Assembly: GCF_019599045.1 (NCBI RefSeq)
Contig: NZ_CP080623.1
Location: 456,501-520,500 of the forward strand
Reading direction: 5' to 3'
DNA from: Roseovarius sp. SCSIO 43702
GTDB taxonomy: Bacteria; Pseudomonadota; Alphaproteobacteria; Rhodobacterales; Rhodobacteraceae
Length of the DNA: 64,000 nucleotides
Position 1 is the first letter of the stretch. Each line of letters opens with the position of its first letter. The notes under the pieces are model-generated. The model searched no databases. It was given only the letters and a program-made list of their open reading frames with translations, and was not told where the DNA came from. Position numbers and translations under genes: made by a program. Below, one piece after another: positions 1 through 64,000 of this stretch.

Positions 1-1
1 C

Positions 2-304
2 GCGCTGAGCTCGATCCGGCGCCAGCAGCTCTACGAGGTAGTCGAGTTCATCGGGCGCTGGTCGATGATCGACGTCTTCGTCGTCGCGATCCTGTCGTCG
101 CTGGTGCAGCTTCAGGCGCTGGCCTCGATCAAGCCGGGCCCCGCCAGCCTGTTCTTCGCGCTCTCGGTCATCTTCACGATGCTGTCGGCACAAAGCTTTG
201 ACAGCCGGATGATCTGGGATAGTGACGACTCCGGTGCCGGGCCCGCGCCGGGCCCCTCCGACGAAACCGCCTCACAAGGACAAAGCCCCCGTGCCATCGG
301 ATAG
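2..304 (+). CDS. pqiA: Paraquat-inducible protein A (C-terminal part)
   Basis: This is the last 100 residues of PqiA, the multi-pass inner-membrane partner of the Pqi lipid-transport complex; its beginning lies outside the window. The open frame enters at base 2 and carries the family's FIGRWSMIDVFVV segment followed by two hydrophobic helices and a polar Gly/Pro-rich tail. The assignment rests on this segment and on the pqiB and pqiC genes directly downstream. The stop overlaps the likely GTG start of pqiB by 14 bases, which implies translational coupling. Confidence 0.8.
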   Translation, partial: ALSSIRRQQLYEVVEFIGRWSMIDVFVVAILSSLVQLQALASIKPGPASLFFALSVIFTMLSAQSFDSRMIWDSDDSGAGPAPGPSDETASQGQSPRAIG

Positions 305-2387
305 CTCGACCCCCCCTCCCGTTCCCGTCAAGTCGGCCCGCAAGAGCCTTTGGGAGCGGCTTTCGATCGTCTGGATCGTGCCGCTGGCGGCCCTGGTCGT
401 GGTGCTTGGCGTCGCGTGGAACGCCTATGCCGAACGCGGGCCACTGATCGAGATCTCGTTCGAGAACGCGTCGGGTATCAATGCCGGCGAGACGGAGGTG
501 CGCTATCGCGACGTGGCGGTGGGCCTGGTCGAGAAAGTCAGCTTCTCGCGCGACCTGGGCAGCGTGATCGTCTCGGTCCGGCTGAGCAAGGACGTGGCCG
601 AGTTCGTGGACGAGGAGGCGAAGTTCTGGGTGGTCCGCCCCAAGGTGACGACGCAAGGGGTCTCGGGGCTGAACACCGTGCTGACCGGCGTCTATATCGA
701 GGGCGTGTGGGACAACGAGGCGGGCGGGCTCGCCCCCCGGTTCGCCGGTCTGTCGGACCCGCCGCTGGAACGGGCGGGGCAGACCGGGCTTCGCGTGCAG
801 CTGAGGGCTTCGGGCAAGGTGGCGCTGACCGAGAATGCGCCCATCGTCTATCGCGGGATCACCGTGGGCCGTGTGGGCAAGACCTCGATCTCGGCGGACG
901 GATCGACGGCGGAGGCCGAGGCGATGATCTTCGCCCCGCATGACCGGCTTGTCACCACGGCGACGCGGTTCTGGGACACGTCGGGTTTCGAGTTCTCGAT
1001 CGGGCCGAACGGCGCCGTGCTCGATTTCTCATCGCTGGCCTCGCTGGTCTCGGGCGGCCTGACCTTCGGCACCATCGTGTCGGGTGGAGAAGGGGTCACG
1101 CCGGGCGAGACCTTCAGCGTCTACGCGGACGAGGCCGACGCGCGCGCGAGCCTTTTCTCGGGCGAGGAGGGCGATGCGCTCAACGTCTCGGTGATCTTCG
1201 ACGAGAACGTCGCGGGCCTGGCCGTGGATTCGGCGGTCGAGCTGAACGGTATCCAGATCGGGCAGGTGACGGCGATCAACGGGCTGGTCGATCCCAAGCG
1301 GTTCGGCGACAACCATGCGCGCCTTCTCGCGACGCTGGCGATCGTGCCGGGGCGGCTTGGCCTCGACCAGGAGGGCGACAAGGAGGACGCCGCGCTCGAC
1401 TTCCTGAAGGAGCGGGTGGCCGAGGGGCTGCGCGCGCGGCTCGTGACGGCGTCGATCCTGACAGGGGGCCTCAAGGTCGAGCTGATCGAGGTGCCCGATG
1501 CGCCCGAAGAGGTCCTGTCGATCCCCGAGGACGGACTTCCCAGCATCCCCACCACCGAAAGCAACATCTCGGACGTGTCGGCCTCGGCGGAAGGGGTGTT
1601 CAAGCGCATCAACGCGCTTCCGGTCGAGGAAGTGATGAACGGCGCGATCGAACTGATGGCGAGCCTCAACGCGCTTGCCTCGAACGAGGAGACGCGCGCC
1701 GTGCCGGGGCAGATCAACGGCCTTCTGAGCGATGCGCGGGGGCTGGTGAACTCCGAGGAGGTGCAGGCGATCCCGAAACGGATCGCGGCCGTGACCGACG
1801 AGTTGGAGCAGGTGATCGCCCAGATCAACGAGCAGGAGGTGGTCGCAAGGCTCGGCGCGGCGATCGACAGTGCCTCGGCGTCGGCGAAAAGCGTCTCGGG
1901 CGCGGTCGAGGGCGTGCCGGAGCTTGTCGAGAAGATCGACCAGGTGGCGGCCAATCTCGGCAAGGTGAACGCAGAGAAGCTGGGCAATCAGCTCGGCTCG
2001 CTCATCGAGAGCGCCGATGCGATCCTCGAGCAGGACACGACCAAGGCCATCCCCGAAAACCTCAACGCCGCGCTTGACGAGATGCGCGCGGTCCTCGTGC
2101 AACTGCGCGAGGGCGGCGTGACAGAGAACGCGGTGGCGGCGCTGGCCTCGGCGCGCAACGCGGCGGATTCCATCGCCGGGTCGAGCGACCAGGTGCAGGC
2201 GCTCATCCGGCGGGCCGAGGGCGTGCTCAACGATGCCAGCGTGACGATCCGGGGCTACCAGGCTAATGGCGCCGTGGCCCGCGACGCGCGCGAGGCGCTG
2301 CGCGAGGTGCAGCGCGCGGCGCAGGCCGTGGCATCGCTCGCGCGGGCCATCGAACGCAATCCCAATTCATTGCTCACAGGGCGGTAA
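291..2387 (+). CDS. pqiB: PqiB, MCE-domain intermembrane transport protein
   Basis: PqiB forms a periplasmic tube of MCE (MlaD-like) domains that is thought to move phospholipids between inner and outer membrane. The protein (698 residues from this start) has one N-terminal membrane helix at about residues 24-45, three MCE repeats (beginning near PLIEISFENASG, LRVQLRASGKVAL and LNVSVIFDENVAG), and a long helical C-terminal part rich in Ala, Glu and Gln, fitting the coiled-coil barrel end. I chose GTG 291 because AAGGA sits 10 bases upstream; an in-frame GTG at 222 would add 23 residues but overlap pqiA by 83 bases and has no good ribosome site. It is followed by pqiC after 5 bases. Confidence 0.9.
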   Translation: MPSDSSTPPPVPVKSARKSLWERLSIVWIVPLAALVVVLGVAWNAYAERGPLIEISFENASGINAGETEVRYRDVAVGLVEKVSFSRDLGSVIVSVRLSKDVAEFVDEEAKFWVVRPKVTTQGVSGLNTVLTGVYIEGVWDNEAGGLAPRFAGLSDPPLERAGQTGLRVQLRASGKVALTENAPIVYRGITVGRVGKTSISADGSTAEAEAMIFAPHDRLVTTATRFWDTSGFEFSIGPNGAVLDFSSLASLVSGGLTFGTIVSGGEGVTPGETFSVYADEADARASLFSGEEGDALNVSVIFDENVAGLAVDSAVELNGIQIGQVTAINGLVDPKRFGDNHARLLATLAIVPGRLGLDQEGDKEDAALDFLKERVAEGLRARLVTASILTGGLKVELIEVPDAPEEVLSIPEDGLPSIPTTESNISDVSASAEGVFKRINALPVEEVMNGAIELMASLNALASNEETRAVPGQINGLLSDARGLVNSEEVQAIPKRIAAVTDELEQVIAQINEQEVVARLGAAIDSASASAKSVSGAVEGVPELVEKIDQVAANLGKVNAEKLGNQLGSLIESADAILEQDTTKAIPENLNAALDEMRAVLVQLREGGVTENAVAALASARNAADSIAGSSDQVQALIRRAEGVLNDASVTIRGYQANGAVARDAREALREVQRAAQAVASLARAIERNPNSLLTGR

Positions 2388-2392
2388 TCCAG

Positions 2393-2959
2393 ATGTTCAT
2401 CAAAAGATCGTTCTTCCTTCTTGCCCTGGCGACGGGCCTCGCGGCCTGCGGGGGCGATGCGGACAGGCGCGTCACCGTGCCGCCCGCGCCGGCGGGCGCG
2501 GTGCAGGGGATCGCGCATCGCTCGGTCTCGATCCGCGAGGTGTCGCTTCCGACCTATGCCGCGTCCGAGGATATCTATGCGCGCGACGCCGAGGGCACGC
2601 TGTCGGTGCAGAAGGGCCTTCTCTGGGCCGATGCGCCGGGGCGGGCGATGACTCTGGAACTGGCGCGCTATCTCACGCAGGTCACGCGCGCGCGCATCGC
2701 GGCTGAGCCGTGGCCCTTCGAGGAGTATCCCGATGCCGTGGTCGAGGTGCGCGTCGAGGACATGTATGCGGATGCCACGGGGCTGTTCCGGCTGAGCGGG
2801 CAATATTATGTGTCGGCCGGCCTGAACGCGAGCCGCTCGCATCTCTTCTCGGTCAGCGTGCCCATCGCGGGCGAGCGCACCGCGCTCGATATCGCGGCGG
2901 CGCGGGGGCAGGCGGTGCGCAACCTCGCCCGGCAGATCGCGGCGAAGGGGCTGAGATAG
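2393..2959 (+). CDS. pqiC: PqiC, ABC-type transport auxiliary lipoprotein
   Basis: The product is a 188-residue outer-membrane lipoprotein of the PqiC/YmbA family (DUF330), which anchors the PqiB tube to the outer membrane. The N-terminus is a lipoprotein signal with lipobox LAAC (modified Cys near residue 19). The rest contains the family's short beta-rich domain with VSIREVSLPTY near residue 45. It is the third gene of the pqiABC operon, 5 bases after pqiB. Confidence 0.87.
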   Translation: MFIKRSFFLLALATGLAACGGDADRRVTVPPAPAGAVQGIAHRSVSIREVSLPTYAASEDIYARDAEGTLSVQKGLLWADAPGRAMTLELARYLTQVTRARIAAEPWPFEEYPDAVVEVRVEDMYADATGLFRLSGQYYVSAGLNASRSHLFSVSVPIAGERTALDIAAARGQAVRNLARQIAAKGLR

Positions 2960-2978
2960 GCGCGCCGCGACGGCGCGC
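2960..2978. terminator. GC-rich hairpin between convergent pqiC and SDR gene
   Basis: A perfect inverted repeat, GCGCGCC (2960-2966) and GGCGCGC (2972-2978) with a five-base loop, starts directly after the pqiC stop and precedes the end of the opposing gene at 2983. There is no T-tract on either side, so it may be a weak bidirectional terminator or only RNA 3'-end protection. Confidence 0.35.
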
Positions 2979-2982
2979 GACC

Positions 2983-3696
2983 CTAGCCGCGACCGATGAA
3001 GGGCATCTTGGTGGCCATCACGGTCATGAACTGGACATTCGCCTCGGGCGGCATCGTGGCCATCAGCATGACGGACCGCACGGCGTTCGACACGTCCATC
3101 GTGTGCATGTCGGGCTGATCGGCCTTCAGGTCGGCCACCATCTCGCTTTCGGCGTTGCCGATGTCGATCTGGCCGCAGGCGATGTCGAACGCGCGCCCAT
3201 CGAGGGCGAGGCTGCGCGTCATGCCGGTGACCGCGTGTTTCGTCGTGGTGTAGCAGATCGAGCCGGGGCGGGGGCTGTGCGCCGAGGTGGAGCCGTTCAT
3301 GATGATGCGGCCGCCTTGCGGGCTTTGCCGGCGCATCTGCGCGAAGGCCAGCCGCGCGGCGATGAACATGCCGCGGATGTTGACGGCCAGCGTGTCGTCG
3401 AACCCCTCGACCGGCACCTCGTCGGGGGTGCCGATGGGGCCGAAGGTGCCGGCGTTGTTGAACAGGACGTCAAGCCGTCCGGCCATCTGCGCGAAGCGGT
3501 CGAAGGCGGCTTCCATGGCTTCGGGGTCGGTCACGTCGGCGGGGAGCGCGATGGCACCGGGATGACCTCCCGCGATCTCCTGGAGCCGCTCGGCGCGGCG
3601 CGCGACGAGGCCCACGGTCCAGCCCTCGGCAAGGAACGCCTCGGCCGTGGCGCGGCCGATGCCGGAGCTGGCGCCGGTGATGAGGATGCTCGTCAT
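2983..3696 (-). CDS. Short-chain dehydrogenase/reductase (classical SDR)
   Basis: A 237-residue NAD(P)-dependent oxidoreductase of unknown substrate. The Rossmann motif TGASSGIG lies at residues 7-14, NNAG near residue 80, and the catalytic Ser with YTTTK (Tyr-x3-Lys) near residues 135-155. Its start overlaps the stop of the RecD-like helicase gene by four bases (ATGA), so it is read from the same messenger, possibly beginning at luxI. The sequence alone does not indicate the substrate. Confidence 0.85.
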   Translation of the reverse strand: MTSILITGASSGIGRATAEAFLAEGWTVGLVARRAERLQEIAGGHPGAIALPADVTDPEAMEAAFDRFAQMAGRLDVLFNNAGTFGPIGTPDEVPVEGFDDTLAVNIRGMFIAARLAFAQMRRQSPQGGRIIMNGSTSAHSPRPGSICYTTTKHAVTGMTRSLALDGRAFDIACGQIDIGNAESEMVADLKADQPDMHTMDVSNAVRSVMLMATMPPEANVQFMTVMATKMPFIGRG

Positions 3697-5222
3697 GTCG
3701 CGGTCTCCGCTTCGAGTTCGAGGGGCACGGGGCCGGTGCGCAGGTCATCCGCCCTGAGCGCGTGGGTGGGTTTCGCCAGCCGGTTGCGCACCACCCAGTA
3801 GAGCCGCTCCTCGGCGCGGGTGATGGCCACGTAGGCAAGCCGCTTCCAGAGCGGCTGCCCGGCCTCGGTGCGGCCCATGCGGGCGGCGATGAAAAGGTCC
3901 GGGGCGAAGACCTGCACCTCGCGCCATTGCGAGCCTTGCGCCTTGTGGATCGTCACCGCCGCGCCGTGCAGGAAGGTGGCGCCCATGCGCGCGGCGAAGG
4001 GGATGAATGGCTCTTCCTCGTCGGGTTTCTCGATCTTGACGATGGAGGCCGCGCTGACCTGCGGATCCTCGGCGCCGATCACGTGCAGGCGCGAGAAGCC
4101 GGGTTTGCGGCCGGGGCCGAGATAGATCACCTGCGCGCCCTTGATGAGGCCGCGTGCCTCGAGGTCGAGCCGCTTCTTGCGGTGCTTGAGCGGCAGTTCC
4201 AGCCCGTCGCAGATGAGTGGCTCGCCCTCCAGAAGCTCGGTCTCGGGCGCGCCATGGACCGCGCGGAAGGCGTTGATCAGGCGGATGCGCGTGGCGTTGC
4301 GCCAGACGAGAACGGGCGATCGCGCCATCAGGTCCACCTCGACGCGGTTTGCGTATTGCACGCGGTCGTCGGCGCGGGCCTTCTCTTCGACCATCCGCTC
4401 GAAATCGTGAAACTCGAGCGCGGGGTCGGCCAGCGCGTGCGCCAGGTCGAGGATCGGGTTGTCGGCGTCCTGCCGGTGAATGCGGCTCAGTTCGAGCTTG
4501 GCAGGCGCGGGCAGCGTGTCGAAGACCATCGTGCCCGACTGGTTCACCGGGGCAAGTTGCGCCGGGTCGCCGAAGAGGAGGAGGGTGGGGAAAATCTCGC
4601 GCAGGTCCTCGAACTGCTTCTTGTCGAGCATGGAGGCCTCGTCGACGAAGCCCACGTCGAGCGGTTCCTCCCGGCGTTTCCAGCCGGTGATGAAGTCCGA
4701 TCCGCGCAGCCCCGCGGCGGCCAGCGCGCCGGGGATGGACTTGTTGGACTGGTAGAACGCCAGCGCGCGGTCGAGCGCAAGATCGGTCAGCCCCTCGATC
4801 TCGGGCCGCTCGCCGTTTCCGGCCAGCCATTCTGCGATCCGCTCGTATTCGGGGTCGTAGACGGGGGTGTAGAGGATGCGGTGGATCGTCGTCGCGGGCA
4901 CGCCGCGCATCCGCAGGACCGACGCGGCCTTGTTCGTGGGCGCGAGGATGGCGAGCGTGCGCCGATCCTTGCGGCGCTTGCCCTCCCAGTCGCCGGAGAC
5001 CACGTCGACTCCCGCTTCCTCGAGCGCGCGGTAGAGCGCGGCGAGAAGGAGCGTCTTGCCCGAGCCAGCCTTGCCGATAACGGCCATGACGGCGGATTTT
5101 CCCTCGCGCGGGGGGGTGAGGTGGCCCTCGTCGATGTCGATGCCGACCTCGCGCAGCATCTCGGCCACGCGGTCATGCGCCTCGGCCTGGTCGGCCGAGA
5201 AGGTGAGGGCGGTCTCGCTCAT
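3693..5222 (-). CDS. RecD-like / UvrD-family ATP-dependent DNA helicase
   Basis: A 509-residue superfamily 1 helicase-type ATPase. Walker A GKAGSGKT lies near residue 50, Walker B as VDEASML near residue 193, an Arg-finger type segment ELSRIHRQD near residue 245, and the UvrD C-terminal motif TIHKAQGSQW near residue 425. There are no RecD N-terminal or nuclease domains, and length and motif order resemble the standalone AAA/RecD-like helicases common in alphaproteobacteria. It follows luxI by 51 bases on the same strand and overlaps the SDR gene at its 3' end. A role in repair or recombination is inferred from the family. Confidence 0.85.
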   Translation of the reverse strand: MSETALTFSADQAEAHDRVAEMLREVGIDIDEGHLTPPREGKSAVMAVIGKAGSGKTLLLAALYRALEEAGVDVVSGDWEGKRRKDRRTLAILAPTNKAASVLRMRGVPATTIHRILYTPVYDPEYERIAEWLAGNGERPEIEGLTDLALDRALAFYQSNKSIPGALAAAGLRGSDFITGWKRREEPLDVGFVDEASMLDKKQFEDLREIFPTLLLFGDPAQLAPVNQSGTMVFDTLPAPAKLELSRIHRQDADNPILDLAHALADPALEFHDFERMVEEKARADDRVQYANRVEVDLMARSPVLVWRNATRIRLINAFRAVHGAPETELLEGEPLICDGLELPLKHRKKRLDLEARGLIKGAQVIYLGPGRKPGFSRLHVIGAEDPQVSAASIVKIEKPDEEEPFIPFAARMGATFLHGAAVTIHKAQGSQWREVQVFAPDLFIAARMGRTEAGQPLWKRLAYVAITRAEERLYWVVRNRLAKPTHALRADDLRTGPVPLELEAETAT

Positions 5223-5273
5223 GACGCGACAGTATCGCGCGCCGCGAAAGGGGACCAGAGGCGGGGCGGCGTT

Positions 5274-5906
5274 TTATGCGCTGCGACGTTCCTCGCATGG
5301 CAGGACGCCCGAGCGCCGAAGCCAGTGCGCGGCAAGCTCCGGCGAGATGCCGGCGCGTCGGGCGACGCGCGCGCGGGCGTCGTCGGGGCTGTCCCAGAGC
5401 CCCGCGCTGATCCGTGCGCGCCCTTCGCCCGCGTGGCCGATCACCTGCGGAGAGGCGCCGATGAGGCGGTAGATGCGGATCATGGCCGCGTCGAACACGC
5501 CCACGTAATGCGTGAGGCCGAAGCCCCGGATCACTTCGCCCCCCGCGAGCATCAGGAGCGCCGGCACCCGCGCCGATGCGCCGGGTGCAAGGCAGAAGCG
5601 TGTGCATTCCCAGATGCGCGGGTCGCGCAGCGCGCCCCTGGGGAGGAGATGGGCGAAATGTTCGTTGATCATGGTGCGCCCCGTCGTCGGCATGAGCCGC
5701 ATGGAGCCGCCATGCTCGCCCGGGTGCGGCTCCCAGATGACATAGAGCGGGTCAAGCGGATCATACTGATCCCGCTCCTCGCCCGCCGCATCGACGCGCA
5801 CCTCCCAACCGAGCCTTTCGTGGAACTGCCGCGCGCGGTCGCGGAACATGGCCCGCGCGAGGGCGGGATGATGGTGAAGATCGCGACCCTGGATGAAGCG
5901 CAGCAT
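5274..5906 (-). CDS. luxI: Acyl-homoserine-lactone synthase (LuxI family)
   Basis: The enzyme makes an N-acyl-homoserine lactone signal from S-adenosylmethionine and an acyl carrier (ACP or CoA). The 210-residue protein keeps the conserved LuxI residues: Arg24, Phe28, Trp34, Asp46, Asp49, Arg70, Phe84, Glu100 and Arg103 (in WECTRF). No luxR-type receptor gene lies on either side or elsewhere in the window, so its receptor must be encoded elsewhere. The likely Shine-Dalgarno AGGGGA (5920 down to 5915) is buried in a hairpin, described separately. Two genes follow on the same strand, a helicase and an SDR. Confidence 0.9.
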   Translation of the reverse strand: MLRFIQGRDLHHHPALARAMFRDRARQFHERLGWEVRVDAAGEERDQYDPLDPLYVIWEPHPGEHGGSMRLMPTTGRTMINEHFAHLLPRGALRDPRIWECTRFCLAPGASARVPALLMLAGGEVIRGFGLTHYVGVFDAAMIRIYRLIGASPQVIGHAGEGRARISAGLWDSPDDARARVARRAGISPELAAHWLRRSGVLPCEERRSA

Positions 5907-5914
5907 GTCTCTGG

Positions 5915-5937
5915 TCCCCTTTTTGCCTGACAGGGGA
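5915..5937 (-). promoter_or_regulatory. Hairpin that covers the luxI ribosome-binding site
   Basis: On the minus strand, TCCCCT (5937-5932) can pair fully with AGGGGA (5920-5915) across an 11-base loop. AGGGGA is also the best Shine-Dalgarno for luxI, eight bases before its ATG at 5906. The dyad is visible in the sequence; translational control through it is inferred. Confidence 0.4.
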
Positions 5938-5952
5938 AAGGGATGACGGGAA

Positions 5953-5969
5953 ACCCCTTAACTTGGGGT
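5953..5969. promoter_or_regulatory. Inverted repeat upstream of luxI (possible regulator site)
   Basis: ACCCC (5953-5957) and GGGGT (5965-5969) form a five-base dyad with a seven-base AT-rich centre, about 47 bases upstream of the luxI start. Size and position would suit a LuxR-type or other dimeric regulator, but it does not match the classical 20-base lux box, so this is only a candidate. Confidence 0.22.
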
Positions 5970-6034
5970 ATCCTCACCGCGCGCAGTGTTTACAATTCGA
6001 ATCGATTTTCACGGCCGCCGATGCCCTGGACGGC

Positions 6035-7216
6035 TCAGGCCGCGTCGAGCGCACCCATCACATCCGCCACGAGGTCGTCCGTATCCTCGATGCCCACCGA
6101 CAGCCGCACCAACCCCGGCGTGATGCCGAGCGCGGCCTTTCGATCGTCGGGAAGGCGCTGATGCGTGGTGGTGGCGGGATGGGTGGCGATGGACTTGGCG
6201 TCGCCGAGGTTGTTCGAGATGAGCACGATCCCGAGCGCGTTCAGGAAGCGGAACGCGGCCGCCTGCCCACCGGCGAGGTCGAGCGAGAGGACCGTGCCGC
6301 CGGCCCCCATGTCGCGCATCACGATGTCATGCTGCGGATGATCCGGATGGCCGGGATAGATCGCGCGGGCGAGCTTGGCGTGACCCTGCACCGCGTCGAT
6401 GATGGCACGGGCCGAGGCGGTCTGCGCCCGCACCCTGAGCGCGATGGTCTCGAGCCCCTTGAGCATGATCCACGCCGTGAAGGGCGACATCGCGCCGCCG
6501 GTGTGTTTCATGTAGGGTTCCACCGTCTCGCGGATGAACTCGGTCGAGCCGAGGATCACCCCGCCGAGGGCACGGCCCTGCCCGTCGATATGTTTCGTCG
6601 CCGAGTAGACGACCACGTCGGCACCCTGCTCGATGGCGCGGGAATGGACGGGGGTGACGAAGACGTTGTCCACGATGACCCGCGCGCCGACCTCGTGGGC
6701 CAGTGCCGCCACGGCGGGCAGGTCGATCACCTCGAGCGTCGGGTTGGCGATGGTCTCGAAAAAGACGGCCGCCGTGCCGGGCCTGAGCGCCGCGCGCCAC
6801 TGGTCAAGGTCCGTGCCGTCGACGAAAGTCACCTCGACACCGTAGCGCGTGAGCAGGTTTTCCAGCACGTAGAGGCACGACCCGAAGAGCGCGCGCGCCG
6901 CGACCACGTGATCGCCCGCCTTGAGGCATGAGACAAGCGCGCCCGAGACCGCTGCCATGCCGCTTGCCGTGGCAAAGGCGGCCTCGGCCCCCTCGAGTGC
7001 GGCGATCCGATCCTCGAACATCGCGACGGTCGGGTTGCCGTAGCGGGCATAGATGAACTCGTCCGGCCCGGCCTCGATGAAGCGGGCCTGCGCGTCCTCG
7101 GCGCTGTCGTAGACGAATCCCTGGGTGAGGAACATGGCCTCGCTCACCTCGCCCCACTGGCTGCGCCGTGCGCCGTGATGGACGAGTTTCGTCGCCGTTT
7201 TCCAGTCTTCGGACAT
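6035..7216 (-). CDS. metZ: O-succinylhomoserine sulfhydrylase (MetZ)
   Basis: A PLP enzyme of the Cys/Met-metabolism family that makes homocysteine directly from O-succinylhomoserine and sulfide in methionine biosynthesis. The 393-residue protein has YARYGNPT near residue 57, GMAAVSGAL near residue 85, and the PLP-binding lysine in YSATKHIDGQGR near residue 205. The SAM-II riboswitch and the following terminator upstream support a methionine role rather than cystathionine metabolism. The ribosome site GGAGG lies just before the ATG. Confidence 0.92.
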   Translation of the reverse strand: MSEDWKTATKLVHHGARRSQWGEVSEAMFLTQGFVYDSAEDAQARFIEAGPDEFIYARYGNPTVAMFEDRIAALEGAEAAFATASGMAAVSGALVSCLKAGDHVVAARALFGSCLYVLENLLTRYGVEVTFVDGTDLDQWRAALRPGTAAVFFETIANPTLEVIDLPAVAALAHEVGARVIVDNVFVTPVHSRAIEQGADVVVYSATKHIDGQGRALGGVILGSTEFIRETVEPYMKHTGGAMSPFTAWIMLKGLETIALRVRAQTASARAIIDAVQGHAKLARAIYPGHPDHPQHDIVMRDMGAGGTVLSLDLAGGQAAAFRFLNALGIVLISNNLGDAKSIATHPATTTHQRLPDDRKAALGITPGLVRLSVGIEDTDDLVADVMGALDAA

Positions 7217-7246
7217 GATCGACCTCCGCGGGCCCGCGCGCCCATG

Positions 7247-7282
7247 AAAAAAGCCCCGATGCGGTCAAGCGCAAGGGGGCCT
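7247..7282 (-). terminator. Attenuator-type terminator between SAM-II riboswitch and metZ
   Basis: On the minus strand, a GCCCC arm (complement of 7276-7280) pairs with GGGGC (complement of 7253-7257) around an 18-base loop and is followed at once by six T residues (complement of 7247-7252). It lies after the riboswitch and before the metZ ribosome site, the position expected of a SAM-controlled attenuator. Confidence 0.6.
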
Positions 7283-7291
7283 TGGTCCTGA

Positions 7292-7345
7292 CCTTTTAGC
7301 GGGAATGTTTAGAGTGGCCCGCAATCCGGTAACAAATCGCCACTG
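7292..7345 (-). ncRNA. SAM-II riboswitch (metA-type)
   Basis: A cis-acting S-adenosylmethionine sensor in the metZ leader. On the minus strand the P1 stem is AGTGGC (7344-7339) with GCCACT (7318-7313), enclosing GATTTGTTACCGG. The conserved pseudoknot forms between GCGGG (7322-7318) and CCCGC (7303-7299), and the element carries the family's TAAACA run and ends in GCTAAAAG. These blocks and their order match the alphaproteobacterial SAM-II consensus. High SAM should reduce metZ expression. Confidence 0.93.
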
Positions 7346-7388
7346 ACGCAGTGCTTTAATCCCGCGCTTGCGCCTGGTCAAGGGGCGC

Positions 7389-7991
7389 TCAGTCCTCGTC
7401 CTTCTCGATCCCGTGCTCGGCGAAGAGTTTTCCCTGCGTTATGAAGAACAGGAAGATCGCCGCCGTGAGCCCGAAGGTCTTGAAATAGACCCAGTTCGTC
7501 TCGCTCATCATGCGCCAGACGATCTCGTTGAGGATGGCGAGGGCGAAGAAGAAATACATGAGCCGCCGCGTGAGGATCATCCAGCCCTGGTCGGTGAGCG
7601 GCATCAGCCCGTCCATCAGCGATTGCAGGTAGGAGCTGCCGCGCAGAAGCCCGACGAGGAGCACGCCGCCGAAGAGCAGGTAGATGATCGTGGGCTTCAT
7701 CTTGAAGAAGCGCGGATCGTTGAACCAGACCGAAAGCGCGCCGAAGATCACGATGAGCACCGCCGTCATCACCTGCATCCGCGACAGGTGGCCCGTCAGC
7801 CACCAGAGCGCGCCGATGGAGGCGAGGAAGACCGGGATGAAGCCCGCCGTGACCACGATGAACCCCTTGTAGTCGGTGCCGCCCAGCTTGACCGTCTCGT
7901 CCTTGAGCCAGAGATAGGCCACGAAGAACAGCAGGATCGGCCCGAGTTCCAGGGTGGTCTTGAGCTTTGGGTCGATCTTCTTCTCGGACAT
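7389..7991 (-). CDS. yciB: YciB/IspZ-type inner-membrane protein
   Basis: A 200-residue integral membrane protein of the YciB (septation protein A, IspZ) family, linked to envelope integrity and cell division. It begins MSEKKIDPKLK and has about five hydrophobic helices, with the family's GPILLFFVAYLW near residue 18 and NEIVWRMMSETNWVYFK near residue 155. I chose ATG 7991, which has AGG seven bases upstream. An ATG at 8018 would add nine residues and overlap the upstream transporter stop as ATGA, so coupled translation from there is also possible. Confidence 0.88.
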   Translation of the reverse strand: MSEKKIDPKLKTTLELGPILLFFVAYLWLKDETVKLGGTDYKGFIVVTAGFIPVFLASIGALWWLTGHLSRMQVMTAVLIVIFGALSVWFNDPRFFKMKPTIIYLLFGGVLLVGLLRGSSYLQSLMDGLMPLTDQGWMILTRRLMYFFFALAILNEIVWRMMSETNWVYFKTFGLTAAIFLFFITQGKLFAEHGIEKDED

Positions 7992-8014
7992 CTCGAACCT
8001 CGTTCTTCGGCGGG

Positions 8015-8917
8015 TCATCCACCCATTTCGACGATTACGGCGCCGAGTGCAATGAGCACCATGAGCGCGATCCGGCGCGGCCCCACGGTTTCGCGCAGCG
8101 CGAGCCAGCCGATGAGCGCGGCGAAGACCACCGAGGTTTCGCGCAGCACCGCCGCCTCGCCCACCTTGTCGAGCCGCGTGGCGAGCATGATCGACCCGAA
8201 GGAGAAAAGCGCGACGATGGCGCCGATCAACCCCCGCGCGACAAGCGGGCGCAGGGCGGGCCCGTCCCGCATCCGGCGCCAGCGCCAGAGCGCGATCCAG
8301 GGCATCGTCATCCCCTCGAACATGAAGAACCACGCGAGGAAGGTGAACGGGTCGGCCGTGGCGCGGATCGCGTAGGCGTCATAGGTTGTGTAGAGCGCGA
8401 CCAGGAGCCCCGTCGCCACCGCGAGCGCGAGCGCCGCGGGCAGGGTCTCGCGGTCGACCACGAGGAAAATCAGGTTATAGGCGGCCAGCCCGAATATGCC
8501 CAGCAGCAGCACGCCGACGCCGGCCCACTGGGTCAGGGTGAAAACCTCGCCGAAGATCAGATAGGCGCCGATCACCGCGAAGAGCGGCCCGGTGCCGCGC
8601 ACGACGGGGTAGACCACGGTGTAGGCCCCGCGCGTGTAAGCCGACGCCTGCAAGAGCTTGTAGATCACGTGGATCACGACCGCGCCGGCAAAAAGGGGCC
8701 ACATATGCGGCTCGGGCCAGGGCACGACGAAGAGCGCGAGCGGTGCGGCCAGCACCACGAGCCAGGCGTCGATGGCGCCGCGGGCAAGCCACGGATCGAC
8801 GCGCCCCTTCTGAAGCGCGCCGAAGACCGCGTGCAGAAGCGCCGCCAGAAGCGCGAGCGCGAGCGCAAGGTGATGGCCGCCGGGCGTGCCCTCGAGGGCG
8901 ACAAGCCAATCGCTCAT
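8015..8917 (-). CDS. EamA/DMT-family membrane transporter
   Basis: A 300-residue inner-membrane protein with ten predicted helices in two EamA repeats (about residues 15-140 and 155-295), typical of the drug/metabolite transporter superfamily. The substrate cannot be told from sequence. It is directly upstream of yciB on the same strand and overlaps one of that gene's possible start codons by four bases, so the two are likely co-transcribed. Confidence 0.82.
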   Translation of the reverse strand: MSDWLVALEGTPGGHHLALALALLAALLHAVFGALQKGRVDPWLARGAIDAWLVVLAAPLALFVVPWPEPHMWPLFAGAVVIHVIYKLLQASAYTRGAYTVVYPVVRGTGPLFAVIGAYLIFGEVFTLTQWAGVGVLLLGIFGLAAYNLIFLVVDRETLPAALALAVATGLLVALYTTYDAYAIRATADPFTFLAWFFMFEGMTMPWIALWRWRRMRDGPALRPLVARGLIGAIVALFSFGSIMLATRLDKVGEAAVLRETSVVFAALIGWLALRETVGPRRIALMVLIALGAVIVEMGG

Positions 8918-9087
8918 GTCCCTGGTCCTTCCTGCCGGTTCGCGGGGCGCGGGGCCATGGCCCGCCGCGCGTCACGGGCTTGTCGGCCCGCGGGAGGAAA
9001 CTTTCAACAGTTTTGCGCGTTTCCGACCGGATAAGCCGCGCGGCAGGTCTCTTTCCGCGCGCCATGACACCAGGAAAGGGCCGGCCC

Positions 9088-9606
9088 ATGGTCGAGGTGA
9101 TCCTGCAGGAACTGAAAGGCACGTTCAGCGCGGTGCCGCCCACCGTGGCGGCCACGCGGCTGATCGCCGCGATCCTCCTTGCCGGGATCATCGGGTTCGA
9201 GCGCGAAAAGCGCGAGAAGCCGGCGGGCCTTCGGACGCATATGCTGGTCTCGATGGCTGCCTGCCTCTTCATCATCGTGAGCCAGCAACTGGCAAGCCTG
9301 CCCTTCGGCGCCGAGGATTCGCTGCGCGTCGATCCGCTGCGCCTTGTCGAAGCGGTGACGGCAGGGGTGGCCTTCCTCGCCGCCGGGATCATCTTCACCT
9401 CGGGCGGGAAGGTGCGGAACATCACCACGGGCGCGTCGCTGTGGCTCGCGGGCGCGATCGGGCTGTCCTGCGGGGCGGGTCAGATGCCGCTTGCCGCGAT
9501 GGCCACGCTGATCACGGTTCTCGTCCTGCTGGGATTGCGCGCGTTCGAGCGGTTGCTCGGCACGCATCACGAGATGCTGGAGGACGAGGAGGAAAGGAGG
9601 GGGTGA
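9088..9606 (+). CDS. MgtC/SapB family membrane protein
   Basis: A 172-residue protein of the MgtC/SapB family, small inner-membrane proteins linked to magnesium limitation and ATP-synthase control in pathogens; in free-living bacteria the role is unclear. The family signature is present: RLIAAILLAGIIGFEREKR near residue 24, RTHMLVS near residue 48, and AGVAFLAAGIIF near residue 91. It lacks the C-terminal ACT-like domain of Salmonella MgtC. I chose ATG 9088, with AAAGGG seven bases upstream; ATG 9064 is a possible longer start. It converges with ftsY only three bases away. Confidence 0.85.
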   Translation: MVEVILQELKGTFSAVPPTVAATRLIAAILLAGIIGFEREKREKPAGLRTHMLVSMAACLFIIVSQQLASLPFGAEDSLRVDPLRLVEAVTAGVAFLAAGIIFTSGGKVRNITTGASLWLAGAIGLSCGAGQMPLAAMATLITVLVLLGLRAFERLLGTHHEMLEDEEERRG

Positions 9607-9609
9607 GGA

Positions 9610-11070
9610 TCAGGCGCCCGTCAGCGCCTTGGCAAAATCCTGAGGATCGAAGGGGGCGAGGTCGTCGATCTGCTCGCCCACGCCGATCGCGTGGATCGGC
9701 AGGCCGAACTTGTCGGCCAGCGCCACCAGCACGCCGCCCCTTGCCGTTCCGTCGAGCTTGGTCATGACGAGACCCGACACGTCGGCGAGCTTGCGGAAGG
9801 TCTCGACCTGGCTCAGCGCGTTCTGGCCAGTCGTGGCATCGAGCACCAGGAGCGTGTTGTGCGGCGCGGTCTCGTCCTTCTTGCGGATGACGCGGACGAT
9901 CTTGGCCAGCTCTTCCATCAGGTCGGCGCGGTTTTGCAAACGACCGGCGGTGTCGATCATCAGCAAATCCGCGCCCTCGCGCTCGGCCCTGTCCATGGCG
10001 TCGAAGGCAAGGCTTGCCGGGTCCGAGCCTTCGGGCGCGGTCATCACCGGCACGCCTGCGCGATCGCCCCAGATCTGAAGCTGCTCGACCGCCGCCGCGC
10101 GGAACGTGTCGCCCGCGGCGATCACCACCGACTTGCCCGCCGCCTTGAACTGCGCGGCGAGCTTGCCGATGGTCGTCGTCTTGCCCGAGCCGTTCACGCC
10201 CACGACAAGCACGACCTGGGGCTTGCGCGAATAGAGCGGCATGGGGCGCGCCACCGGCTCCATGATGCGGGCGATCTCGGCGCTCAGAAGCTCCTTGATC
10301 TCGTCGGTCGAGAGGCGTTTGCCCATGCGTCCCTCGGCCATGTTGGCGGTCACGCGCAGGGCCGTGTCGACGCCCATGTCGGCGGTGATGAGCAACTCCT
10401 CGAGCTGTTCGAGCATGTCGTCGTCGAGCGCACGGCGCACGACCTTCGCCTTTTCCCCGCGCCCAAGAAGACGGCCGAAGAGGCCGGGTTTCGCCCCGGC
10501 CTCGGCCTCGGCCGTATCGTCGCCGCGCATCCTGGGCGGAATAGCGGGCTGCACCGGTGTCTCGGGCATGGCGGGCGAGGGTTGCGGCGGCGGAGCCTCG
10601 ACCGGCGCCTCGGCGGGCCGGGGGTCCGAGGGCGGCGTGATGCCCGGTCCCGGCTCGGGCGGCTGTGCCGGCGTCGGGTCGGGCGCGGGCACGCCGGTCG
10701 GTTCGGGATCGGGCGTGGGCGAGCGATCCGGCGCGGGCGTCGGCTCGGGCGCAGGGTCGGGCAGATCGGGCTCGGGGGTCTCCTCGGGCGTGGGTGCCGG
10801 ATCGGGCGTGTCGGGCTCGGGCACCGGCGTCGGCTCGGGGGTCGGGTCGGGCGTGTCGGGCTCCGGCACCGGGGTGGGCTCGGGCGTGGGGGTCACGTCC
10901 GGCTTGGGGTCGGGGGCGGGGTCCGGCGCGGGCGGTGTGTCGGGGTCGGGTGCCTGGGCAAGGTCGACCTCCTCCTCGGTGCCGCCATCCTCGACGATGG
11001 CGTCGAGCCCCTCCTCGAGCTTGGAGGAGGATTTGAAGAGCCGGTCCTTCAGTTTCTTGAAAAAGGCCAT
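9610..11070 (-). CDS. ftsY: Signal recognition particle receptor FtsY
   Basis: FtsY is the membrane-associated GTPase that docks SRP-ribosome complexes at the Sec translocon. In this 486-residue protein the NG domain fills about residues 190-486, with G1 GVNGSGKTTTIGK near residue 293, DTAGR near residue 375 and TKLDGTARGG near residue 440. Residues 1-35 are a basic helix (KKLKDRLFKSS) followed by an acidic patch. Residues 40-165 are an unusually long Pro/Glu/Asp/Thr region with the repeated unit PEPTPVPEPDTPDP, which replaces the usual acidic A domain. Confidence 0.94.
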   Translation of the reverse strand: MAFFKKLKDRLFKSSSKLEEGLDAIVEDGGTEEEVDLAQAPDPDTPPAPDPAPDPKPDVTPTPEPTPVPEPDTPDPTPEPTPVPEPDTPDPAPTPEETPEPDLPDPAPEPTPAPDRSPTPDPEPTGVPAPDPTPAQPPEPGPGITPPSDPRPAEAPVEAPPPQPSPAMPETPVQPAIPPRMRGDDTAEAEAGAKPGLFGRLLGRGEKAKVVRRALDDDMLEQLEELLITADMGVDTALRVTANMAEGRMGKRLSTDEIKELLSAEIARIMEPVARPMPLYSRKPQVVLVVGVNGSGKTTTIGKLAAQFKAAGKSVVIAAGDTFRAAAVEQLQIWGDRAGVPVMTAPEGSDPASLAFDAMDRAEREGADLLMIDTAGRLQNRADLMEELAKIVRVIRKKDETAPHNTLLVLDATTGQNALSQVETFRKLADVSGLVMTKLDGTARGGVLVALADKFGLPIHAIGVGEQIDDLAPFDPQDFAKALTGA

Positions 11071-11133
11071 GTGCTGCGTCCTTCCTTTCCTCTCAATCCA
11101 AGTAGTCCGGTTGCGGGGGATTTGAAAGGGCGC

Positions 11134-11805
11134 TCACTTGGTCGGAATGCCCGCGAAGGCGAGGAAGAGACCGAACTGCGCCAGCCAGTAGGTCGTCCAG
11201 ACCACGTAGGGTGTGACGCGGCGCAGGCGCGATCCCTCGCGCAGCACGAATATCTCGAAGGCAAGCACCGTGTCGGAGAGGATGAACATCGCCGCGGCGG
11301 GATGCGCGTAATGCACCGGGTAGAGCCCGGGCAGCGTCAGGACCGAAGCGCCCATCAGGACGATGATGGCGATGTAGGCCAGAACCGGCCCGCGCAGATC
11401 GCCCGCATGGCGCCACATGAGCGCCGCCATGCCGAGGCCGAAAAGAACGAGCGGCACGATGAGGATCATGCCGGAGCCCAGCGCGCGGTCGATGTCGGAC
11501 ATGCGGTGGGTCAGGAACAGCGCAACATAGGCCACGTGCCCCAGCGCGAAGGCCCCGACACCGGCGAGGAACGCGCCTTGGCCCCGCCGCGACAGAAGCC
11601 AGTCGCCCACCGCGCAGAGCGTGAGCGCCACCACCAGCAGCCACGGCTCATCCGGGGCCAGCAGCGCGCCCAGCGCCAGCACGAGGATCGCGCCGGTCTT
11701 GACCGCGCTGCGGACAAGACTGACGGGCGCGGTGCAGTAGCGCAGGAGATAGGCGAGAGCCAGCGCGCCCGACAAGAGCGCGCAGGCGTGGGACGTGGCG
11801 GTCAT
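11134..11805 (-). CDS. YhhN family protein (lysoplasmalogenase-like)
   Basis: A 223-residue integral membrane protein with seven to eight helices and the YhhN/TMEM86 pattern, including LCAVGDWLLSRRG near residue 65, FALGHVAYVALF near residue 88 and ILSDTVLAFEIF near residue 175. Characterised relatives hydrolyse the vinyl-ether bond of lysoplasmalogens; activity here is inferred. Its ATG overlaps the stop of the formate dehydrogenase beta-subunit gene by four bases, so it is read from the same messenger although no functional link is known. Confidence 0.8.
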   Translation of the reverse strand: MTATSHACALLSGALALAYLLRYCTAPVSLVRSAVKTGAILVLALGALLAPDEPWLLVVALTLCAVGDWLLSRRGQGAFLAGVGAFALGHVAYVALFLTHRMSDIDRALGSGMILIVPLVLFGLGMAALMWRHAGDLRGPVLAYIAIIVLMGASVLTLPGLYPVHYAHPAAAMFILSDTVLAFEIFVLREGSRLRRVTPYVVWTTYWLAQFGLFLAFAGIPTK

Positions 11806-13487
11806 ACCTCGTCGGGGAAGTGCTTCATGGTCAGGCGGATCGGGTTCGGCGCGGCCTGCCCCAGCCCGCAGATCGACGCGTCGGCCATGGCGGTGCACAG
11901 CTCCTCGAGCAGCGGGCGATCCCAGCGGTCGGCCTGCATGAGCTTCACGGCCTTCTCGCAGCCCACACGGCAGGGCGTGCATTGGCCGCAGCTTTCATCC
12001 TCGAAGAAGCGCAGCATGTTGAGCGCCGCATCGCGGGCCGAATCCTTGTCCGAGAGGACGACGATGGCCGCCGAGCCGATGAAGGTGCCATGTTCCTGCA
12101 ACACGTCGAAATCCATCGGGATGTCGGCCATGGAAGCCGGCAGAAGCCCTGCCGAGGGGCCGCCCGGCTGATACGCCTTGAACGTGTGGCCGTCGAGCAT
12201 GCCGCCCGCCGCCTCTATGATGTCCTCCATCGTCGAGCCCGCCGGCAGAAGATAAACGCCGGGGTTCTTCACACGTCCCGAGACCGAGAACGAGCGTAGG
12301 CCCTTGCGGCCGTTCTTCTCGACGCCCGACAGGATCTCCCCGCCTTCGCGCAGGACGCGGGCGACCCAGTGGAGCGTCTCGACGTTGTTGACCAGCGTGG
12401 GGCGATCGAAGATGCCCACCTGCGCAACGAAGGGCGGGCGGTGGCGCGGCAGCCCGCGTTTGCCTTCGATCGATTCGATCATCGCCGATTCCTCGCCGCA
12501 GATATAGGCGCCCGCGCCGCGCCGCAGCTCGATATAGCCGGGATGGACGATGCCCGCCCATTCCAGCGCCATGATCTCGTCGGCGAGGATCCGGAGAACC
12601 GCCGGATATTCGTCGCGCATGTAGATGAAGCAGCGCTCGGCCTCGACGGCCCAGGCGGCGATCAGCATCCCCTCGAGGAAGAGATGCGGCGTGCGCTCGA
12701 GGTAGTAGCGGTCCTTGAAGGTGCCCGGCTCGCCCTCGTCGCCGTTGACGGCAAGGTAGCGCGGCCCCTTCTCGGCGCGCACGAAGCCCCATTTCTTGCC
12801 GGAGGGGAAACCCGCTCCGCCAAGGCCGCGCAGGCCCGAATCGAGAAGCGTCTGCTGGATCGTCTCGAAATCGCCGCTCTCGCGGATCTTCTCGAGCGTC
12901 TCGTAACCGCCTGCCTCGCGATAGGCGGCGAGACCCTCGTAGTCGGGGATGTGGGGATGCGTATGGCCCTCGGCTATGGCTTTCTCGACCTTTTCGGGCG
13001 TGGCGTGGTCGATATGGGCGTGGCCCAGTTCGAGCACCGGCGCGGTGTCGCAGCGGCCCATGCAGGGCGCGCGCAGCACGCGGACCTCCGACGGGTCGAG
13101 CCCGTCCTCGAGCGCCAATTTCAACTGCTGCGCGCCCGCCAGTTCGCAGGCCAGCGAATCGCAGACCCGGATGGTGAGCGCGGGCGGCGGCGTCTCGCCT
13201 TCCTTCACCACGTCGAAATGCGCGTAGAAGGTCGCGACCTCGTAGACCTCGGCCTGGCTGATGCGCATTTCCTCGGCCAGCGCGCGCAGATGCGCCGCCG
13301 AGAGGTGCCCGAAGCGGTCCTGGATGAGATGCAGATACTCGATGAGCAGGTCGCGGCGGCGCGGTTCGTCGCCCAGCAGCGCCTTCACCTCGGTCCAGGC
13401 CTGGTCGTCGAGCTGCCGGCCCTTCGGCGTGATGCGGCCCTTGCCCTTGCCCGTTTTCCAAACACCCTTGCGTTCGTCCAGTGCCAT
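11802..13487 (-). CDS. NAD-dependent formate dehydrogenase beta subunit (fused NuoE-NuoF type)
   Basis: A 561-residue flavoprotein subunit that passes electrons from a formate dehydrogenase to NAD+. Residues 1-150 are a NuoE-like [2Fe-2S] domain with Cys in CDSLAC and CMGRC. The rest is NuoF-like: GLRGLGGAGFPSGKKW and NGDEGEPGTFKDR for FMN and NADH binding, GAGAYICGEE, and the [4Fe-4S] motif ESCGQCTPCRVGC with a later Cys. This fusion matches the Methylorubrum FDH1 beta subunit (known family fact). The likely catalytic partner is the alpha subunit at 52994-55756. Complex I NuoF is ruled out by the fusion and the lack of other nuo genes. The start has AGGAG eight bases upstream. Confidence 0.85.
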   Translation of the reverse strand: MALDERKGVWKTGKGKGRITPKGRQLDDQAWTEVKALLGDEPRRRDLLIEYLHLIQDRFGHLSAAHLRALAEEMRISQAEVYEVATFYAHFDVVKEGETPPPALTIRVCDSLACELAGAQQLKLALEDGLDPSEVRVLRAPCMGRCDTAPVLELGHAHIDHATPEKVEKAIAEGHTHPHIPDYEGLAAYREAGGYETLEKIRESGDFETIQQTLLDSGLRGLGGAGFPSGKKWGFVRAEKGPRYLAVNGDEGEPGTFKDRYYLERTPHLFLEGMLIAAWAVEAERCFIYMRDEYPAVLRILADEIMALEWAGIVHPGYIELRRGAGAYICGEESAMIESIEGKRGLPRHRPPFVAQVGIFDRPTLVNNVETLHWVARVLREGGEILSGVEKNGRKGLRSFSVSGRVKNPGVYLLPAGSTMEDIIEAAGGMLDGHTFKAYQPGGPSAGLLPASMADIPMDFDVLQEHGTFIGSAAIVVLSDKDSARDAALNMLRFFEDESCGQCTPCRVGCEKAVKLMQADRWDRPLLEELCTAMADASICGLGQAAPNPIRLTMKHFPDEV

Positions 13488-13682
13488 GTCGCACTCCTGT
13501 CTCTCTGGTCGGCACCAGACATAACCGGGACAACCGCCGCAAGGCGAGGCCAAAAACGACGTATCGGCACCCGGATTCGTTGGGCTTCGCCGCGATTCCT
13601 TCATATGTTGCCGATAGACGGCATGATGTTCCGCGCGCGGCGGCCGGCACCCGCGCCATCCGATCGAGAGGTTCGAGACCAG

Positions 13683-14759
13683 ATGATCCTTTTCGCGCTC
13701 GCGTCGATCACACCGCTCGCACTGGTCCTCGGGGCCGCGACCTGGGGCGGGGCGCTGGCATGGCTGGCGGTGGGATACATGACCGTGCTCGTCTTCGGGA
13801 TGGACCGCCTGATCGCGCGCGAGGCGGTGAATGCACCCGAGGGGGCGGAGTTTCCGGCGGCGGGCGTGCTCCTGTGGGTGCTGGGCGTTGGTCATTTCGG
13901 GGTGTTGGGCGCGGCGCTCTGGGCCGTGGCGGGGCCGGGCACGCTGGACGGCGGAGAGCGGTTCCTGGTGGCGCTGGCGGCGGGGCTGGTCTTCGGACAG
14001 ATCTCCCACCCGGCCGCGCATGAGTTGATCCACCGCCCCGGACGCGGCGCACGGCTCCTGGGGCGGCTTGTCTACGCGAGCCTCCTGGTCGGCCACCACG
14101 CCAGCGCGCATCTGCGGGTGCATCACGTCCATGTCGGCACCGCGCGCGACCCCAACAGCCCGCCGCGCGGGCGCGGCTTCTACCGCTACGCGCTGAACGC
14201 CGGCGTGGGGTCGTTCCGCGCCGGGTTTCGCGAGGAAAGCGCGATGCTGGCCCGCGCGGGTCGGGCATGGTGGCGGCATCCCTACGTGCTCTACCTCGGG
14301 GTTGGGCTTGGCCTGACCGTGGCGGTGGCGCTGTGGCTGGGCTGGCGCGGCGTGGCGGTGTTCGTGGGTCTGAGTGCCTATGCCCAGATGCAGATCCTCT
14401 TGTCGGATTACGTGCAGCACTACGGGCTGCGCCGCCGGATACGCGGCGACGGCCGGCCCGAGCCGGTGGACCTGCGGCATTCGTGGAACGCGCCGCATTG
14501 GTACTCTTCCGCGCTGATGGTCAACGCGCCGCGTCATTCGGATCATCACGTGACACCGGGCCGCCCCTTTCCGGCGCTGCAACTGCGCGCGGACATGCCG
14601 ATGCTGCCCCTGCCGGTTCCGGTGATGGCGTCGATCGCCCTGATCCCGCCACTCTGGCGGCGCGTGATGGACCCGCGCGTGGTCGAGTGGGAGACCGCCG
14701 AGAACCGGGCGCATCGCGATGGTGATGGTGGTCAAGCCGCGGCGGACATGGCAGGGTAG
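13683..14759 (+). CDS. alkB: Alkane 1-monooxygenase-type diiron hydroxylase (AlkB)
   Basis: A 358-residue membrane hydroxylase of the AlkB/fatty acid desaturase superfamily, which oxidises the terminal carbon of alkanes with a diiron centre. The His boxes are HELIH, HLRVHHVH and PRHSDHH, plus the AlkB hallmark VQHYGL. Four to six membrane helices surround them. I chose ATG 13683, which has GAGAGG 11 bases upstream; ATG 13605, 13623 and 13626 are in-frame alternatives. No rubredoxin gene is adjacent, so electron donors must be encoded elsewhere. It is divergent from the formate dehydrogenase beta-subunit gene. Confidence 0.86.
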   Translation: MILFALASITPLALVLGAATWGGALAWLAVGYMTVLVFGMDRLIAREAVNAPEGAEFPAAGVLLWVLGVGHFGVLGAALWAVAGPGTLDGGERFLVALAAGLVFGQISHPAAHELIHRPGRGARLLGRLVYASLLVGHHASAHLRVHHVHVGTARDPNSPPRGRGFYRYALNAGVGSFRAGFREESAMLARAGRAWWRHPYVLYLGVGLGLTVAVALWLGWRGVAVFVGLSAYAQMQILLSDYVQHYGLRRRIRGDGRPEPVDLRHSWNAPHWYSSALMVNAPRHSDHHVTPGRPFPALQLRADMPMLPLPVPVMASIALIPPLWRRVMDPRVVEWETAENRAHRDGDGGQAAADMAG

Positions 14760-14763
14760 GGCC

Positions 14764-15174
14764 ATGACGATCCCGCGCGCCACTCTCCCCGCCCTCCTGT
14801 GCCTGCTTTGCGGCGCCATGCCCGCCGCCGCCGGACCCTACATGAGCGCCGAGGAATTCGACGCCTACACGCGCGGCAAGACCTTCTATTACGGCAGCAA
14901 CGGCGCGCCCTACGGGGCGGAGGAATATCTCGACAACCGCCGTGTGCGGTGGTCCTTTCTCGACGGGGAATGCCAGGAGGGGGAGTGGTACCAGGAAGGC
15001 GAGATGATCTGTTTCACCTACGAAACCCATCCCGACCCGCAATGCTGGAGCTTCGAGCGCGGGTCGCGCGGCCTGATCGCGCGGTTCGAGAATGATCCCG
15101 CGCTGACCGAGCTTTACGAGGTCGAGCAAAGCGACGAACCGCTTTACTGCAAGGGGCCGGACGTGGGCGTCTGA
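14764..15174 (+). CDS. Small secreted protein of unknown function
   Basis: A 136-residue protein that I do not recognise. Residues 1-23 look like a Sec signal peptide ending in AAA. The mature part is acidic, rich in Tyr and Trp, and has four Cys that could form disulfides (in GECQEG, EMICFTY, PQCWSF and YCKGP). It starts four bases after the alkB stop with AGGG upstream, so it is probably co-transcribed with alkB. A periplasmic place is inferred. Confidence 0.72.
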   Translation: MTIPRATLPALLCLLCGAMPAAAGPYMSAEEFDAYTRGKTFYYGSNGAPYGAEEYLDNRRVRWSFLDGECQEGEWYQEGEMICFTYETHPDPQCWSFERGSRGLIARFENDPALTELYEVEQSDEPLYCKGPDVGV

Positions 15175-15183
15175 CGGTGCGCC

Positions 15184-15200
15184 GCCGCGCGCCGCGCGGC
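15184..15200. terminator. GC palindrome between convergent genes
   Basis: GCCGCGCG and CGCGCGGC flank a single central base, between the secreted-protein gene and the convergent FadH-type gene. No T-tract follows on either strand; a terminator role is only suggested by its position. Confidence 0.25.
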
Positions 15201-15261
15201 AATGGGCTGACGGCGCTATTCGAGTATTTCTGCCAAGAAGAAGCGCCGGTCGCGATCCATC

Positions 15262-17358
<2,097 letters not shown>

Positions 17359-17367
17359 TTAGCGCGC

Positions 17368-18021
17368 TCAGATCCGCAGGAAAGGCTGGGCGAGCCGGGG
17401 CAGGAGGCTGTTGAAGCGCAAGGGCGCGTCGGTGGCGGCAAGGCAGATGCAATCGGCCTCGATCCCGGCCACGGGCGTGTGATTGAGATCCTCGTCGGCG
17501 ATCTCGACATCGCCCGCGGCGAAATGGTCCTCGTCATCCGAGAAGGAGCCCCTGAGCACGAGGGTCAGTTCCGTGCCACGATGGCCGTGATCCGGCACCG
17601 CCGCGCCCGCCGGAATGAACAGCAGCCGCGCGGTGGCCGAGCGGGAGGTGGGCAGGATCGCCTGTTTCACCCCCATCCCCACGGGGCGCCAGCGCACATC
17701 TTCCAGATCGCCGCCCACGTAGTCGCGAAGCGGGGCCGGAAGGTCGCCGCGCGAGGGGCGCGTCGGGGCCGGCGCGGCGCGCTCACCATCCGATCTGATC
17801 CGTGCCAGCGTGTCGGCAAGGCTCTTCTCCGACACTTCCCCCGGCTCGACCCGGTCGAGCAGCGCGCCGCCCACCGCGTCGAACGCGCCGAGCCGCGCGC
17901 GGCACTCGTCGCACATGGACACATGCGTCGCGACCACGAGCGAGAAGGCCTCGGGCAGCGTGCCGGCGGAATAGGCCATCAGCAGCGCGTCGGTAAGGTG
18001 GTGCTTGATCGTTTGGGTCAT
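17368..18021 (-). CDS. chrR: ChrR-type zinc cupin anti-sigma factor
   Basis: ChrR holds the ECF sigma factor RpoE inactive and releases it in response to singlet oxygen. The 217-residue protein has the N-terminal zinc anti-sigma motif HVSMCDEC (His-x3-Cys-x2-Cys) near residues 33-40 and a C-terminal cupin domain with PDHGHRGTELTLVLRG near residue 143. The gene starts 10 bases after rpoE, as in Rhodobacter sphaeroides. It should be made in step with RpoE and bind it one to one. Confidence 0.9.
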   Translation of the reverse strand: MTQTIKHHLTDALLMAYSAGTLPEAFSLVVATHVSMCDECRARLGAFDAVGGALLDRVEPGEVSEKSLADTLARIRSDGERAAPAPTRPSRGDLPAPLRDYVGGDLEDVRWRPVGMGVKQAILPTSRSATARLLFIPAGAAVPDHGHRGTELTLVLRGSFSDDEDHFAAGDVEIADEDLNHTPVAGIEADCICLAATDAPLRFNSLLPRLAQPFLRI

Positions 18022-18031
18022 GGGTTTCTCG

Positions 18032-18601
18032 TCAATTCATGGCGTGGCGCAGGCGGTCGAGCGCGAGACGGATCCGCGACTTGATCGTGCCGAGCGGCAG
18101 GCCGGTCCTGTCGGCGATCTCGCTGTGCGACATGTCGCCGAAATAGGCCGCCTCGATCAGCGTGCGCTGCTTCGCGGGCAGCTCCGCGATGGCCTCGCTC
18201 AACGCGGCGCTTTCCTGTTGCAGGGCCACGGCGTCGGCCTGGTCGGTCTGCTCGGCCGGCCCCCAGTCAAGCTCTTCGGGTTCGGGGCGGCGGTCCTTGC
18301 GCGCGATGTCGATGCGGCGATTGCGGGCGATGGTGAAGATCCAGGTCGCCACGCTCGCACGGCGCGGATCGAACTGGTGCGCCTTGTGCCAGAGCGTCGC
18401 CATCACGTCCTGCGCACATTCCTCGGCCGTGGCCGCATCCGTTCCCTGCCGCATGAGAAACGCCTTCACGCGGGGGGCGAAATGCCCGAAAAGCGCGGCA
18501 AATGCCTCGGTGTCGTCATTGTCCCGGACGCGCTGCATGCAGACCACCCAGTGATCGTTTTCAACCTTGCGATCTGCCACCGCCGGACCCGTCTCCGCCA
18601 T
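18032..18601 (-). CDS. rpoE: ECF sigma factor RpoE (singlet-oxygen response)
   Basis: A 189-residue group IV sigma factor closely matching R. sphaeroides RpoE. Region 2 includes FAALFGHFAPRVKAFLM and ECAQDVMATLWHKAH. Region 2.4 includes ASVATWIFTIARNRRID. Region 4 includes GLPLGTIKSRIRLALDRLR. ATG 18601 aligns with the family start. Longer starts at 18718 or so would lie within or before the putative sigma-E promoter at 18688-18717 and are unlikely. The gene sits in front of chrR and is divergent from the five-gene operon it probably controls. Confidence 0.92.
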   Translation of the reverse strand: MAETGPAVADRKVENDHWVVCMQRVRDNDDTEAFAALFGHFAPRVKAFLMRQGTDAATAEECAQDVMATLWHKAHQFDPRRASVATWIFTIARNRRIDIARKDRRPEPEELDWGPAEQTDQADAVALQQESAALSEAIAELPAKQRTLIEAAYFGDMSHSEIADRTGLPLGTIKSRIRLALDRLRHAMN

Positions 18602-18687
18602 GTACCCGAAAAAGACCCGCGGCATCCGGCGGGCTGCGTCTGGTCGGGACGATGCCAAGACAGGGTTTGCAGTGTCAATCACATCTG

Positions 18688-18717
18688 TCTCTACGGCCCC
18701 CGGCGCGGATCGGATCA
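18688..18717 (-). promoter_or_regulatory. Putative sigma-E promoter of rpoE-chrR
   Basis: On the minus strand TGATCC (18717-18712) is followed after exactly 18 bases by TAGAGA (18693-18688). R. sphaeroides sigma-E promoters have TGATCC, about 18 bases, then a TAAGA-like element, so this fits autoregulation with a leader of about 80 bases before the rpoE ATG. Confidence 0.55.
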
Positions 18718-18739
18718 TCCCGGTTCGGAAATTTAATTT

Positions 18740-18769
18740 TCATCCGGTCCGCCGGCGCGGGCGTATTTC
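18740..18769 (+). promoter_or_regulatory. Possible sigma-E promoter of the divergent five-gene operon
   Basis: TCATCC (18740-18745), an 18-base gap and TATTTC (18764-18769) stand about 37 bases before the ATG at 18807. One -35 base differs from the TGATCC consensus, so this is a weaker match than the rpoE promoter. Confidence 0.3.
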
Positions 18770-18806
18770 AGGCCAGATCGACGGAACAGGACTGGATCAG
18801 CGGCAT

Positions 18807-20099
18807 ATGCCATTCGAACACTTGACAGGACAGCGGCGCAAGATCGCCGTGATCGGCGCAGGGATCTCCGGATTGGGCGCCGCCTATTTTCTCTCCGATG
18901 ACCATGACGTGACGCTCTTCGAAGCCGAGCCGCGGCTTGGCGGCCATGCGCGCACCGTGATCGCGGGCAAGCGCGGCGATCAGCCGGTCGACACGGGGTT
19001 CATCGTCTTCAACTATGCCAATTACCCCGAGCTCGCCGCGCTGTTCGAGCGGCTCGACGTGCCCGTGGTGAAAAGCGACATGAGCTTCGGTGCCTCGATC
19101 GGGGGCGGCCGGTTCGAATACGGGCTTTCGGGCGCCGGGGCCTTCTTCGCGCAGAGGCGCAACGCGCTCGATCCACGGCATTGGACCATGCTGCGCGACA
19201 TCTTCCGGTTCAACGCGCGCGCGCTCGAGACCGCGCGTGGCAGCGATCTGACCATCGGCGCGCTGCTCGAGGTGCTGGGCACCGGAGCATGGTTTCGTGA
19301 CCGCTATCTCCTGCCGCTGACCGGCGCGATCTGGTCCACGCCCACCCGGCAGATCATGGAGTTTCCGGCACAGGCCATGCTTCAATTCATGGAGAACCAT
19401 GCGCTGCTAAACTATGCCGGACAGCATCAGTGGTTTACCGTGCAGGACGGTTCGGCGAACTACGTGTCGCGGCTTGAACGGGCGCTCGTGGCGCGGGGCG
19501 CGCGCCTTCGTCCGGGCACCCCCGTCGAGGCCGTGCGCCGCGATCCGTTGGGGGCCTCGGTCAAGGCGCGGGGAGCGGAGTGGGACGCCTTCGACGAGGT
19601 GGTCTTCGCCACCCATTCCGACGATTCGCTGCGCCTTCTCGCGGATGCGGACGCGACCGAGCGCGCCGATCTGGGCGCGATCCGCTACCAGCCGAACGAC
19701 GTGGTGCTTCACGCCGACCCCTCGGTCATGCCGCGGCGGCGCGCGGTCTGGTCCTCGTGGAACTACACCGAGGCCACGCCGCGCCGCGACGGGCAGATCG
19801 ACCTCACCTACTGGATGAACCGGCTCCAGCCGATCCCCGAGGACGACCCGCTTTTCGTGACGCTGAACAGCGCGCGGCCGATCCGCGAGGATCTCGTCTA
19901 CGACCAGGTGACGCTGCGCCATCCCGTCTTCGACACCGCCGCGCTGGCCGCGCAGGCGCGGATCGCGGCGCGCAACGGGGCACGCAACACCTGGTTCTGC
20001 GGCGCGTGGATGGGTCACGGATTCCACGAGGACGGCCTGTCGAGCGCGCTCGCAGTCAGGCGCGGACTGGCCGATCAGAGGGTCGGCGCTGCGGCATGA
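18807..20099 (+). CDS. FAD-dependent amine-oxidase-like oxidoreductase (RSP_1091 type)
   Basis: A 430-residue flavoprotein of the NAD(P)-binding/amine oxidase superfamily. VIGAGISGLGAAYFL (residues 14-28) is the FAD-binding dinucleotide motif, followed by an acidic residue in FEAEPRLGGHA; the C-terminal FAD contact is in CGAWMGHGFHEDGLSSA. Gene order with DUF1365, MFS, DUF3833 and SDR matches the R. sphaeroides sigma-E target operon RSP_1091 to RSP_1087. From memory of that literature, RSP_1091 is needed for furan fatty acid formation, so a lipid-modifying role is likely. It is the first gene of the operon and its stop overlaps the next start. Confidence 0.85.
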   Translation: MPFEHLTGQRRKIAVIGAGISGLGAAYFLSDDHDVTLFEAEPRLGGHARTVIAGKRGDQPVDTGFIVFNYANYPELAALFERLDVPVVKSDMSFGASIGGGRFEYGLSGAGAFFAQRRNALDPRHWTMLRDIFRFNARALETARGSDLTIGALLEVLGTGAWFRDRYLLPLTGAIWSTPTRQIMEFPAQAMLQFMENHALLNYAGQHQWFTVQDGSANYVSRLERALVARGARLRPGTPVEAVRRDPLGASVKARGAEWDAFDEVVFATHSDDSLRLLADADATERADLGAIRYQPNDVVLHADPSVMPRRRAVWSSWNYTEATPRRDGQIDLTYWMNRLQPIPEDDPLFVTLNSARPIREDLVYDQVTLRHPVFDTAALAAQARIAARNGARNTWFCGAWMGHGFHEDGLSSALAVRRGLADQRVGAAA

Positions 20100-20851
20100 C
20101 CGGTATCGACCATATCGCCGGCCACACCTGGCACGGCCGCAAGGGCGAGATCGAGAACCGCTTTCGCTACGGCGTCGACTACCTGCTTCTCGACGCCGAG
20201 GCGCCACCCGACCCGGTGGCGCTTTTCGGCCGGAACCGAGCCGCTTTCGCCTCGCTTCACGACAGCGATCACGGCGGGGTGCCGGGCGAGGGGCGCGGTG
20301 CGGCCTGGGTGCGCGACGTGCTGCGCGATGCCAATCTGCCCGCGCCCGACCGGATCGAGCTGCTGGCACAGCCGCGCATCCTTGGTCACGTGTTCAACCC
20401 GGTCTCGTTCTGGATCTGCCGCGACGGGGCCGGCGATGTGCGGGTCATCATCGCGGAGGTCACGAACACCTACGGCGATCGCCATTCCTACCTTTGTCAC
20501 CGCGACGATCACGGCGCCATCACCGCCGCCGACCGTCTCGCGGCCGACAAGGTGCTGCATGTCTCGCCGTTCCAGCGGATCGAGGGCGGCTACGAGTTCC
20601 AGTTCGACATCCGCCCCGACCGGATCGGCATCCGCATCGACTTCACCGGCGGCAATGGCGGCGTGATCGCGACGCTGGTGGGGCCGCGCAAGCCGCTGAC
20701 CACGCGCGGGCTTGTGTGGTCCGCACTGCGCCGGCCCTTCGGATCGCGCCGGGTGCTCGCGCTCATCCACTGGCAGGCGCTCAAGCTCTGGTGGAAGGGC
20801 GCGAAGTTCCGCGCACGTCCCGCGCCGCCCGCGGACGAGGTCAGCCGTTGA
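20096..20851 (+). CDS. DUF1365 family protein (RSP_1090 type)
   Basis: A 251-residue soluble protein of the DUF1365 family, biochemical role unknown. The family core GHVFNPVSFWICRD lies near residue 97, followed by EVTNTYGDRHSY near 120 and KVLHVSPFQ near 150. In R. sphaeroides the homologue belongs to the sigma-E regulon and has been implicated in the singlet-oxygen response. DUF1365 genes often sit beside an FAD oxidoreductase and a cyclopropane-synthase-like methylase. No methylase gene is in this operon. Four-base ATGA overlap with the upstream gene. Confidence 0.85.
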   Translation: MTGIDHIAGHTWHGRKGEIENRFRYGVDYLLLDAEAPPDPVALFGRNRAAFASLHDSDHGGVPGEGRGAAWVRDVLRDANLPAPDRIELLAQPRILGHVFNPVSFWICRDGAGDVRVIIAEVTNTYGDRHSYLCHRDDHGAITAADRLAADKVLHVSPFQRIEGGYEFQFDIRPDRIGIRIDFTGGNGGVIATLVGPRKPLTTRGLVWSALRRPFGSRRVLALIHWQALKLWWKGAKFRARPAPPADEVSR

Positions 20852-22065
20852 CGCGCAAGGCGCGCCTGCCAGCCTATGCGATCTTCGCGGCCTTTCTCGC
20901 CTCGGCGGGCCTGCCGCTCTATATCCATGCGCCGAAGTTCTACGTGGACGAATACGGCGTGTCGCTCGCGGCGCTGGGTGCCATGCTCTTCGGGCTCAGG
21001 CTGCTCGACGTGGTGCAGGACCCGGCGCTGGGCTGGCTCGCCCGGCGGGTGCAGGACCGCCGCCGCCTGTCGGTCGCGCTCGGTGGGGCGGTGCTTGTCG
21101 CGGGGATGCTGGGCCTCTTCCTCGTGTCGCCGCCCATCGCGCCGCTCTGGTGGTTTGCGGCGATGCTCACGCTGGTCTTCTCGTCCTTCAGCTACCTGAC
21201 CATCTGCTTCTATGCCGAAGGCGTGCGCGGCGCGATGGAGGGGGCGGGTTACCTTGCCGTGGCGCGCTGGCGCGAGACGGGCGCGCTCCTCGGGATATGC
21301 GCCGCGTCGGTCGCGCCGCTCGCGCTTGGCGGCTACGGTGCGTTCGCGCTTGCCTTCGCGGGGCTGGGCGCGGTGGCGGTGGTGGCCATGCGGCGCGAAT
21401 GGCGCAAGGGCGGCGTGGGCGCGCAGGGCTTCGCCACGGTGCTGGCCGACCGCACGGCGCGGCGGCTCCTGCTGATCGCGCTGGTCAACGCGGCGCCGGT
21501 CGCCGTCAGCTCGACACTGTTCCTGTTCTACGTTGAAAGCGTGCTTCAGGCACAGGGATGGGAGGGGCCGCTCCTCTTGCTGTTCTTTCTCTGCGCCGCC
21601 GCCTCGGCCCCGGTCTGGGGCCGGCTCGCCGAACGGTGGGGCGCGAAACCGGTGCTGCTGGGCGCCATGACGCTTGCCATCGCGTCCTTCGCGGGGGCGG
21701 TGATGCTGGGGCCGGGAGACGCGTGGATCTTCGCGCTGATCTGCGTCGTCTCGGGGGTGGCGGTGGGCGCCGACCTCACGCTTCTGCCCGCCATGTTCGC
21801 GCACCGGATGGAAGCGGTCTCGCCCGGCGCCTCCGAGGCATTCGGGCTGTGGTCCTTCGTGTCGAAATTCACGCTTGCCGTCGCGGCGGTCACGCTTCTT
21901 CCGCTGCTTCAGGCCGGGGGGTTCGAGGCGGGGTCCGAGAACGATCCGCGCGCGCTCCGGCTCCTGGCGCTGGCCTATGGCGCGGTGCCCTGCGGGCTCA
22001 AGCTCGTGGCGATCGCGCTCCTGGCGGTGACGCAACTTGACGATAAAGCGGAGGTAATGGCATGA
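20848..22065 (+). CDS. MFS transporter (GPH cation symporter-like, RSP_1089 type)
   Basis: A 405-residue major facilitator protein with twelve predicted helices and the GPH-like N-terminal motif YGVSLAALG...RLLDVVQDPALGWLARR. I chose TTG 20848: it overlaps the previous stop as TTGA, and GAGG stands eight bases upstream. No ATG is available near the first helix, and later starts would remove it. The substrate is unknown; gene order ties it to the sigma-E-dependent lipid or stress pathway. Confidence 0.82.
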   Translation: MTRKARLPAYAIFAAFLASAGLPLYIHAPKFYVDEYGVSLAALGAMLFGLRLLDVVQDPALGWLARRVQDRRRLSVALGGAVLVAGMLGLFLVSPPIAPLWWFAAMLTLVFSSFSYLTICFYAEGVRGAMEGAGYLAVARWRETGALLGICAASVAPLALGGYGAFALAFAGLGAVAVVAMRREWRKGGVGAQGFATVLADRTARRLLLIALVNAAPVAVSSTLFLFYVESVLQAQGWEGPLLLLFFLCAAASAPVWGRLAERWGAKPVLLGAMTLAIASFAGAVMLGPGDAWIFALICVVSGVAVGADLTLLPAMFAHRMEAVSPGASEAFGLWSFVSKFTLAVAAVTLLPLLQAGGFEAGSENDPRALRLLALAYGAVPCGLKLVAIALLAVTQLDDKAEVMA

Positions 22066-22625
22066 CACCCGTGCTGTGGGTCATCCTGGGCGCGGCCGTT
22101 GTCGCCCTTCTCTCGGGTGGCGTGGCGATATTCACCGGCTTCCGATCCCAGAAACCGGGTTGCTACGCCGAGACTGTGCCCTACTTCGCCCTCCAGGATG
22201 TTCTGAAGGGCGACCTGGTCTGCGACGGAGTGATCTATGGGCCGCGCGGGCATGTGATATCGCGGTTCAACGCCGATATCACGATGCACTGGGACGGGAA
22301 CCGGGGCCGTATGGTCGAGCGTTTCCGCTATGCCAGCGGCGCGGTGCAGGACCGTGAATGGTGGCTCGAGGTTGACGAGGACGGCGCCATCCGCGCGGAT
22401 GCCGATGACCTTGTCGACGTGGGCCGCGGGCGCCAGTCGGGCGCCACGGTCGAGATGCGATATCGCATCCGCCTGCCCGACGAGGGTGGGGGACACGTGC
22501 TGAGCGTCCGGGACTGGATGTATCTCACCCCCGACGGGGTGGTCGTGAACCGAAGCCAGTTCCGCAAGTTCGGGTTCAAGGTGGCCGAGCTGGTCGCGAC
22601 GATACGACGAACGGAGGCGACATGA
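22062..22625 (+). CDS. DUF3833 family protein (RSP_1088 type)
   Basis: A 187-residue protein with an N-terminal membrane helix (about residues 2-24) and a beta-rich domain probably on the periplasmic side. Features such as GHVISRFNADITMHWDG and RVRDWMYLTPDG-like segments fit DUF3833, a family without known function. It is the fourth gene of the operon, with four-base overlaps at both ends. Confidence 0.8.
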   Translation: MTPVLWVILGAAVVALLSGGVAIFTGFRSQKPGCYAETVPYFALQDVLKGDLVCDGVIYGPRGHVISRFNADITMHWDGNRGRMVERFRYASGAVQDREWWLEVDEDGAIRADADDLVDVGRGRQSGATVEMRYRIRLPDEGGGHVLSVRDWMYLTPDGVVVNRSQFRKFGFKVAELVATIRRTEAT

Positions 22626-23356
22626 CCGAGTTCAACGGCAAGACTTACTGGCTCGTCGGAGCGAGTGCGGGTCTCGGGAAGGCGCTGGCCAAGGCGCTGG
22701 CGGAGGAGGGGGCGACGCTCATCCTGTCGGCGCGAAGCGAGGACAAGCTGCGCGAGCTGGCCGAGAGCCTGCCCACCGATACGAAGGTCGTGCCGCTCGA
22801 CGTGACCGACACCGACACGATCGACGCCGCCATGCGGGAGGTGGGCGATTTCGACGGCCTCGTCTACCTCGCCGGTGTCTACTGGCCGATGTCCGCGCAG
22901 GAATGGCATGCCGGCCATGCCGAGGCGATGGCCGACGTCAACTTCGCCGGAGCGATCCGCGTGATGGGCCGCGTGGTGCCGCATATGCTGCGCCGCAACG
23001 AGGGGCATATCGTGCTCACCGGGTCCCTTTCGGGGTTCCGGGGCCTGCCGGGGGCCATCGGCTATTCGGCGACCAAGGCGGGGGTGATGACACTGGGCGA
23101 GAGCATGCAGGCCGACCTCTGGGACACGCCCATCGACGTGCAGATCGCCAACCCGGGCTTCATCCGCACACGCCTCACCGACAAGAACGACTTCGACATG
23201 CCGTTCCTCATGGATCCCGACGAGGCCGCGGCCGAGATCCTCAAGCTCATGCGCAGGCGCCGCGCCTATGTGCGGCACTTCCCGTGGCTCTTCTCGCTCC
23301 TTTTCCGCGCAAGCCGGTTCATGCCGCACTGGCTCTACCATCGGATATTTGCGTAA
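22622..23356 (+). CDS. Short-chain dehydrogenase (RSP_1087 type)
   Basis: A 244-residue SDR. The nucleotide-binding turn is VGASAGLGKAL at residues 13-23, YLAGVY near 80, and the catalytic set Ser in TGSLSG with YSATK near residue 148. A C-terminal positively charged tail ending in a short hydrophobic segment (FSLLFRASRFMPHWLYHRIFA) may bring it to the membrane. It is the last gene of the sigma-E-type operon. The substrate is unknown, perhaps a fatty-acid intermediate. Confidence 0.83.
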   Translation: MTEFNGKTYWLVGASAGLGKALAKALAEEGATLILSARSEDKLRELAESLPTDTKVVPLDVTDTDTIDAAMREVGDFDGLVYLAGVYWPMSAQEWHAGHAEAMADVNFAGAIRVMGRVVPHMLRRNEGHIVLTGSLSGFRGLPGAIGYSATKAGVMTLGESMQADLWDTPIDVQIANPGFIRTRLTDKNDFDMPFLMDPDEAAAEILKLMRRRRAYVRHFPWLFSLLFRASRFMPHWLYHRIFA

Positions 23357-23417
23357 GATCAAGGACGCGCCCCGCCGGGCGCGCAATGATCATGTCCGAC
23401 CGATGGAGGAAACGACG

Positions 23418-23744
23418 ATGCTTGACATCAGCACACACAAGATCGCGCAGGTGGTCCTCATGTCGCGCGAACTGGGCCGGGCCGAGGGCGAGCTTCGCGC
23501 GTTTCTCGAACGCATGACAGAGGACGAGTTGACGAGCCTCGTGGCGCTCATGTGGATCGGTCGCGACAGTTTCGCGCCCGAGGAACTGTCCGAGGCGATC
23601 GAAACCGCACGCAACGAGGCGACGACGCCGACGGCGGATTACCTGCTTGGCACGCCGCACCTGTCGGACCACCTCGAAAACGGCGCCGATGCGCTGGGAA
23701 TCTCGCTGGGCGATGACGAGGATGACCTGATCCGGGGTGGCTGA
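23418..23744 (+). CDS. DUF3775 domain protein
   Basis: A 108-residue, acidic, helical protein of the DUF3775 family, found mainly in alphaproteobacteria. The core is LTSLVALMWIGRDSF followed by SEAIETARNE and YLLGTPHLSDHLENGADALG. No membrane segment or catalytic motif is visible. The start at 23418 has GGAGGA ten bases upstream; it is 61 bases after the SDR gene, so it may be a separate unit. It converges with hyuB six bases away. Confidence 0.78.
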   Translation: MLDISTHKIAQVVLMSRELGRAEGELRAFLERMTEDELTSLVALMWIGRDSFAPEELSEAIETARNEATTPTADYLLGTPHLSDHLENGADALGISLGDDEDDLIRGG

Positions 23745-23750
23745 GCCGGG

Positions 23751-25490
23751 TCAGCCCGTCTTGCGCGCGCGCGCCGTCGCGGCATCGTCGATCTCGCCCG
23801 CATCGGTCAGGACGACACCGAAAAGCGCCTGCGCCTGGTCCCGCGTGTAGCGGCCCAGCGCCACGTCGCGCGCCACCGCCTGCGCGTCGCGCGTCATGGG
23901 ATCGCCGTAGCCGCCGCCGCCGGGTGTGCGCACGTGCACCCGGTCGCCGGGGGCCAGCGGGATGTCCTGCGCCTTCGACAGGTGCGGCGGGGTATAGGGC
24001 TCGCCGCCGCGCCAGACCGTCACCTGGTTGACCGCTCCGTCGCCGCCACCCAGCGCGCCCTGCGGGCCGAACCGGCCGTGATCCATCACGAAGCTGGCCG
24101 TGGCCGTGCCGCGCCTCAGCTCGACCTCGTAGTCGAGGCCGAAGCCGCCACGATGCGCACCCGCGCCGCCCGATCCCTCGTGCAGGGCGTAGCGGTGGTA
24201 GAGCACCGGAAAGGCCTGCTCCATGATCTCGACCGGCGGCGCCTTGGAAATGCCGATGGTCGAGCATCCGTTCGACAGCCCGTCACCACCCGCGTAGCCG
24301 CCATATCCGCCCCCCGAAAGCTGGTACATCACGAAATCGCGGCCCCGGTCAGGGTCATGCCCGCCCAGCGCGAAATTGCCGCTCGTCCCGGCGGGCGCCG
24401 CGGTCACGCGGTCGGGCAGAACAGGGACCAACGCTGCGAAAACCGCCTCGGCGATGCGCTGGCTCACCTCGGCCGCGCAGCCCGAGACGGGGCGCGGATA
24501 TTGCGCGTCGAGGAAGGTGCCTTCGATCCCCGTCACCACCAGCGGTTCGAATGCCCCCGCGCTGATCGGCACCTCGGGAAAGATGTGGCGCATGGCAAGG
24601 TAGACCGAGCTGAGCGTCGTCGCCCGCACCGAGTTCATCGGGCCGCGGCAGGGCGGGCTCGAGCCTGTGAAGTCGAAGACGAGGTCGCGGCCGTCGCGCG
24701 TGACCGAAAGGCGGATCGCGAGCGGCTCGTCCACCACGCCGTCACTGTCGATCCAGGCCGTGCTCTCGTGCCGTCCCTCGGGGATGTGCGCCACGAAGCT
24801 GCGCATCTGCTCGGCTGCGCGCGCACGCAGCTCGGCGATGGCCGCGCGGACCGTGTCGTCGCCGTAGCGGTCGAGCAGCAGGTCAAGCCGCTCGGCTCCG
24901 AGATCGAGCGCCGCGGCCTGCGCGCGCACGTCGCCGATGCGCTGGTCGGCCACGCGGATGTTGGAACAGATGATCGCATAGATCTCGGGGTCGAGCGTTC
25001 CCTCCTTGAAGAGCCGCACGGGCGGCAGGCGCAGACCCTCCTGCTCGACCGCCGTGGCCGACGCCGAGAAGCCCCCCGGCACCGCGCCGCCGGTGTCGGG
25101 CCAGTGGCCCGTGTTGCTGAGCCAGCAGAAGATCTCGCCGTTCCGCCAATAGGGTCGGGCAAAGCGCACGTCCATCAGGTGCGTGCCGCCCAGGTAGGGG
25201 TCGTTGACGATGTAGATGTCGCCCTCTTTTGGCGCCGCGACGCTGCCCTCCGCGATCATCTTGAGCAGGATTCGGGTCGAATATTGCATCGTGCCCACGA
25301 AAACCGGCAACCCGCCCGCGCCCTGCGCGACCAGCGCGCCGTCGGTCGCGTCGTAGATGCCGTCGGAGCGGTCATTCGCCTCGGCGATGACCGGCGAGAA
25401 GGCGGCGCGCGAGAAGGCGAGGTCCATCTCGTCGCAGACCTGTTGCAGACCCGCCTGAATGACCGACAAGGTGATCGGGTCGAGGGTCAT
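23751..25490 (-). CDS. hyuB: Hydantoinase B/oxoprolinase family subunit
   Basis: A 579-residue subunit of an ATP-dependent amidohydrolase of the N-methylhydantoinase/5-oxoprolinase family, which opens cyclic amides such as hydantoins and 5-oxoproline. Family marks include EANDRSDGIYD near residue 40, YIVNDPYLGGTHLMDVRF near 98 and GGGGYGDPMTRDA near 535. Its ATG overlaps the hyuA stop by four bases. The neighbours encode an importer and a heterocycle hydroxylase/reductase set, so its true substrate may be a lactam formed in that pathway. Confidence 0.88.
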   Translation of the reverse strand: MTLDPITLSVIQAGLQQVCDEMDLAFSRAAFSPVIAEANDRSDGIYDATDGALVAQGAGGLPVFVGTMQYSTRILLKMIAEGSVAAPKEGDIYIVNDPYLGGTHLMDVRFARPYWRNGEIFCWLSNTGHWPDTGGAVPGGFSASATAVEQEGLRLPPVRLFKEGTLDPEIYAIICSNIRVADQRIGDVRAQAAALDLGAERLDLLLDRYGDDTVRAAIAELRARAAEQMRSFVAHIPEGRHESTAWIDSDGVVDEPLAIRLSVTRDGRDLVFDFTGSSPPCRGPMNSVRATTLSSVYLAMRHIFPEVPISAGAFEPLVVTGIEGTFLDAQYPRPVSGCAAEVSQRIAEAVFAALVPVLPDRVTAAPAGTSGNFALGGHDPDRGRDFVMYQLSGGGYGGYAGGDGLSNGCSTIGISKAPPVEIMEQAFPVLYHRYALHEGSGGAGAHRGGFGLDYEVELRRGTATASFVMDHGRFGPQGALGGGDGAVNQVTVWRGGEPYTPPHLSKAQDIPLAPGDRVHVRTPGGGGYGDPMTRDAQAVARDVALGRYTRDQAQALFGVVLTDAGEIDDAATARARKTG

Positions 25491-27550
25491 GCGCCGCCTC
25501 CCGTCCCGATCGTCATCACGAGGTTGCCCTGCGCATCCCCGCGCGCCACGTCGGACGTGCCGACAAGGAGCGTCGTGTCCATCTGTTCCACGATCGCGGG
25601 TCCCTCGATAACCGCGTCGAGCGGCAGGTGATCGCGCCAGTAGACCGGCACCTCCCGCGTGTCGCCGTCAAGCCGCACGGCGCGCGTGCCGGTGCGGGCC
25701 TCGGCGATGGACGCCTTCCGCCCCGCCGGGTCGATCAGGCTGCCCAGGTCGAGGGCCGGGCGCGCACCGATGACCGAGGTGTTGACGTTCACCAGGTTGG
25801 CGCGCACCCGGTCGAGCCGCACGCGGAACCGGCGGAAATAGGCCTCCTCGAAAAGCCGCTGCAACGCGTCGAGCGAGATATCCGCGCTTTCCAGGTCGAC
25901 CCGAAGCAGGTGGGTTTGCCCGACGAACTGCATGTCCACCGAATGCACATGCCGAAGCCCCGTGATCCCGATCCTTTCGCGCGCGATCATGCGCTCGCCC
26001 TGCACGGTCTGCGCGTCGAGGATATCGTGCAGCTCCGAGACGTCGAGCCGATCAAGCGGGCGGTTGACCGTGGTGACGAAATCGTGCCGCAGGTCGGCGA
26101 CGACACAGCCGATGGCGTTGGTGATGCCCGGTCGGCTCGGCACGAGAACGCGCGGGATCCCGAGTTCGCGCGCCAGCGCGGCGGCGTGGAGCGGCCCCGC
26201 GCCACCGAAGGCGAACAGCGCGAAATCCCGGGGATCGGCCCCCAGGGAGAGCGAGACCATGCGGATCGCGCCCGCCATCGTGGTGTTGGCCAGCCGGATC
26301 ACGGCCTCCGCCGCATCCGTGACCGAGACACCCAGAGGGCGCGCGAGGTCCTGCTCGAAAACAGTCTCTATATCGGCTAGGGACACGCCACCCCGCACGG
26401 CGAGCTTGGCGGGGTCGAGCCGCCCGAGAAGCAGGTTCGCGTCGGAAATCGTGGGCGCGATCCCGCCCCGGCCATAGCAGATCGGCCCCGGATCGGCGCC
26501 CGCGCTTTCGGGACCGACCTGCAGGAGACCCGCGGCATTCACCCGCGCGATCGACCCGCCGCCCGCGCCCACGGTGCGCACATCGACCATGGGCACGTGA
26601 ATGGGCATCGCGTATTCGATCTCGATCTCGTTCGAGACCGCGGGTTCGGCGCCGCGCACCATGGCGACGTCGGTCGAGGTGCCGCCCATGTCATAGGTGA
26701 TGAGGTTGGGCATTCCCGCCGCGCGCCCGGTGTAGGCCGCGGCCATTACCCCCGAGGCCGGTCCGCTCATCACCGTCTTGGCGGCCTCGTCGGCCACGGT
26801 CCGCGCCGATACCATCCCGCCATTGCCATTCATGACCAGAACGTCGCCGCGATAGCCGCCCTTCGCCAACTCTCCGGTCAGGCGCGAGATGTAGCGCGCG
26901 AGGATGGGCTGCACCGAGGCGTTGACTGCGGCCGTCACCCCGCGCTCGTATTCGCGCGCCTCGCTGAGGATCGCGTGGCCGAGCGTGACGTGATCGTTGG
27001 GCCAGAGCGCGCGCAGGATCGCGCCGGCCCGCAATTCATGCGCGGGGTTGGCATAGGCGTGCAGGAAATGAACGACGACCGACTCGCAGCCCTTGTCGAG
27101 GAGCGTCTGCGCGGCCTCGGCCACGGCGCTCTCGTCGAGCGGCGTGACGACGTGGCCCGCGGCGTCCATCCGTTCGGGCACCTCGAGCCGCAGGTCGCGG
27201 GGGATGAGCGGGGTGAACTGTCCCGTCATCCCGTAGGCCCGCGGCCGGGTGCGGCGACCCAGCTCCAGCACGTCGCGAAACCCGTGCGTGGTGATGAGGC
27301 CCGTGCGGCTCAGCTTGCGTTCGAGCACCGCGTTGGTGGTCGTGGTGGTTCCGTGGACGACAAGGTCGAGCGTCGAGAGGTCCGATCCCGCCTCGTCCAG
27401 GGCGGCAAGGACGCCGAAGGCCTGGTTGTCGAGGGTCGAGGGCACCTTGGAGAGCTTCACGCGGCGCGTCACCGGGTCGAGCTCGACAAGGTCGGTGAAC
27501 GTGCCGCCCACGTCGATCCCGGCTATCCGCCCGCTTGCTGGCTCCGTCAT
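25487..27550 (-). CDS. hyuA: Hydantoinase A/oxoprolinase family ATPase subunit
   Basis: A 687-residue subunit with an actin/Hsp70-like ATPase fold. GIDVGGTFTDLVELDP at residues 9-24 and TYDMGGTSTDVAMVRG near 290 are the two phosphate-binding segments; FAFGGAGPLHAAALARELG is near 455. It activates the cyclic amide with ATP for ring opening with HyuB. ATG 27550 was chosen because upstream codons give no family similarity. It is divergent from the plus-strand gene run starting at 27687, sharing a 136-base control region. Confidence 0.88.
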   Translation of the reverse strand: MTEPASGRIAGIDVGGTFTDLVELDPVTRRVKLSKVPSTLDNQAFGVLAALDEAGSDLSTLDLVVHGTTTTTNAVLERKLSRTGLITTHGFRDVLELGRRTRPRAYGMTGQFTPLIPRDLRLEVPERMDAAGHVVTPLDESAVAEAAQTLLDKGCESVVVHFLHAYANPAHELRAGAILRALWPNDHVTLGHAILSEAREYERGVTAAVNASVQPILARYISRLTGELAKGGYRGDVLVMNGNGGMVSARTVADEAAKTVMSGPASGVMAAAYTGRAAGMPNLITYDMGGTSTDVAMVRGAEPAVSNEIEIEYAMPIHVPMVDVRTVGAGGGSIARVNAAGLLQVGPESAGADPGPICYGRGGIAPTISDANLLLGRLDPAKLAVRGGVSLADIETVFEQDLARPLGVSVTDAAEAVIRLANTTMAGAIRMVSLSLGADPRDFALFAFGGAGPLHAAALARELGIPRVLVPSRPGITNAIGCVVADLRHDFVTTVNRPLDRLDVSELHDILDAQTVQGERMIARERIGITGLRHVHSVDMQFVGQTHLLRVDLESADISLDALQRLFEEAYFRRFRVRLDRVRANLVNVNTSVIGARPALDLGSLIDPAGRKASIAEARTGTRAVRLDGDTREVPVYWRDHLPLDAVIEGPAIVEQMDTTLLVGTSDVARGDAQGNLVMTIGTGGGA

Positions 27551-27578
27551 GTGCGCCCGTCCCGTCCCGCGTCGCTCC

Positions 27579-27607
27579 GAGTTTCGCCAGACCCGCGCCT
27601 TTGTCAA
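27579..27607 (-). promoter_or_regulatory. Possible sigma-70-type promoter of hyuA
   Basis: A perfect TTGACA (27607-27602, minus strand) is followed after 17 bases by AAACTC (27584-27579), a poor -10. It would give a leader of about 22 bases before hyuA. The -35 match is the only strong point. Confidence 0.25.
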
Positions 27608-27686
27608 CGCGCGCCTCGCTTTGCCTTTGCGCGCGCCTGCCGCATAGTGGGGCGACATTCGGGGCCGCAAGAGGGGCAATGACGCG

Positions 27687-29054
27687 ATGGGGGGAAAGGG
27701 GGCAGCGGCGCTCGTGCTGACGCTCTGGGCCGGCGCGGTCCGGGCACACGCGTCGGAGCAGGGCTTCGTCCTGCTTTTGCCCACCGACATCTATATCGGC
27801 GCGGGCGTGCTCAGCGTGGCGCTCACGCTGCTGCTGCTGGCCGTGCTGCCCGAGGGGCTGAGCCACGCGCTTTTTCGACCGCTCGGTCTCTGGCCGCGAC
27901 CGCGGCCGCGCGTCGGGCACGTCACGAGCCTTGCCACCGCCGCCGTGCTGGTCTGGCTGGTGCTGACGGGACTTTCGGGGTCGCGCGATCCGCTGGTCAA
28001 TCCGCTGCCGCTCACGATCTGGGTGGTGTGGTGGATCACGCTCGTCTCGGTGCAGGGGCTTTTCGGGAATGTCTGGCGCTGGCTCGACCCGTGGGTCGGT
28101 CCCGCCGCCCTGATGGCGGCGATGACGGGGGAGCGCGCGCCGCTGCGCTATCCCCGCCGTCTTGGCCATCTGCCCGCGCTCGCCGGGTTCCTGGCGTTCG
28201 GCGCCTTCCTGCTGGCCGATCCCGCGCCCGCCGATCCCGCGCGGCTTGCCTGGGTGGTCGGGGCCTACTGGCTGGCCAATCTCGGGGCGTTGATGCTTTT
28301 CGGACCCGCATGGCTCGTCCGGGCCGAGTTCGTGACCGTGCTGATGCGCGCCTACGGGCGGATGGCTCTTTTCGGCCGCACGCGGGGCCGCGTGGCCGTG
28401 GGCCTGCCCGGCTGGCAGGTCCTCCGCGCGGCCCGGCCCGTGCCCTTGGGCCTCGCGCTCTTCATACTGCTCCTTCTGGGTGCCGGAAGCTTCGACGGGC
28501 TCAACGAGACCTTCTGGTGGCTGGGGATGATCGACGTGAACCCGCTCGAGTTTCCCGGGCGTTCGGCGGTGATGCGCTCGACGCTGGCGGGGCTTCTGGT
28601 GTCGAACCTGGGTCTCGTCGCCGTCTTCGCGGTGACGCTCTGGCTCGGGCTTCGCATCGCGGGTGGCGGAGTGCCGCTTGGCCGGGCGCTGCGGGTCTTC
28701 GCACCGTCGATCCTGCCCATCGCGCTGGCCTACCACATCGCGCATTACCTCACGAGCTTCCTTGTCGACGGGCAGTATGTCCTTTCGCTCGTGTCCCGTG
28801 CGCTGGGTGGCGAGGGGCTGCGCGTGACGGCGGGGTTTCTCAACACGCCGGGGCCGGTGAAGATGATCTGGCTCACCCAGGCGGGAGTCGTCGTGGCGGG
28901 CCACGTCATCGCGATCCTGATCGCCCACGCCCTTGCGCTCGGGCTTCTGGGCGGCACGCGCCGCGCGGTACTGAGCCAGCTTCCGCTGGCGCTTTTCATG
29001 GTGGGCTACACCTTCTTCGGCCTCTGGCTCCTGGCCAGCCCGCGCGGGATGTGA
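27687..29054 (+). CDS. Polytopic membrane protein, fenitrothion-hydrolase-like family
   Basis: A 455-residue protein with a signal-like first helix ending at HASEQG and about ten further membrane helices. Conserved-looking polar residues in helices include IWVVWWITLVSVQGLFGNVWRWLDPW near residue 112 and YHIAHYLTSFLVDGQYVLSLVSR near 355, the latter His-rich. I recall similar proteins labelled fenitrothion hydrolase after a Burkholderia protein, but function is essentially unknown. It is the first gene of the plus-strand run, 75 bases before the ABC binding-protein gene. It could be a channel or an enzyme for the imported substrate. Confidence 0.7.
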   Translation: MGGKGAAALVLTLWAGAVRAHASEQGFVLLLPTDIYIGAGVLSVALTLLLLAVLPEGLSHALFRPLGLWPRPRPRVGHVTSLATAAVLVWLVLTGLSGSRDPLVNPLPLTIWVVWWITLVSVQGLFGNVWRWLDPWVGPAALMAAMTGERAPLRYPRRLGHLPALAGFLAFGAFLLADPAPADPARLAWVVGAYWLANLGALMLFGPAWLVRAEFVTVLMRAYGRMALFGRTRGRVAVGLPGWQVLRAARPVPLGLALFILLLLGAGSFDGLNETFWWLGMIDVNPLEFPGRSAVMRSTLAGLLVSNLGLVAVFAVTLWLGLRIAGGGVPLGRALRVFAPSILPIALAYHIAHYLTSFLVDGQYVLSLVSRALGGEGLRVTAGFLNTPGPVKMIWLTQAGVVVAGHVIAILIAHALALGLLGGTRRAVLSQLPLALFMVGYTFFGLWLLASPRGM

Positions 29055-29128
29055 CGCGCCAAAAGACTCGACAAGCGGCCCGTTGCCTCGCAGGATCATG
29101 GCCAGACACGCAGCGGGGAGGCAGCACC

Positions 29129-30415
29129 ATGACCAAGGACATCAAGGGGATCACGCGCCGCGGGGCGCTCGGGACGCTGGCCGCAGGGGCGGGTGCCGCC
29201 GCGTTGCCGATGTGGGCGCGCTATGCGCAGGCGCAGACCTCCGAGCCGATCCGCATCGGGTTCCAGGTGCATCGCACCGGCATCGGCGCGGCCTACGGGC
29301 GCTGGTACGGCCGCACGACCGAGGCGGCGGTGAAGCTCATCAACGACGGTGGCGGGATCAACGGCCGCATGGTCGAGATCGTGGCCGAGGATGACGGCAC
29401 CGACCCCAAGCGGGGCGCCGAGGTGGTCGAGAAATTCGCCAACCAGCACAAGTGCGACGTCGGATACGGCACGCTTTTCTCGCATGTCGTCATCGGCTCC
29501 GCGCCGCGTGCGGGCGAGCTGAAGCTGCCCTATTTCGTGGTGTCCGAGGGGCATCACGTCGCCAGCGGCATGCTCAATCGCTACACGCTTCAGCCCGGCA
29601 TCACCGACGTGAAGAGCCAGGTTCAGGCGATGGCGCCCTATGTGGCCGGGAACCTGGGCAAGAAGGTCACGATGATCTTTCCCGATTTCGCCTTCGGCCA
29701 CGATCACCGCGATTTCTTCACCGAGGCGATCGAGGCGCAGGGTGGCGAGGTGCTGGCCCATATCGCGATCCCGCCGGCCGAGACCTCGTTCACCAAGTAT
29801 TTCCCCAAGATACCGCGCGATACCGAAGTGCTCTATCACGTCATGGTCGGGCCCGCGGTGCTGACATTCGTGAAGGAGCTTGGGGAATTCTTCGGTCCGC
29901 AACGCCCCGAGATGTTCGGCTTCATCGACAGTCTCGAGGCGGTCGACCTCGCGAGTCCCGGCCTCGAATATCTGGAGGGCACCTACATGTGGGAGGGCAA
30001 CCCGCGCCACGCGCAGGCCGATCAGTCAGAGCATGACAAGTTCTACCGCGAGGCGGTGGGCGTCGACGAACGCGGCGCCTCGGTCTCGGACCCCACCGAT
30101 GTCTCGACCTATGCCCACATGTTCGGCTGCTGGGAAACGCTCCACGTCATCAAGGCCGGGATGGAGGCCGCCGACTACCAGGGGCCCGATGATCGTGCCG
30201 CGCTGATCGAGGCGGTCGAGGCGATGACCGACATGCCCGAAAGCCGCGAGCATCCGCAAGGCGCCAAGCGCTTCAACGGGAAGACCCACCAGGTCTTCGG
30301 CCACCAGTATATCAGCCGCGTGGGCGAAGGCGGCACGCTCGAGAAGGTGCATACCACGTCGATCGAGGATACGCTCTATCCCGACGAGGTGGACTACACG
30401 ACCCAGAGCTTCTGA
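29129..30415 (+). CDS. ABC transporter substrate-binding protein (branched-chain amino acid type)
   Basis: A 428-residue periplasmic binding protein of the LivJ/type I fold. The N-terminus is a Tat signal with twin Arg (ITRRGALG) and cleavage near AQAQ at about residue 35. The mature part starts IRIGFQVHRTGIGAAYG and contains NDGGGINGR and VEIVAEDDGTDPKRGAE. Amide- and urea-type compounds are common ligands in this group; the ligand here is unknown. ATG 29129 has GGGGAGG eight bases upstream. It heads a five-gene importer. Confidence 0.87.
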   Translation: MTKDIKGITRRGALGTLAAGAGAAALPMWARYAQAQTSEPIRIGFQVHRTGIGAAYGRWYGRTTEAAVKLINDGGGINGRMVEIVAEDDGTDPKRGAEVVEKFANQHKCDVGYGTLFSHVVIGSAPRAGELKLPYFVVSEGHHVASGMLNRYTLQPGITDVKSQVQAMAPYVAGNLGKKVTMIFPDFAFGHDHRDFFTEAIEAQGGEVLAHIAIPPAETSFTKYFPKIPRDTEVLYHVMVGPAVLTFVKELGEFFGPQRPEMFGFIDSLEAVDLASPGLEYLEGTYMWEGNPRHAQADQSEHDKFYREAVGVDERGASVSDPTDVSTYAHMFGCWETLHVIKAGMEAADYQGPDDRAALIEAVEAMTDMPESREHPQGAKRFNGKTHQVFGHQYISRVGEGGTLEKVHTTSIEDTLYPDEVDYTTQSF

Positions 30416-30545
30416 GACGTGGCCGCGTCGCGAACCGGTGCTCCACGGCAGGACGCGAGGCGCTTGATGTGCGGTCGTCCTCTCGGGCACCCCCGACACC
30501 CGGCGATGCGGCCGCGCAAGACCCCCGACAGGTAAGCGAGACGCG

Positions 30546-31472
30546 ATGGATCTTGGCCCCTATCTCCTGCTGGCGACGCTCGAAGGCTCGGTCACCGCGG
30601 CGGTACTCGCGCTCACGGCGGTGGGGCTGAGCCTCGTCTTCGGCGTGATGCGGGTCGTCAACATCGCGCATGGCGAGTTCTTCATGCTGGGCGCCGTGAT
30701 CGCCTGGGTGCTGACCCAGTGGATCGCGGCCCATCCGGCCATCGGCTTCGCGGTGGCGCTCCTGGTGGCGCCGGTGCTGGTGGGGGCGATCGCGGTGGCG
30801 GCGGACGTGACCATCCTCAAGCGGCTCGATTACGACCCCGAGCGGACCATCGTGGCCACGATCGGCCTGCTCTACATCATCCAGCAGGTCACGCTCATGA
30901 CCTACGGTCCCGAGGCGCGGCCGGTCGAGCCGCCGTTCAACAGCCGCCTCGCGATCCCGTGGGTCCAGTGGGGCGAGGACGGCCTTGCGATGTATTGGCC
31001 CTGGGGGCTCAGCACGACGAGCTACAAGCTTGCCGTGATCGGTGCCGCGGCCGCGATCCTGTGCGGTGTCTGGGCGATGATGACACGGACGCGCGTCGGC
31101 CTCGTCATGCGCGCGACGCAGGCGGACCGGGACATGGCGCTCGCTTTCGGCATCCCGGTCGAGCGGGTCTACGCGATGGTCTTCGGCATCGGCGCGGGGC
31201 TTGCCGCGATGGCCGCCGTGCTGATCGTGCCCATCCAGCAGGCGCATTACCTGATGGGCGCCGATCCGCTTCTGCTGAGCTTCATCGTCGTGATCATCGG
31301 CGGCCTCGGAAGCCTGCCGGGCACGGTGGTCGCGGCGATCCTCATCGGGCTCTCGGACGGAATCATCTCGGTCTTCTTCTCGCCCACGCTGGCCAAGATC
31401 CTCGCCACGCTTCTCGTGGGCCTCGTCCTCGTCTTCCGGCCCCAGGGCCTTTTCGGGACGCGCGGCGCATGA
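30546..31472 (+). CDS. livH: Branched-chain-type ABC transporter permease (LivH family)
   Basis: A 308-residue inner-membrane permease of the LivH type with eight to nine helices. The family segments GLSLVFGVMRVVNIAHGEFFMLGA (starting near residue 24) and GGLGSLPGTVVAAILIG (near 257) are present. It starts 130 bases after the binding-protein gene and its stop overlaps the livM start by four bases. It pairs with LivM to form the channel. Confidence 0.88.
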   Translation: MDLGPYLLLATLEGSVTAAVLALTAVGLSLVFGVMRVVNIAHGEFFMLGAVIAWVLTQWIAAHPAIGFAVALLVAPVLVGAIAVAADVTILKRLDYDPERTIVATIGLLYIIQQVTLMTYGPEARPVEPPFNSRLAIPWVQWGEDGLAMYWPWGLSTTSYKLAVIGAAAAILCGVWAMMTRTRVGLVMRATQADRDMALAFGIPVERVYAMVFGIGAGLAAMAAVLIVPIQQAHYLMGADPLLLSFIVVIIGGLGSLPGTVVAAILIGLSDGIISVFFSPTLAKILATLLVGLVLVFRPQGLFGTRGA

Positions 31473-32413
31473 GCGTGACGGGACGGTCGTGGGCGCTGCA
31501 CCTGGGGCTGCTGGCGGTGCTTTTCGCGCTGCAGTTCGTGCTGCCCGCCTATCACCACGGAAACCTTGCGCGGATCATGGTGCTGGCGTCCTACGCGATC
31601 GGCTACAACATCCTGTTCGGCTATACCGGGCTTCTGAGCCTCGGACATGCGCTCTTCTTCGCGGCGGGCATGTATGGCATGGGGCTCGGCGTCACCCATG
31701 CCGGCCTTTCGCCGGCCATGGCCCTGCTGGCGGGCGTCGTGGCGGGCGCGGCGGTGTCCTTCCTGCTGGCGCTCCTCGCGCTCAGGACATCGGGCGTGGC
31801 CTTCATGATCGTCACGCTCATGTTCGCGCAGGCGGGCTATCTCGCCATCCTCTATTTCGGCACCTGGACGCGGGGGGACGAGGGGTTCATCATCGCGTCC
31901 GCCGACCGCATCCTGTGGGGACTGGACCTGAGCGATCCCACGAACCGCTATTTCGCCGCGTTCGCCCTTTTCGCGGTCTGCCTCGTCATCTCGCTCAGGC
32001 TCGTGCGGCGACCTTTCGGGCGCACGCTCATCGCGATCCGCGAGAACGAGGAACGGGTGCGGATGCTGGGCTACGACACCTACGCGCACAAGCTCGGGGC
32101 GATGGTGATCTCGGGCACGATCTCGGCGGCGGCGGGTGCGGCCTACGGCATTCTCTTCGGCTATGTCGGTGCCAGTTTCGCGGCGGTCCCGCACTCGATC
32201 CTGCCCCTGCTCTACGTGCTTCTCGGGGGTGCGGGCACGATCCTCGGGCCCTTCGTCGGCGCGCTGTTCATGTTCTACCTGATCGACCTCGCCTCGGGGA
32301 TCACCACGGCGCACATGCTGATCGCCGGCGTGGCGCTCGTCCTGCTGACGCTCTTCGCGCCGCAGGGCCTGATGGGCGAATTGCGCCGCCGCCTGTGGCG
32401 AGGGCTGCCATGA
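31469..32413 (+). CDS. livM: Branched-chain-type ABC transporter permease (LivM family)
   Basis: A 314-residue LivM-type permease with about ten helices. It carries GYNILFGYTGLLSLGHALFFAAGMYG near residue 44, IRENEERVRMLGYD near 188 (the cytoplasmic coupling loop) and VLLGGAGTILGPFVGA near 250. ATG 31469 overlaps the livH stop; the stop overlaps the livG start as ATGA. Confidence 0.88.
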   Translation: MSVTGRSWALHLGLLAVLFALQFVLPAYHHGNLARIMVLASYAIGYNILFGYTGLLSLGHALFFAAGMYGMGLGVTHAGLSPAMALLAGVVAGAAVSFLLALLALRTSGVAFMIVTLMFAQAGYLAILYFGTWTRGDEGFIIASADRILWGLDLSDPTNRYFAAFALFAVCLVISLRLVRRPFGRTLIAIRENEERVRMLGYDTYAHKLGAMVISGTISAAAGAAYGILFGYVGASFAAVPHSILPLLYVLLGGAGTILGPFVGALFMFYLIDLASGITTAHMLIAGVALVLLTLFAPQGLMGELRRRLWRGLP

Positions 32414-33117
32414 GCATTCTCGCCGCGGAGGGTCTGACCAAGCGGTTCGGCGGCCTCACGGCGGTCGAGGACGTGAGCTTCGAGGTGCCGCGCGGCGAGG
32501 TGCGCGCGCTCATCGGGCCCAACGGTGCGGGCAAGACCACCCTCGTCGGCATGATCTCGGGCCGGATCGAGCCCAGCGCCGGCCGCGTCACCTTCGACGG
32601 GCGCGACATCACGCGGCTCCCGGCGCACAAGCGGATCATGGCGGGCATGGCCTACACGTTCCAGATCACCTCGGTCTTCACCGGCCTTTCGGTGCGCGAG
32701 AACGTGGCGCTGGCCGCGCGCCGGCACCTGCGCCACGACGAGACGGCGCAGGCCGTGGAGAACGCGCTGGCGCGGGTGGGCCTCGCCGACCGGATCGACC
32801 AGGAAGCAGGCGATCTGAGCTATGGGCACCAGCGCCTTCTCGAGATCGCGATGGGCCTCGTGCAGCGCCCGCGCCTCTTGATCCTCGATGAACCGACGCA
32901 GGGCCTTTCGGATGGCGAGATCGAGGGGTTCAAGGCGCTTGTGCGCGAGCTGGCGGGCGACACCACCATCCTGCTCATCGAGCACAACATGAGCGTCGTG
33001 ATGGAGGTGGCCGACCGCGTGACGGTGCTCAATTTCGGAGAAGTCCTCGCCCATGGCACGCCGGACGAGATCCACCACAACGCGGACGTGCAGGCCGCCT
33101 ACCTGGGAACGGGGTGA
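32410..33117 (+). CDS. livG: ABC transporter ATP-binding protein (LivG family)
   Basis: A 235-residue ATPase. Walker A GPNGAGKTT lies near residue 38, Q-loop FQITSVF near 84, signature LSYGHQRLLEIAMGL near 140 (variant of LSGGQ), Walker B LLILDEPTQGL near 160 and the switch His in LLIEHNMSVV near 193. It is one of the two ATPases of the importer, with LivF. Confidence 0.88.
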   Translation: MSILAAEGLTKRFGGLTAVEDVSFEVPRGEVRALIGPNGAGKTTLVGMISGRIEPSAGRVTFDGRDITRLPAHKRIMAGMAYTFQITSVFTGLSVRENVALAARRHLRHDETAQAVENALARVGLADRIDQEAGDLSYGHQRLLEIAMGLVQRPRLLILDEPTQGLSDGEIEGFKALVRELAGDTTILLIEHNMSVVMEVADRVTVLNFGEVLAHGTPDEIHHNADVQAAYLGTG

Positions 33118-33121
33118 CGCG

Positions 33122-33817
33122 ATGCTGAGGCTCGAGGAGGTCAATGCCGGATACGGACGCGCGCAGGTGCTGCGCGACCTCTCGCTCGACGTTCAGGCGG
33201 GCGAGATCGTCTGCCTTCTGGGCCGCAACGGGGCGGGCAAGACCACGACGATGAAGACGATCATGGGGCTTCTGCCGCTCATGTCCGGGCGCGTCCTGCT
33301 TGGCGGCGAGGAGTTGAGCGCGCTGCCCGCGCACGAGGTGCCGAAGCGCGGCATCGGCTACATCCCGCAGGGGCGGCGGCTTTTCACCGGGCTCACCGTC
33401 GCACAGAATCTCGAGATCGGGCTTGCAGCGCGGCGTAGCGGGCCGGAGGTGCGCGACGAGGTGCTGGGCCTTTTCCCGCGCCTGCGCGAGCGCCTGAACC
33501 AGCGCGCCGAGACGCTTTCGGGCGGCGAGCAGCAGATGCTCGCGACGGCGCGGGCGCTCTGCCTGCAGCCCCGCGCCCTGTTGCTCGACGAGCCCACCGA
33601 AGGGTTGCAGCCGTCGATGATCGAGGCGATCCGCCAGGTGATCGTGCGGATGCGCGACCAGGGCGTCGCGATCCTCCTGGTCGAACAGCGGGTCGATGCC
33701 GTCCTTTCGGTCGCCGATCGCGTGGCCTTCATCGAAAACGGCCGCAACGGCGAGGTGATGGCGGCGGATGTGCTTCGCGCCGATCATTCCATCGTCGACC
33801 GCTACGTGGGGGTCTGA
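33122..33817 (+). CDS. livF: ABC transporter ATP-binding protein (LivF family)
   Basis: A 231-residue ATPase. Walker A GRNGAGKTTT lies near residue 36, Q-loop YIPQGRRLF near 84, signature LSGGEQQMLATARAL near 133 and Walker B LLLDEPTEGL near 158; the switch position reads VEQRVD. It starts four bases after livG and ends the importer set; the hydroxylase genes follow after 109 bases. Confidence 0.88.
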   Translation: MLRLEEVNAGYGRAQVLRDLSLDVQAGEIVCLLGRNGAGKTTTMKTIMGLLPLMSGRVLLGGEELSALPAHEVPKRGIGYIPQGRRLFTGLTVAQNLEIGLAARRSGPEVRDEVLGLFPRLRERLNQRAETLSGGEQQMLATARALCLQPRALLLDEPTEGLQPSMIEAIRQVIVRMRDQGVAILLVEQRVDAVLSVADRVAFIENGRNGEVMAADVLRADHSIVDRYVGV

Positions 33818-33926
33818 GCGTGGAAGGCGGGCCTTCGCGCCGAGACCAACACGCCCATCCCGCGTTGACAGGACGGGGTGGCCGGGCGCAGGCTTGTGGC
33901 GTGACCGGTCGGGGAGGTGTGATCGG

Positions 33927-34772
33927 GTGTATCTGAGGCCCAAGACGCTGGACGAGGCGCTGCGCCACCTGGGCGAGACCGGCGCGCGCGTGGCGGCGGG
34001 CTGCACCGATCTCTTCCCCGCGGCGCCGGATCGGCGCACGCTCGAAGGTCCGCTCCTTGATGTCACCGCCATCGACGGCATGAAGGGGATCGCCCGCGAG
34101 GGCGAGACGTGGCGCATCGGCGGCGCGACGACATGGCGCGAGATCATCGCCGCGCCCCTGCCGCCCGGTTTCACCATGTTGAAGGAGGCGGCGCGGGAGG
34201 TCGGCTCGACCCAGATACAGGCCGCGGGAACCATCGCGGGCAATCTCTGCAACGCCTCGCCCGCCGCCGACGGGGTGCCATGCCTCATGGCGCTCGACGC
34301 GTCGGTGCGGCTGCAGTCGCTGCGCGGGGAACGTGTCCTGTCCCTGGCCGAGTTCCTGACCGGCCCGCGCCGGACCGCGCTGCAATCCGGCGAATTGCTC
34401 GTCTCGGTCGACGTGCCGGCGAAGGGGATCGAGGGACGTTCGCGGTTTCTCAAGCTCGGGGCACGACGCTACCTGGTGATCTCGATCGCCATGGTCGCCG
34501 CGCGGCTGGTGATCGAGGAGGGGCGCATCGCGCGCGCGGCCCTCGCCGTGGGAGCGTGCAGCGCGGTGGCGCGGCGACTGCCCGAGGTCGAGGCGGCGCT
34601 GGCCGGGCATCCCGTGGATCGCCCGCCCGGGATCGACGCCGGTGCGGTGGCCCGCGCGCTGGCCCCCATCGACGACATCCGTGCGGACGCGGCCTATCGC
34701 AACGAGGCGGCGGCCGAGCTTCTGAGGCGCGCGGTGTCGGACCTGCTTTCGGGGCAAGGAGCCGTGGCATGA
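33927..34772 (+). CDS. FAD-binding subunit of xanthine dehydrogenase-family hydroxylase
   Basis: A 281-residue FAD subunit (CoxM/XdhB-type). Residues 1-170 bind FAD, with AAGCTDL near residue 20 and [23 protein letters not shown] near 95, the conserved FAD pyrophosphate segment; a CO-dehydrogenase flavoprotein C-terminal domain follows. It starts at GTG 33927 with GGGGAGG nine bases upstream. It passes electrons from the fused FeS/Mo subunit next door to the final acceptor. A TTGACA at 33865 lies upstream but has no matching -10. Confidence 0.85.
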
Positions 34773-37456
34773 ACCGGCAGGGAGGTGCGATATCCTTCAC
34801 GCTGAACGGCACCGCGCGCACCTCGCTCGCGGCCCCCGCGCGCCGCCTGTCCGAGGTGCTGCGCGACGAGATGGGCGTGCGTGGCACCAAGGTGGGGTGC
34901 GACGCGGGCGATTGCGGTGCCTGCACCGTGCTTCTGGACGGGACACCGGTCTGTGCCTGCCTGACACCCGTGGCGCAGGTGGCGGGGCGCAGCGTTCGCA
35001 CCGTCGAGGATCTGCGCGACCACCCGCTGCAACGTGCCTTCCTGCGCCACGGCGCCGCGCAATGCGGCATCTGCACGCCGGGGATGCTCATGGCCGCGGT
35101 CGACCTGTTGGAGCGGACCGCGACGCCCACCCGCGGCGAGGTCGAGGAGGCGCTGGGCGGCGTTCTCTGCCGCTGCACCGGCTATGCCAAGATCATCGAC
35201 GCGGTGATGGACGTGGGCGGCGATGGAACCGCACCACGCCCCGAGGCGGGCGCGGCCGTGGGCGCTGGGATAGAGCGGCTGGACGGGCTGCCGAAGGTCG
35301 AGGGAACCGAGATCTACGGTGCGGACCACGTGCCCGAGGGCGCGCTTCTTGTCCGCGCGGTGCGCGCACCGGATGCGCCGATGGCCTTTTCATTCGGGGA
35401 TATGGCGGCCTATGGCGCGCGCCACGGCATACACGTCTTCACCGCCGCCGACATACCGGGCGAGAACCGCTTCGGCGTCATCCCCCCTTTCGCCGATCAA
35501 CCGGCCCTGGCCGAACGGCACGCGCGGCTGCGCGGAGAGGCCGTCGCGCTCGTCGCCGGGCCGCCGGAGGTGATCGAGGCGCTGGACCTCGCGGAGTTTC
35601 CCGTGACGTGGGAGACGCTGCCTGACCGGCCAGTGCACGAAAGCCGCCCCGACGATGTGCTCATTACCGGCCGCGTGGTGCGGGGCGAGGCCGAGACCGC
35701 GCTGGGCATGTCGGCCCACGTGGTCGAAGGCAGCATGGAGACGCCCTATATCGAGCACGCCTATATCGAGCCGGAGGCGGGTGCCGCGTGGATGGACGGT
35801 GAATGCCTCGTCATCCAGGCCTGCACGCAGGCGCCCGTGATGGACCGGGACGACACCGCGAAGGTTCTGGGCCTGCCGCCCGAGCGCGTGCGCATCATTC
35901 CCGCGGCGGCGGGCGGGGGCTTCGGGTCCAAGCTCGACCTGTCGCTGCAACCGCTCATCGGGCTCGTGACACTGAGAACCGGCCAGCCGGCGCGCATGGT
36001 CTACACGCGCGGCGAATCCATGGCCTCGACCACCAAGCGGCATCCCGCGCGGATGACCGCGCGGATCGGCGCGGATGCCGAGGGGCGGTTGACCGGCATG
36101 GTCTTCGATGGCGATTTCAATACGGGTGCGTATGCAAGCTGGGGGCCGACCGTCGCGGGCCGGGTGCCGGTGCACGCGTCCGGCCCCTACTACATGCCCG
36201 CCTACAGGGCCCACGCCCGCGCCATCCACACGCATCAGGCCAGTTCCGGCGCGTTCCGCGGCTTCGGCGTGCCGCAGGCCGCGATCATGCAGGAGACGCT
36301 CTTCGACACGCTGGCGGAGCGGTTGGGGATGGACCGGCTGGCCTTTCGGCGGCTCAACGCCTTGACCGACGGGCAGGAAACGCCCTGCGGGCAGGAATTG
36401 CGGGGCGTCGGCATCGCCGCCTGCCTCGACGCGCTCGAGGTCCCGTGGCAGGCGGCGCTGACCCGCGCCGAGGCTGCCAACCGCGCGCCGGGGCCATTGC
36501 GCCACGGGGTCGGTGTCGCGTCCTGCTGGTACGGGTGCGGCAACACGGCACTGCCGAACCCTTCGACCGTGCGGCTGGGCCTCACCGGGGAGGGGGAGTT
36601 GATCCTCCACCAGGGCGCGACGGATATCGGGCAGGGCTCGAATACCGTCATCACCCAGATCTGCGCCGACGCGCTGGGATTGCCGGTGTCGCAGTTCCGA
36701 CTTATCGGTCCCGACACCGCCCGAACGCCGGACTGCGGCAAGACCTCGGCCTCGCGCCAGACCTACGTGACCGGGAAGGCGGCGATGCTGGCGGGTCAGG
36801 CGCTCCGCGCGGCGATCCTCAAGCGTGCCAACATGGGCGACGGGGCGACCATGTCGCTCGACGGCGCGGTCCTGACCCTGACCGAGAATGGCCGGACGCA
36901 GCGCATCGCGTTGACGGACCTGCCCCGGGACGCGCATGGCTATGTCCTGCGCGGTGAAGAGACCTACGATCCGCCCACCACGCCGCTCGACGAAGACGGG
37001 CAGGGGGTGCCTTATGCCGTCTACGGCTACGGCGCGCAGGTGGCCGAGGTGGCGGTCGATACCGCGCTCGGCACGACGCGCGTCACCCGGATGACCGCCG
37101 CGCATGACCTCGGTCGCGTCATCAACCCGGTGCTGGCCGAGGGGCAGGTGCAGGGCGGCATCGCGCAGGGGCTTGGCCTTGCGCTCATGGAGGAATTCAT
37201 TCCCGGCCGCACCGAGAACCTGCATGACTACCTCATCCCCACCACCGGCGACATGCCGGAGATCGAGACGATCTTCGTCGAGGTGCCCGACCCGGAGGGG
37301 CCGATGGGCGCGAAGGGGCTGGGCGAACATGTGCTGATCCCTACCGCGCCCGCCATCCTCAACGCGATCCGCCACGCGACCGGCGCGCTGGTGACGCGGC
37401 TGCCGGCCCTGCCGCACCGCGTCCTCGCCGCCATGCGGGAGGCGCGTGATGGCTGA
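34769..37456 (+). CDS. Fused [2Fe-2S]/molybdopterin subunit of xanthine dehydrogenase-family hydroxylase
   Basis: An 895-residue fusion. Residues 1-160 are a CoxS-type domain with two [2Fe-2S] clusters (CDAGDCGAC with a later CAC, then CGICTPG and CRCTG). The rest is the molybdenum-cofactor part, with AGGGFGSK near residue 388, [11 protein letters not shown] near 492, [11 protein letters not shown] near 615 and the catalytic Glu in GAKGLGEH near 850. Domain order resembles Desulfovibrio aldehyde oxidoreductase rather than two-subunit XDH. It should add a hydroxyl group from water to a C-H beside a ring nitrogen, or oxidise an aldehyde; the ABC/Hnr context favours a heterocycle. ATGA overlap with the FAD subunit gene. 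Confidence 0.87.
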
Positions 37457-38894
37457 TCGACGCGAACGCGAGGAGAAGATCCGCTGCGATGCCTGCCCGG
37501 TCATGTGCTACATCGCCGACGGCAAGGTCGGCGCCTGCGACCGCTACGGCAATGTCGGTGGCCAGATCGTGCGGTGCGACCCGATCACCATACTTGACCG
37601 TAGGGTCGAGGCCGGGGGCGAGGTGCGGCCCTTTCTCGCCTCCGACTGGGACGGGACGCTTTCGGGCGATGACGTGTTCGTCTCGGGCGTGGGCGCCGGC
37701 ACCACCTATCCCGATTACAAGCCCGCCCCCTTCATCGTCAGCCGCGAGATCGCGGGCGTCGATACCGTGACGGTCGTGACCGAGGCGATCTTTTCCTATT
37801 GCGGGGTCAAGGTGAAGATCGACACCGATCGCCACCTGGGCGAGGAGGCCGCGACCGTCCGCGCCGAGGGTGAGCCTGTGGGTCATGTCACGACGTCGGA
37901 ATACGGCTCGCGGATGCTGTCGCTCGGCGGGGTCGAACATCTCACGGGCGGCACCAAGCCCGAGGGCCGCGTCACCTGTGACGCGCTCTTGCGGCTCTGC
38001 CAGGGCGATGCGGTGGAACTCACCATCGACGGCGGCGCCACCGTGATCGTGCAGGCCGGCCACGCCCCCATCGTGGACGGCACGCGCGAGGAGCGGATGC
38101 GTGTCGGGTGTGGTTCTGCCACGATCGGGATGTTCGCCTCGCAATGGCTGGGCCACGTGGACGAGGTGGTCGTCGTGGACGATCACATCACCGGCGTGGT
38201 GAGCGAACACCAGGCGGGCAAGGTCCTCGGCTGGCCCGACACCGGGATCCGCATCAAGGGGCGGCGATCCACGCCGGGGCGCTATTTCCAGGTGGCCGAG
38301 CCGGGGCTTGGCTGGGGCGGAACGGACATAGACGATCCGCTCTCGATCCTGAACCCGTGGCTCGAGAAGAAGGGCGCCCGGCCGGGCCTCACGCTTCTCA
38401 TGGTCTCGACCACCGGCGAACATGCGGCCTATTTCGTGCTGGATGACGGCCTCGTGCCGCAACCCGCGCCGATGCCCGAGGTGCTGCAAGCCTCGGTCGA
38501 TCTCATCGCCCAGAACTGCGAACCGGCGCTCTGCACGGTGATGTTCCAGGCGGGTGCGGGCGGCTCGCTTCGCTCGGGCGTGACGAAGAACCCCGTGCTG
38601 CTCACCCGCTCGGTGCAGTCGGGCGAGACGCGCGTCACCTGTGGCGGGGCCGAGGTTTTCGTCTGGCCGGGCGGAGGGATCACGCTGATGGTGGACGTGA
38701 CGACGATGCCCGACGGCTCCTTCGGCTACGTGCCCACGCCCGCGCTGGTCGCGCCGCTGGAGTTCACCTTGCCGCGCGACGCCTACCGGCGGCTCGGTGG
38801 CCATGACGACGCGGTGCGCAGCGTGGCGGACGTGGTCGAGAAAGGCGGCGAATACGGCAGCGACATGCGCGTCGTGAAGGATCGCAAGCCATGA
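37449..38894 (+). CDS. 6-hydroxynicotinate reductase-like iron-sulfur protein
   Basis: A 481-residue protein resembling the ferredoxin-dependent 6-hydroxynicotinate reductase of Eubacterium barkeri, which partly reduces a hydroxylated pyridine ring. The N-terminus has the Cys cluster [22 protein letters not shown], fitting an Fe-S site; further Cys lie in [15 protein letters not shown] and [10 protein letters not shown] Gly-rich stretch with [18 protein letters not shown] is near residue 280. The start at ATG 37449 lies within the end of the hydroxylase gene (eight-base overlap), so the two are coupled. The exact ring substrate is unknown. Confidence 0.78.
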
Positions 38895-39724
38895 GCAGCG
38901 CGCAGGTCTCGTGGCTTCCCGATGGCCGGCTCCACCTGCATCACGGGCCCATCGACATGATCGTGGGCATCGAGGGACCGGGACGGCGCACCGGGTTCGA
39001 GCGTGCGGCGGCGCGGTTCCGCACTCTCCTGCAAGAGCTGGTGGACGAGCTGCCACGCCTGCGCGCGTCTCGCGGCCCCGTGCCCTCAGGCACGACCGCC
39101 CGCGCCATGCACCGTGCCGTCGCGCCCTTCGCCAACCGCTTCGTCACGCCGATGGCCGCGGTCGCGGGGGCCGGGGCCGAGACGATCCTCGCGGCGATCA
39201 CGGCCGGGGACGGGATCGACAAGGCCCATGTGAACAATGGCGGCGACATCGCCTTTCACCTCGCGCCCGGCACGACGATGCGCGTCGCCATGGCGGGAGG
39301 GCGCATCGAGATCGGACACGCCGACCGGGTGCGCGGCATCGCCACATCCGGCTGGCGCGGGCGCAGCCACTCGCTCGGCATCGCGGACGCCGTGACCGTG
39401 CTGGCCCGAAGCGCGGCAGAGGCCGACGCCGCCGCCACGCTCATCGCGAACGCGGTGGACCTGCCCGGCCACCCTGCCATCACCCGCTGCCCCGCGCGTG
39501 ACATCGCGCCCGAAAGCGATCTGGATCACCACCCCGTCACGCGCCATGTGGGCCTCCTGACCAAGGCCGAGATCGCCGAGGCCCTCGACCGTGGCGCGCG
39601 CTTTGCCGATGTGGCCCTCGCGCGCGGGCTCATCCACGCCGCCGCCCTGACCCTTCGGGGCGAGACACGGATCCGCGGCACGCTCCCCCTGACATCGCAA
39701 CAACCGGATCTGACCCATGCCTGA
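38891..39724 (+). CDS. UPF0280 family protein (ApbE-like fold)
   Basis: A 277-residue protein of UPF0280. The family is structurally close to ApbE, the enzyme that attaches FMN to proteins. Conserved parts: APFANRFVTPMAAVAGAGAETIL near residue 77, VNNGGDIAFHL near 115 and SGWRGRSHSLGIADAVTVLA near 155. ATGA overlap with the reductase-like gene before it. A role in flavin attachment or assembly of that reductase is inferred from fold and neighbours; no biochemical data are known to me. Confidence 0.78.
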   Translation: MSSAQVSWLPDGRLHLHHGPIDMIVGIEGPGRRTGFERAAARFRTLLQELVDELPRLRASRGPVPSGTTARAMHRAVAPFANRFVTPMAAVAGAGAETILAAITAGDGIDKAHVNNGGDIAFHLAPGTTMRVAMAGGRIEIGHADRVRGIATSGWRGRSHSLGIADAVTVLARSAAEADAAATLIANAVDLPGHPAITRCPARDIAPESDLDHHPVTRHVGLLTKAEIAEALDRGARFADVALARGLIHAAALTLRGETRIRGTLPLTSQQPDLTHA

Positions 39725-40298
39725 TTTCACCCTGCGCAAGACCATGACATTCATCGAGGATATCCATCACGACGGCGGCCCCGCTCCAGATACGCCCCGG
39801 CGCCGCGCCGCCATCGCGGCGCTCGTGGCGAACCCGTTCGCCGGACGCTACGAGGAGGAATTGCAATCGGCGATGGACGACCTGAAGCCATTGGGCCTCA
39901 TGATGACCGACGCCCTGATCGAAGCGATGGGCGGCATCGAGGGGATCGACGGCTATGGCAAGGCCGCCATGTGCGGCGAGCGGGGTGAGCTCGAGCATAC
40001 CGCGCTGTGGCACGTGCCGGGCGGCTATGCCATGCGCGCGCGGTTGGGCGCGGCGAAGGCCATCGTGCCCTCGGCCATGAAACAGGGCGGGCCGGGCACC
40101 ACGCTTGACGTGCCGCTGGGCCATATCAACGCGGCCTATGTCCGCAGCCATTTCGACGCCATGGAAGTGAGCCTGCCCGACGGCCCGCGCGCCGACGAAC
40201 TGCTTTTCGTGCTCGCCATGAGCCGGGGCGGACGCATTCACGAGCGCATGGGCGGCCTGTCGGTGGACGAGGTGAGGGGCGAGGACGGGTTGCGGTAG
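39717..40298 (+). CDS. Amino acid synthesis family protein (DUF1185)
   Basis: A 193-residue protein of the DUF1185 'amino acid synthesis' family. Typical segments: GGPAPDTPRRRAAIAALVANPFAGRYEE near residue 19, YGKAAMCGERGELEHTALWHVPGGYAMR near 80 and VPLGHINAAYVRSHFDAMEV near 122. The family is catalytically uncharacterised, yet repeatedly sits in heterocycle or amide degradation clusters. It is the last gene of the plus-strand run, overlapping the UPF0280 gene by eight bases. Confidence 0.78.
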   Translation: MPDFTLRKTMTFIEDIHHDGGPAPDTPRRRAAIAALVANPFAGRYEEELQSAMDDLKPLGLMMTDALIEAMGGIEGIDGYGKAAMCGERGELEHTALWHVPGGYAMRARLGAAKAIVPSAMKQGGPGTTLDVPLGHINAAYVRSHFDAMEVSLPDGPRADELLFVLAMSRGGRIHERMGGLSVDEVRGEDGLR

Positions 40299-40325
40299 GG
40301 GCGGGTGACACCCGCGCGCGCCCGC

Positions 40326-40346
40326 GCCCCGGACTTGATCCGGGGC
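40326..40346. repeat. REP-like palindrome between convergent genes
   Basis: GCCCCGG (40326-40332), ACTTGAT, then CCGGGGC (40340-40346) make a perfect seven-base stem. This CCGGACTTGATCCGG type is a scattered intergenic palindrome in many alphaproteobacterial genomes. Two smaller dyads follow up to about 40398. It may also end transcription from both sides. Confidence 0.6.
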
Positions 40347-40404
40347 CTCCGCCTTCGATGACCCGAGACCCCGGCTCGAAGGCCGGACCGCCGTCCGGGT
40401 TCGC

Positions 40405-41274
40405 TCAGACCTTTCGCTGCCGCGACACCTGCACCGCGAGGATCCCCGCCATGATCACCGCCACGCCCAGCAGGTCCACGACGCCCAGCGCCTCCCCGAG
40501 GATCAGTGCCGCGATGGCGACGCCGAGAAACGGGTTGAGAAAGTGGAACGTCGCCGCCCGCGTGGCACCGATCCGTTCGACCAGCAGGAACCACACGAAG
40601 GTCGCCGCGAGGCCGGGAACCAGCGTCGTGTAGACAAACGCCACGATCAACTCCCACGTCCAGTCGATCACGAGATCCTCGGTCCCGAGCGCCACCAGCG
40701 TGAGCGCGGCGCTGCCCACGAGCATCTGCAACCCCACCACCATCAGGTGATTGCCCCCCGACGTGGCTCCGCGCACCATCAGCGTTGCGACCGTCAGCGC
40801 GATCACGCCACCCACGCAGAGCATCAGGCCGAAGGGATCGACCCCGCCCGACAGGCGGCTTCCCATGATGATCGCCACGCCAGCGATCCCCGCCGCCAGG
40901 CCGGCCAGCGCCAGCGGCGTGATCTTCTCTCCCAGGAACAGCCACAGCGACAGCGCCACCAGCAGCGGCATGGTCGAGGCGATGATCGCGGCAAGCGACG
41001 CCTCGATGGTCTGCATGGCGACGAAGTTGAGCCCGAGATAGAGCGCGTTCTGGCAGATGCCGAAGACGATCGTCGCCCGCCACTGCGCGGGCGTGAGCCG
41101 CCATGTCTGTCCCAGCATCCGCGCGATCAGCACGCCCAGAAGTCCCGAGATCAGGAACCTGAGCGCCAGCGCGCTCAGCGGCGGGGCATGGGCCACGATG
41201 ACCCGCGCCGAGGTGAAGGCCGAGGACCACATGACCGCGAAGGCCACACCCATGATGATCGCACGTATGTCCAA
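40405..41274 (-). CDS. EamA/DMT-family membrane transporter
   Basis: A 289-residue protein with ten predicted helices in two EamA repeats (about residues 5-135 and 147-280). GTLSGG-type loops are absent; the typical MWSSAFTSARV is near residue 15 and PLVALSLWLFLGEKITPLALAG near 105. TTG 41274 was chosen because GGAGGG stands seven bases upstream; ATG 41253 is an alternative that trims seven residues. It converges with the heterocycle cluster across a REP-like repeat, so it is probably not part of it. Confidence 0.82.
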   Translation of the reverse strand: MDIRAIIMGVAFAVMWSSAFTSARVIVAHAPPLSALALRFLISGLLGVLIARMLGQTWRLTPAQWRATIVFGICQNALYLGLNFVAMQTIEASLAAIIASTMPLLVALSLWLFLGEKITPLALAGLAAGIAGVAIIMGSRLSGGVDPFGLMLCVGGVIALTVATLMVRGATSGGNHLMVVGLQMLVGSAALTLVALGTEDLVIDWTWELIVAFVYTTLVPGLAATFVWFLLVERIGATRAATFHFLNPFLGVAIAALILGEALGVVDLLGVAVIMAGILAVQVSRQRKV

Positions 41275-41336
41275 CGCATCGCCCTCCGCCGTTTCCGGCA
41301 AGCCATGGCACAGCGGCGGCGCGTTGAAAAGCGCGC

Positions 41337-42431
41337 TTATCCGGCCGGAAAGCGCAGCGTCATGCGACTGCCCGCGCCGGTCAGCTCCTTGTGGAGCGTC
41401 GCGCCGAGCGATTGGGCCGCGGCGTCGACGATGTCGAAGCCGATGCCGGTCGGCCTGCTCTCGTCCGCGGGCGCGGCGCCGGACCCCACGCCGTCATCCT
41501 CGCAGCGAAGCTCCACCTGCTGTTTCCCGGCGCGCAGGAACCGGAACTGCACGGTGCCGCCCCGCTCGTCGGGGAACCCGTGCTTGATGCTGTTGGCGGC
41601 GAATTCCGTCATCACCACCGCGACGGGCGTGGCGAGGTTGGCGTCGAGCATGATCGCCTCGGTCTCGACGGAAACCGTCACATGGGGAGGTGCGCTGCGC
41701 TGAATAAGCTGGCCGATGCGCGGCAGATACGCGTTCATGGCGATGCGGTCATGCGTGACTGCGGTCTGCAACTCGCCATGCAGGGCCGCGACCGCCTCGA
41801 CCCGGCGCTCGACGGCGGCCAGCGCCTCGCGCGCGCGATCGTCCTCGATCTTCCGGGCATGAAGACGCACGACCGCGCCGATCGTCTGGAGCGAGTTCTT
41901 GACCCTGTGGTCGATCTCGGCGCGCAGCGTGTCCGCCGACTTCAGGGCCAGCCGGAGGTCGAGCTCACGCATCACCTGCCGCGCCAGGACCCGCAGCGCG
42001 TCGCGCTGAAGCTCGGTCAGGGTGCGCGGCTCGTAATCCAGCACGCACAGCGTCCCGATGGGCAGGCCGTTGCCCGCCACCAGCCGCGCCCCCGCATAGA
42101 AGCGCAGCCCCGGATCGTTCAGGCAGAGCGGATTGTCGGCCATGCGTGGGTCGGACAGCGTGTCGGAGATCTCGACGAAATCGTCCTGGAGGATCACATG
42201 CGAACAGATCGAGGTTTCGAGCGGCGTCTCGCGCACGCCGAGGCCCACCTCGGCCTTGAACCACTGACGCTCGGCGTCGATCAGGTTGATGACCGAAATC
42301 GGCGCCTCGCAGATCCGCGAGACGAGCGAGACGATATCGTCGAAATCCTTCTCGCGTGGGGTGTCGAGGATCTCGTAACCGCGCAGGGTTTCGAGCCTCG
42401 CATCCTGCTTGGGGTGCGTTGGGGCGCGCAT
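41337..42431 (-). CDS. GAF-domain sensor histidine kinase (HisKA_2/HWE-like)
   Basis: A 364-residue soluble kinase. A GAF domain spans about residues 25-155 (ISVINLIDAERQWFKA, ETSICSHVI, LVAGNGLPIGTLCVLD). The phospho-acceptor box EIDHRVKNSLQTI is near residue 171, marking the HisKA_2 group, and the ATPase domain has MTEFAANSIKHGF near 268 and GIGFDIVDAAAQSLGA near 330. No response regulator gene adjoins it, so its partner is unknown. The WFKAEVGLGVRETPLETSICSH pattern resembles GAF sensors of light or redox state, but no chromophore Cys is certain. Confidence 0.85.
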   Translation of the reverse strand: MRAPTHPKQDARLETLRGYEILDTPREKDFDDIVSLVSRICEAPISVINLIDAERQWFKAEVGLGVRETPLETSICSHVILQDDFVEISDTLSDPRMADNPLCLNDPGLRFYAGARLVAGNGLPIGTLCVLDYEPRTLTELQRDALRVLARQVMRELDLRLALKSADTLRAEIDHRVKNSLQTIGAVVRLHARKIEDDRAREALAAVERRVEAVAALHGELQTAVTHDRIAMNAYLPRIGQLIQRSAPPHVTVSVETEAIMLDANLATPVAVVMTEFAANSIKHGFPDERGGTVQFRFLRAGKQQVELRCEDDGVGSGAAPADESRPTGIGFDIVDAAAQSLGATLHKELTGAGSRMTLRFPAG

Positions 42432-42507
42432 GTTCGTGGTCCAGACCTCCAGAGGACGCCGGTCGTGTCAACCGGCACCGCTGCTACATCTATACCGGGT
42501 GGTGCCG

Positions 42508-42540
42508 GAAAGAAAGAAGCCGTCCCGTCGGGACGGCTTC
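42508..42540 (-). terminator. Intrinsic terminator of the HU gene
   Basis: An eleven-base perfect stem, GAAGCCGTCCC (42516-42526) with GGGACGGCTTC (42530-42540) and a three-base loop. On the minus strand it is followed by TTTCTTTCC. It lies 24 bases after the HU stop. Confidence 0.82.
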
Positions 42541-42564
42541 GAAACTCTGGACCGGGTCAGAGGA

Positions 42565-42852
42565 TCACTCGTTCACGCTGTCTTTCAGCGCCTTGGCGAT
42601 CGTCATCTTGACCACCTTGTCGGCGTCCTTCTTGATCTGCTCGCCGGTGGCGGGGTTGCGGACCATGCGCTCGGGGCGCTCGCGGCAATAGATCTTGCCG
42701 ACGCCCGGCAGCGTCACGGCGCCACCCTGCGAGACTTCGCGGGTGATCACGGCGCAGATGGCGTCGAGCGCGGCTGCGGCGGATTTCTTGTCACTGCCCA
42801 TTTCTTCGGCAAGCGCCGCGGAAAGCTGGGATTTGGTCATCGGTTTTGCCAT
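42565..42852 (-). CDS. HU-family DNA-binding protein
   Basis: A 95-residue histone-like protein that bends DNA as a dimer. The HU/IHF features are present: SQLSAALAEE (residues 8-17), GGAVTLPGVGKIYCRERPER near 43-62 and the RNPATGEQI beta-arm tip near 65-73. The C-terminal helix AKALKDSVN is typical of HU. The arm has a Cys and fewer basic residues than usual. Start at 42852 has AAGGAG nine bases upstream; a strong terminator follows. Confidence 0.92.
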   Translation of the reverse strand: MAKPMTKSQLSAALAEEMGSDKKSAAAALDAICAVITREVSQGGAVTLPGVGKIYCRERPERMVRNPATGEQIKKDADKVVKMTIAKALKDSVNE

Positions 42853-42899
42853 TTAATGGTCTCCTTCAACTGCCCGGTGATTTGGGCCTCATGGGCGCA

Positions 42900-42928
42900 A
42901 TCTAACTCTATCTTGTGGGCAAGCACAA
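42900..42928 (-). promoter_or_regulatory. Possible promoter of the HU gene
   Basis: On the minus strand TTGTGC (42928-42923), 17 bases, then TTAGAT (42905-42900). This gives a leader of about 40 bases. The region is clearly more AT-rich than its surroundings. Confidence 0.33.
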
Positions 42929-42981
42929 CGAATAGTGGTCGGTTTGCGGTTATTTTGCAGGCATTCTGGCGATTTTGCGCC

Positions 42982-44466
42982 TCAAAGGAAGGCTGTTTCG
43001 GCGAATGAGCGCAATTTTCGGCTGTGAATCCGCTCCAGCGGCATGTTCCGCAGGCTCTCCATGGCGCGAATCCCGATCATCAGATGCCGCGCCACCTGCG
43101 TCTTGTAGAAGTCCGAGGCCATGCCGGGAAGCTTCAATTCGCCATGCAGCGGCTTGTCGGACACGCACAGAAGCGTGCCGTATGGCACACGGAACCGGTA
43201 TCCGTTCGCGGCGATGGTGGCACTTTCCATGTCGAGCGCGATGGCGCGGCTCTGGCTCAGGCGCTGCACGGGGCCGGACTGGTCGCGCAGCTCCCAGTTG
43301 CGGTTGTCGAAGCTCGCCACCGTGCCGGTGCGCATGATCCGCTTCAGGTCATATCCCTCGAGGCGGGTTTCCGCCGCCACGGCGTTCTCGAGCGCGATCT
43401 GGATCTCGGCCAGCGCCGGGATCGGCACCCAGGAGGGCAGGTCGGGGTCGAGCACGCCATCCTCGCGCATGTAGGCGTGGGCCAGCACGAAATCCCCCAG
43501 CGATTGCGAGTTCCGCAGCCCCGCGCAATGGCCGACCATGATCCAGGCATGCGGGCGCAGCACGGCGATATGGTCGGTGGCCGTCTTGGCGTTCGACGGC
43601 CCCACCCCGATATTGACCAGCGTGATCCCCGACCGATCCGCGCGCTTCAGGTGATAGGTGGGCATCTGCGGCATCTTCTCGGGCCGCGGGCAGGGGGCGC
43701 GGGCGTCGGTGATCTCGAGATTGCCGGTACTGACGAAACTGTCATAGCCGCTTTCCGGGTCGGCCAGCATCGCGCGGGCGAAGGCCTCGAACTCCTCGAC
43801 ATAGAACTGGTAGTTGGTGAAGAGAACGTGGTTCTGGAAATGCGACGGATCGGTCGCCGTGTAATGCGTGAGCCGCGCGAGCGAATAATCGACCCGTTGC
43901 GCCGTGAAAGGCGCGAGCGGAAGCGTGCCGTCCGGCGCGGGAAGATGCGTGCCGTTGACGATATCGTCATTCGTGGTGGCGAGATTCGGCACGTCGAAGA
44001 GGTCGCGCAGCGTGAAGGGCGCCGCCCCCTGGTGCGGCACGGTCAGCTCCGCGTCCTCGGCCACCGCGAAATGCACGGGCATCGGCGTGTCCGACGGGCC
44101 GATCGTGACCGGCACGCCATGATTGCACATGAGCAGGTCGATCTGCTGCTCGAGATAGTCGCGGAAGAGATCGGGGCGCGTGACGGTCGTGGCATAGACC
44201 CCCGGCGCCGCGACGTAACCGAAGCTGAGGCGGGTATCTATCTTGGCATGGCTCGCCGTCGCGATGCGGATCTCGGGATAATAGGCGCGTATCCGTCCCG
44301 TGGGCACCTGGCCGGCCAGCGCCCCGGTGAACTCGGCCCGAAGGAACGTCACCGCCTCGTCATAGAGTTCGACCAACCTGTCCACCGCCGCCACCGGATC
44401 GTCGAACGCCCGCGGCCCCCCCGCATCGGGTGACTGGATGCGGAACGCGGTTCGGGGGTGGGTCAT
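42982..44466 (-). CDS. amn: AMP nucleosidase
   Basis: A 494-residue enzyme that splits AMP into adenine and ribose 5-phosphate. The C-terminal phosphorylase-like domain includes ITLVNIGVGPSNAKTATDHIAVLRPHAWIMVGHCAGLR near 290-325 and ALDMESATIAANGYRFRVPYGTLLCVSDKP near 420, with the Asp-Met-Glu purine-nucleosidase motif; the N-terminal AMN domain covers about 20-170. ATG 44466 has TAGG seven bases upstream and aligns with the family start. It is divergent from the VOC gene. Confidence 0.92.
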   Translation of the reverse strand: MTHPRTAFRIQSPDAGGPRAFDDPVAAVDRLVELYDEAVTFLRAEFTGALAGQVPTGRIRAYYPEIRIATASHAKIDTRLSFGYVAAPGVYATTVTRPDLFRDYLEQQIDLLMCNHGVPVTIGPSDTPMPVHFAVAEDAELTVPHQGAAPFTLRDLFDVPNLATTNDDIVNGTHLPAPDGTLPLAPFTAQRVDYSLARLTHYTATDPSHFQNHVLFTNYQFYVEEFEAFARAMLADPESGYDSFVSTGNLEITDARAPCPRPEKMPQMPTYHLKRADRSGITLVNIGVGPSNAKTATDHIAVLRPHAWIMVGHCAGLRNSQSLGDFVLAHAYMREDGVLDPDLPSWVPIPALAEIQIALENAVAAETRLEGYDLKRIMRTGTVASFDNRNWELRDQSGPVQRLSQSRAIALDMESATIAANGYRFRVPYGTLLCVSDKPLHGELKLPGMASDFYKTQVARHLMIGIRAMESLRNMPLERIHSRKLRSFAETAFL

Positions 44467-44550
44467 GTCATGGCCTACGCGTGGTTTTGCCGCAGGTTGA
44501 CACGGCTCGGGGCGGGGATCAAGCTGACCCGGCAATCGCGGGAGGCGCCC

Positions 44551-44979
44551 TTGGATTTCGAGACCGTGAGCCCCGAGGCCTTCGGTGCATCCCTCCGGGG
44601 GCTCGGCCTCAACCTGCTCGTGCGCGATGTCGAGGCCGAGGCCGCCTTCCTGCGCGCGCTGTTCGGCATGGCCGCGCACCGTCTCAGCCGCGATTTCGCG
44701 ATCATGACCTACGGCGAACAGGTCTTTCAGCTTCACGCCGACGGCACCTACGGGGCCAATCCGCTCCTGTCGCTGCTGCCCGAGGCGGGGGCTCGCGGCG
44801 CAGGGCTCGAGATCAGGCTCTACGACACCGATCCCGACGCGGTGGCCGAACGTGCCGCCGCGCACGGCGCCACGATCCTTCAGGAACCGACCGACAAGCC
44901 GCACGGCCTGCGCGAGGTCTACGTGCTTTGCGACAACGGCTATGCCTGGGTGGCCTCGCGCCCGCTCGGGGCGGCATGA
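44551..44979 (+). CDS. VOC (glyoxalase/bleomycin resistance-like) family protein
   Basis: A 142-residue protein of the vicinal-oxygen-chelate fold. GLNLLVRDVEAEAAFLRALFG near residue 17 and a second half ending in EVYVLCDNGYAWVASRPL near 122 make the two beta-alpha-beta repeats. The metal ligands are not clear, so enzyme activity is uncertain. TTG 44551 was chosen: GGGAGG lies five bases upstream and longer starts give a non-family arginine-rich tail. The stop overlaps the next gene by four bases. Confidence 0.74.
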   Translation: MDFETVSPEAFGASLRGLGLNLLVRDVEAEAAFLRALFGMAAHRLSRDFAIMTYGEQVFQLHADGTYGANPLLSLLPEAGARGAGLEIRLYDTDPDAVAERAAAHGATILQEPTDKPHGLREVYVLCDNGYAWVASRPLGAA

Positions 44980-45827
44980 CCGGCACGCTTCTCAGCCTCG
45001 GGCACGGCTATTCCGCCGCTGCGCTTGCCCGGCGCCTTCTGCCCGAAGGATGGCAGGTGATCGGCACCACGCGCGATCCCGTGAAGGCGCAGGCGATGGA
45101 GCGCGACGGGCTGCGCGCGCTTCTCTGGGACGGCCCTGGCATCGAGGCCGCGCTGTCGGAGGCGACGCACCTGCTGATCTCCGTAGCACCCGGTCCCGAG
45201 GGCGACCCGGCACTGTCCCGCTACGAGGCGGCGGTCCGCGCGACGGCCTCGCGCCTCGACTGGGCGGGCTACCTCTCGACCACGGGCGTCTATGGCGATC
45301 ATCAGGGCGACTGGGTGGACGAAACGACGCCGCTCACACCCTCGACGCGCCGCGGCCGCGCGCGCGTGCTGGCCGAGACGCAATGGCGCGCGATCCCGAG
45401 CCTGCCGTTGCACATCTTCCGCCTGGCCGGGATCTACGGCCCCGGCCGCGGCCCGTTCGAGAAGGTGCGCGCCGGCACCGCGCGGCGGATCGTGAAGCCG
45501 GGCCAGGTGTTCAGCCGCATCCACGTTGACGACATCGCGCAGGTGCTCGCCGCCTCCATCGCGCGGCCCCGTCCGGGTGCCGTCTACAACGTCTGCGACG
45601 ACGACCCGGCCCCGCCCGAGGACGTGATTGAACATGCGGCCGATCTTCTGGGGCTGCCCGTTCCGCCCGCGATCCCCTTCGACGAGGCCGACATGACCCC
45701 CATGGCCCGCAGCTTCTATGCGGAATCGAAACGCGTGCGGAACGCCCTCATCAAGGACGAGCTGGGCGTGCGGCTGCACTATCCCGACTATCGCGCCGGT
45801 CTTGCGGCCCTTCTGGACGAGACCTGA
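44976..45827 (+). CDS. NAD(P)-dependent epimerase/dehydratase-like SDR (YeeZ type)
   Basis: A 283-residue extended SDR. The first motif is SLGHGYSAAALARRL, a GxGxxxxA variant seen in the YeeZ group. YLSTTGVYGDHQGDWVDETTPL near residue 92 is typical of this group; the usual YxxxK Tyr is replaced by the VYG arrangement. The substrate is unknown. It overlaps the VOC gene start to stop (ATGA) and is followed by a DMT gene after five bases, so it is the middle gene of a three-gene run. Confidence 0.78.
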   Translation: MTGTLLSLGHGYSAAALARRLLPEGWQVIGTTRDPVKAQAMERDGLRALLWDGPGIEAALSEATHLLISVAPGPEGDPALSRYEAAVRATASRLDWAGYLSTTGVYGDHQGDWVDETTPLTPSTRRGRARVLAETQWRAIPSLPLHIFRLAGIYGPGRGPFEKVRAGTARRIVKPGQVFSRIHVDDIAQVLAASIARPRPGAVYNVCDDDPAPPEDVIEHAADLLGLPVPPAIPFDEADMTPMARSFYAESKRVRNALIKDELGVRLHYPDYRAGLAALLDET

Positions 45828-45832
45828 CCGCG

Positions 45833-46714
45833 ATGATCGAACCCGCCGCCGCCATCCGCGCCAATCTCACCGGCGCGCTCTGGATGACCGCCGCCATGGC
45901 GGGTTTCGCCGTCGAGGACGCGTTTCTCAAACGCGCCGCGCTCAGCCTTCCCATCGCGCAGCTTCTCGTGATGTTCGGCGCGGGCGGCGCGGCGCTTTTT
46001 GCCATGCTGGCCCTGTCGCGGGGCGAACGTCTGGTGACGCCCTACATCTTCACCCGCGCGATGGGCGTCCGGGTGGGCTTCGAACTGACGGGGCGGCTTT
46101 TCTATACGCTGGCCATCGCGCTCACGCCGCTTTCCTCGGCCACGGCGATCCTTCAGGCGACGCCCATCGTCGTGGTGCTGGGTGCGGTGGTGGTCTTCGG
46201 CGAGCGGGTGGGCTGGCGCCGCTGGGCCGCCATCTTCGCGGGGCTCCTCGGCGTTCTGGTGATCCTGCGCCCGGCGGGCGAAAGCTTCTCGCCGCTCTCG
46301 CTCCTGGCGGTGATCGGGATGCTGGGGTTCGCCGGGCGCGACCTGGCCAGCCGCGCGGCCCCCCTCACGCTCAGCAGCCGCATCCTCGGGGTCTACGGCT
46401 TTGCCACGATCGTCCTCGCGGGGCTGATCTATGCTGCATGGGAGGGGCGGGGCTTCGTCTGGCCCGACCGCGCCGCGGCGCTCGCGATCCTCGGCGCGGT
46501 GGGGATCGGCGTCTTCGGCTACAACGCGCTCATGCAGGCGATGCGCACGGGCGACGTCTCGGTCGTCACGCCCTTCCGCTACACGCGGCTCCTGTTCGGC
46601 CTCGCCCTGGGCATGGCGCTATTCGGCGAACGGCCCGACACGCCCATGCTCATCGGGTGCGCGATCGTGGTGGCCTCGGGCCTCTTCCTGCTCATCCGGG
46701 GCCGCCGCGCATAG
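45833..46714 (+). CDS. EamA/DMT-family membrane transporter
   Basis: A 293-residue membrane protein with ten predicted helices in two EamA repeats. The second repeat ends in VVTPFRYTRLLFGLALGMALFGERPD (near 242), as in the S-adenosylmethionine or riboflavin transporter branches, but the substrate cannot be set by sequence. It starts five bases after the SDR gene. Confidence 0.82.
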   Translation: MIEPAAAIRANLTGALWMTAAMAGFAVEDAFLKRAALSLPIAQLLVMFGAGGAALFAMLALSRGERLVTPYIFTRAMGVRVGFELTGRLFYTLAIALTPLSSATAILQATPIVVVLGAVVVFGERVGWRRWAAIFAGLLGVLVILRPAGESFSPLSLLAVIGMLGFAGRDLASRAAPLTLSSRILGVYGFATIVLAGLIYAAWEGRGFVWPDRAAALAILGAVGIGVFGYNALMQAMRTGDVSVVTPFRYTRLLFGLALGMALFGERPDTPMLIGCAIVVASGLFLLIRGRRA

Positions 46715-46777
46715 CGCCTTGCACCCCCCGCACCCCTTTGCTTTAACCGTCCGAGCATTCTCCGAAAGGCCCGCGCC

Positions 46778-48070
46778 ATGGTCGACATCGCCACCCGCGT
46801 CCACAATCACCGCTGGAAGATCGACCCCATCGTACGGTCCCTGATCGACACGGATTTCTACAAGCTGCTGATGTGCCAGTCGGTCTTTCGCAACAAGCCC
46901 GACACCCATGTCACCTTCAGCCTCATCAACCGGACGAAATCCATCCGGCTGGCCGATCTGGTGGACGAGGGCGAGCTGCGCGAACAGCTCGACCACATCC
47001 GCTCGCTCTCGCTCAAGCGCGGGGAGTCGACGTGGATGCGCGGCAATACCTTCTACGGCAAGCGGCAGATGTTCCGCCCCGATTTCATGGACTGGTTCGA
47101 GGCGCTGCGCCTGCCGCCCTATCATCTCGAGAAGCGCGACGGTCAGTATGAGCTGACCTTCGAGGGGAAATGGCCCGAGGTCATGCTGTGGGAGATCCCC
47201 GCGCTCGCCGTCATCATGGAACTCCGCTCGCGCGCGGTGCTGCACGACATGGGCAAGTTCGAGCTTCAGGTGCTCTATGCCCGCGCGATGACGAAGCTCT
47301 GGGAAAAGGTCGAGCGTCTGCGCACCGTGCCCGACCTGCGCATCGCCGATTTCGGCACGCGGCGGCGCCACTCCTTTCTCTGGCAGGATTGGTGTGTGCG
47401 CGCCATGCATGAAGGGCTGGGCGAGAAATTCGTCGGCACGTCCAACTGCCTCATCGCCAAGAACCGCGACCTCGAGGCGATCGGCACCAACGCGCATGAA
47501 TTGCCCATGGTCTACGCCGCGCTCGCCGACAGCGACGAGGAACTGGCCCGCGCGCCCTATGACGTGCTCTCCGACTGGCACGAGGAGCATGACGGCAACC
47601 TGCGGATCATCCTGCCCGACACCTACGGCACCGAGGGGTTCCTGAAGCGCGCGCCCGACTGGCTCGCCGGCTGGACCGGGATCAGGATCGACAGCGGCGA
47701 CCCGGCGACGGGGGCCGAGATCGCCATCGCGTGGTGGAAGGAGCGCGGCGAGGATCCCCGCAGAAAGCTCATCATCTTCTCGGACGGGCTGAGCGAAAAG
47801 AAGATCATGGAGCTGCACCGTCAGTTCCACGGCCGGGTGCGGGTCTCTTTCGGCTGGGGAACGCTGCTTACGAACGATTTCCGCGGCCTCACGCCCGACG
47901 ACGCCCTGGCACCCTTCTCGCTCGTCTGCAAGGCCGTCTCGGCCAACGGCCGCCCCACCGTCAAGCTCTCCGACAACCCGCGCAAGGCCATGGGCCCCGA
48001 CGACCAGATCGCGCGGTATAAACGGGTGTTCGGCGTAGGAGAGCAGGAGGCGTTGGAGGTGGTGGTTTAG
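46778..48070 (+). CDS. pncB: Nicotinate phosphoribosyltransferase
   Basis: A 430-residue enzyme that makes nicotinate mononucleotide from nicotinate and PRPP in the NAD salvage pathway. Key parts: [18 protein letters not shown] near residue 23, [21 protein letters not shown] near 190 with the catalytic His region, [12 protein letters not shown] near 215, and GIRIDSGDP near 305. Other Npt-type residues ([20 protein letters not shown]) are also present. It lies 64 bases after the DMT gene and is likely read separately. It is 6.5 kb from the hydroxynicotinate-reductase-like gene, and no functional link is implied. Confidence 0.92.
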
Positions 48071-48094
48071 GCGCGGCCTTCGGCCGGTATCGGC

Positions 48095-48307
48095 TCACTC
48101 GAACAACGCGAAACCGCTGACCAGCAACAGAACGAAGAAGCCCAAGACGCCGAGGTTGAACGCGCGGTGGTCATCGTGTCGATCAAACAAGGTGTCATGG
48201 CGAAACGGCCGGACCAAAAAATGCATGTAGAAGGTGAAGACCAGGAAGGCGATGAAGGCTGTAAACCACGCTGCTTCTGCAAATGTGGTTAGAGTTTCAT
48301 ACGACAT
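48095..48307 (-). CDS. Small two-helix membrane protein
   Basis: A 70-residue protein of unknown function. Two hydrophobic helices (about residues 10-32 and 51-68) flank a conserved-looking charged loop FRHDTLFDRHDDHRAF. ATG 48307 has GGGGGACG upstream. It is convergent with pncB. The reading frame keeps the hydrophobic pattern to its end, which supports it as a gene. Confidence 0.6.
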   Translation of the reverse strand: MSYETLTTFAEAAWFTAFIAFLVFTFYMHFLVRPFRHDTLFDRHDDHRAFNLGVLGFFVLLLVSGFALFE

Positions 48308-48359
48308 GCGGTCGTCCCCCTTTTTCGGCCCCTCCGCCAGCCAACTGCATCCGCCGCGT

Positions 48360-48521
48360 CTATGCCGCAGATCGAAGTTTAGCCGCCTGTCTGGCGAGAG
48401 ACTCATCTCCGAACTCGTCGATGTAGCGATCTGCACTCTCGGTTCCCCACTTCCTCGCGGAGTAAGTCCAGATATCGGTCAACTCGGCATTTGCCTGCGG
48501 CGATAAGGAGACAACTTTCAC
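48360..48521 (-). pseudogene. parE: ParE-like toxin, C-terminally truncated
   Basis: A 53-residue RelE/ParE-type protein starting at GTG 48521, which overlaps the parD stop as GTGA. The first two helices are typical (LSPQANAELTDIWTYSARKWG, then ADRYIDEF), but it stops at RSAA near residue 53, whereas ParE proteins are about 95-100 residues long and need the following beta sheet. I found no continuation in other frames. It is either dead or a non-toxic remnant bound by ParD. Confidence 0.6.
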
Positions 48522-48760
48522 GAAACCTTCCGACGCATCTCCGCCAGGAATTTGTCGCGATCCCAAGGCTCGGCCGGTCCGCTCGCCTCGCCTTCCTCGA
48601 TCAATTCTTGCAGGCGAAGCAGTTTCGTTTCTTCATTCTCCAGCATCCGCAATCCGGCGCGAACCACATCGCTGGCCGAGTTGTATCTGCCCGATTGCAC
48701 GGCTCTGGAGATGAACTCGTCGAAATGGTCGCTCAGCACGACCGAAGTGTTGCGGGGCAT
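48518..48760 (-). CDS. parD: ParD-family antitoxin
   Basis: An 80-residue antitoxin with an N-terminal ribbon-helix-helix (NTSVVLSDHFDEFISRAVQSGRYNSASDVVRAGLRML, residues 4-41) that binds its own operator, and a C-terminal toxin-binding helix (LLRLQELIEEGEASG). ATG 48760 has AAAGGAG six bases upstream. It precedes the truncated parE gene. It is surrounded by unrelated housekeeping genes, as expected for a small mobile addiction module. Confidence 0.85.
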   Translation of the reverse strand: MPRNTSVVLSDHFDEFISRAVQSGRYNSASDVVRAGLRMLENEETKLLRLQELIEEGEASGPAEPWDRDKFLAEMRRKVS

Positions 48761-48827
48761 GGCGTGACTCCTTTCGCGTGACCATACCAAATATTGGTAT
48801 AGTCGGCAGTCGACCACGGTCCACCCC

Positions 48828-49757
48828 TCAAACCCGCGTATGCGGCCCCCTCGGTGCCGTCACCCGCGCGCGGCGCATCTGACGCTCGCGCCAGACGATC
48901 ATGAGACCCCCGGCCGCGATGAAGATCGCGCCGGGCATCAGGTCATCGACCGGCGCCTCGCCGAAGAACATCCAGCCCAGCACGAAGGCGATGAGGATGC
49001 CGAAATAGTGGAACGGCGCGAGGTTGGCCTGTTCGGTCATGCGGAACGAGATCACGATCAGAAGCACCGCGCATCCGCCGAAACACCCCATCGCCAGGAT
49101 CCACCCCACGTCGCCCGCGCCCTGCAGATCCGAGAACCCACCGAGCGACAGTGCGAGAACCGTGGCTCCAATGACGGACGTGCCCGAACTGTAGAGGTTG
49201 ATGAGCGGACTCGGCACGTCGCCATCCATCTTCCGCGCCAGCACGCCCGACAGCGCATAGCAGAACGCGGCTGCCAGCGGCAGGAACGCATCGGCGGTGA
49301 AGCTTTCGCCGCCGGGTTTCATCACCATCACCACCCCCGCGAAGCCCACGCCCACCGCCAGCCAGCGCGCCGCCCCCACCCGCTCGCCCAGGATCGGCAC
49401 GGCGAGCGCGGTCATGAACAGCGCGTCGGCATAGCCGATCGTCGCGGCGGTGGCGAAGGGCAGGCGCGACAGCGCCAGGTAGAAGCAGAACTGTGCCAGC
49501 GTCGTGATGATCCCGCGCAGGCAGGCGAGCTTCCATTGCCGCATCCTCAGCACGCGCCCGTTGGCATGCCACACCCGCGAGGACCAGAGCGCGACGGCGC
49601 TCGGGACGAGGCCCACGAAATTGCGATAGGCACTCAACTCGGCGGCGGTGTAGCGGTCCGAGAGATGCTTGATGATGAGGCCCATGCAGTCGAATAGCAG
49701 CAGCGCCAGCAGGCTCAGCACGATGGCGAGCCCGGTGCGGTCGGTGGCGCTCTGCAT
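48828..49757 (-). CDS. EamA/DMT-family membrane transporter
   Basis: A 309-residue membrane protein with ten predicted helices. The first repeat starts SLLALLLFDCMGLIIKHLSDRYTA and the second has ALSGVLARKMDGD near residue 170. Substrate unknown. ATG 49757 has GGAGGG nine bases upstream. It is divergent from the small DUF2945 gene. This is the fourth EamA gene of the window. Confidence 0.82.
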   Translation of the reverse strand: MQSATDRTGLAIVLSLLALLLFDCMGLIIKHLSDRYTAAELSAYRNFVGLVPSAVALWSSRVWHANGRVLRMRQWKLACLRGIITTLAQFCFYLALSRLPFATAATIGYADALFMTALAVPILGERVGAARWLAVGVGFAGVVMVMKPGGESFTADAFLPLAAAFCYALSGVLARKMDGDVPSPLINLYSSGTSVIGATVLALSLGGFSDLQGAGDVGWILAMGCFGGCAVLLIVISFRMTEQANLAPFHYFGILIAFVLGWMFFGEAPVDDLMPGAIFIAAGGLMIVWRERQMRRARVTAPRGPHTRV

Positions 49758-49896
49758 GTCCGTTGGCCCTCCGCTGATCCCCCTTGCGCGACGTTGGCGA
49801 AGCGCGCGGCCAAGGGCAAGCCCCACGGGGCCCCGGGAACCGCGCCGGCGTCGTCGCGGTTACGCCTCCGAAGCGGAGAAGGAACGGAGGTCCGCC

Positions 49897-50109
49897 ATGG
49901 GCATCGCGACGGGCGACAAGGTGAAATGGAACTGGGGCGAGGGCGAAGGCACCGGCGAGGTGATCGAGCGCTTCACCCGGAAGGTCACGCGCACGATCAA
50001 GGGCAACGAGGTCACGCGCGACGCCTCGCCCGACGATCCCGCCTTCCTGATCGAGCAGGAGGATGGCGACCGCGTGCTGAAATCCGCAAGCGAGCTGAAG
50101 AAGGCCTGA
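49897..50109 (+). CDS. DUF2945 (HVA1 TUDOR-like) small protein
   Basis: A 70-residue protein of the DUF2945 / hypervirulence-associated TUDOR family. GDKVKWNWGEGEGTGEVIERF and KGNEVTRDASPDDPAFLIEQEDGDRVLKSASEL are the family core. It is soluble and basic-acidic mixed; function unknown. GGAGG stands seven bases before the ATG. Confidence 0.8.
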   Translation: MGIATGDKVKWNWGEGEGTGEVIERFTRKVTRTIKGNEVTRDASPDDPAFLIEQEDGDRVLKSASELKKA

Positions 50110-50119
50110 GCGCGCCGCG

Positions 50120-50368
50120 TCACCCGAATCGCAGCTTGGCCGCTACGATGATCACCATCGCCGTTGTCGCACAGACATTCGCGGCAATGAGCGGCGCATC
50201 CCCGATCATCAGGCCGTAGGTGAGCCATAGCACCACCGTGCTCAGGAACATCAGGTTCGATGCCAGCGACAGCCCCGAGGTGTCGCGCGTGGCCCAGGCC
50301 TTCCATGCCTGCGGCACCCAGCAGATCGTGCCGAGGATCGCGGCCAGGAAGCCGATCATCTGCGCCAT
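50120..50368 (-). CDS. SemiSWEET/PQ-loop small transporter
   Basis: An 82-residue protein with three membrane helices and the PQ-loop motif ICWVPQAWKAW near residue 16, matching bacterial SemiSWEET sugar transporters, which work as dimers. The conserved Asn for sugar contact may be in SNLMF. Substrate unknown. It is convergent with the DUF2945 gene. Confidence 0.78.
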   Translation of the reverse strand: MAQMIGFLAAILGTICWVPQAWKAWATRDTSGLSLASNLMFLSTVVLWLTYGLMIGDAPLIAANVCATTAMVIIVAAKLRFG

Positions 50369-50459
50369 GTGAGGAACTCCGCGATTGGCCCCGCGCCATA
50401 AGCGCACCGGCCCGATGCGGATGCAATACCGACCTTTCGCGCGGCGCGACCGGATGCCG

Positions 50460-51506
50460 TCAAGGTTTCGACGCGTGACGCCGGAATTCCGCCTCGGCCC
50501 GGCCCCAGACGCCCGTGCCCATGTCATCGAGTTGCTTCAGATGCGAAAGAAGCTGGCCGGCGAAATCCTCCGAACTTTCGCGCGGCAGGAGCGAGGGCAG
50601 GTTGTCGATTGCCATCACGTCGAGCGCGGGCTCCGTCGCCACCCGCACCACCGGCTCGGTCCAGGTGGTCGCGGTGTCGTAAAGGGGGACGGGGTTGTAA
50701 TCGCTGTCGGGGTCACAGGCCACGTCCCCGATCACCGAAAGCTTGCGCGGGCCCTCGACCGCGTCTTTCGGCACGAACACGGGCGTGCCGGGGCGTGCGA
50801 GGATGCAGTTGAGGAAAAGATCGTGGTCGAGGATCTCGGGAAATGGCCCGCCTCGGGCGGTCTCCTCCATGTCCCAGCGCGTCACCGAGATGCCCAGCGC
50901 CTCGCAGAGGTCCGCCGCCCCCGTGCCCACGCGCCCCCTGGCTCCGATCACGATCGCGCGGGGCCTCGCGTCGCCCATCGCCGTGCGCAGATCGTCGAGC
51001 ATGGCGTCCTTGCCCGGCCATGTGTCGACCGGCGGGCAGACCTCGCCGCGCCGTTGCGCCCCCCAGGCCAGCGCCGAGACACCCGCCCCCGCATAGCCCG
51101 CCCAGTAGCCGAAGGCGGCGACGCGCCGGCCGGTCCCGTCCACCAGGTATTCCAGGTCGTAAAGCGTCCCGCCGCCCGCCGCGAACCGTTCGAGAAGCGC
51201 GCGGCCCGAGTGCTGGCCCTTGTAGGCATGGCCGAACATGATGTGCCGGTGCCTGAGCGGCGTGCCGTCCTCGGGCAGTTCCTTGAGGCCGAAGATCACC
51301 GCGTCATCGGGGGCGTCGGGCCAGCTTGCCTCGGGCACGATCCGGCACCCCGCGTCGCGGTAGGCGTCGATCGGGACCGCGCGCTGGCGGCTTTCCTCGA
51401 CCGTCACGTCGAAGCCTTGCGCGATCAGCGCCCGCGCGCCCCCGGGCATGAGGCCCACGCGCTCCTCGTTGGGCCGCTGTTCGGCCCGGACCCAGAGATG
51501 TGTCAT
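50460..51506 (-). CDS. Saccharopine dehydrogenase (NAD+, L-lysine-forming) type
   Basis: A 348-residue enzyme of the fungal LYS1/alanine dehydrogenase superfamily, which splits saccharopine into lysine and 2-oxoglutarate. The N-terminal half has HLWVRAEQRPNEERVGLMPGGA; the dinucleotide-binding segment is IVIGARGRVGTGAADL near residue 185. Conserved ligand residues fit the saccharopine-binding family (Lys in FGLKELP, His in GHAYKGQ). Lysine in most bacteria is made via diaminopimelate, so a lysine-degradation or side role is inferred. It is followed by a GST gene upstream in the same direction. Confidence 0.8.
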   Translation of the reverse strand: MTHLWVRAEQRPNEERVGLMPGGARALIAQGFDVTVEESRQRAVPIDAYRDAGCRIVPEASWPDAPDDAVIFGLKELPEDGTPLRHRHIMFGHAYKGQHSGRALLERFAAGGGTLYDLEYLVDGTGRRVAAFGYWAGYAGAGVSALAWGAQRRGEVCPPVDTWPGKDAMLDDLRTAMGDARPRAIVIGARGRVGTGAADLCEALGISVTRWDMEETARGGPFPEILDHDLFLNCILARPGTPVFVPKDAVEGPRKLSVIGDVACDPDSDYNPVPLYDTATTWTEPVVRVATEPALDVMAIDNLPSLLPRESSEDFAGQLLSHLKQLDDMGTGVWGRAEAEFRRHASKP

Positions 51507-51515
51507 GCTTCGCCC

Positions 51516-52136
51516 CTATCCGAAAAGCCCGTTCTCATGTGCGTGGCGCACCGACGCGCGGCCTTCCATCTCGGTGCGGAAGGCGCGGATGCGCGGCAGC
51601 GCCTCCACGTCCACCCCGTCGCCCTCGAGCCACGAACAGACCGTGTAGAGATAGAAATCCGCCACCGAAAGCGCCTCGCCCAGGATCAGCGGTCCGCGCA
51701 GCATCCGCTCCTCCACGTAGCGCGCACTGTCGGTCATGGTCTGCACGACCTTGTTCGTCATGTCCCGGCGGCTCTCTTCCCGGTCGGCCCAGCGGTGGCC
51801 GCGCATCTTGTGGGCGTGGTTCACATGCATCGTCGAGGCGAGGTAATACATCGCCTCGCGCATCCGCGCGGCCTGCATCGGATCTCCGGGCACGAGGCTC
51901 CGCTCGGGTACCTGCGCCGCGACGAACTCGAGGATCGCGCCGGTTTCGGTCAGCACGCCGTCGCCGGTGTCGAGCGCCGGTACGCGCCCCTTCGGATTGA
52001 TCGCGTGATAGGCCGCGCCGGTCTGCTCGCCCGCCCCGAAATCGAGCGCGACGAGCTCGTGCTCGATCCCTGTCTCGTCGAGCATCATGACCGCGGCGAC
52101 CGAGATCGTGCGCGGTGCGTAGTAGAGTTTCATCAT
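51516..52136 (-). CDS. Glutathione S-transferase family protein
   Basis: A 206-residue GST. The thioredoxin-like N-domain is MKLYYAPRTISVAAVMML with Ser/Tyr near residue 5-11 and NPKGRVPALDTGDG near 48 (the cis-Pro turn); TETGAILEFVA near 64 contacts glutathione. The helical C-domain covers 85-206. Likely detoxification or a specialised reaction, substrate unknown. It starts 12 bases after the histidine phosphatase gene and ends nine bases before the saccharopine dehydrogenase gene. Confidence 0.82.
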   Translation of the reverse strand: MMKLYYAPRTISVAAVMMLDETGIEHELVALDFGAGEQTGAAYHAINPKGRVPALDTGDGVLTETGAILEFVAAQVPERSLVPGDPMQAARMREAMYYLASTMHVNHAHKMRGHRWADREESRRDMTNKVVQTMTDSARYVEERMLRGPLILGEALSVADFYLYTVCSWLEGDGVDVEALPRIRAFRTEMEGRASVRHAHENGLFG

Positions 52137-52148
52137 GGGTCGGGCCTT

Positions 52149-52799
52149 TCAGATGAAGGTGCGGGCATGGGCGCGCTCGGGCGGATCGAGATGCGGCGTG
52201 GCGTTGAACGTGGCCAGCATAAGCCGACCATGCACGAAATGCAGCCGGTGGATCGAGGAATTCATCACCTGCAGCATGACCGCCGCCATCGCCTCGGTCT
52301 CGAGGCGCAGGACCTGCCGCAGGATCATCCCGATCACGCCGCCCGATGTGACGATGAGCGATCGGCCGCCCTCCTCGCAAAGTTCCCGCGTCAGTGTCTC
52401 GACCCGTGTGTGGAAGCTCTGGAACGTCTCGGGCACCTCGTTCAGCCGGTCCTCGGCCCAGTGCGAGACGACCTGCGGCAGGTAGCGCGCGAACTCGCGC
52501 GCGTCGGCGGGGGCGGGCAGTCCGAACTGCGCCTCGACGGCCTGGGCGAGCGCGAAATAGCTCAGCTCGTTGAGGCGCGGGTCGGTCGCGTCGGGGGTGA
52601 ACCCGGCGCTCCTCGCGGTGTCGATCTGCCGCGAGAGCGTGCCGGTGATCACGCGGTCGAAATGCGGGTTGGTGTCCTTGAAATGCGCCCCCAGCCAGCG
52701 CGCCTGGTCATGGCCCAGGTCGGACAGCCGGTCATAGCTTTCCTCGTCCGCCGCATGGCTGTTGGCCTGTCCGTGCCTGACCAGAATGATGTCTGCCAT
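52149..52799 (-). CDS. Histidine phosphatase family protein
   Basis: A 216-residue protein of the phosphoglycerate-mutase-like family. The catalytic His is in ILVRHGQ (residues 4-10), with a second Arg in ITGTLSRQIDTA near 57 and the C-terminal His in VTSGGVIGMIL-type context. It could act on small phosphate esters. It is the first gene of a three-gene run with the GST and saccharopine dehydrogenase genes. SixA or CobC-like roles cannot be separated by sequence. Confidence 0.78.
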   Translation of the reverse strand: MADIILVRHGQANSHAADEESYDRLSDLGHDQARWLGAHFKDTNPHFDRVITGTLSRQIDTARSAGFTPDATDPRLNELSYFALAQAVEAQFGLPAPADAREFARYLPQVVSHWAEDRLNEVPETFQSFHTRVETLTRELCEEGGRSLIVTSGGVIGMILRQVLRLETEAMAAVMLQVMNSSIHRLHFVHGRLMLATFNATPHLDPPERAHARTFI

Positions 52800-52993
52800 G
52801 ACCGCGTCCTCCGTTTGCGGCGACGGTAGGGTCGCGGGCGGAGGAATGCAACGCGGCGGGGCGGGGAAAAATCGTTCGGTATCGGAAACATGCCCGCCCG
52901 GATTGGCGCAAATTCCGATGGGAATGTCGCGATTGGCGGACTCGCCTTTTCCGCCTCGTGGTCTAGAATGTCCCGAACCGAAGGAGCGCAGCC

Positions 52994-55756
52994 ATGTCCG
53001 ACACGATCACCTTCACGCTCGATGGCAAGAACGTCGAGGCCGCGGCGGGACAGACCATCTGGGAAGTGGCCAATGGCCGCGGTCTGGTCATCCCGCACCT
53101 GTGTCACAAGCCCGCGCCGGGCTATCGTCCCGATGGCAACTGCCGCGCCTGCATGGTCGAGGTCGAGGGCGAGCGCAATCTCGTGGCGTCCTGCATCCGC
53201 GAACCGCAGGAGGGCATGGTGGTGAGGACCGACACCGCCCGCGCCAGCTCGGCGCGCAAGATGGTGATCGAGATGCTGGCCGCCGATCAGCCCCCGCGCG
53301 ACGTCGCGCACGACAAGTCCGCGCATTTCTGGGACATGGCCGAGGCCGCGGGCGTCACCGAAAGCCGCTTTCCGAAGCTCGAGGAGGGGCGGATTCCGCT
53401 TCTCGACGACAGCCATGTCGCGATGAGCGTCAACCTCGACGCCTGCATCCAGTGCGGCCTGTGCGTGCGCGCCTGCCGCGAGGTGCAGGTCAACGACGTG
53501 ATCGGCATGGCGGGACGGGGGCATGATGCCTATCCGGTGTTCGACTTCGCCGACCCGATGGGAGCCTCCACCTGCGTCGCCTGCGGCGAATGCGTGCAGG
53601 CATGCCCCACCGGCGCGCTCATGCCCTCGACGGTGGTGGACGAGAACCAGGTGGGCGACCGGGCCGATTACGACCACGAGGTCGACAGCGTCTGTGCCTT
53701 CTGCGGCGTCGGTTGCCAGATCTCGCTCAAGGTCAAGGACAACAAGATCAAGTATGTCGAGGGCATCAACGGCCCCGCGAACGAAGGGCGGCTCTGCGTC
53801 AAGGGCCGCTTCGGTTTCGACTACATCCACCACCAGCACCGCCTGACCAAGCCGCTCGTCCGGCGCGACGATGCGCCCGCGAAGGGCCTCAACGTCAACC
53901 CCGACAACTGGACGGAATATTTCCGCGAGGCCGAGTGGGACGAGGCGCTCGACGTCGCCGCCAAGGGCCTCAAGGGCCGCGGCCGCGAGGTGGCGGGCTT
54001 CGGCTCGGCCAAGTGCACCAACGAGGAAGCCTATCTCTTCCAGCGGTTCATCCGAGAAGGTTTCCGCCACAACAACGTCGACCATTGCACGCGGCTCTGC
54101 CATGCCTCCTCGGTCGCCGCGCTCATCGAGAACGTCGGCAGCGGTGCCGTCACGGCGACCTTCAACGAGATCGAGAATGCCGACGTGGCCATCGTCATCG
54201 GCGCCAACCCGGTCGAGAACCACCCCGTCGCCGCCACCTATTTCAAGCAGTTCACCAAGCGCGGCGGCAAGCTCATCGTGATGGATCCGCGCGGCGTCGG
54301 CCTGCGCCGGTTCGCGACGCACATGCTGCAATTCCGCCCCGGCGCGGATGTCTCGATGCTCAACGCGATCATGCACACGATCGTCGAGGAGAAGCTCTAC
54401 GACAAGCAGTATATCGAGGCCTATACCGAGAATTGGGAGGCCGAGAAGGAGCACCTGAAGGACTTCTCGCCCGAGAGGATGCAGGACATCTGCGGCATCC
54501 CGGCCGAGACGCTGCGCGCCGTGGCCCGCGACTTCGCCACCGCGAAATCGGCCATCATCTTCTGGGGCATGGGGGTGAGCCAGCATATCCACGGCACCGA
54601 CAACTCGCGCTGCCTCATCAGCCTTGCGCTCATGTGCGGGCATGTGGGGCGTCCCGGCACCGGCCTGCACCCGCTCCGGGGGCAGAACAACGTGCAGGGG
54701 GCATCCGACGCGGGTCTCATCCCGATGTTTCTGCCCGACTACCAGAGCGTCACCGACGACAGCATCCGCAAGGCGTTCACCGATGTCTGGGGCTCCGAGG
54801 ATTTCAGCGCCGAGAAGGGCCTGACCGTGACCGAGATCGTGGACGCGATCCACGAGGGCGACATCAAGGCGATGTATATCCTGGGCGAGAACCCGGCCAT
54901 GTCCGACCCGGACGTGGAGCACGCCCGCGACGCGCTCGCCAAGCTCGATCACCTCGTCGTGCAGGACATCTTCCTGACCGAGACCGCGAACTATGCCGAC
55001 GTGATCCTGCCGGCCTCGACGCTATACGAGAAATCGGGCACCGTCTCGAACACCAACCGGCAGGTGCAGATGGTGCGCCCCGCCGTCACCCCTCCGGGAG
55101 ACGCGCGCGAGGATTGGTGGATCGAGACCGAGCTGGCCAAGCGCTGCGGCCTCGACTGGAGCTACACGCACCCCTCCGAGGTGTTCGCCGAGATGGCGCT
55201 CAACATGCCCTCGCTCGACAACATCACGTGGGAGCGGCTCGAGAAGACCGCCGTCACCTACCCGAGCCTCAGCCCCGACGACCCGGGCCAGGCGGTCGTG
55301 TTCGGCGACGGCTTCCCGCGCCCCGAGGGCCGGGCGAAATTCACGCCCGCGAGCATCATCGCGCCCGACGACACGCCCGATGCCGAGTATCCCATGGTGC
55401 TCATCACCGGGCGCCAGCTCGAACATTGGCACACCGGCTCCATGACACGCCGGTCGAAGGTGCTCGATGCGGTCGAGCCCGAGGCCAACTGCTCGATGCA
55501 CCCCTCGACCCTGCGCAAGCTCGGGGTCGAGCCGGGCGGCATGGTGCGCCTCACCACCAAGCGGGGCAGCATCGTGACCATGGCCCGCGTCGACCGCGCG
55601 GTCGCGCCCGACATGGTCTTCGTGCCCTTCGCCTACGTGGAGGCGGCGGCGAACATCCTGACCAACCCCGCCATCGACCCCTACGGCAAGATCCCCGAGT
55701 TCAAGTTCTCGGCGGTGAAGGTCGAGGCGGTAGAGGACCAGGTCGCGGCGGAATAG
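52994..55756 (+). CDS. fdhA: NAD-dependent formate dehydrogenase alpha subunit (Cys type)
   Basis: A 920-residue molybdenum or tungsten formate dehydrogenase catalytic subunit. The N-terminal 230 residues carry a [2Fe-2S] domain (CHKPAPGYRPDGNCRACMVE) and two [4Fe-4S] ferredoxin motifs (CIQCGLCVRACRE, CVACGECVQACP). The FeS/bis-MGD core starts at CAFCGVGC near 235. The active site reads HCTRLCHASS, that is a Cys rather than selenocysteine next to a His. It matches FDH1A/FdsA. The fused beta subunit it needs is at 11802-13487, and no fdhD or small FdsD gene adjoins. A TAGAAT box at about 52967 may be part of its promoter. AAGGAG stands seven bases before the ATG. Confidence 0.93.
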   Translation: MSDTITFTLDGKNVEAAAGQTIWEVANGRGLVIPHLCHKPAPGYRPDGNCRACMVEVEGERNLVASCIREPQEGMVVRTDTARASSARKMVIEMLAADQPPRDVAHDKSAHFWDMAEAAGVTESRFPKLEEGRIPLLDDSHVAMSVNLDACIQCGLCVRACREVQVNDVIGMAGRGHDAYPVFDFADPMGASTCVACGECVQACPTGALMPSTVVDENQVGDRADYDHEVDSVCAFCGVGCQISLKVKDNKIKYVEGINGPANEGRLCVKGRFGFDYIHHQHRLTKPLVRRDDAPAKGLNVNPDNWTEYFREAEWDEALDVAAKGLKGRGREVAGFGSAKCTNEEAYLFQRFIREGFRHNNVDHCTRLCHASSVAALIENVGSGAVTATFNEIENADVAIVIGANPVENHPVAATYFKQFTKRGGKLIVMDPRGVGLRRFATHMLQFRPGADVSMLNAIMHTIVEEKLYDKQYIEAYTENWEAEKEHLKDFSPERMQDICGIPAETLRAVARDFATAKSAIIFWGMGVSQHIHGTDNSRCLISLALMCGHVGRPGTGLHPLRGQNNVQGASDAGLIPMFLPDYQSVTDDSIRKAFTDVWGSEDFSAEKGLTVTEIVDAIHEGDIKAMYILGENPAMSDPDVEHARDALAKLDHLVVQDIFLTETANYADVILPASTLYEKSGTVSNTNRQVQMVRPAVTPPGDAREDWWIETELAKRCGLDWSYTHPSEVFAEMALNMPSLDNITWERLEKTAVTYPSLSPDDPGQAVVFGDGFPRPEGRAKFTPASIIAPDDTPDAEYPMVLITGRQLEHWHTGSMTRRSKVLDAVEPEANCSMHPSTLRKLGVEPGGMVRLTTKRGSIVTMARVDRAVAPDMVFVPFAYVEAAANILTNPAIDPYGKIPEFKFSAVKVEAVEDQVAAE

Positions 55757-55862
55757 CGGCTGTCACGGCTTCCCGGCGGGCGCGCGGTCATGGACCCGCG
55801 CCCGCTTTGCGTCTAGGGTCATGCCGCGCCCGCAAAGACAGGGCACGCGACCCCGAGGCAAG

Positions 55863-56582
55863 ATGGCGACCCGATCCAGCGCATCCTCCAAACCAGGCTT
55901 CACCCTGCGGCAGGTCTTCCGGTGGCTGCGCCGCTGGAGCCTCTGGCTCGTCGCGGTGGCCTTTCTCGTGGCTTGCGGCACGCTCGCGGTCCACGCCTTC
56001 GTCCAGCCACCCGTGACGCTTTTCATGAAGCAGGAGCGGCACCGCCTCGGGAGCATTCGTCACGACTGGGTGCCGGTCGAGCAGATCGCGCCCGTCATGC
56101 TGCGCGCCGTGGTCGCGGCCGAGGATGCGAATTACTGCCGCCACTGGGGCTTTGACATGGGCGCCATCCGCGACGTGATCGAAAGCGGCGAGGATCGCGG
56201 CGCCTCGACCCTCAGCCAGCAGACGGTCAAGAACGTCTATCTCTGGCATGGCCGCTCATGGCTTCGCAAGGCGCTCGAGGCGGCCATGACCCCGCTGATG
56301 GAGGCGCTCTGGTCCAAGCGGCGCATCCTCGAGGTCTATCTCAACCTCGTCGAGTTCGACGAGGGCGTCTTCGGCATCGAGGCCGCCGCGCAGCACTATT
56401 TCGGCCATTCCGCAGCCGAGCTGAGCGCGGTTCAGTCCGCCCGGCTCGCGGCGCTCCTGCCATCGCCCAAGACCCGCTCGGCCAGCCACCCCAGCCCGCG
56501 CCTGCGCAAGCGCGCGGCGGCCATCATGGACGGGGCGGCCACCATCCGCCGCGACGGCCGCGCCGCCTGTTTCGAGGATTGA
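55863..56582 (+). CDS. mtgA: Monofunctional peptidoglycan transglycosylase
   Basis: A 239-residue (from ATG 55863) glycosyltransferase 51 protein that polymerises lipid II glycan strands. One N-terminal membrane helix (about 26-47) anchors it. The GT51 motifs are present: AVVAAEDANYCRHWGFD (catalytic Glu) near 85, GASTLSQQTVKNVYLW near 110 and RRILEVYLNLVEFDEGVFGIEAAAQHYF near 150. ATG 55821 would add 14 residues; both starts have a modest ribosome site. It is 106 bases after fdhA. Confidence 0.9.
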   Translation: MATRSSASSKPGFTLRQVFRWLRRWSLWLVAVAFLVACGTLAVHAFVQPPVTLFMKQERHRLGSIRHDWVPVEQIAPVMLRAVVAAEDANYCRHWGFDMGAIRDVIESGEDRGASTLSQQTVKNVYLWHGRSWLRKALEAAMTPLMEALWSKRRILEVYLNLVEFDEGVFGIEAAAQHYFGHSAAELSAVQSARLAALLPSPKTRSASHPSPRLRKRAAAIMDGAATIRRDGRAACFED

Positions 56583-56641
56583 AAACGTCCGTCCAACCGG
56601 GCATTGAGAAACGACACGCAATATCGGACATCCGCCCGACC

Positions 56642-57307
56642 ATGGCCAAGCTCTATCACGTCCCGCTTTCCCCCTTCTGCCGCAAGGTCCGTCTGAGCCT
56701 TGCCGAAAAGAAGATCGACTGCGAACTCATCGAGGAACGCTACTGGGAGCCGAGCCCCGATTTCCTGCGCCGCAACCCGGCCGGCAAGGTGCCCGTGCTG
56801 CGCATCGACGGACGCTCCATGCCCGAAAGCGCGGCGATCTGCGAGTATCTCGAGGAGAAGTATCCCGAGCCGCCACTCCTGCCGAAAAGCGCCGATGCGC
56901 GGTACGAGGTCCGTAGGCTCGTCGCGTGGTTCGACGACAAGTTCCACCGCGAGGTCACGTCCAAGCTGCTCTACGAGCGGGTGAACAAAAAGGTGATGGG
57001 CCTGGGCTTCCCCGACAGCACGAATGTCAAGGCGGGCGCCAAGGCGATCAAGTTCCACCTCGATTACATGGCATGGCTTCTCGATCACCGCCGCTGGCTC
57101 GCCGGCGACGTGATGACGCTCGCCGATTTCGCCGCCGCCGCGCATCTCAGCGCGCTCGACTACATATCCGACGTGGACTGGAACCGCAGCGACACGGTCA
57201 AGGACTGGTATGCCAAGATCAAGTCGCGCCCCGCCTTCCGCCGCATCCTCGCCGACCAGGTGCCCGGTTTCCCGCCACCTGCCCATTATGCCAATCTCGA
57301 TTTCTGA
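56642..57307 (+). CDS. Glutathione S-transferase family protein
   Basis: A 221-residue GST with the usual thioredoxin-like half (LYHVPLSPFCRKVRLSL, with Ser/Cys at about 9-12; NPAGKVPVLRIDGRSMPESAAICEYL near 45-75) and a helical half (FDDKFHREVTSKLLYERVN near 100). The CRKV pattern resembles the zeta/omega-type GSTs with a Cys. Substrate unknown. It converges with the creatinase gene across 60 bases without a clear terminator. Confidence 0.82.
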   Translation: MAKLYHVPLSPFCRKVRLSLAEKKIDCELIEERYWEPSPDFLRRNPAGKVPVLRIDGRSMPESAAICEYLEEKYPEPPLLPKSADARYEVRRLVAWFDDKFHREVTSKLLYERVNKKVMGLGFPDSTNVKAGAKAIKFHLDYMAWLLDHRRWLAGDVMTLADFAAAAHLSALDYISDVDWNRSDTVKDWYAKIKSRPAFRRILADQVPGFPPPAHYANLDF

Positions 57308-57367
57308 GGCCGCCGCGGGGCCATCGCGGACCCGTCCTCCCACGACCGGACCGGCGCGGAACGCACG

Positions 57368-58582
57368 TCAGTTCGTGATGATGTTGTGTTCCGGCCCGAA
57401 GGGGAAGCCCGTGATGTTCTCGGAGCCATCCTCGCCGATGACCATAATGTCATGTTCCCGGTAGCCGCCGGCACCGGGGGTGCCCTCGGGTATCATGAGC
57501 ATGGGCTCCATCGAAACGACCATGCCCGGCTCCAGCACCGTTTCGATGTCCTCGCGCAGTTCGACACCCGCTTCCCGGCCGTAGTAATGGCTCAGGACAC
57601 CGAAACTGTGACCGTAGCCGAACGAGCGATATTTCAGCAGGTCCCAGTCGCGATACATCTCGTTGAGCTCGATCGCGATATCCATGCAGCGGGCGCCCGG
57701 CCTGAGCAGTTCGAGACCGCGTTCGTGGACCTTCACGTTCTTCTCCCAGATATCGAGGCTGGCATCATCCACGTGATCGCAGAACAGCGTCCTCTCGAGC
57801 GCGGTGTAATAGCCGAAGATCATCGGGAAGGTGTTGAGGCTCAGGATATCGCCCGGTTGCACGACGCGGTTCGTCACCGGGTTATGCGCCCCGTCCGTGT
57901 TGATGCCGGACTGGAACCACGTCCAGGTGTCCATCAGCTCGACGAAGGGGAAGGATTTCGCGATCTCGCGGATCATCGCGTTGGTGCCTGCGATGGCGAC
58001 CTCGTGCTCGGGCACCCCGGCCTTGACGGCCTTCACGACGGCCTCACCGCCCAGGTCGGCGATGCGCGCGCCTTCCCGGATCAGCTTGATTTCCTCGTCG
58101 GACTTGATCGTGCGCATCCACATTGACGGCTGACCCACGTCCACGAATTCGACCTCGGGCAGGGCATCGCGCAACGTCCGCCGGTCCTCGAGCGAAACAT
58201 GGTCGAACTCGATTCCGACACGCCGGGCGCCGCCCGTCAACTGTTGGACGGCACGATGGAAATTGTCGCGGCGCCAGTCGGTATAGGTGATGTTGTTGCC
58301 GAAGCAGCGGCGCCAGGGCTGACCGCCATCGATGCCCGCAGAGATGGTGGTGGCGCTGTCCCGGTCGATGACCATGCCATATTTCCGGCCGAAATGGCAG
58401 TAGAGCCAGCCACTGTAGTAATTGATGCAGTGACAGGACGTGAAGAGCGATGCATCGACATCGTTCTTTTCCATCCAGCTCCGCAGCTGGTTCTGGCGAC
58501 GCGCCATTTCGGTTTCGGAGAACGGGGAGTATTCCTTTTCACCATTATGCCATTCCATAACGTGAAGCATGTCGTCCAACAT
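57368..58582 (-). CDS. Creatinase (creatine amidinohydrolase)
   Basis: A 404-residue enzyme that splits creatine into sarcosine and urea. It belongs to the M24 pita-bread fold, but is a hydrolase without metal. It matches Pseudomonas creatinase along its whole length: SCHCINYYSGWLYCHFGR near 49, IDGGQPWRR near 84, MDTWTWFQSGINTDGAHNPVT near 220 with the catalytic His, and SMEPMLMIPEGTPGAGGYREHDIMV near 355 with the key Glu. Metal-dependent Xaa-Pro peptidases lack these segments. It points away from the LysR gene and completes the route from creatinine. Confidence 0.93.
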   Translation of the reverse strand: MLDDMLHVMEWHNGEKEYSPFSETEMARRQNQLRSWMEKNDVDASLFTSCHCINYYSGWLYCHFGRKYGMVIDRDSATTISAGIDGGQPWRRCFGNNITYTDWRRDNFHRAVQQLTGGARRVGIEFDHVSLEDRRTLRDALPEVEFVDVGQPSMWMRTIKSDEEIKLIREGARIADLGGEAVVKAVKAGVPEHEVAIAGTNAMIREIAKSFPFVELMDTWTWFQSGINTDGAHNPVTNRVVQPGDILSLNTFPMIFGYYTALERTLFCDHVDDASLDIWEKNVKVHERGLELLRPGARCMDIAIELNEMYRDWDLLKYRSFGYGHSFGVLSHYYGREAGVELREDIETVLEPGMVVSMEPMLMIPEGTPGAGGYREHDIMVIGEDGSENITGFPFGPEHNIITN

Positions 58583-58642
58583 GGGAATTTCTCTCTGCCG
58601 GTGCTTGATCGTTCAGGGGTAGCAGCGAGGTGTCCGTAAGAG

Positions 58643-58674
58643 AAATTAATTGAAGTGATTTATGGATAAGGGAT
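58643..58674 (-). promoter_or_regulatory. Bipartite operator-like element upstream of creatinase
   Basis: On the minus strand ATCCCTTAT (58674-58666), an 18-base gap and AATTT (58647-58643), 60 bases before the creatinase ATG. The gap shares seven further bases with the creatininase copy and holds an AT-N11-AT pattern typical of LysR sites. Confidence 0.48.
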
Positions 58675-58692
58675 ACAAATCCTGACCGGCCG

Positions 58693-59589
58693 CTACCCCC
58701 TCGGCGTGAGCGTGGGGGAGCGGAAGGCCCTCACCCCCTGGGTGATCTGTTCGATCAGCTTGAGGGCCGCATCCGACATCTTGATATGCTTGTAGAACAG
58801 CCCGACATGGACATGCGGTAGCTTCGGAAAGCCGTCCTTCGGTGTAAGCACGCGCATTCCCGGCAACAGGGTTTTCTTGGTGAGGGCCGTCACCCCCATC
58901 CCGTCGAGGACCGCGTGCTGCAAGGCGGAGATCCCCGGCGTTTCGAAGGACACGTGCCAGTCCCGGCCCTCGGCGTTCAGCGCGTCGATCATCCGTTTGC
59001 GGTAAAAGCAGCCGTCGGGGTGGGCGATGATCTTGACCGGGCCATCGGGATCGATCCGGTGATCGCGTCCGCAGGCCCAGACCGGATGCTCGGACCAGTA
59101 GAGCGCGACATGCGGGGCGGGCATCACGTCGGTGATGGCGATCACCATGTCGAGGTCGTCCACATGCAGCGCACTCAGCAGATCGAGGCTTCGGTTGCAG
59201 CGGATATCCAGCAGAACCTGTGGATTGGCCTGCGCAAAGGCGGCGATGATGCTCTGGAAATACTCGATCGAGTAGTCGATCGGCAGGCCGATCCGCAAGG
59301 TACCCAGCAGCTTCGCGCGCTGCAGGTTGGCAATGGCGCGATCGTTCAGCCGCAGGATCTCCCTGGCATATCCCAGCAGCATCTCCCCGTCCGCCGTCAG
59401 TTCGATCTTCTTGCCGCGATGAGACAGGAGCTGGACGCCGGTCAATTGCTCGAGGCGTTTGACCTGGAGCGATATGGCGGGCTGCGTCCGTCCGAGCGCC
59501 GCACCCGTCTCGGTGAAATTCCGCAGGTCGACCACGGTTACGAAGGTCCGCAAAAGGTCAGTCTGGAGGTTCGTGAAACGACGCATCAT
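58693..59589 (-). CDS. LysR-family transcription regulator
   Basis: A 298-residue LysR-type regulator. The winged helix-turn-helix FTETGAALGRTQPAISLQVKRLEQLTG is near residues 24-50, followed by the linker helix and the periplasmic-protein-like ligand domain from about residue 92. It sits between the two halves of the creatinine cluster and probably senses creatinine, creatine or sarcosine. The element shared by both promoter regions is its likely binding site. It is divergent from the creatininase gene. Confidence 0.88.
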   Translation of the reverse strand: MMRRFTNLQTDLLRTFVTVVDLRNFTETGAALGRTQPAISLQVKRLEQLTGVQLLSHRGKKIELTADGEMLLGYAREILRLNDRAIANLQRAKLLGTLRIGLPIDYSIEYFQSIIAAFAQANPQVLLDIRCNRSLDLLSALHVDDLDMVIAITDVMPAPHVALYWSEHPVWACGRDHRIDPDGPVKIIAHPDGCFYRKRMIDALNAEGRDWHVSFETPGISALQHAVLDGMGVTALTKKTLLPGMRVLTPKDGFPKLPHVHVGLFYKHIKMSDAALKLIEQITQGVRAFRSPTLTPRG

Positions 59590-59593
59590 TAAG

Positions 59594-59625
59594 ATCCCTT
59601 ATGGGAGCATTGCTACTATGAATTT
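59594..59625 (+). promoter_or_regulatory. Bipartite operator-like element upstream of creatininase
   Basis: ATCCCTTAT (59594-59602), an 18-base gap and AATTT (59621-59625), 55 bases before the creatininase ATG. It contains ATTGCTACTATGAAT (59609-59623), a T-N11-A LysR box. It matches the creatinase-side element in order, orientation and spacing. Confidence 0.48.
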
Positions 59626-59680
59626 TACGCATGGCACAAGCCGCCCTAGGCTTCGGGAATCGTGATGGGGAGTGAATCTC

Positions 59681-60481
59681 ATGCTTGGAAGCACCGTTTT
59701 TGCCGCGGAAATGGCTTGGCCTGACTATCAGGGGCGGGTGAAGGACGGCGATGTGCCGATTCTCATCCCGCTCGGCTCGATGGAGCAGCATGGCCACCAT
59801 ATGCCGATGCATGTCGACGTGCTGCTCCCGACGGAATTCGCCCGGCGGGCAGCGGAGCGGACGGGCGCCCTCGTCGCGCCGCCCTTCACCTATGGCTACA
59901 AGTCGCACCAGAAATCCGGCGGCGGCAATTTCTTTCCCGGCACGACCAGCCTCGACGGGGCGAGCCTCGTCAACGCGCTCAAGGACGTGGTCAAGGAATT
60001 CGTGCGCCATGGCGTGCGCAACATCTGCATCGTCAACGGCCATTTCGAGAACTCGTGGTTCATCACCGAGGGCATCGACCTGGCGCTGCGCGAATTGAAC
60101 TGGGCCGGGATTGACGACGTGAAGGTCATGGTTCTGTCCTACTGGGATTTCGTCGACCAGGCGTCGATCGAGAAGCTTTATCCCAACGGCTTCCTGGGCT
60201 GGGACATCGAACATGGCGGCGTGCTGGAGACGTCGCTGATGCTGCGCCTGCACCCCGATCTCGTCTCGCTGAAGGACGCGGTCGAACATGCGCCCGCGAC
60301 TTTCCCGCCCTACGACATCTATCCGGCCAAGCCCGACTGGACCCCCGCCAGCGGAACGCTGTCCTCACCGAAGGAGGCCACGGCCGAGAAGGGGGATATC
60401 TTGCTCGATGTCTGCACGAAGGGCATCGTCGACGCGATCAACGCGGAATTCGCACCCAGAGGGGCACTGGCCGCGCAATGA
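59681..60481 (+). CDS. Creatininase (creatinine amidohydrolase)
   Basis: A 266-residue metal-dependent hydrolase that opens creatinine to creatine. It matches Pseudomonas creatininase: PLGSMEQHGHHMPMHVDVLLP near residue 33 holds the Glu, His and Asp metal ligands; GYKSHQKSGGGN near 70, NGHFENSWF near 122 and GWDIEHGGVLETSLM near 173 hold others. ATG 59681 was chosen since GGGGAG lies eight bases upstream; GTG 59672 would overlap that site. It heads the plus-strand operon with the ABC importer. Confidence 0.93.
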   Translation: MLGSTVFAAEMAWPDYQGRVKDGDVPILIPLGSMEQHGHHMPMHVDVLLPTEFARRAAERTGALVAPPFTYGYKSHQKSGGGNFFPGTTSLDGASLVNALKDVVKEFVRHGVRNICIVNGHFENSWFITEGIDLALRELNWAGIDDVKVMVLSYWDFVDQASIEKLYPNGFLGWDIEHGGVLETSLMLRLHPDLVSLKDAVEHAPATFPPYDIYPAKPDWTPASGTLSSPKEATAEKGDILLDVCTKGIVDAINAEFAPRGALAAQ

Positions 60482-60530
60482 TGCGCCCGGGAACCAAAAA
60501 AAACGACTGCCTTCCAACAAGGAGAGAAAA

Positions 60531-61649
60531 ATGGCTGACACATTGATCCGACCCACGCGGCGCAAGCTGCTGACCATGACGGCCGGTGCCGCGCTGGCGA
60601 CACCGTTCCTGTCGATCCGCGCCTCGGCGCAGACCGTGAACCTGTCGATGCTGGCGTGGTACGGCCACGCCGAACCCGATATCGTCGGCGAGTTCGAAGA
60701 GGCCAACAACGTCAAGTTCACGCCGAAATACTACACCGGCGGAGACAACATGCTGGGCCTCATCGCGCAGTCGCCTCCCGGCACCTACGACGTCATCCTG
60801 TCGGACGGCGAATATGTCCAGCAGCTGAACGCCGCGGGCTATATCCAGGAACTGGACCCGGCGGATTACCCGTTCGACGACTTCTTCCCCGAGTTTCAGA
60901 AGTTCCCCGGCCACTGGAGCGACGACAAGCTCTACTCGGTCATCACGCGTTTCGGGTTCCTCGGTGTCGCCTACAACACCGACGCCTTCACCGAAGAAGA
61001 GGCGTCGACCTACGGCATCTACGCGGACGAGCGCGCGACCGGCAAGCTGGGCCATTTCGACTGGCATCTGCCCAACCTCGGCCAGATGAGCCTCTGGAAC
61101 GGCAACCCGTCGCCCTACGACATCGATTCGGCCGCGTGGCAAGCGGTGCAGGACAAGACGATGGGTCTGCGTCCGCAGGTCGGCGGCTTCTTCGACTACG
61201 GCGGCACGTTCTCGTCGCTCAAGAGCGGGCAGATGACCCTCTTTGCCGGTATCGGCGACTGGATCACCGGTGTTCTCGAGAAGAACGGCGCCCCTGTGCG
61301 CAGCGTCATCCCGCAGGAAGGCGGCCTGCAATGGACCGAGTCCTTCTCGATCGGCAAGGGCACGCAGAACTACGAGATGGCGAAGAAGTGGATCCAGTAC
61401 ATCACTTCGCCCGAGGGTCAGGCCAAATCGGCCGACATGGCCGCCTATCCCGCCCTCATCCCCAGCAAGGCCGGCTGGAAGGTCCTGAACGAGACCAACC
61501 CCGAAGAGGCCAAGCGTCAGAACATGGTGCTGGACGAGCGCAACGTGATGGACATGATCCGCGAGGGCCAGATCCAGTTCCGGCAACTGCCGGTGCAACA
61601 GGATCTTGGCGAGTGGAACGATTTCTGGTCCGACTACAAGGCGTCCTGA
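60531..61649 (+). CDS. ABC transporter substrate-binding protein (PotD-like)
   Basis: A 372-residue periplasmic protein with a Tat-type signal (PTRRKLLTMTAG) cleaved near ASAQ at residue 35. The mature part begins VNLSMLAWYGHAEP and resembles spermidine/putrescine-type binders. Its position right after the creatininase gene makes creatinine or creatine the likely ligand. AAGGAG stands before the ATG. It is the first of four importer genes. Confidence 0.87.
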   Translation: MADTLIRPTRRKLLTMTAGAALATPFLSIRASAQTVNLSMLAWYGHAEPDIVGEFEEANNVKFTPKYYTGGDNMLGLIAQSPPGTYDVILSDGEYVQQLNAAGYIQELDPADYPFDDFFPEFQKFPGHWSDDKLYSVITRFGFLGVAYNTDAFTEEEASTYGIYADERATGKLGHFDWHLPNLGQMSLWNGNPSPYDIDSAAWQAVQDKTMGLRPQVGGFFDYGGTFSSLKSGQMTLFAGIGDWITGVLEKNGAPVRSVIPQEGGLQWTESFSIGKGTQNYEMAKKWIQYITSPEGQAKSADMAAYPALIPSKAGWKVLNETNPEEAKRQNMVLDERNVMDMIREGQIQFRQLPVQQDLGEWNDFWSDYKAS

Positions 61650-61715
61650 GCCTGAATTCCGCCGGGGCCCGCACATGGGCCCCGGCACATCACCGTCCTC
61701 TCACCCGGAAGATCC

Positions 61716-62561
61716 ATGAGCAAACGCCCGAGCCTATTCTCGCTTGTCCTGGCACTGCCGCTGCTGATCTGGCAGCTGGCGTTTTTCCTGTTCCCGCTGG
61801 TCTTCCTGGTCGCGATCAGCTTCTGGACCGTCAAGATGTTCCAGATGCAGCCGGATCTCAGCTTTGACAACTGGCACCGGATCCTGACCCGAAGCGTGTT
61901 CTGGGACGCCTACCTCCAGACCACCATCCTGGCCACCTCCGCCGCCGTGCTGACCAGCGTGATCGCCTTCCCGGCCTCTTACGCCATCTCCTTCAAGATG
62001 AGCGAGACGGCGAAGCGCTGGCTGATCTTCGTGCTGATCATTCCCTTCTTCACCAGCTACCTGGTGCGTGTCTATTCGTGGCAGGTGTTCCTCACCGATG
62101 CGGGCATCATCAACTCGGCGCTCGCCTATGTCGGGCTCGGTCCCTTCCCGATGCTGAACAACAATTTCGGCACCCTCGTGGGGATGGTCACGCTCTGCCT
62201 GCCGCTGGTGATCCTGTTGCAGACCTTCAGCCTGAATTTCGTGAACCGCGACCTGATCGAGGCGGCTCACAACCTGCGCTGCGGGCGGGTGCGGACGGTT
62301 TTCGCGGTCATCGTGCCTTCGGCCAGGGTGGGCCTCGTCATCGCGGCGCTGTTCGCCTTCATCCTGTCGTTCGGCGATTTCGTCAGCCCGCTCTATCTCG
62401 GGGGCGGCAACCCGCCGACGCTGTCTATCATGATCACCGACATCACCAAGTCCGGGCAGCAATGGCCGCGCGCCGCCGTGGTCGCGGTGACGATGATCGT
62501 CACGCTGATGACCGTCGCGCTCGCCGCCGTCACCTACGCCTACAAGGAGCGTGGCAAGTAA
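61716..62561 (+). CDS. ABC transporter permease (PotB-like)
   Basis: A 281-residue inner-membrane permease with six helices. The cytoplasmic EAA-type loop is DLIEAAHNLRCGRVRTVFAVIVPSA near residue 185. The stop shares one base with the next start (TAATG). It pairs with the following permease. Confidence 0.87.
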   Translation: MSKRPSLFSLVLALPLLIWQLAFFLFPLVFLVAISFWTVKMFQMQPDLSFDNWHRILTRSVFWDAYLQTTILATSAAVLTSVIAFPASYAISFKMSETAKRWLIFVLIIPFFTSYLVRVYSWQVFLTDAGIINSALAYVGLGPFPMLNNNFGTLVGMVTLCLPLVILLQTFSLNFVNRDLIEAAHNLRCGRVRTVFAVIVPSARVGLVIAALFAFILSFGDFVSPLYLGGGNPPTLSIMITDITKSGQQWPRAAVVAVTMIVTLMTVALAAVTYAYKERGK

Positions 62562-63358
62562 TGGGAAACGAGAACAAACTGATCAACGGCCTGCTGGTGT
62601 TCTACATCGCGCTGTGCCTGCTCTTCATATTCGCGCCGATCGCCGGAAGCTTCGTTTTCTCTCTGAACTCCGACCGCTTCCCCTCGCTTCCCTTGGGCGA
62701 ATTTTCCCTCAAGTGGTATAGCGCGATCTGGGAGGATCCGCTGGTCTGGGCCGGTTTCGGCAACACCGTGCTCGTCGGGCTCACGGTCGCGGTCATCGCC
62801 ACCACGCTCGGCTTCGGCGGGGCCTATACCGACTATCGCTACAACTTCTTCGGCAAGTCCTTCTACCTCGCGCTGGCGCTGCTGCCGCCGACGATCCCCG
62901 TGGTCATCATGGGCCTCGCGATGCTGGCGTTCCTGTCGCGCATCGACCTGTCGGGCAGCACAATTTCGGTCATCATTGCCCACGGCGTCATGTGCAGCCC
63001 CTTTGCCATGGCCATCATCCGCCTGCGCCTGTCGCAGATGGACCCGGACCTCGAGGCGGCGGCGTGGAACCTTGGCGGGAATGAATGGGCGACGCTGCGC
63101 CACGTCATCATCCCCTTCACCAAACCCGCGCTCTTTGCCGCGCTCTTCATCACCATGGCGGTCTCGTTCGACGAGTTCGCGGTCGCATGGTTCGTCTCGG
63201 GCCTGAACGAGACGCTGCCGGTCAAGATCCTCGGCTTCCTGCAAGGTCAGGTCAGCCCGCGCATCAACGCCATCGGCTCGCTCGCCTTCCTCAGCTCGAT
63301 GACGCTGATCATTCTGGCACAGCTTCTCCTGCGCAACCCCGACGCCGGAAAGAAATAG
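62561..63358 (+). CDS. ABC transporter permease (PotC-like)
   Basis: A 265-residue permease with six helices. The EAA loop is DPDLEAAAWNLGGNEWATLRHVIIPF near residue 165, which contacts the ATPase. It overlaps the previous stop by one base and ends two bases before the ATPase start. Confidence 0.87.
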   Translation: MGNENKLINGLLVFYIALCLLFIFAPIAGSFVFSLNSDRFPSLPLGEFSLKWYSAIWEDPLVWAGFGNTVLVGLTVAVIATTLGFGGAYTDYRYNFFGKSFYLALALLPPTIPVVIMGLAMLAFLSRIDLSGSTISVIIAHGVMCSPFAMAIIRLRLSQMDPDLEAAAWNLGGNEWATLRHVIIPFTKPALFAALFITMAVSFDEFAVAWFVSGLNETLPVKILGFLQGQVSPRINAIGSLAFLSSMTLIILAQLLLRNPDAGKK

Positions 63359-63360
63359 AA

Positions 63361-64000
63361 ATGGACGGTCCAATGACATCACCCGCCATCGTCAAGTTCG
63401 ACAACGTGGTCAAGAAATTCGGCGATTTCGTCGCCGTCGAGAGGGCGGATTTCGAGATCGCCCGTGGCGAATTCCTGGCCATCATGGGCTCGTCCGGCTG
63501 CGGCAAGACGACGACATTGCGAATGCTGGCCGGTCTCGAAGATCCCACCAGCGGCGACATCTATCTCGATGGGGAGCGCGTGAACGGGCGCGCCACCTGG
63601 GATCGCGATACACCGATGGTCTGGCAGAGCCTCGCGCTTTTCCCCTTCCTCACCGTTCAGGAAAACGTCGAGTTCTCGTTGAAGATGCGCGGCGTCGGCA
63701 AGGCCGAGCGCGCCGAGCGCGCGCGCAAGTGGCTCGAGCGGATGCAGATCACCGAGTTCGCGGACCGCAACATCGCCCAGCTTTCGGGTGGTCAGAGGCA
63801 GCGCGTCGCACTGGCCCGCGCCCTCGTGACCGAACCCAAGATCCTGCTTCTGGACGAGCCGCTCTCGGCGCTCGACGCGCATCTCAAGGTGCGGATGCAG
63901 GCCGTCCTGTCGAACCTGCAAAAGGATCTGGGCATCACCTTCGTCTATGTCACCCACTCCATGTCCGAGGCGTTCTCGATGGCCGACCGCGTGGTCATCA
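63361..64000 (+). CDS. ABC transporter ATP-binding protein (PotA-like, partial)
   Basis: The first 213 codons of an importer ATPase; the gene runs off the window. Walker A GSSGCGKTTT is near residue 44, Q-loop WQSLALFPF near 87, signature LSGGQRQRVALARAL near 141, Walker B ILLLDEPLSALDAH near 160 and the switch His in YVTHSMSEAF near 198. ATG 63373 is a possible later start. It completes the creatinine-type importer. Confidence 0.88.
   Translation, partial: MDGPMTSPAIVKFDNVVKKFGDFVAVERADFEIARGEFLAIMGSSGCGKTTTLRMLAGLEDPTSGDIYLDGERVNGRATWDRDTPMVWQSLALFPFLTVQENVEFSLKMRGVGKAERAERARKWLERMQITEFADRNIAQLSGGQRQRVALARALVTEPKILLLDEPLSALDAHLKVRMQAVLSNLQKDLGITFVYVTHSMSEAFSMADRVVI

Follow-up and report, generated by a model that had tools for sequence, protein, structure and literature searches.

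The window analysed here is a stretch of 64,000 nucleotides (C1:456501-520500) of the single-contig 3.61 Mb genome of Roseovarius sp. SCSIO 43702. It contains a divergent block of 16.5 kb, in which the genes for HyuB and HyuA run leftward on the minus strand and the remaining genes run rightward on the plus strand. HyuB (hydantoinase B/oxoprolinase; 23751..25490) matches PF02538 with an E-value of 6e-155 and is proposed to be a subunit of the enzyme opening the ring of 1,4,5,6-tetrahydro-6-oxonicotinate (THON). HyuA, the ATP-dependent subunit (25487..27550, with the ATG at 27550 chosen as start), matches PF01968 (E 3e-86) and PF05378 (E 2e-53). The rightward arm begins with a conserved membrane protein (27687..29054) that has 9 TM-like segments by hydropathy. 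The ABC importer comprises a substrate-binding protein (SBP; 29129..30415, PF13458 with E 3.5e-47 in the ORF 28028-30415), a LivH-type permease (30546..31472; PF02653, E 3e-33), a LivM-type permease (31469..32413; PF02653, E 2.4e-35), a LivG-type ATPase (32410..33117; PF00005 in the ORF 31489-33117), and a LivF-type ATPase (33122..33817; PF00005, E 2e-31). Then come the FAD subunit of a molybdenum hydroxylase (33927..34772, GTG start chosen; PF00941 with E 7e-38, and PF03450) and a fused [2Fe-2S] and MoCo subunit, the proposed nicotinate 6-hydroxylase (34769..37456; PF01799, PF02738, and PF20256 in the ORF 34109-37456). The block closes with a 6-hydroxynicotinate reductase-like protein (Hnr; 37446..38894), so called from the NCBI names of its homologues, a UPF0280 protein (38891..39724), which exceeds the NF003322 cut-off, and a DUF1185 protein (39717..40298), which matches PF06684 with an E-value of 1.8e-66 and 223 bits against a gathering score of 27.

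The genes are tightly packed, with overlap lengths that depend on the start codons chosen in the analysis. HyuA/HyuB, LivH/LivM, and LivM/LivG each overlap by 4 nt, and from the FAD gene onward all junctions overlap (FAD/MoCo 4 nt, MoCo/Hnr 11 nt, Hnr/UPF0280 4 nt, UPF0280/DUF1185 8 nt). A reading of LivM and LivG as one fused gene (ORF 31489-33117) was rejected, since LivM lies in another frame. This gene content, computed directly, agrees with the preliminary description of the DNA: the tight overlaps are as it had placed them and every gene that it named was found in its place, but the membrane protein was missing from its list. The latter has no match in Pfam or NCBIfam; its homologues in relatives usually lie just upstream of the SBP gene, and it possibly belongs to uptake or electron disposal. 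The flanking genes tested on the left (amine oxidase-like, MFS, DUF3833, SDR, and DUF3775) and on the right (EamA, histidine kinase, and AMP nucleosidase-like) look unrelated to the block.

A scan of named genomes for Hnr yielded at least 592 confirmed relatives, the best 80 of which were kept; these come mostly from Rhodobacterales and Mesorhizobium, with some from SAR116. Among these best 80 of at least 592, the MoCo, Hnr, and UPF0280 genes are consecutive in 74 and the full FAD-[2Fe-2S]/MoCo-Hnr-UPF0280-DUF1185 row is kept in 55, many stretches ending at contig ends, so that the arrangement, again a direct computational result, is far beyond chance. The preliminary description had proposed a neighbourhood analysis, with genes that do not travel together counting against its reading; the analysis was run, and the genes do travel together. 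Of 126 loci, 121 have UPF0280 adjoining Hnr. In three of the remaining five (L011, L052, and L129) the sequence stops no more than 270 bases from Hnr, L130 holds a split Hnr, and in L010 the 1563 bases left contain no UPF0280. In the 10-kb flanks of the same best 80 of at least 592 loci, many of them cut, HyuA is found 22 times, HyuB 13 times, and enamidase never. A MarR regulator gene occurs near Hnr in 57 of 86 named loci. A ferredoxin-NADP reductase-like gene is also seen near Hnr in 17 of these 86 (e.g., L085:7831-8667, L086:14884-15657, L089:15018-15845); its product is a possible electron supplier for Hnr, and none was seen in the window block.

The sequence of the hydroxylase alone does not name nicotinate as its substrate: the MoCo subunit matches nicotinate dehydrogenase 3hrd (E 7e-66), and aldehyde oxidoreductase 1sij matches more strongly. 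No Pfam or NCBIfam model matches Hnr; homologues at about 80-85% identity are called 6-hydroxynicotinate reductase by NCBI, an assignment by name and similarity. For structure prediction, Hnr and UPF0280 were each aligned as the window protein with 43 chosen relatives, taken from 86 Hnr and 80 UPF0280 candidates after sequences under the length limits had been dropped and the plasmid loci left out. CxxCPxxC..C and other residues are invariant in the 44 Hnr sequences.

Nicotinamidase, NicAB-type genes, and enamidase near Hnr all point to nicotinate. A nicotinamidase gene lies near Hnr in 27 of 86 named loci and in 11 of 65 genome loci, and the single example tested exceeds the NCBIfam cut-off; in the window's own genome, nicotinamidase is located about 350 kb from the block. 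On the plasmids L084 and L085, genes annotated nicA/nicB take the place of the window's FAD/MoCo hydroxylase next to an Hnr-UPF0280-DUF1185-HyuAB set, and the products of these nic genes carry MoCo and cytochrome c domains. The MarR genes in L084 and L087 were annotated NicR by the depositors. On L086, a betaproteobacterial plasmid, Hnr and UPF0280 are accompanied by NicAB-type genes, two DUF1185 genes, and a gene for an amidohydrolase, which matches enamidase 2VUN with an E-value of 2.4e-111 over 380 residues; HyuAB is absent from this 33-kb stretch. NicAB-type genes occur in 9 of 27 enamidase-type genome loci and in none of the 36 HyuAB-type ones, the link between NicAB and HyuAB coming from L084 and L085. 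Pyrimidine, hydantoin, picolinate, and purine routes were rejected, since none of the recurrent neighbours of Hnr that were seen pointed to them.

The THON route leads from nicotinate via 6-hydroxynicotinate and THON to ring opening, according to the available parts of two papers (PMC9304392, PMC3511419), the former of which describes the Eubacterium barkeri enamidase as bifunctional. The available part of PMC3511419 reports a nicotinate cluster in Bradyrhizobiaceae strain SG-6C, Azorhizobium caulinodans, B. japonicum, and R. palustris, which was identified by BLAST searches using the E. barkeri cluster and is said to cover the first three steps; the third-step gene is therefore presumably an enamidase. 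Like the window block, that cluster, as far as this part of the source describes it, has Hnr, genes for the initial steps, a putative nicotinate ABC transporter, and two conserved unknown proteins. The term 'hydantoin' is absent from the text of PMC3511419.

Taken together, there is strong support for the view that the block lets this marine-type bacterium use nicotinate (vitamin B3) via the known reductive THON route. The Liv-type ABC transporter would import nicotinate, the FAD/[2Fe-2S]/MoCo enzyme would hydroxylate it to 6-hydroxynicotinate, and Hnr would reduce the latter to THON, the lactam of which HyuAB would hydrolyse using ATP. The resulting enamine would lose ammonia to give 2-formylglutarate, the same product as that of enamidase elsewhere. 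In the weaker part of the proposal, UPF0280 may put flavin on Hnr or handle it. We infer the substrate, each reaction in this strain, the coupling of THON opening to ATP, and the onward route to glutarate. The best explanation as a whole, nicotinate import and degradation by the THON route with HyuAB opening THON at the expense of ATP, appears to us highly probable. It fits the outline given in the preliminary description (import, hydroxylation beside the nitrogen, reduction, and ATP-dependent lactam opening), which had counted nicotinate among several possible substrates; nothing that was seen pointed to pyrimidines, hydantoins, or picolinate. Its view of the system as possibly undescribed may hold for HyuAB as the ring opener, which was not found in the literature searched, but not for the block at large, which fits the reductive nicotinate route as published in the available part of PMC3511419. 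Thus, the nicotinate cluster is already known in kind and the new element is probably the ATP-driven ring opener.

The HyuAB proteins resemble caprolactamase CapAB, N-methylhydantoinase, and 5-oxoprolinase in having both subunits and their domains, Hydant_A_N, Hydantoinase_A, and Hydantoinase_B all exceeding the Pfam cut-offs. The nearest solved structures are hydantoinase 6yra and N-methylhydantoinase 7hk5 for HyuB, and 7hk5 and 6yra, ahead of the acetophenone and acetone carboxylases, for HyuA. Unlike the characterised enzymes, the window pair, at 477.6 and 303.3 bits, does not come near the caprolactamase equivalog cut-offs (1000 bits) and forms a clade of its own that is tied to Hnr. Two genomes that lack Hnr (G114 and G217) also carry the HyuB clade, its neighbour there being another molybdenum hydroxylase; hence the clade is not exclusive to the nicotinate pathway and may open more than one ring. 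In the two loci concerned (L161 and L162), the same-clade HyuAB is accompanied by a MoCo protein of the xanthine dehydrogenase type as well as by MarR and PLP-decarboxylase-like genes, with BKACE in L161; these loci perhaps represent another heterocycle pathway.

The role of HyuAB is best approached through its distribution. The same 289 alphaproteobacterial genomes were searched for Hnr, HyuB (at least 62% identity), and enamidase (at least 66%). Hnr is present in 44, and these 44 fall into 27 with HyuB only and 17 with enamidase only, none having both or neither. In these first searches, scoring was confined to the best few candidates of each genome, and the Hnr-positive genomes were therefore searched again, this time scoring all candidates: among the 17 enamidase-type genomes HyuB identity reaches 45% at most, and the sole enamidase-like match in the 27 HyuB-type genomes has 40%. 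The window genome (G000) gave no enamidase match at E<=1e-60, all 13 candidates being scored. Among the 245 Hnr-negative genomes, the HyuB clade occurs in 2 and enamidase in 1 at the same cut-offs, counts that refer to the best few candidates, with all-candidate scoring for one protein each in G082, G114, and G217.

A second, phylum-wide draw, in which the Hnr search again scored the best few candidates of each genome, found Hnr in 26 of 349 genomes, 22 of them new. With all HyuB and enamidase candidates scored and enamidase counted from 60%, these 22 comprise 10 with HyuB only, 10 with enamidase only, 2 with both (G395 and G462, enamidase 60-62%), and none with neither; if enamidase is counted from 66%, G600 (63%) becomes 'neither', and G395 and G462 become HyuB only. 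Sixteen Hnr-negative controls of the window's family have neither the HyuB clade nor enamidase. The pooled 66 Hnr-positive genomes thus divide into 37 with HyuB only, 27 with enamidase only, 2 with both, and none with neither (Fisher p 1.7e-16, ignoring relatedness). The identity cut-offs were set after gaps had appeared in the score lists; HyuB matches at 34-56% and enamidase matches at 36-42% were not counted as members of the clades. Across the 64 single-type rows of an Hnr tree built by a quick method (66 rows in all), there are at least 7 changes of label; on well-supported branches 4 independent pairs remain, for which a sign test gives p 0.125. The type differs within families as well, G104 (HyuB) against G210 (enamidase) in f104, and G000, G543, and G595 (HyuB) against G600 (enamidase) in the window's own family. 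Linkage to Hnr on the same stretch is seen for HyuAB in 21 of 36 HyuAB-type genome loci and for enamidase in 20 of 27 enamidase-type ones; these are lower bounds, since genome loci span at most about 20 kb.

When two unrelated enzymes alternate in an otherwise constant pathway, as the direct counts show here, the simplest view is that they do the same job. The HyuAB family consists of ATP-dependent cyclic-amide hydrolases, THON is a cyclic amide, and enamidase opens it. It is therefore most likely, on well supported but indirect grounds, that HyuAB opens THON with ATP in place of enamidase. The literature searched contains no statement of HyuAB as the THON ring opener, none joining oxonicotinate with hydantoinase, and none joining hydantoinase, nicotinic acid, and Roseobacter.

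The DUF1185 genes differ with the type of ring opener. Two solved DUF1185 structures left the function open, according to the available part of PMC2954203. An additional DUF1185 gene, of one particular subtype, is present in 23 of 27 enamidase-type loci (e.g., L093, L096-L098, L138, L139, L156, and L157) vs. 1 of 36 HyuAB-type genome loci, and this subtype behaves as if it were a partner of enamidase; the HyuAB-type plasmid loci L084, L085, and L089 do have a second copy. The window genome carries a second DUF1185 gene at C1:2630856-2631380 (L002, L164), 34% identical to the first, with no other query genes within about 9 kb. A further stretch, L167 of G395, contains an enamidase-like gene (61%) and two DUF1185 genes and no Hnr, Hnr and HyuAB being elsewhere in that genome; it has the appearance of a remnant of the alternative type of cluster.

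The correlation of DUF1185 copies with the ring opener is one reason to consider that the THON route stands and HyuAB serves a later step, a carboxylation, or the opening of a side product, the ring itself being opened by an unrecognised hydrolase such as DUF1185. The HyuAB family does contain carboxylases, as the matches to ApcC/ApcD illustrate, and 2 of the 245 Hnr-negative genomes carry the HyuB clade. However, HyuA and HyuB score higher with lactam and hydantoin hydrolases (caprolactamase, hydantoinase, and oxoprolinase) than with carboxylases, enamidase and HyuAB stand in for one another and hardly ever occur together, and 15 of 36 HyuAB-type genome loci, which span up to about 20 kb and are in some cases cut, showed no DUF1185 gene. 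We consider this division of labour unlikely.

The same enzymes might also act on another substrate, a substituted pyridine, fed for example from trigonelline, or a different N-heterocycle, with nicotinate at most secondary. The SBPs of the relatives do fall into two groups with either 61-92% or 24-31% identity to the window SBP, and a VanA_C/Rieske oxygenase gene, the product of which could feed an N-methylated precursor, is present in 8 of the 27 genome loci of the enamidase type and in 1 of the 36 of the HyuAB type. But no Rieske gene was seen among the window genes of the block, NicAB-type genes and nicotinamidase accompany Hnr in relatives, and trigonelline degradation passes through nicotinate, so that even this precursor would still flow through it. 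A different main substrate therefore seems very improbable. Rieske oxygenases with a VanA_C domain were seen at L089:19535-20605 and in 9 of 65 genome loci, mostly of the enamidase type; our guess is that they could N-demethylate trigonelline to nicotinate.

Alongside nicotinate as the substrate and HyuAB as the THON opener, the analysis offers a lead on UPF0280. 6-Hydroxynicotinate reductase carries a covalent flavin, and the usual target of ApbE is a conserved Thr/Ser flavinylation motif. UPF0280 is predicted to adopt an ApbE-like fold. Unlike the FAD:protein FMN transferases ApbE and Ftp, the window protein falls below the score of PF02424 (E 1.5, 8.7 bits vs. a gathering score of 25.6); of 44 members, 22 match this model at E<=10, the best with an E-value of 4.8e-4. 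The sequence GCGSAT of Hnr was considered as the ApbE target motif and rejected: its threonine, T226, is conserved in more than 90% of the sequences but is not invariant, and for this reason no flavinylation site is claimed in Hnr. We propose UPF0280 as a flavinylation factor of Hnr, with Hnr as the supposed target. The literature searched has nothing on UPF0280 and nothing joining ApbE with 6-hydroxynicotinate. The joint proposal, that HyuAB is an ATP-driven enamide hydrolase for THON that has repeatedly displaced, or been displaced by, enamidase, and that UPF0280 proteins are cytoplasmic ApbE-fold flavin transferases dedicated to Hnr with a target site unlike the ApbE motif, is a tentative one, which we consider possible.

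In comparison with E. barkeri and A. caulinodans, the window block shares the conversion of 6-hydroxynicotinate to THON followed by hydrolytic opening, as the available parts of the papers describe it, and differs in that HyuAB stands in a genome without a detected enamidase. The presence of UPF0280 and DUF1185 in the operon is counted as another difference. Nicotinate and nicotinamide commonly serve as growth substrates, and the cluster is found again in many genomes of Rhodobacterales and rhizobia and in some of SAR116. The UPF0280 lead would make both the function of the family and the origin of the covalent flavin of Hnr directly testable and, if true, would give a whole 'unknown' protein family a function. 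If HyuAB opens THON, this would explain how many bacteria finish the classic pathway without the textbook enzyme, would add an activity to a poorly mapped family of ATP-dependent hydrolases, and would allow genomes without enamidase to be read correctly.
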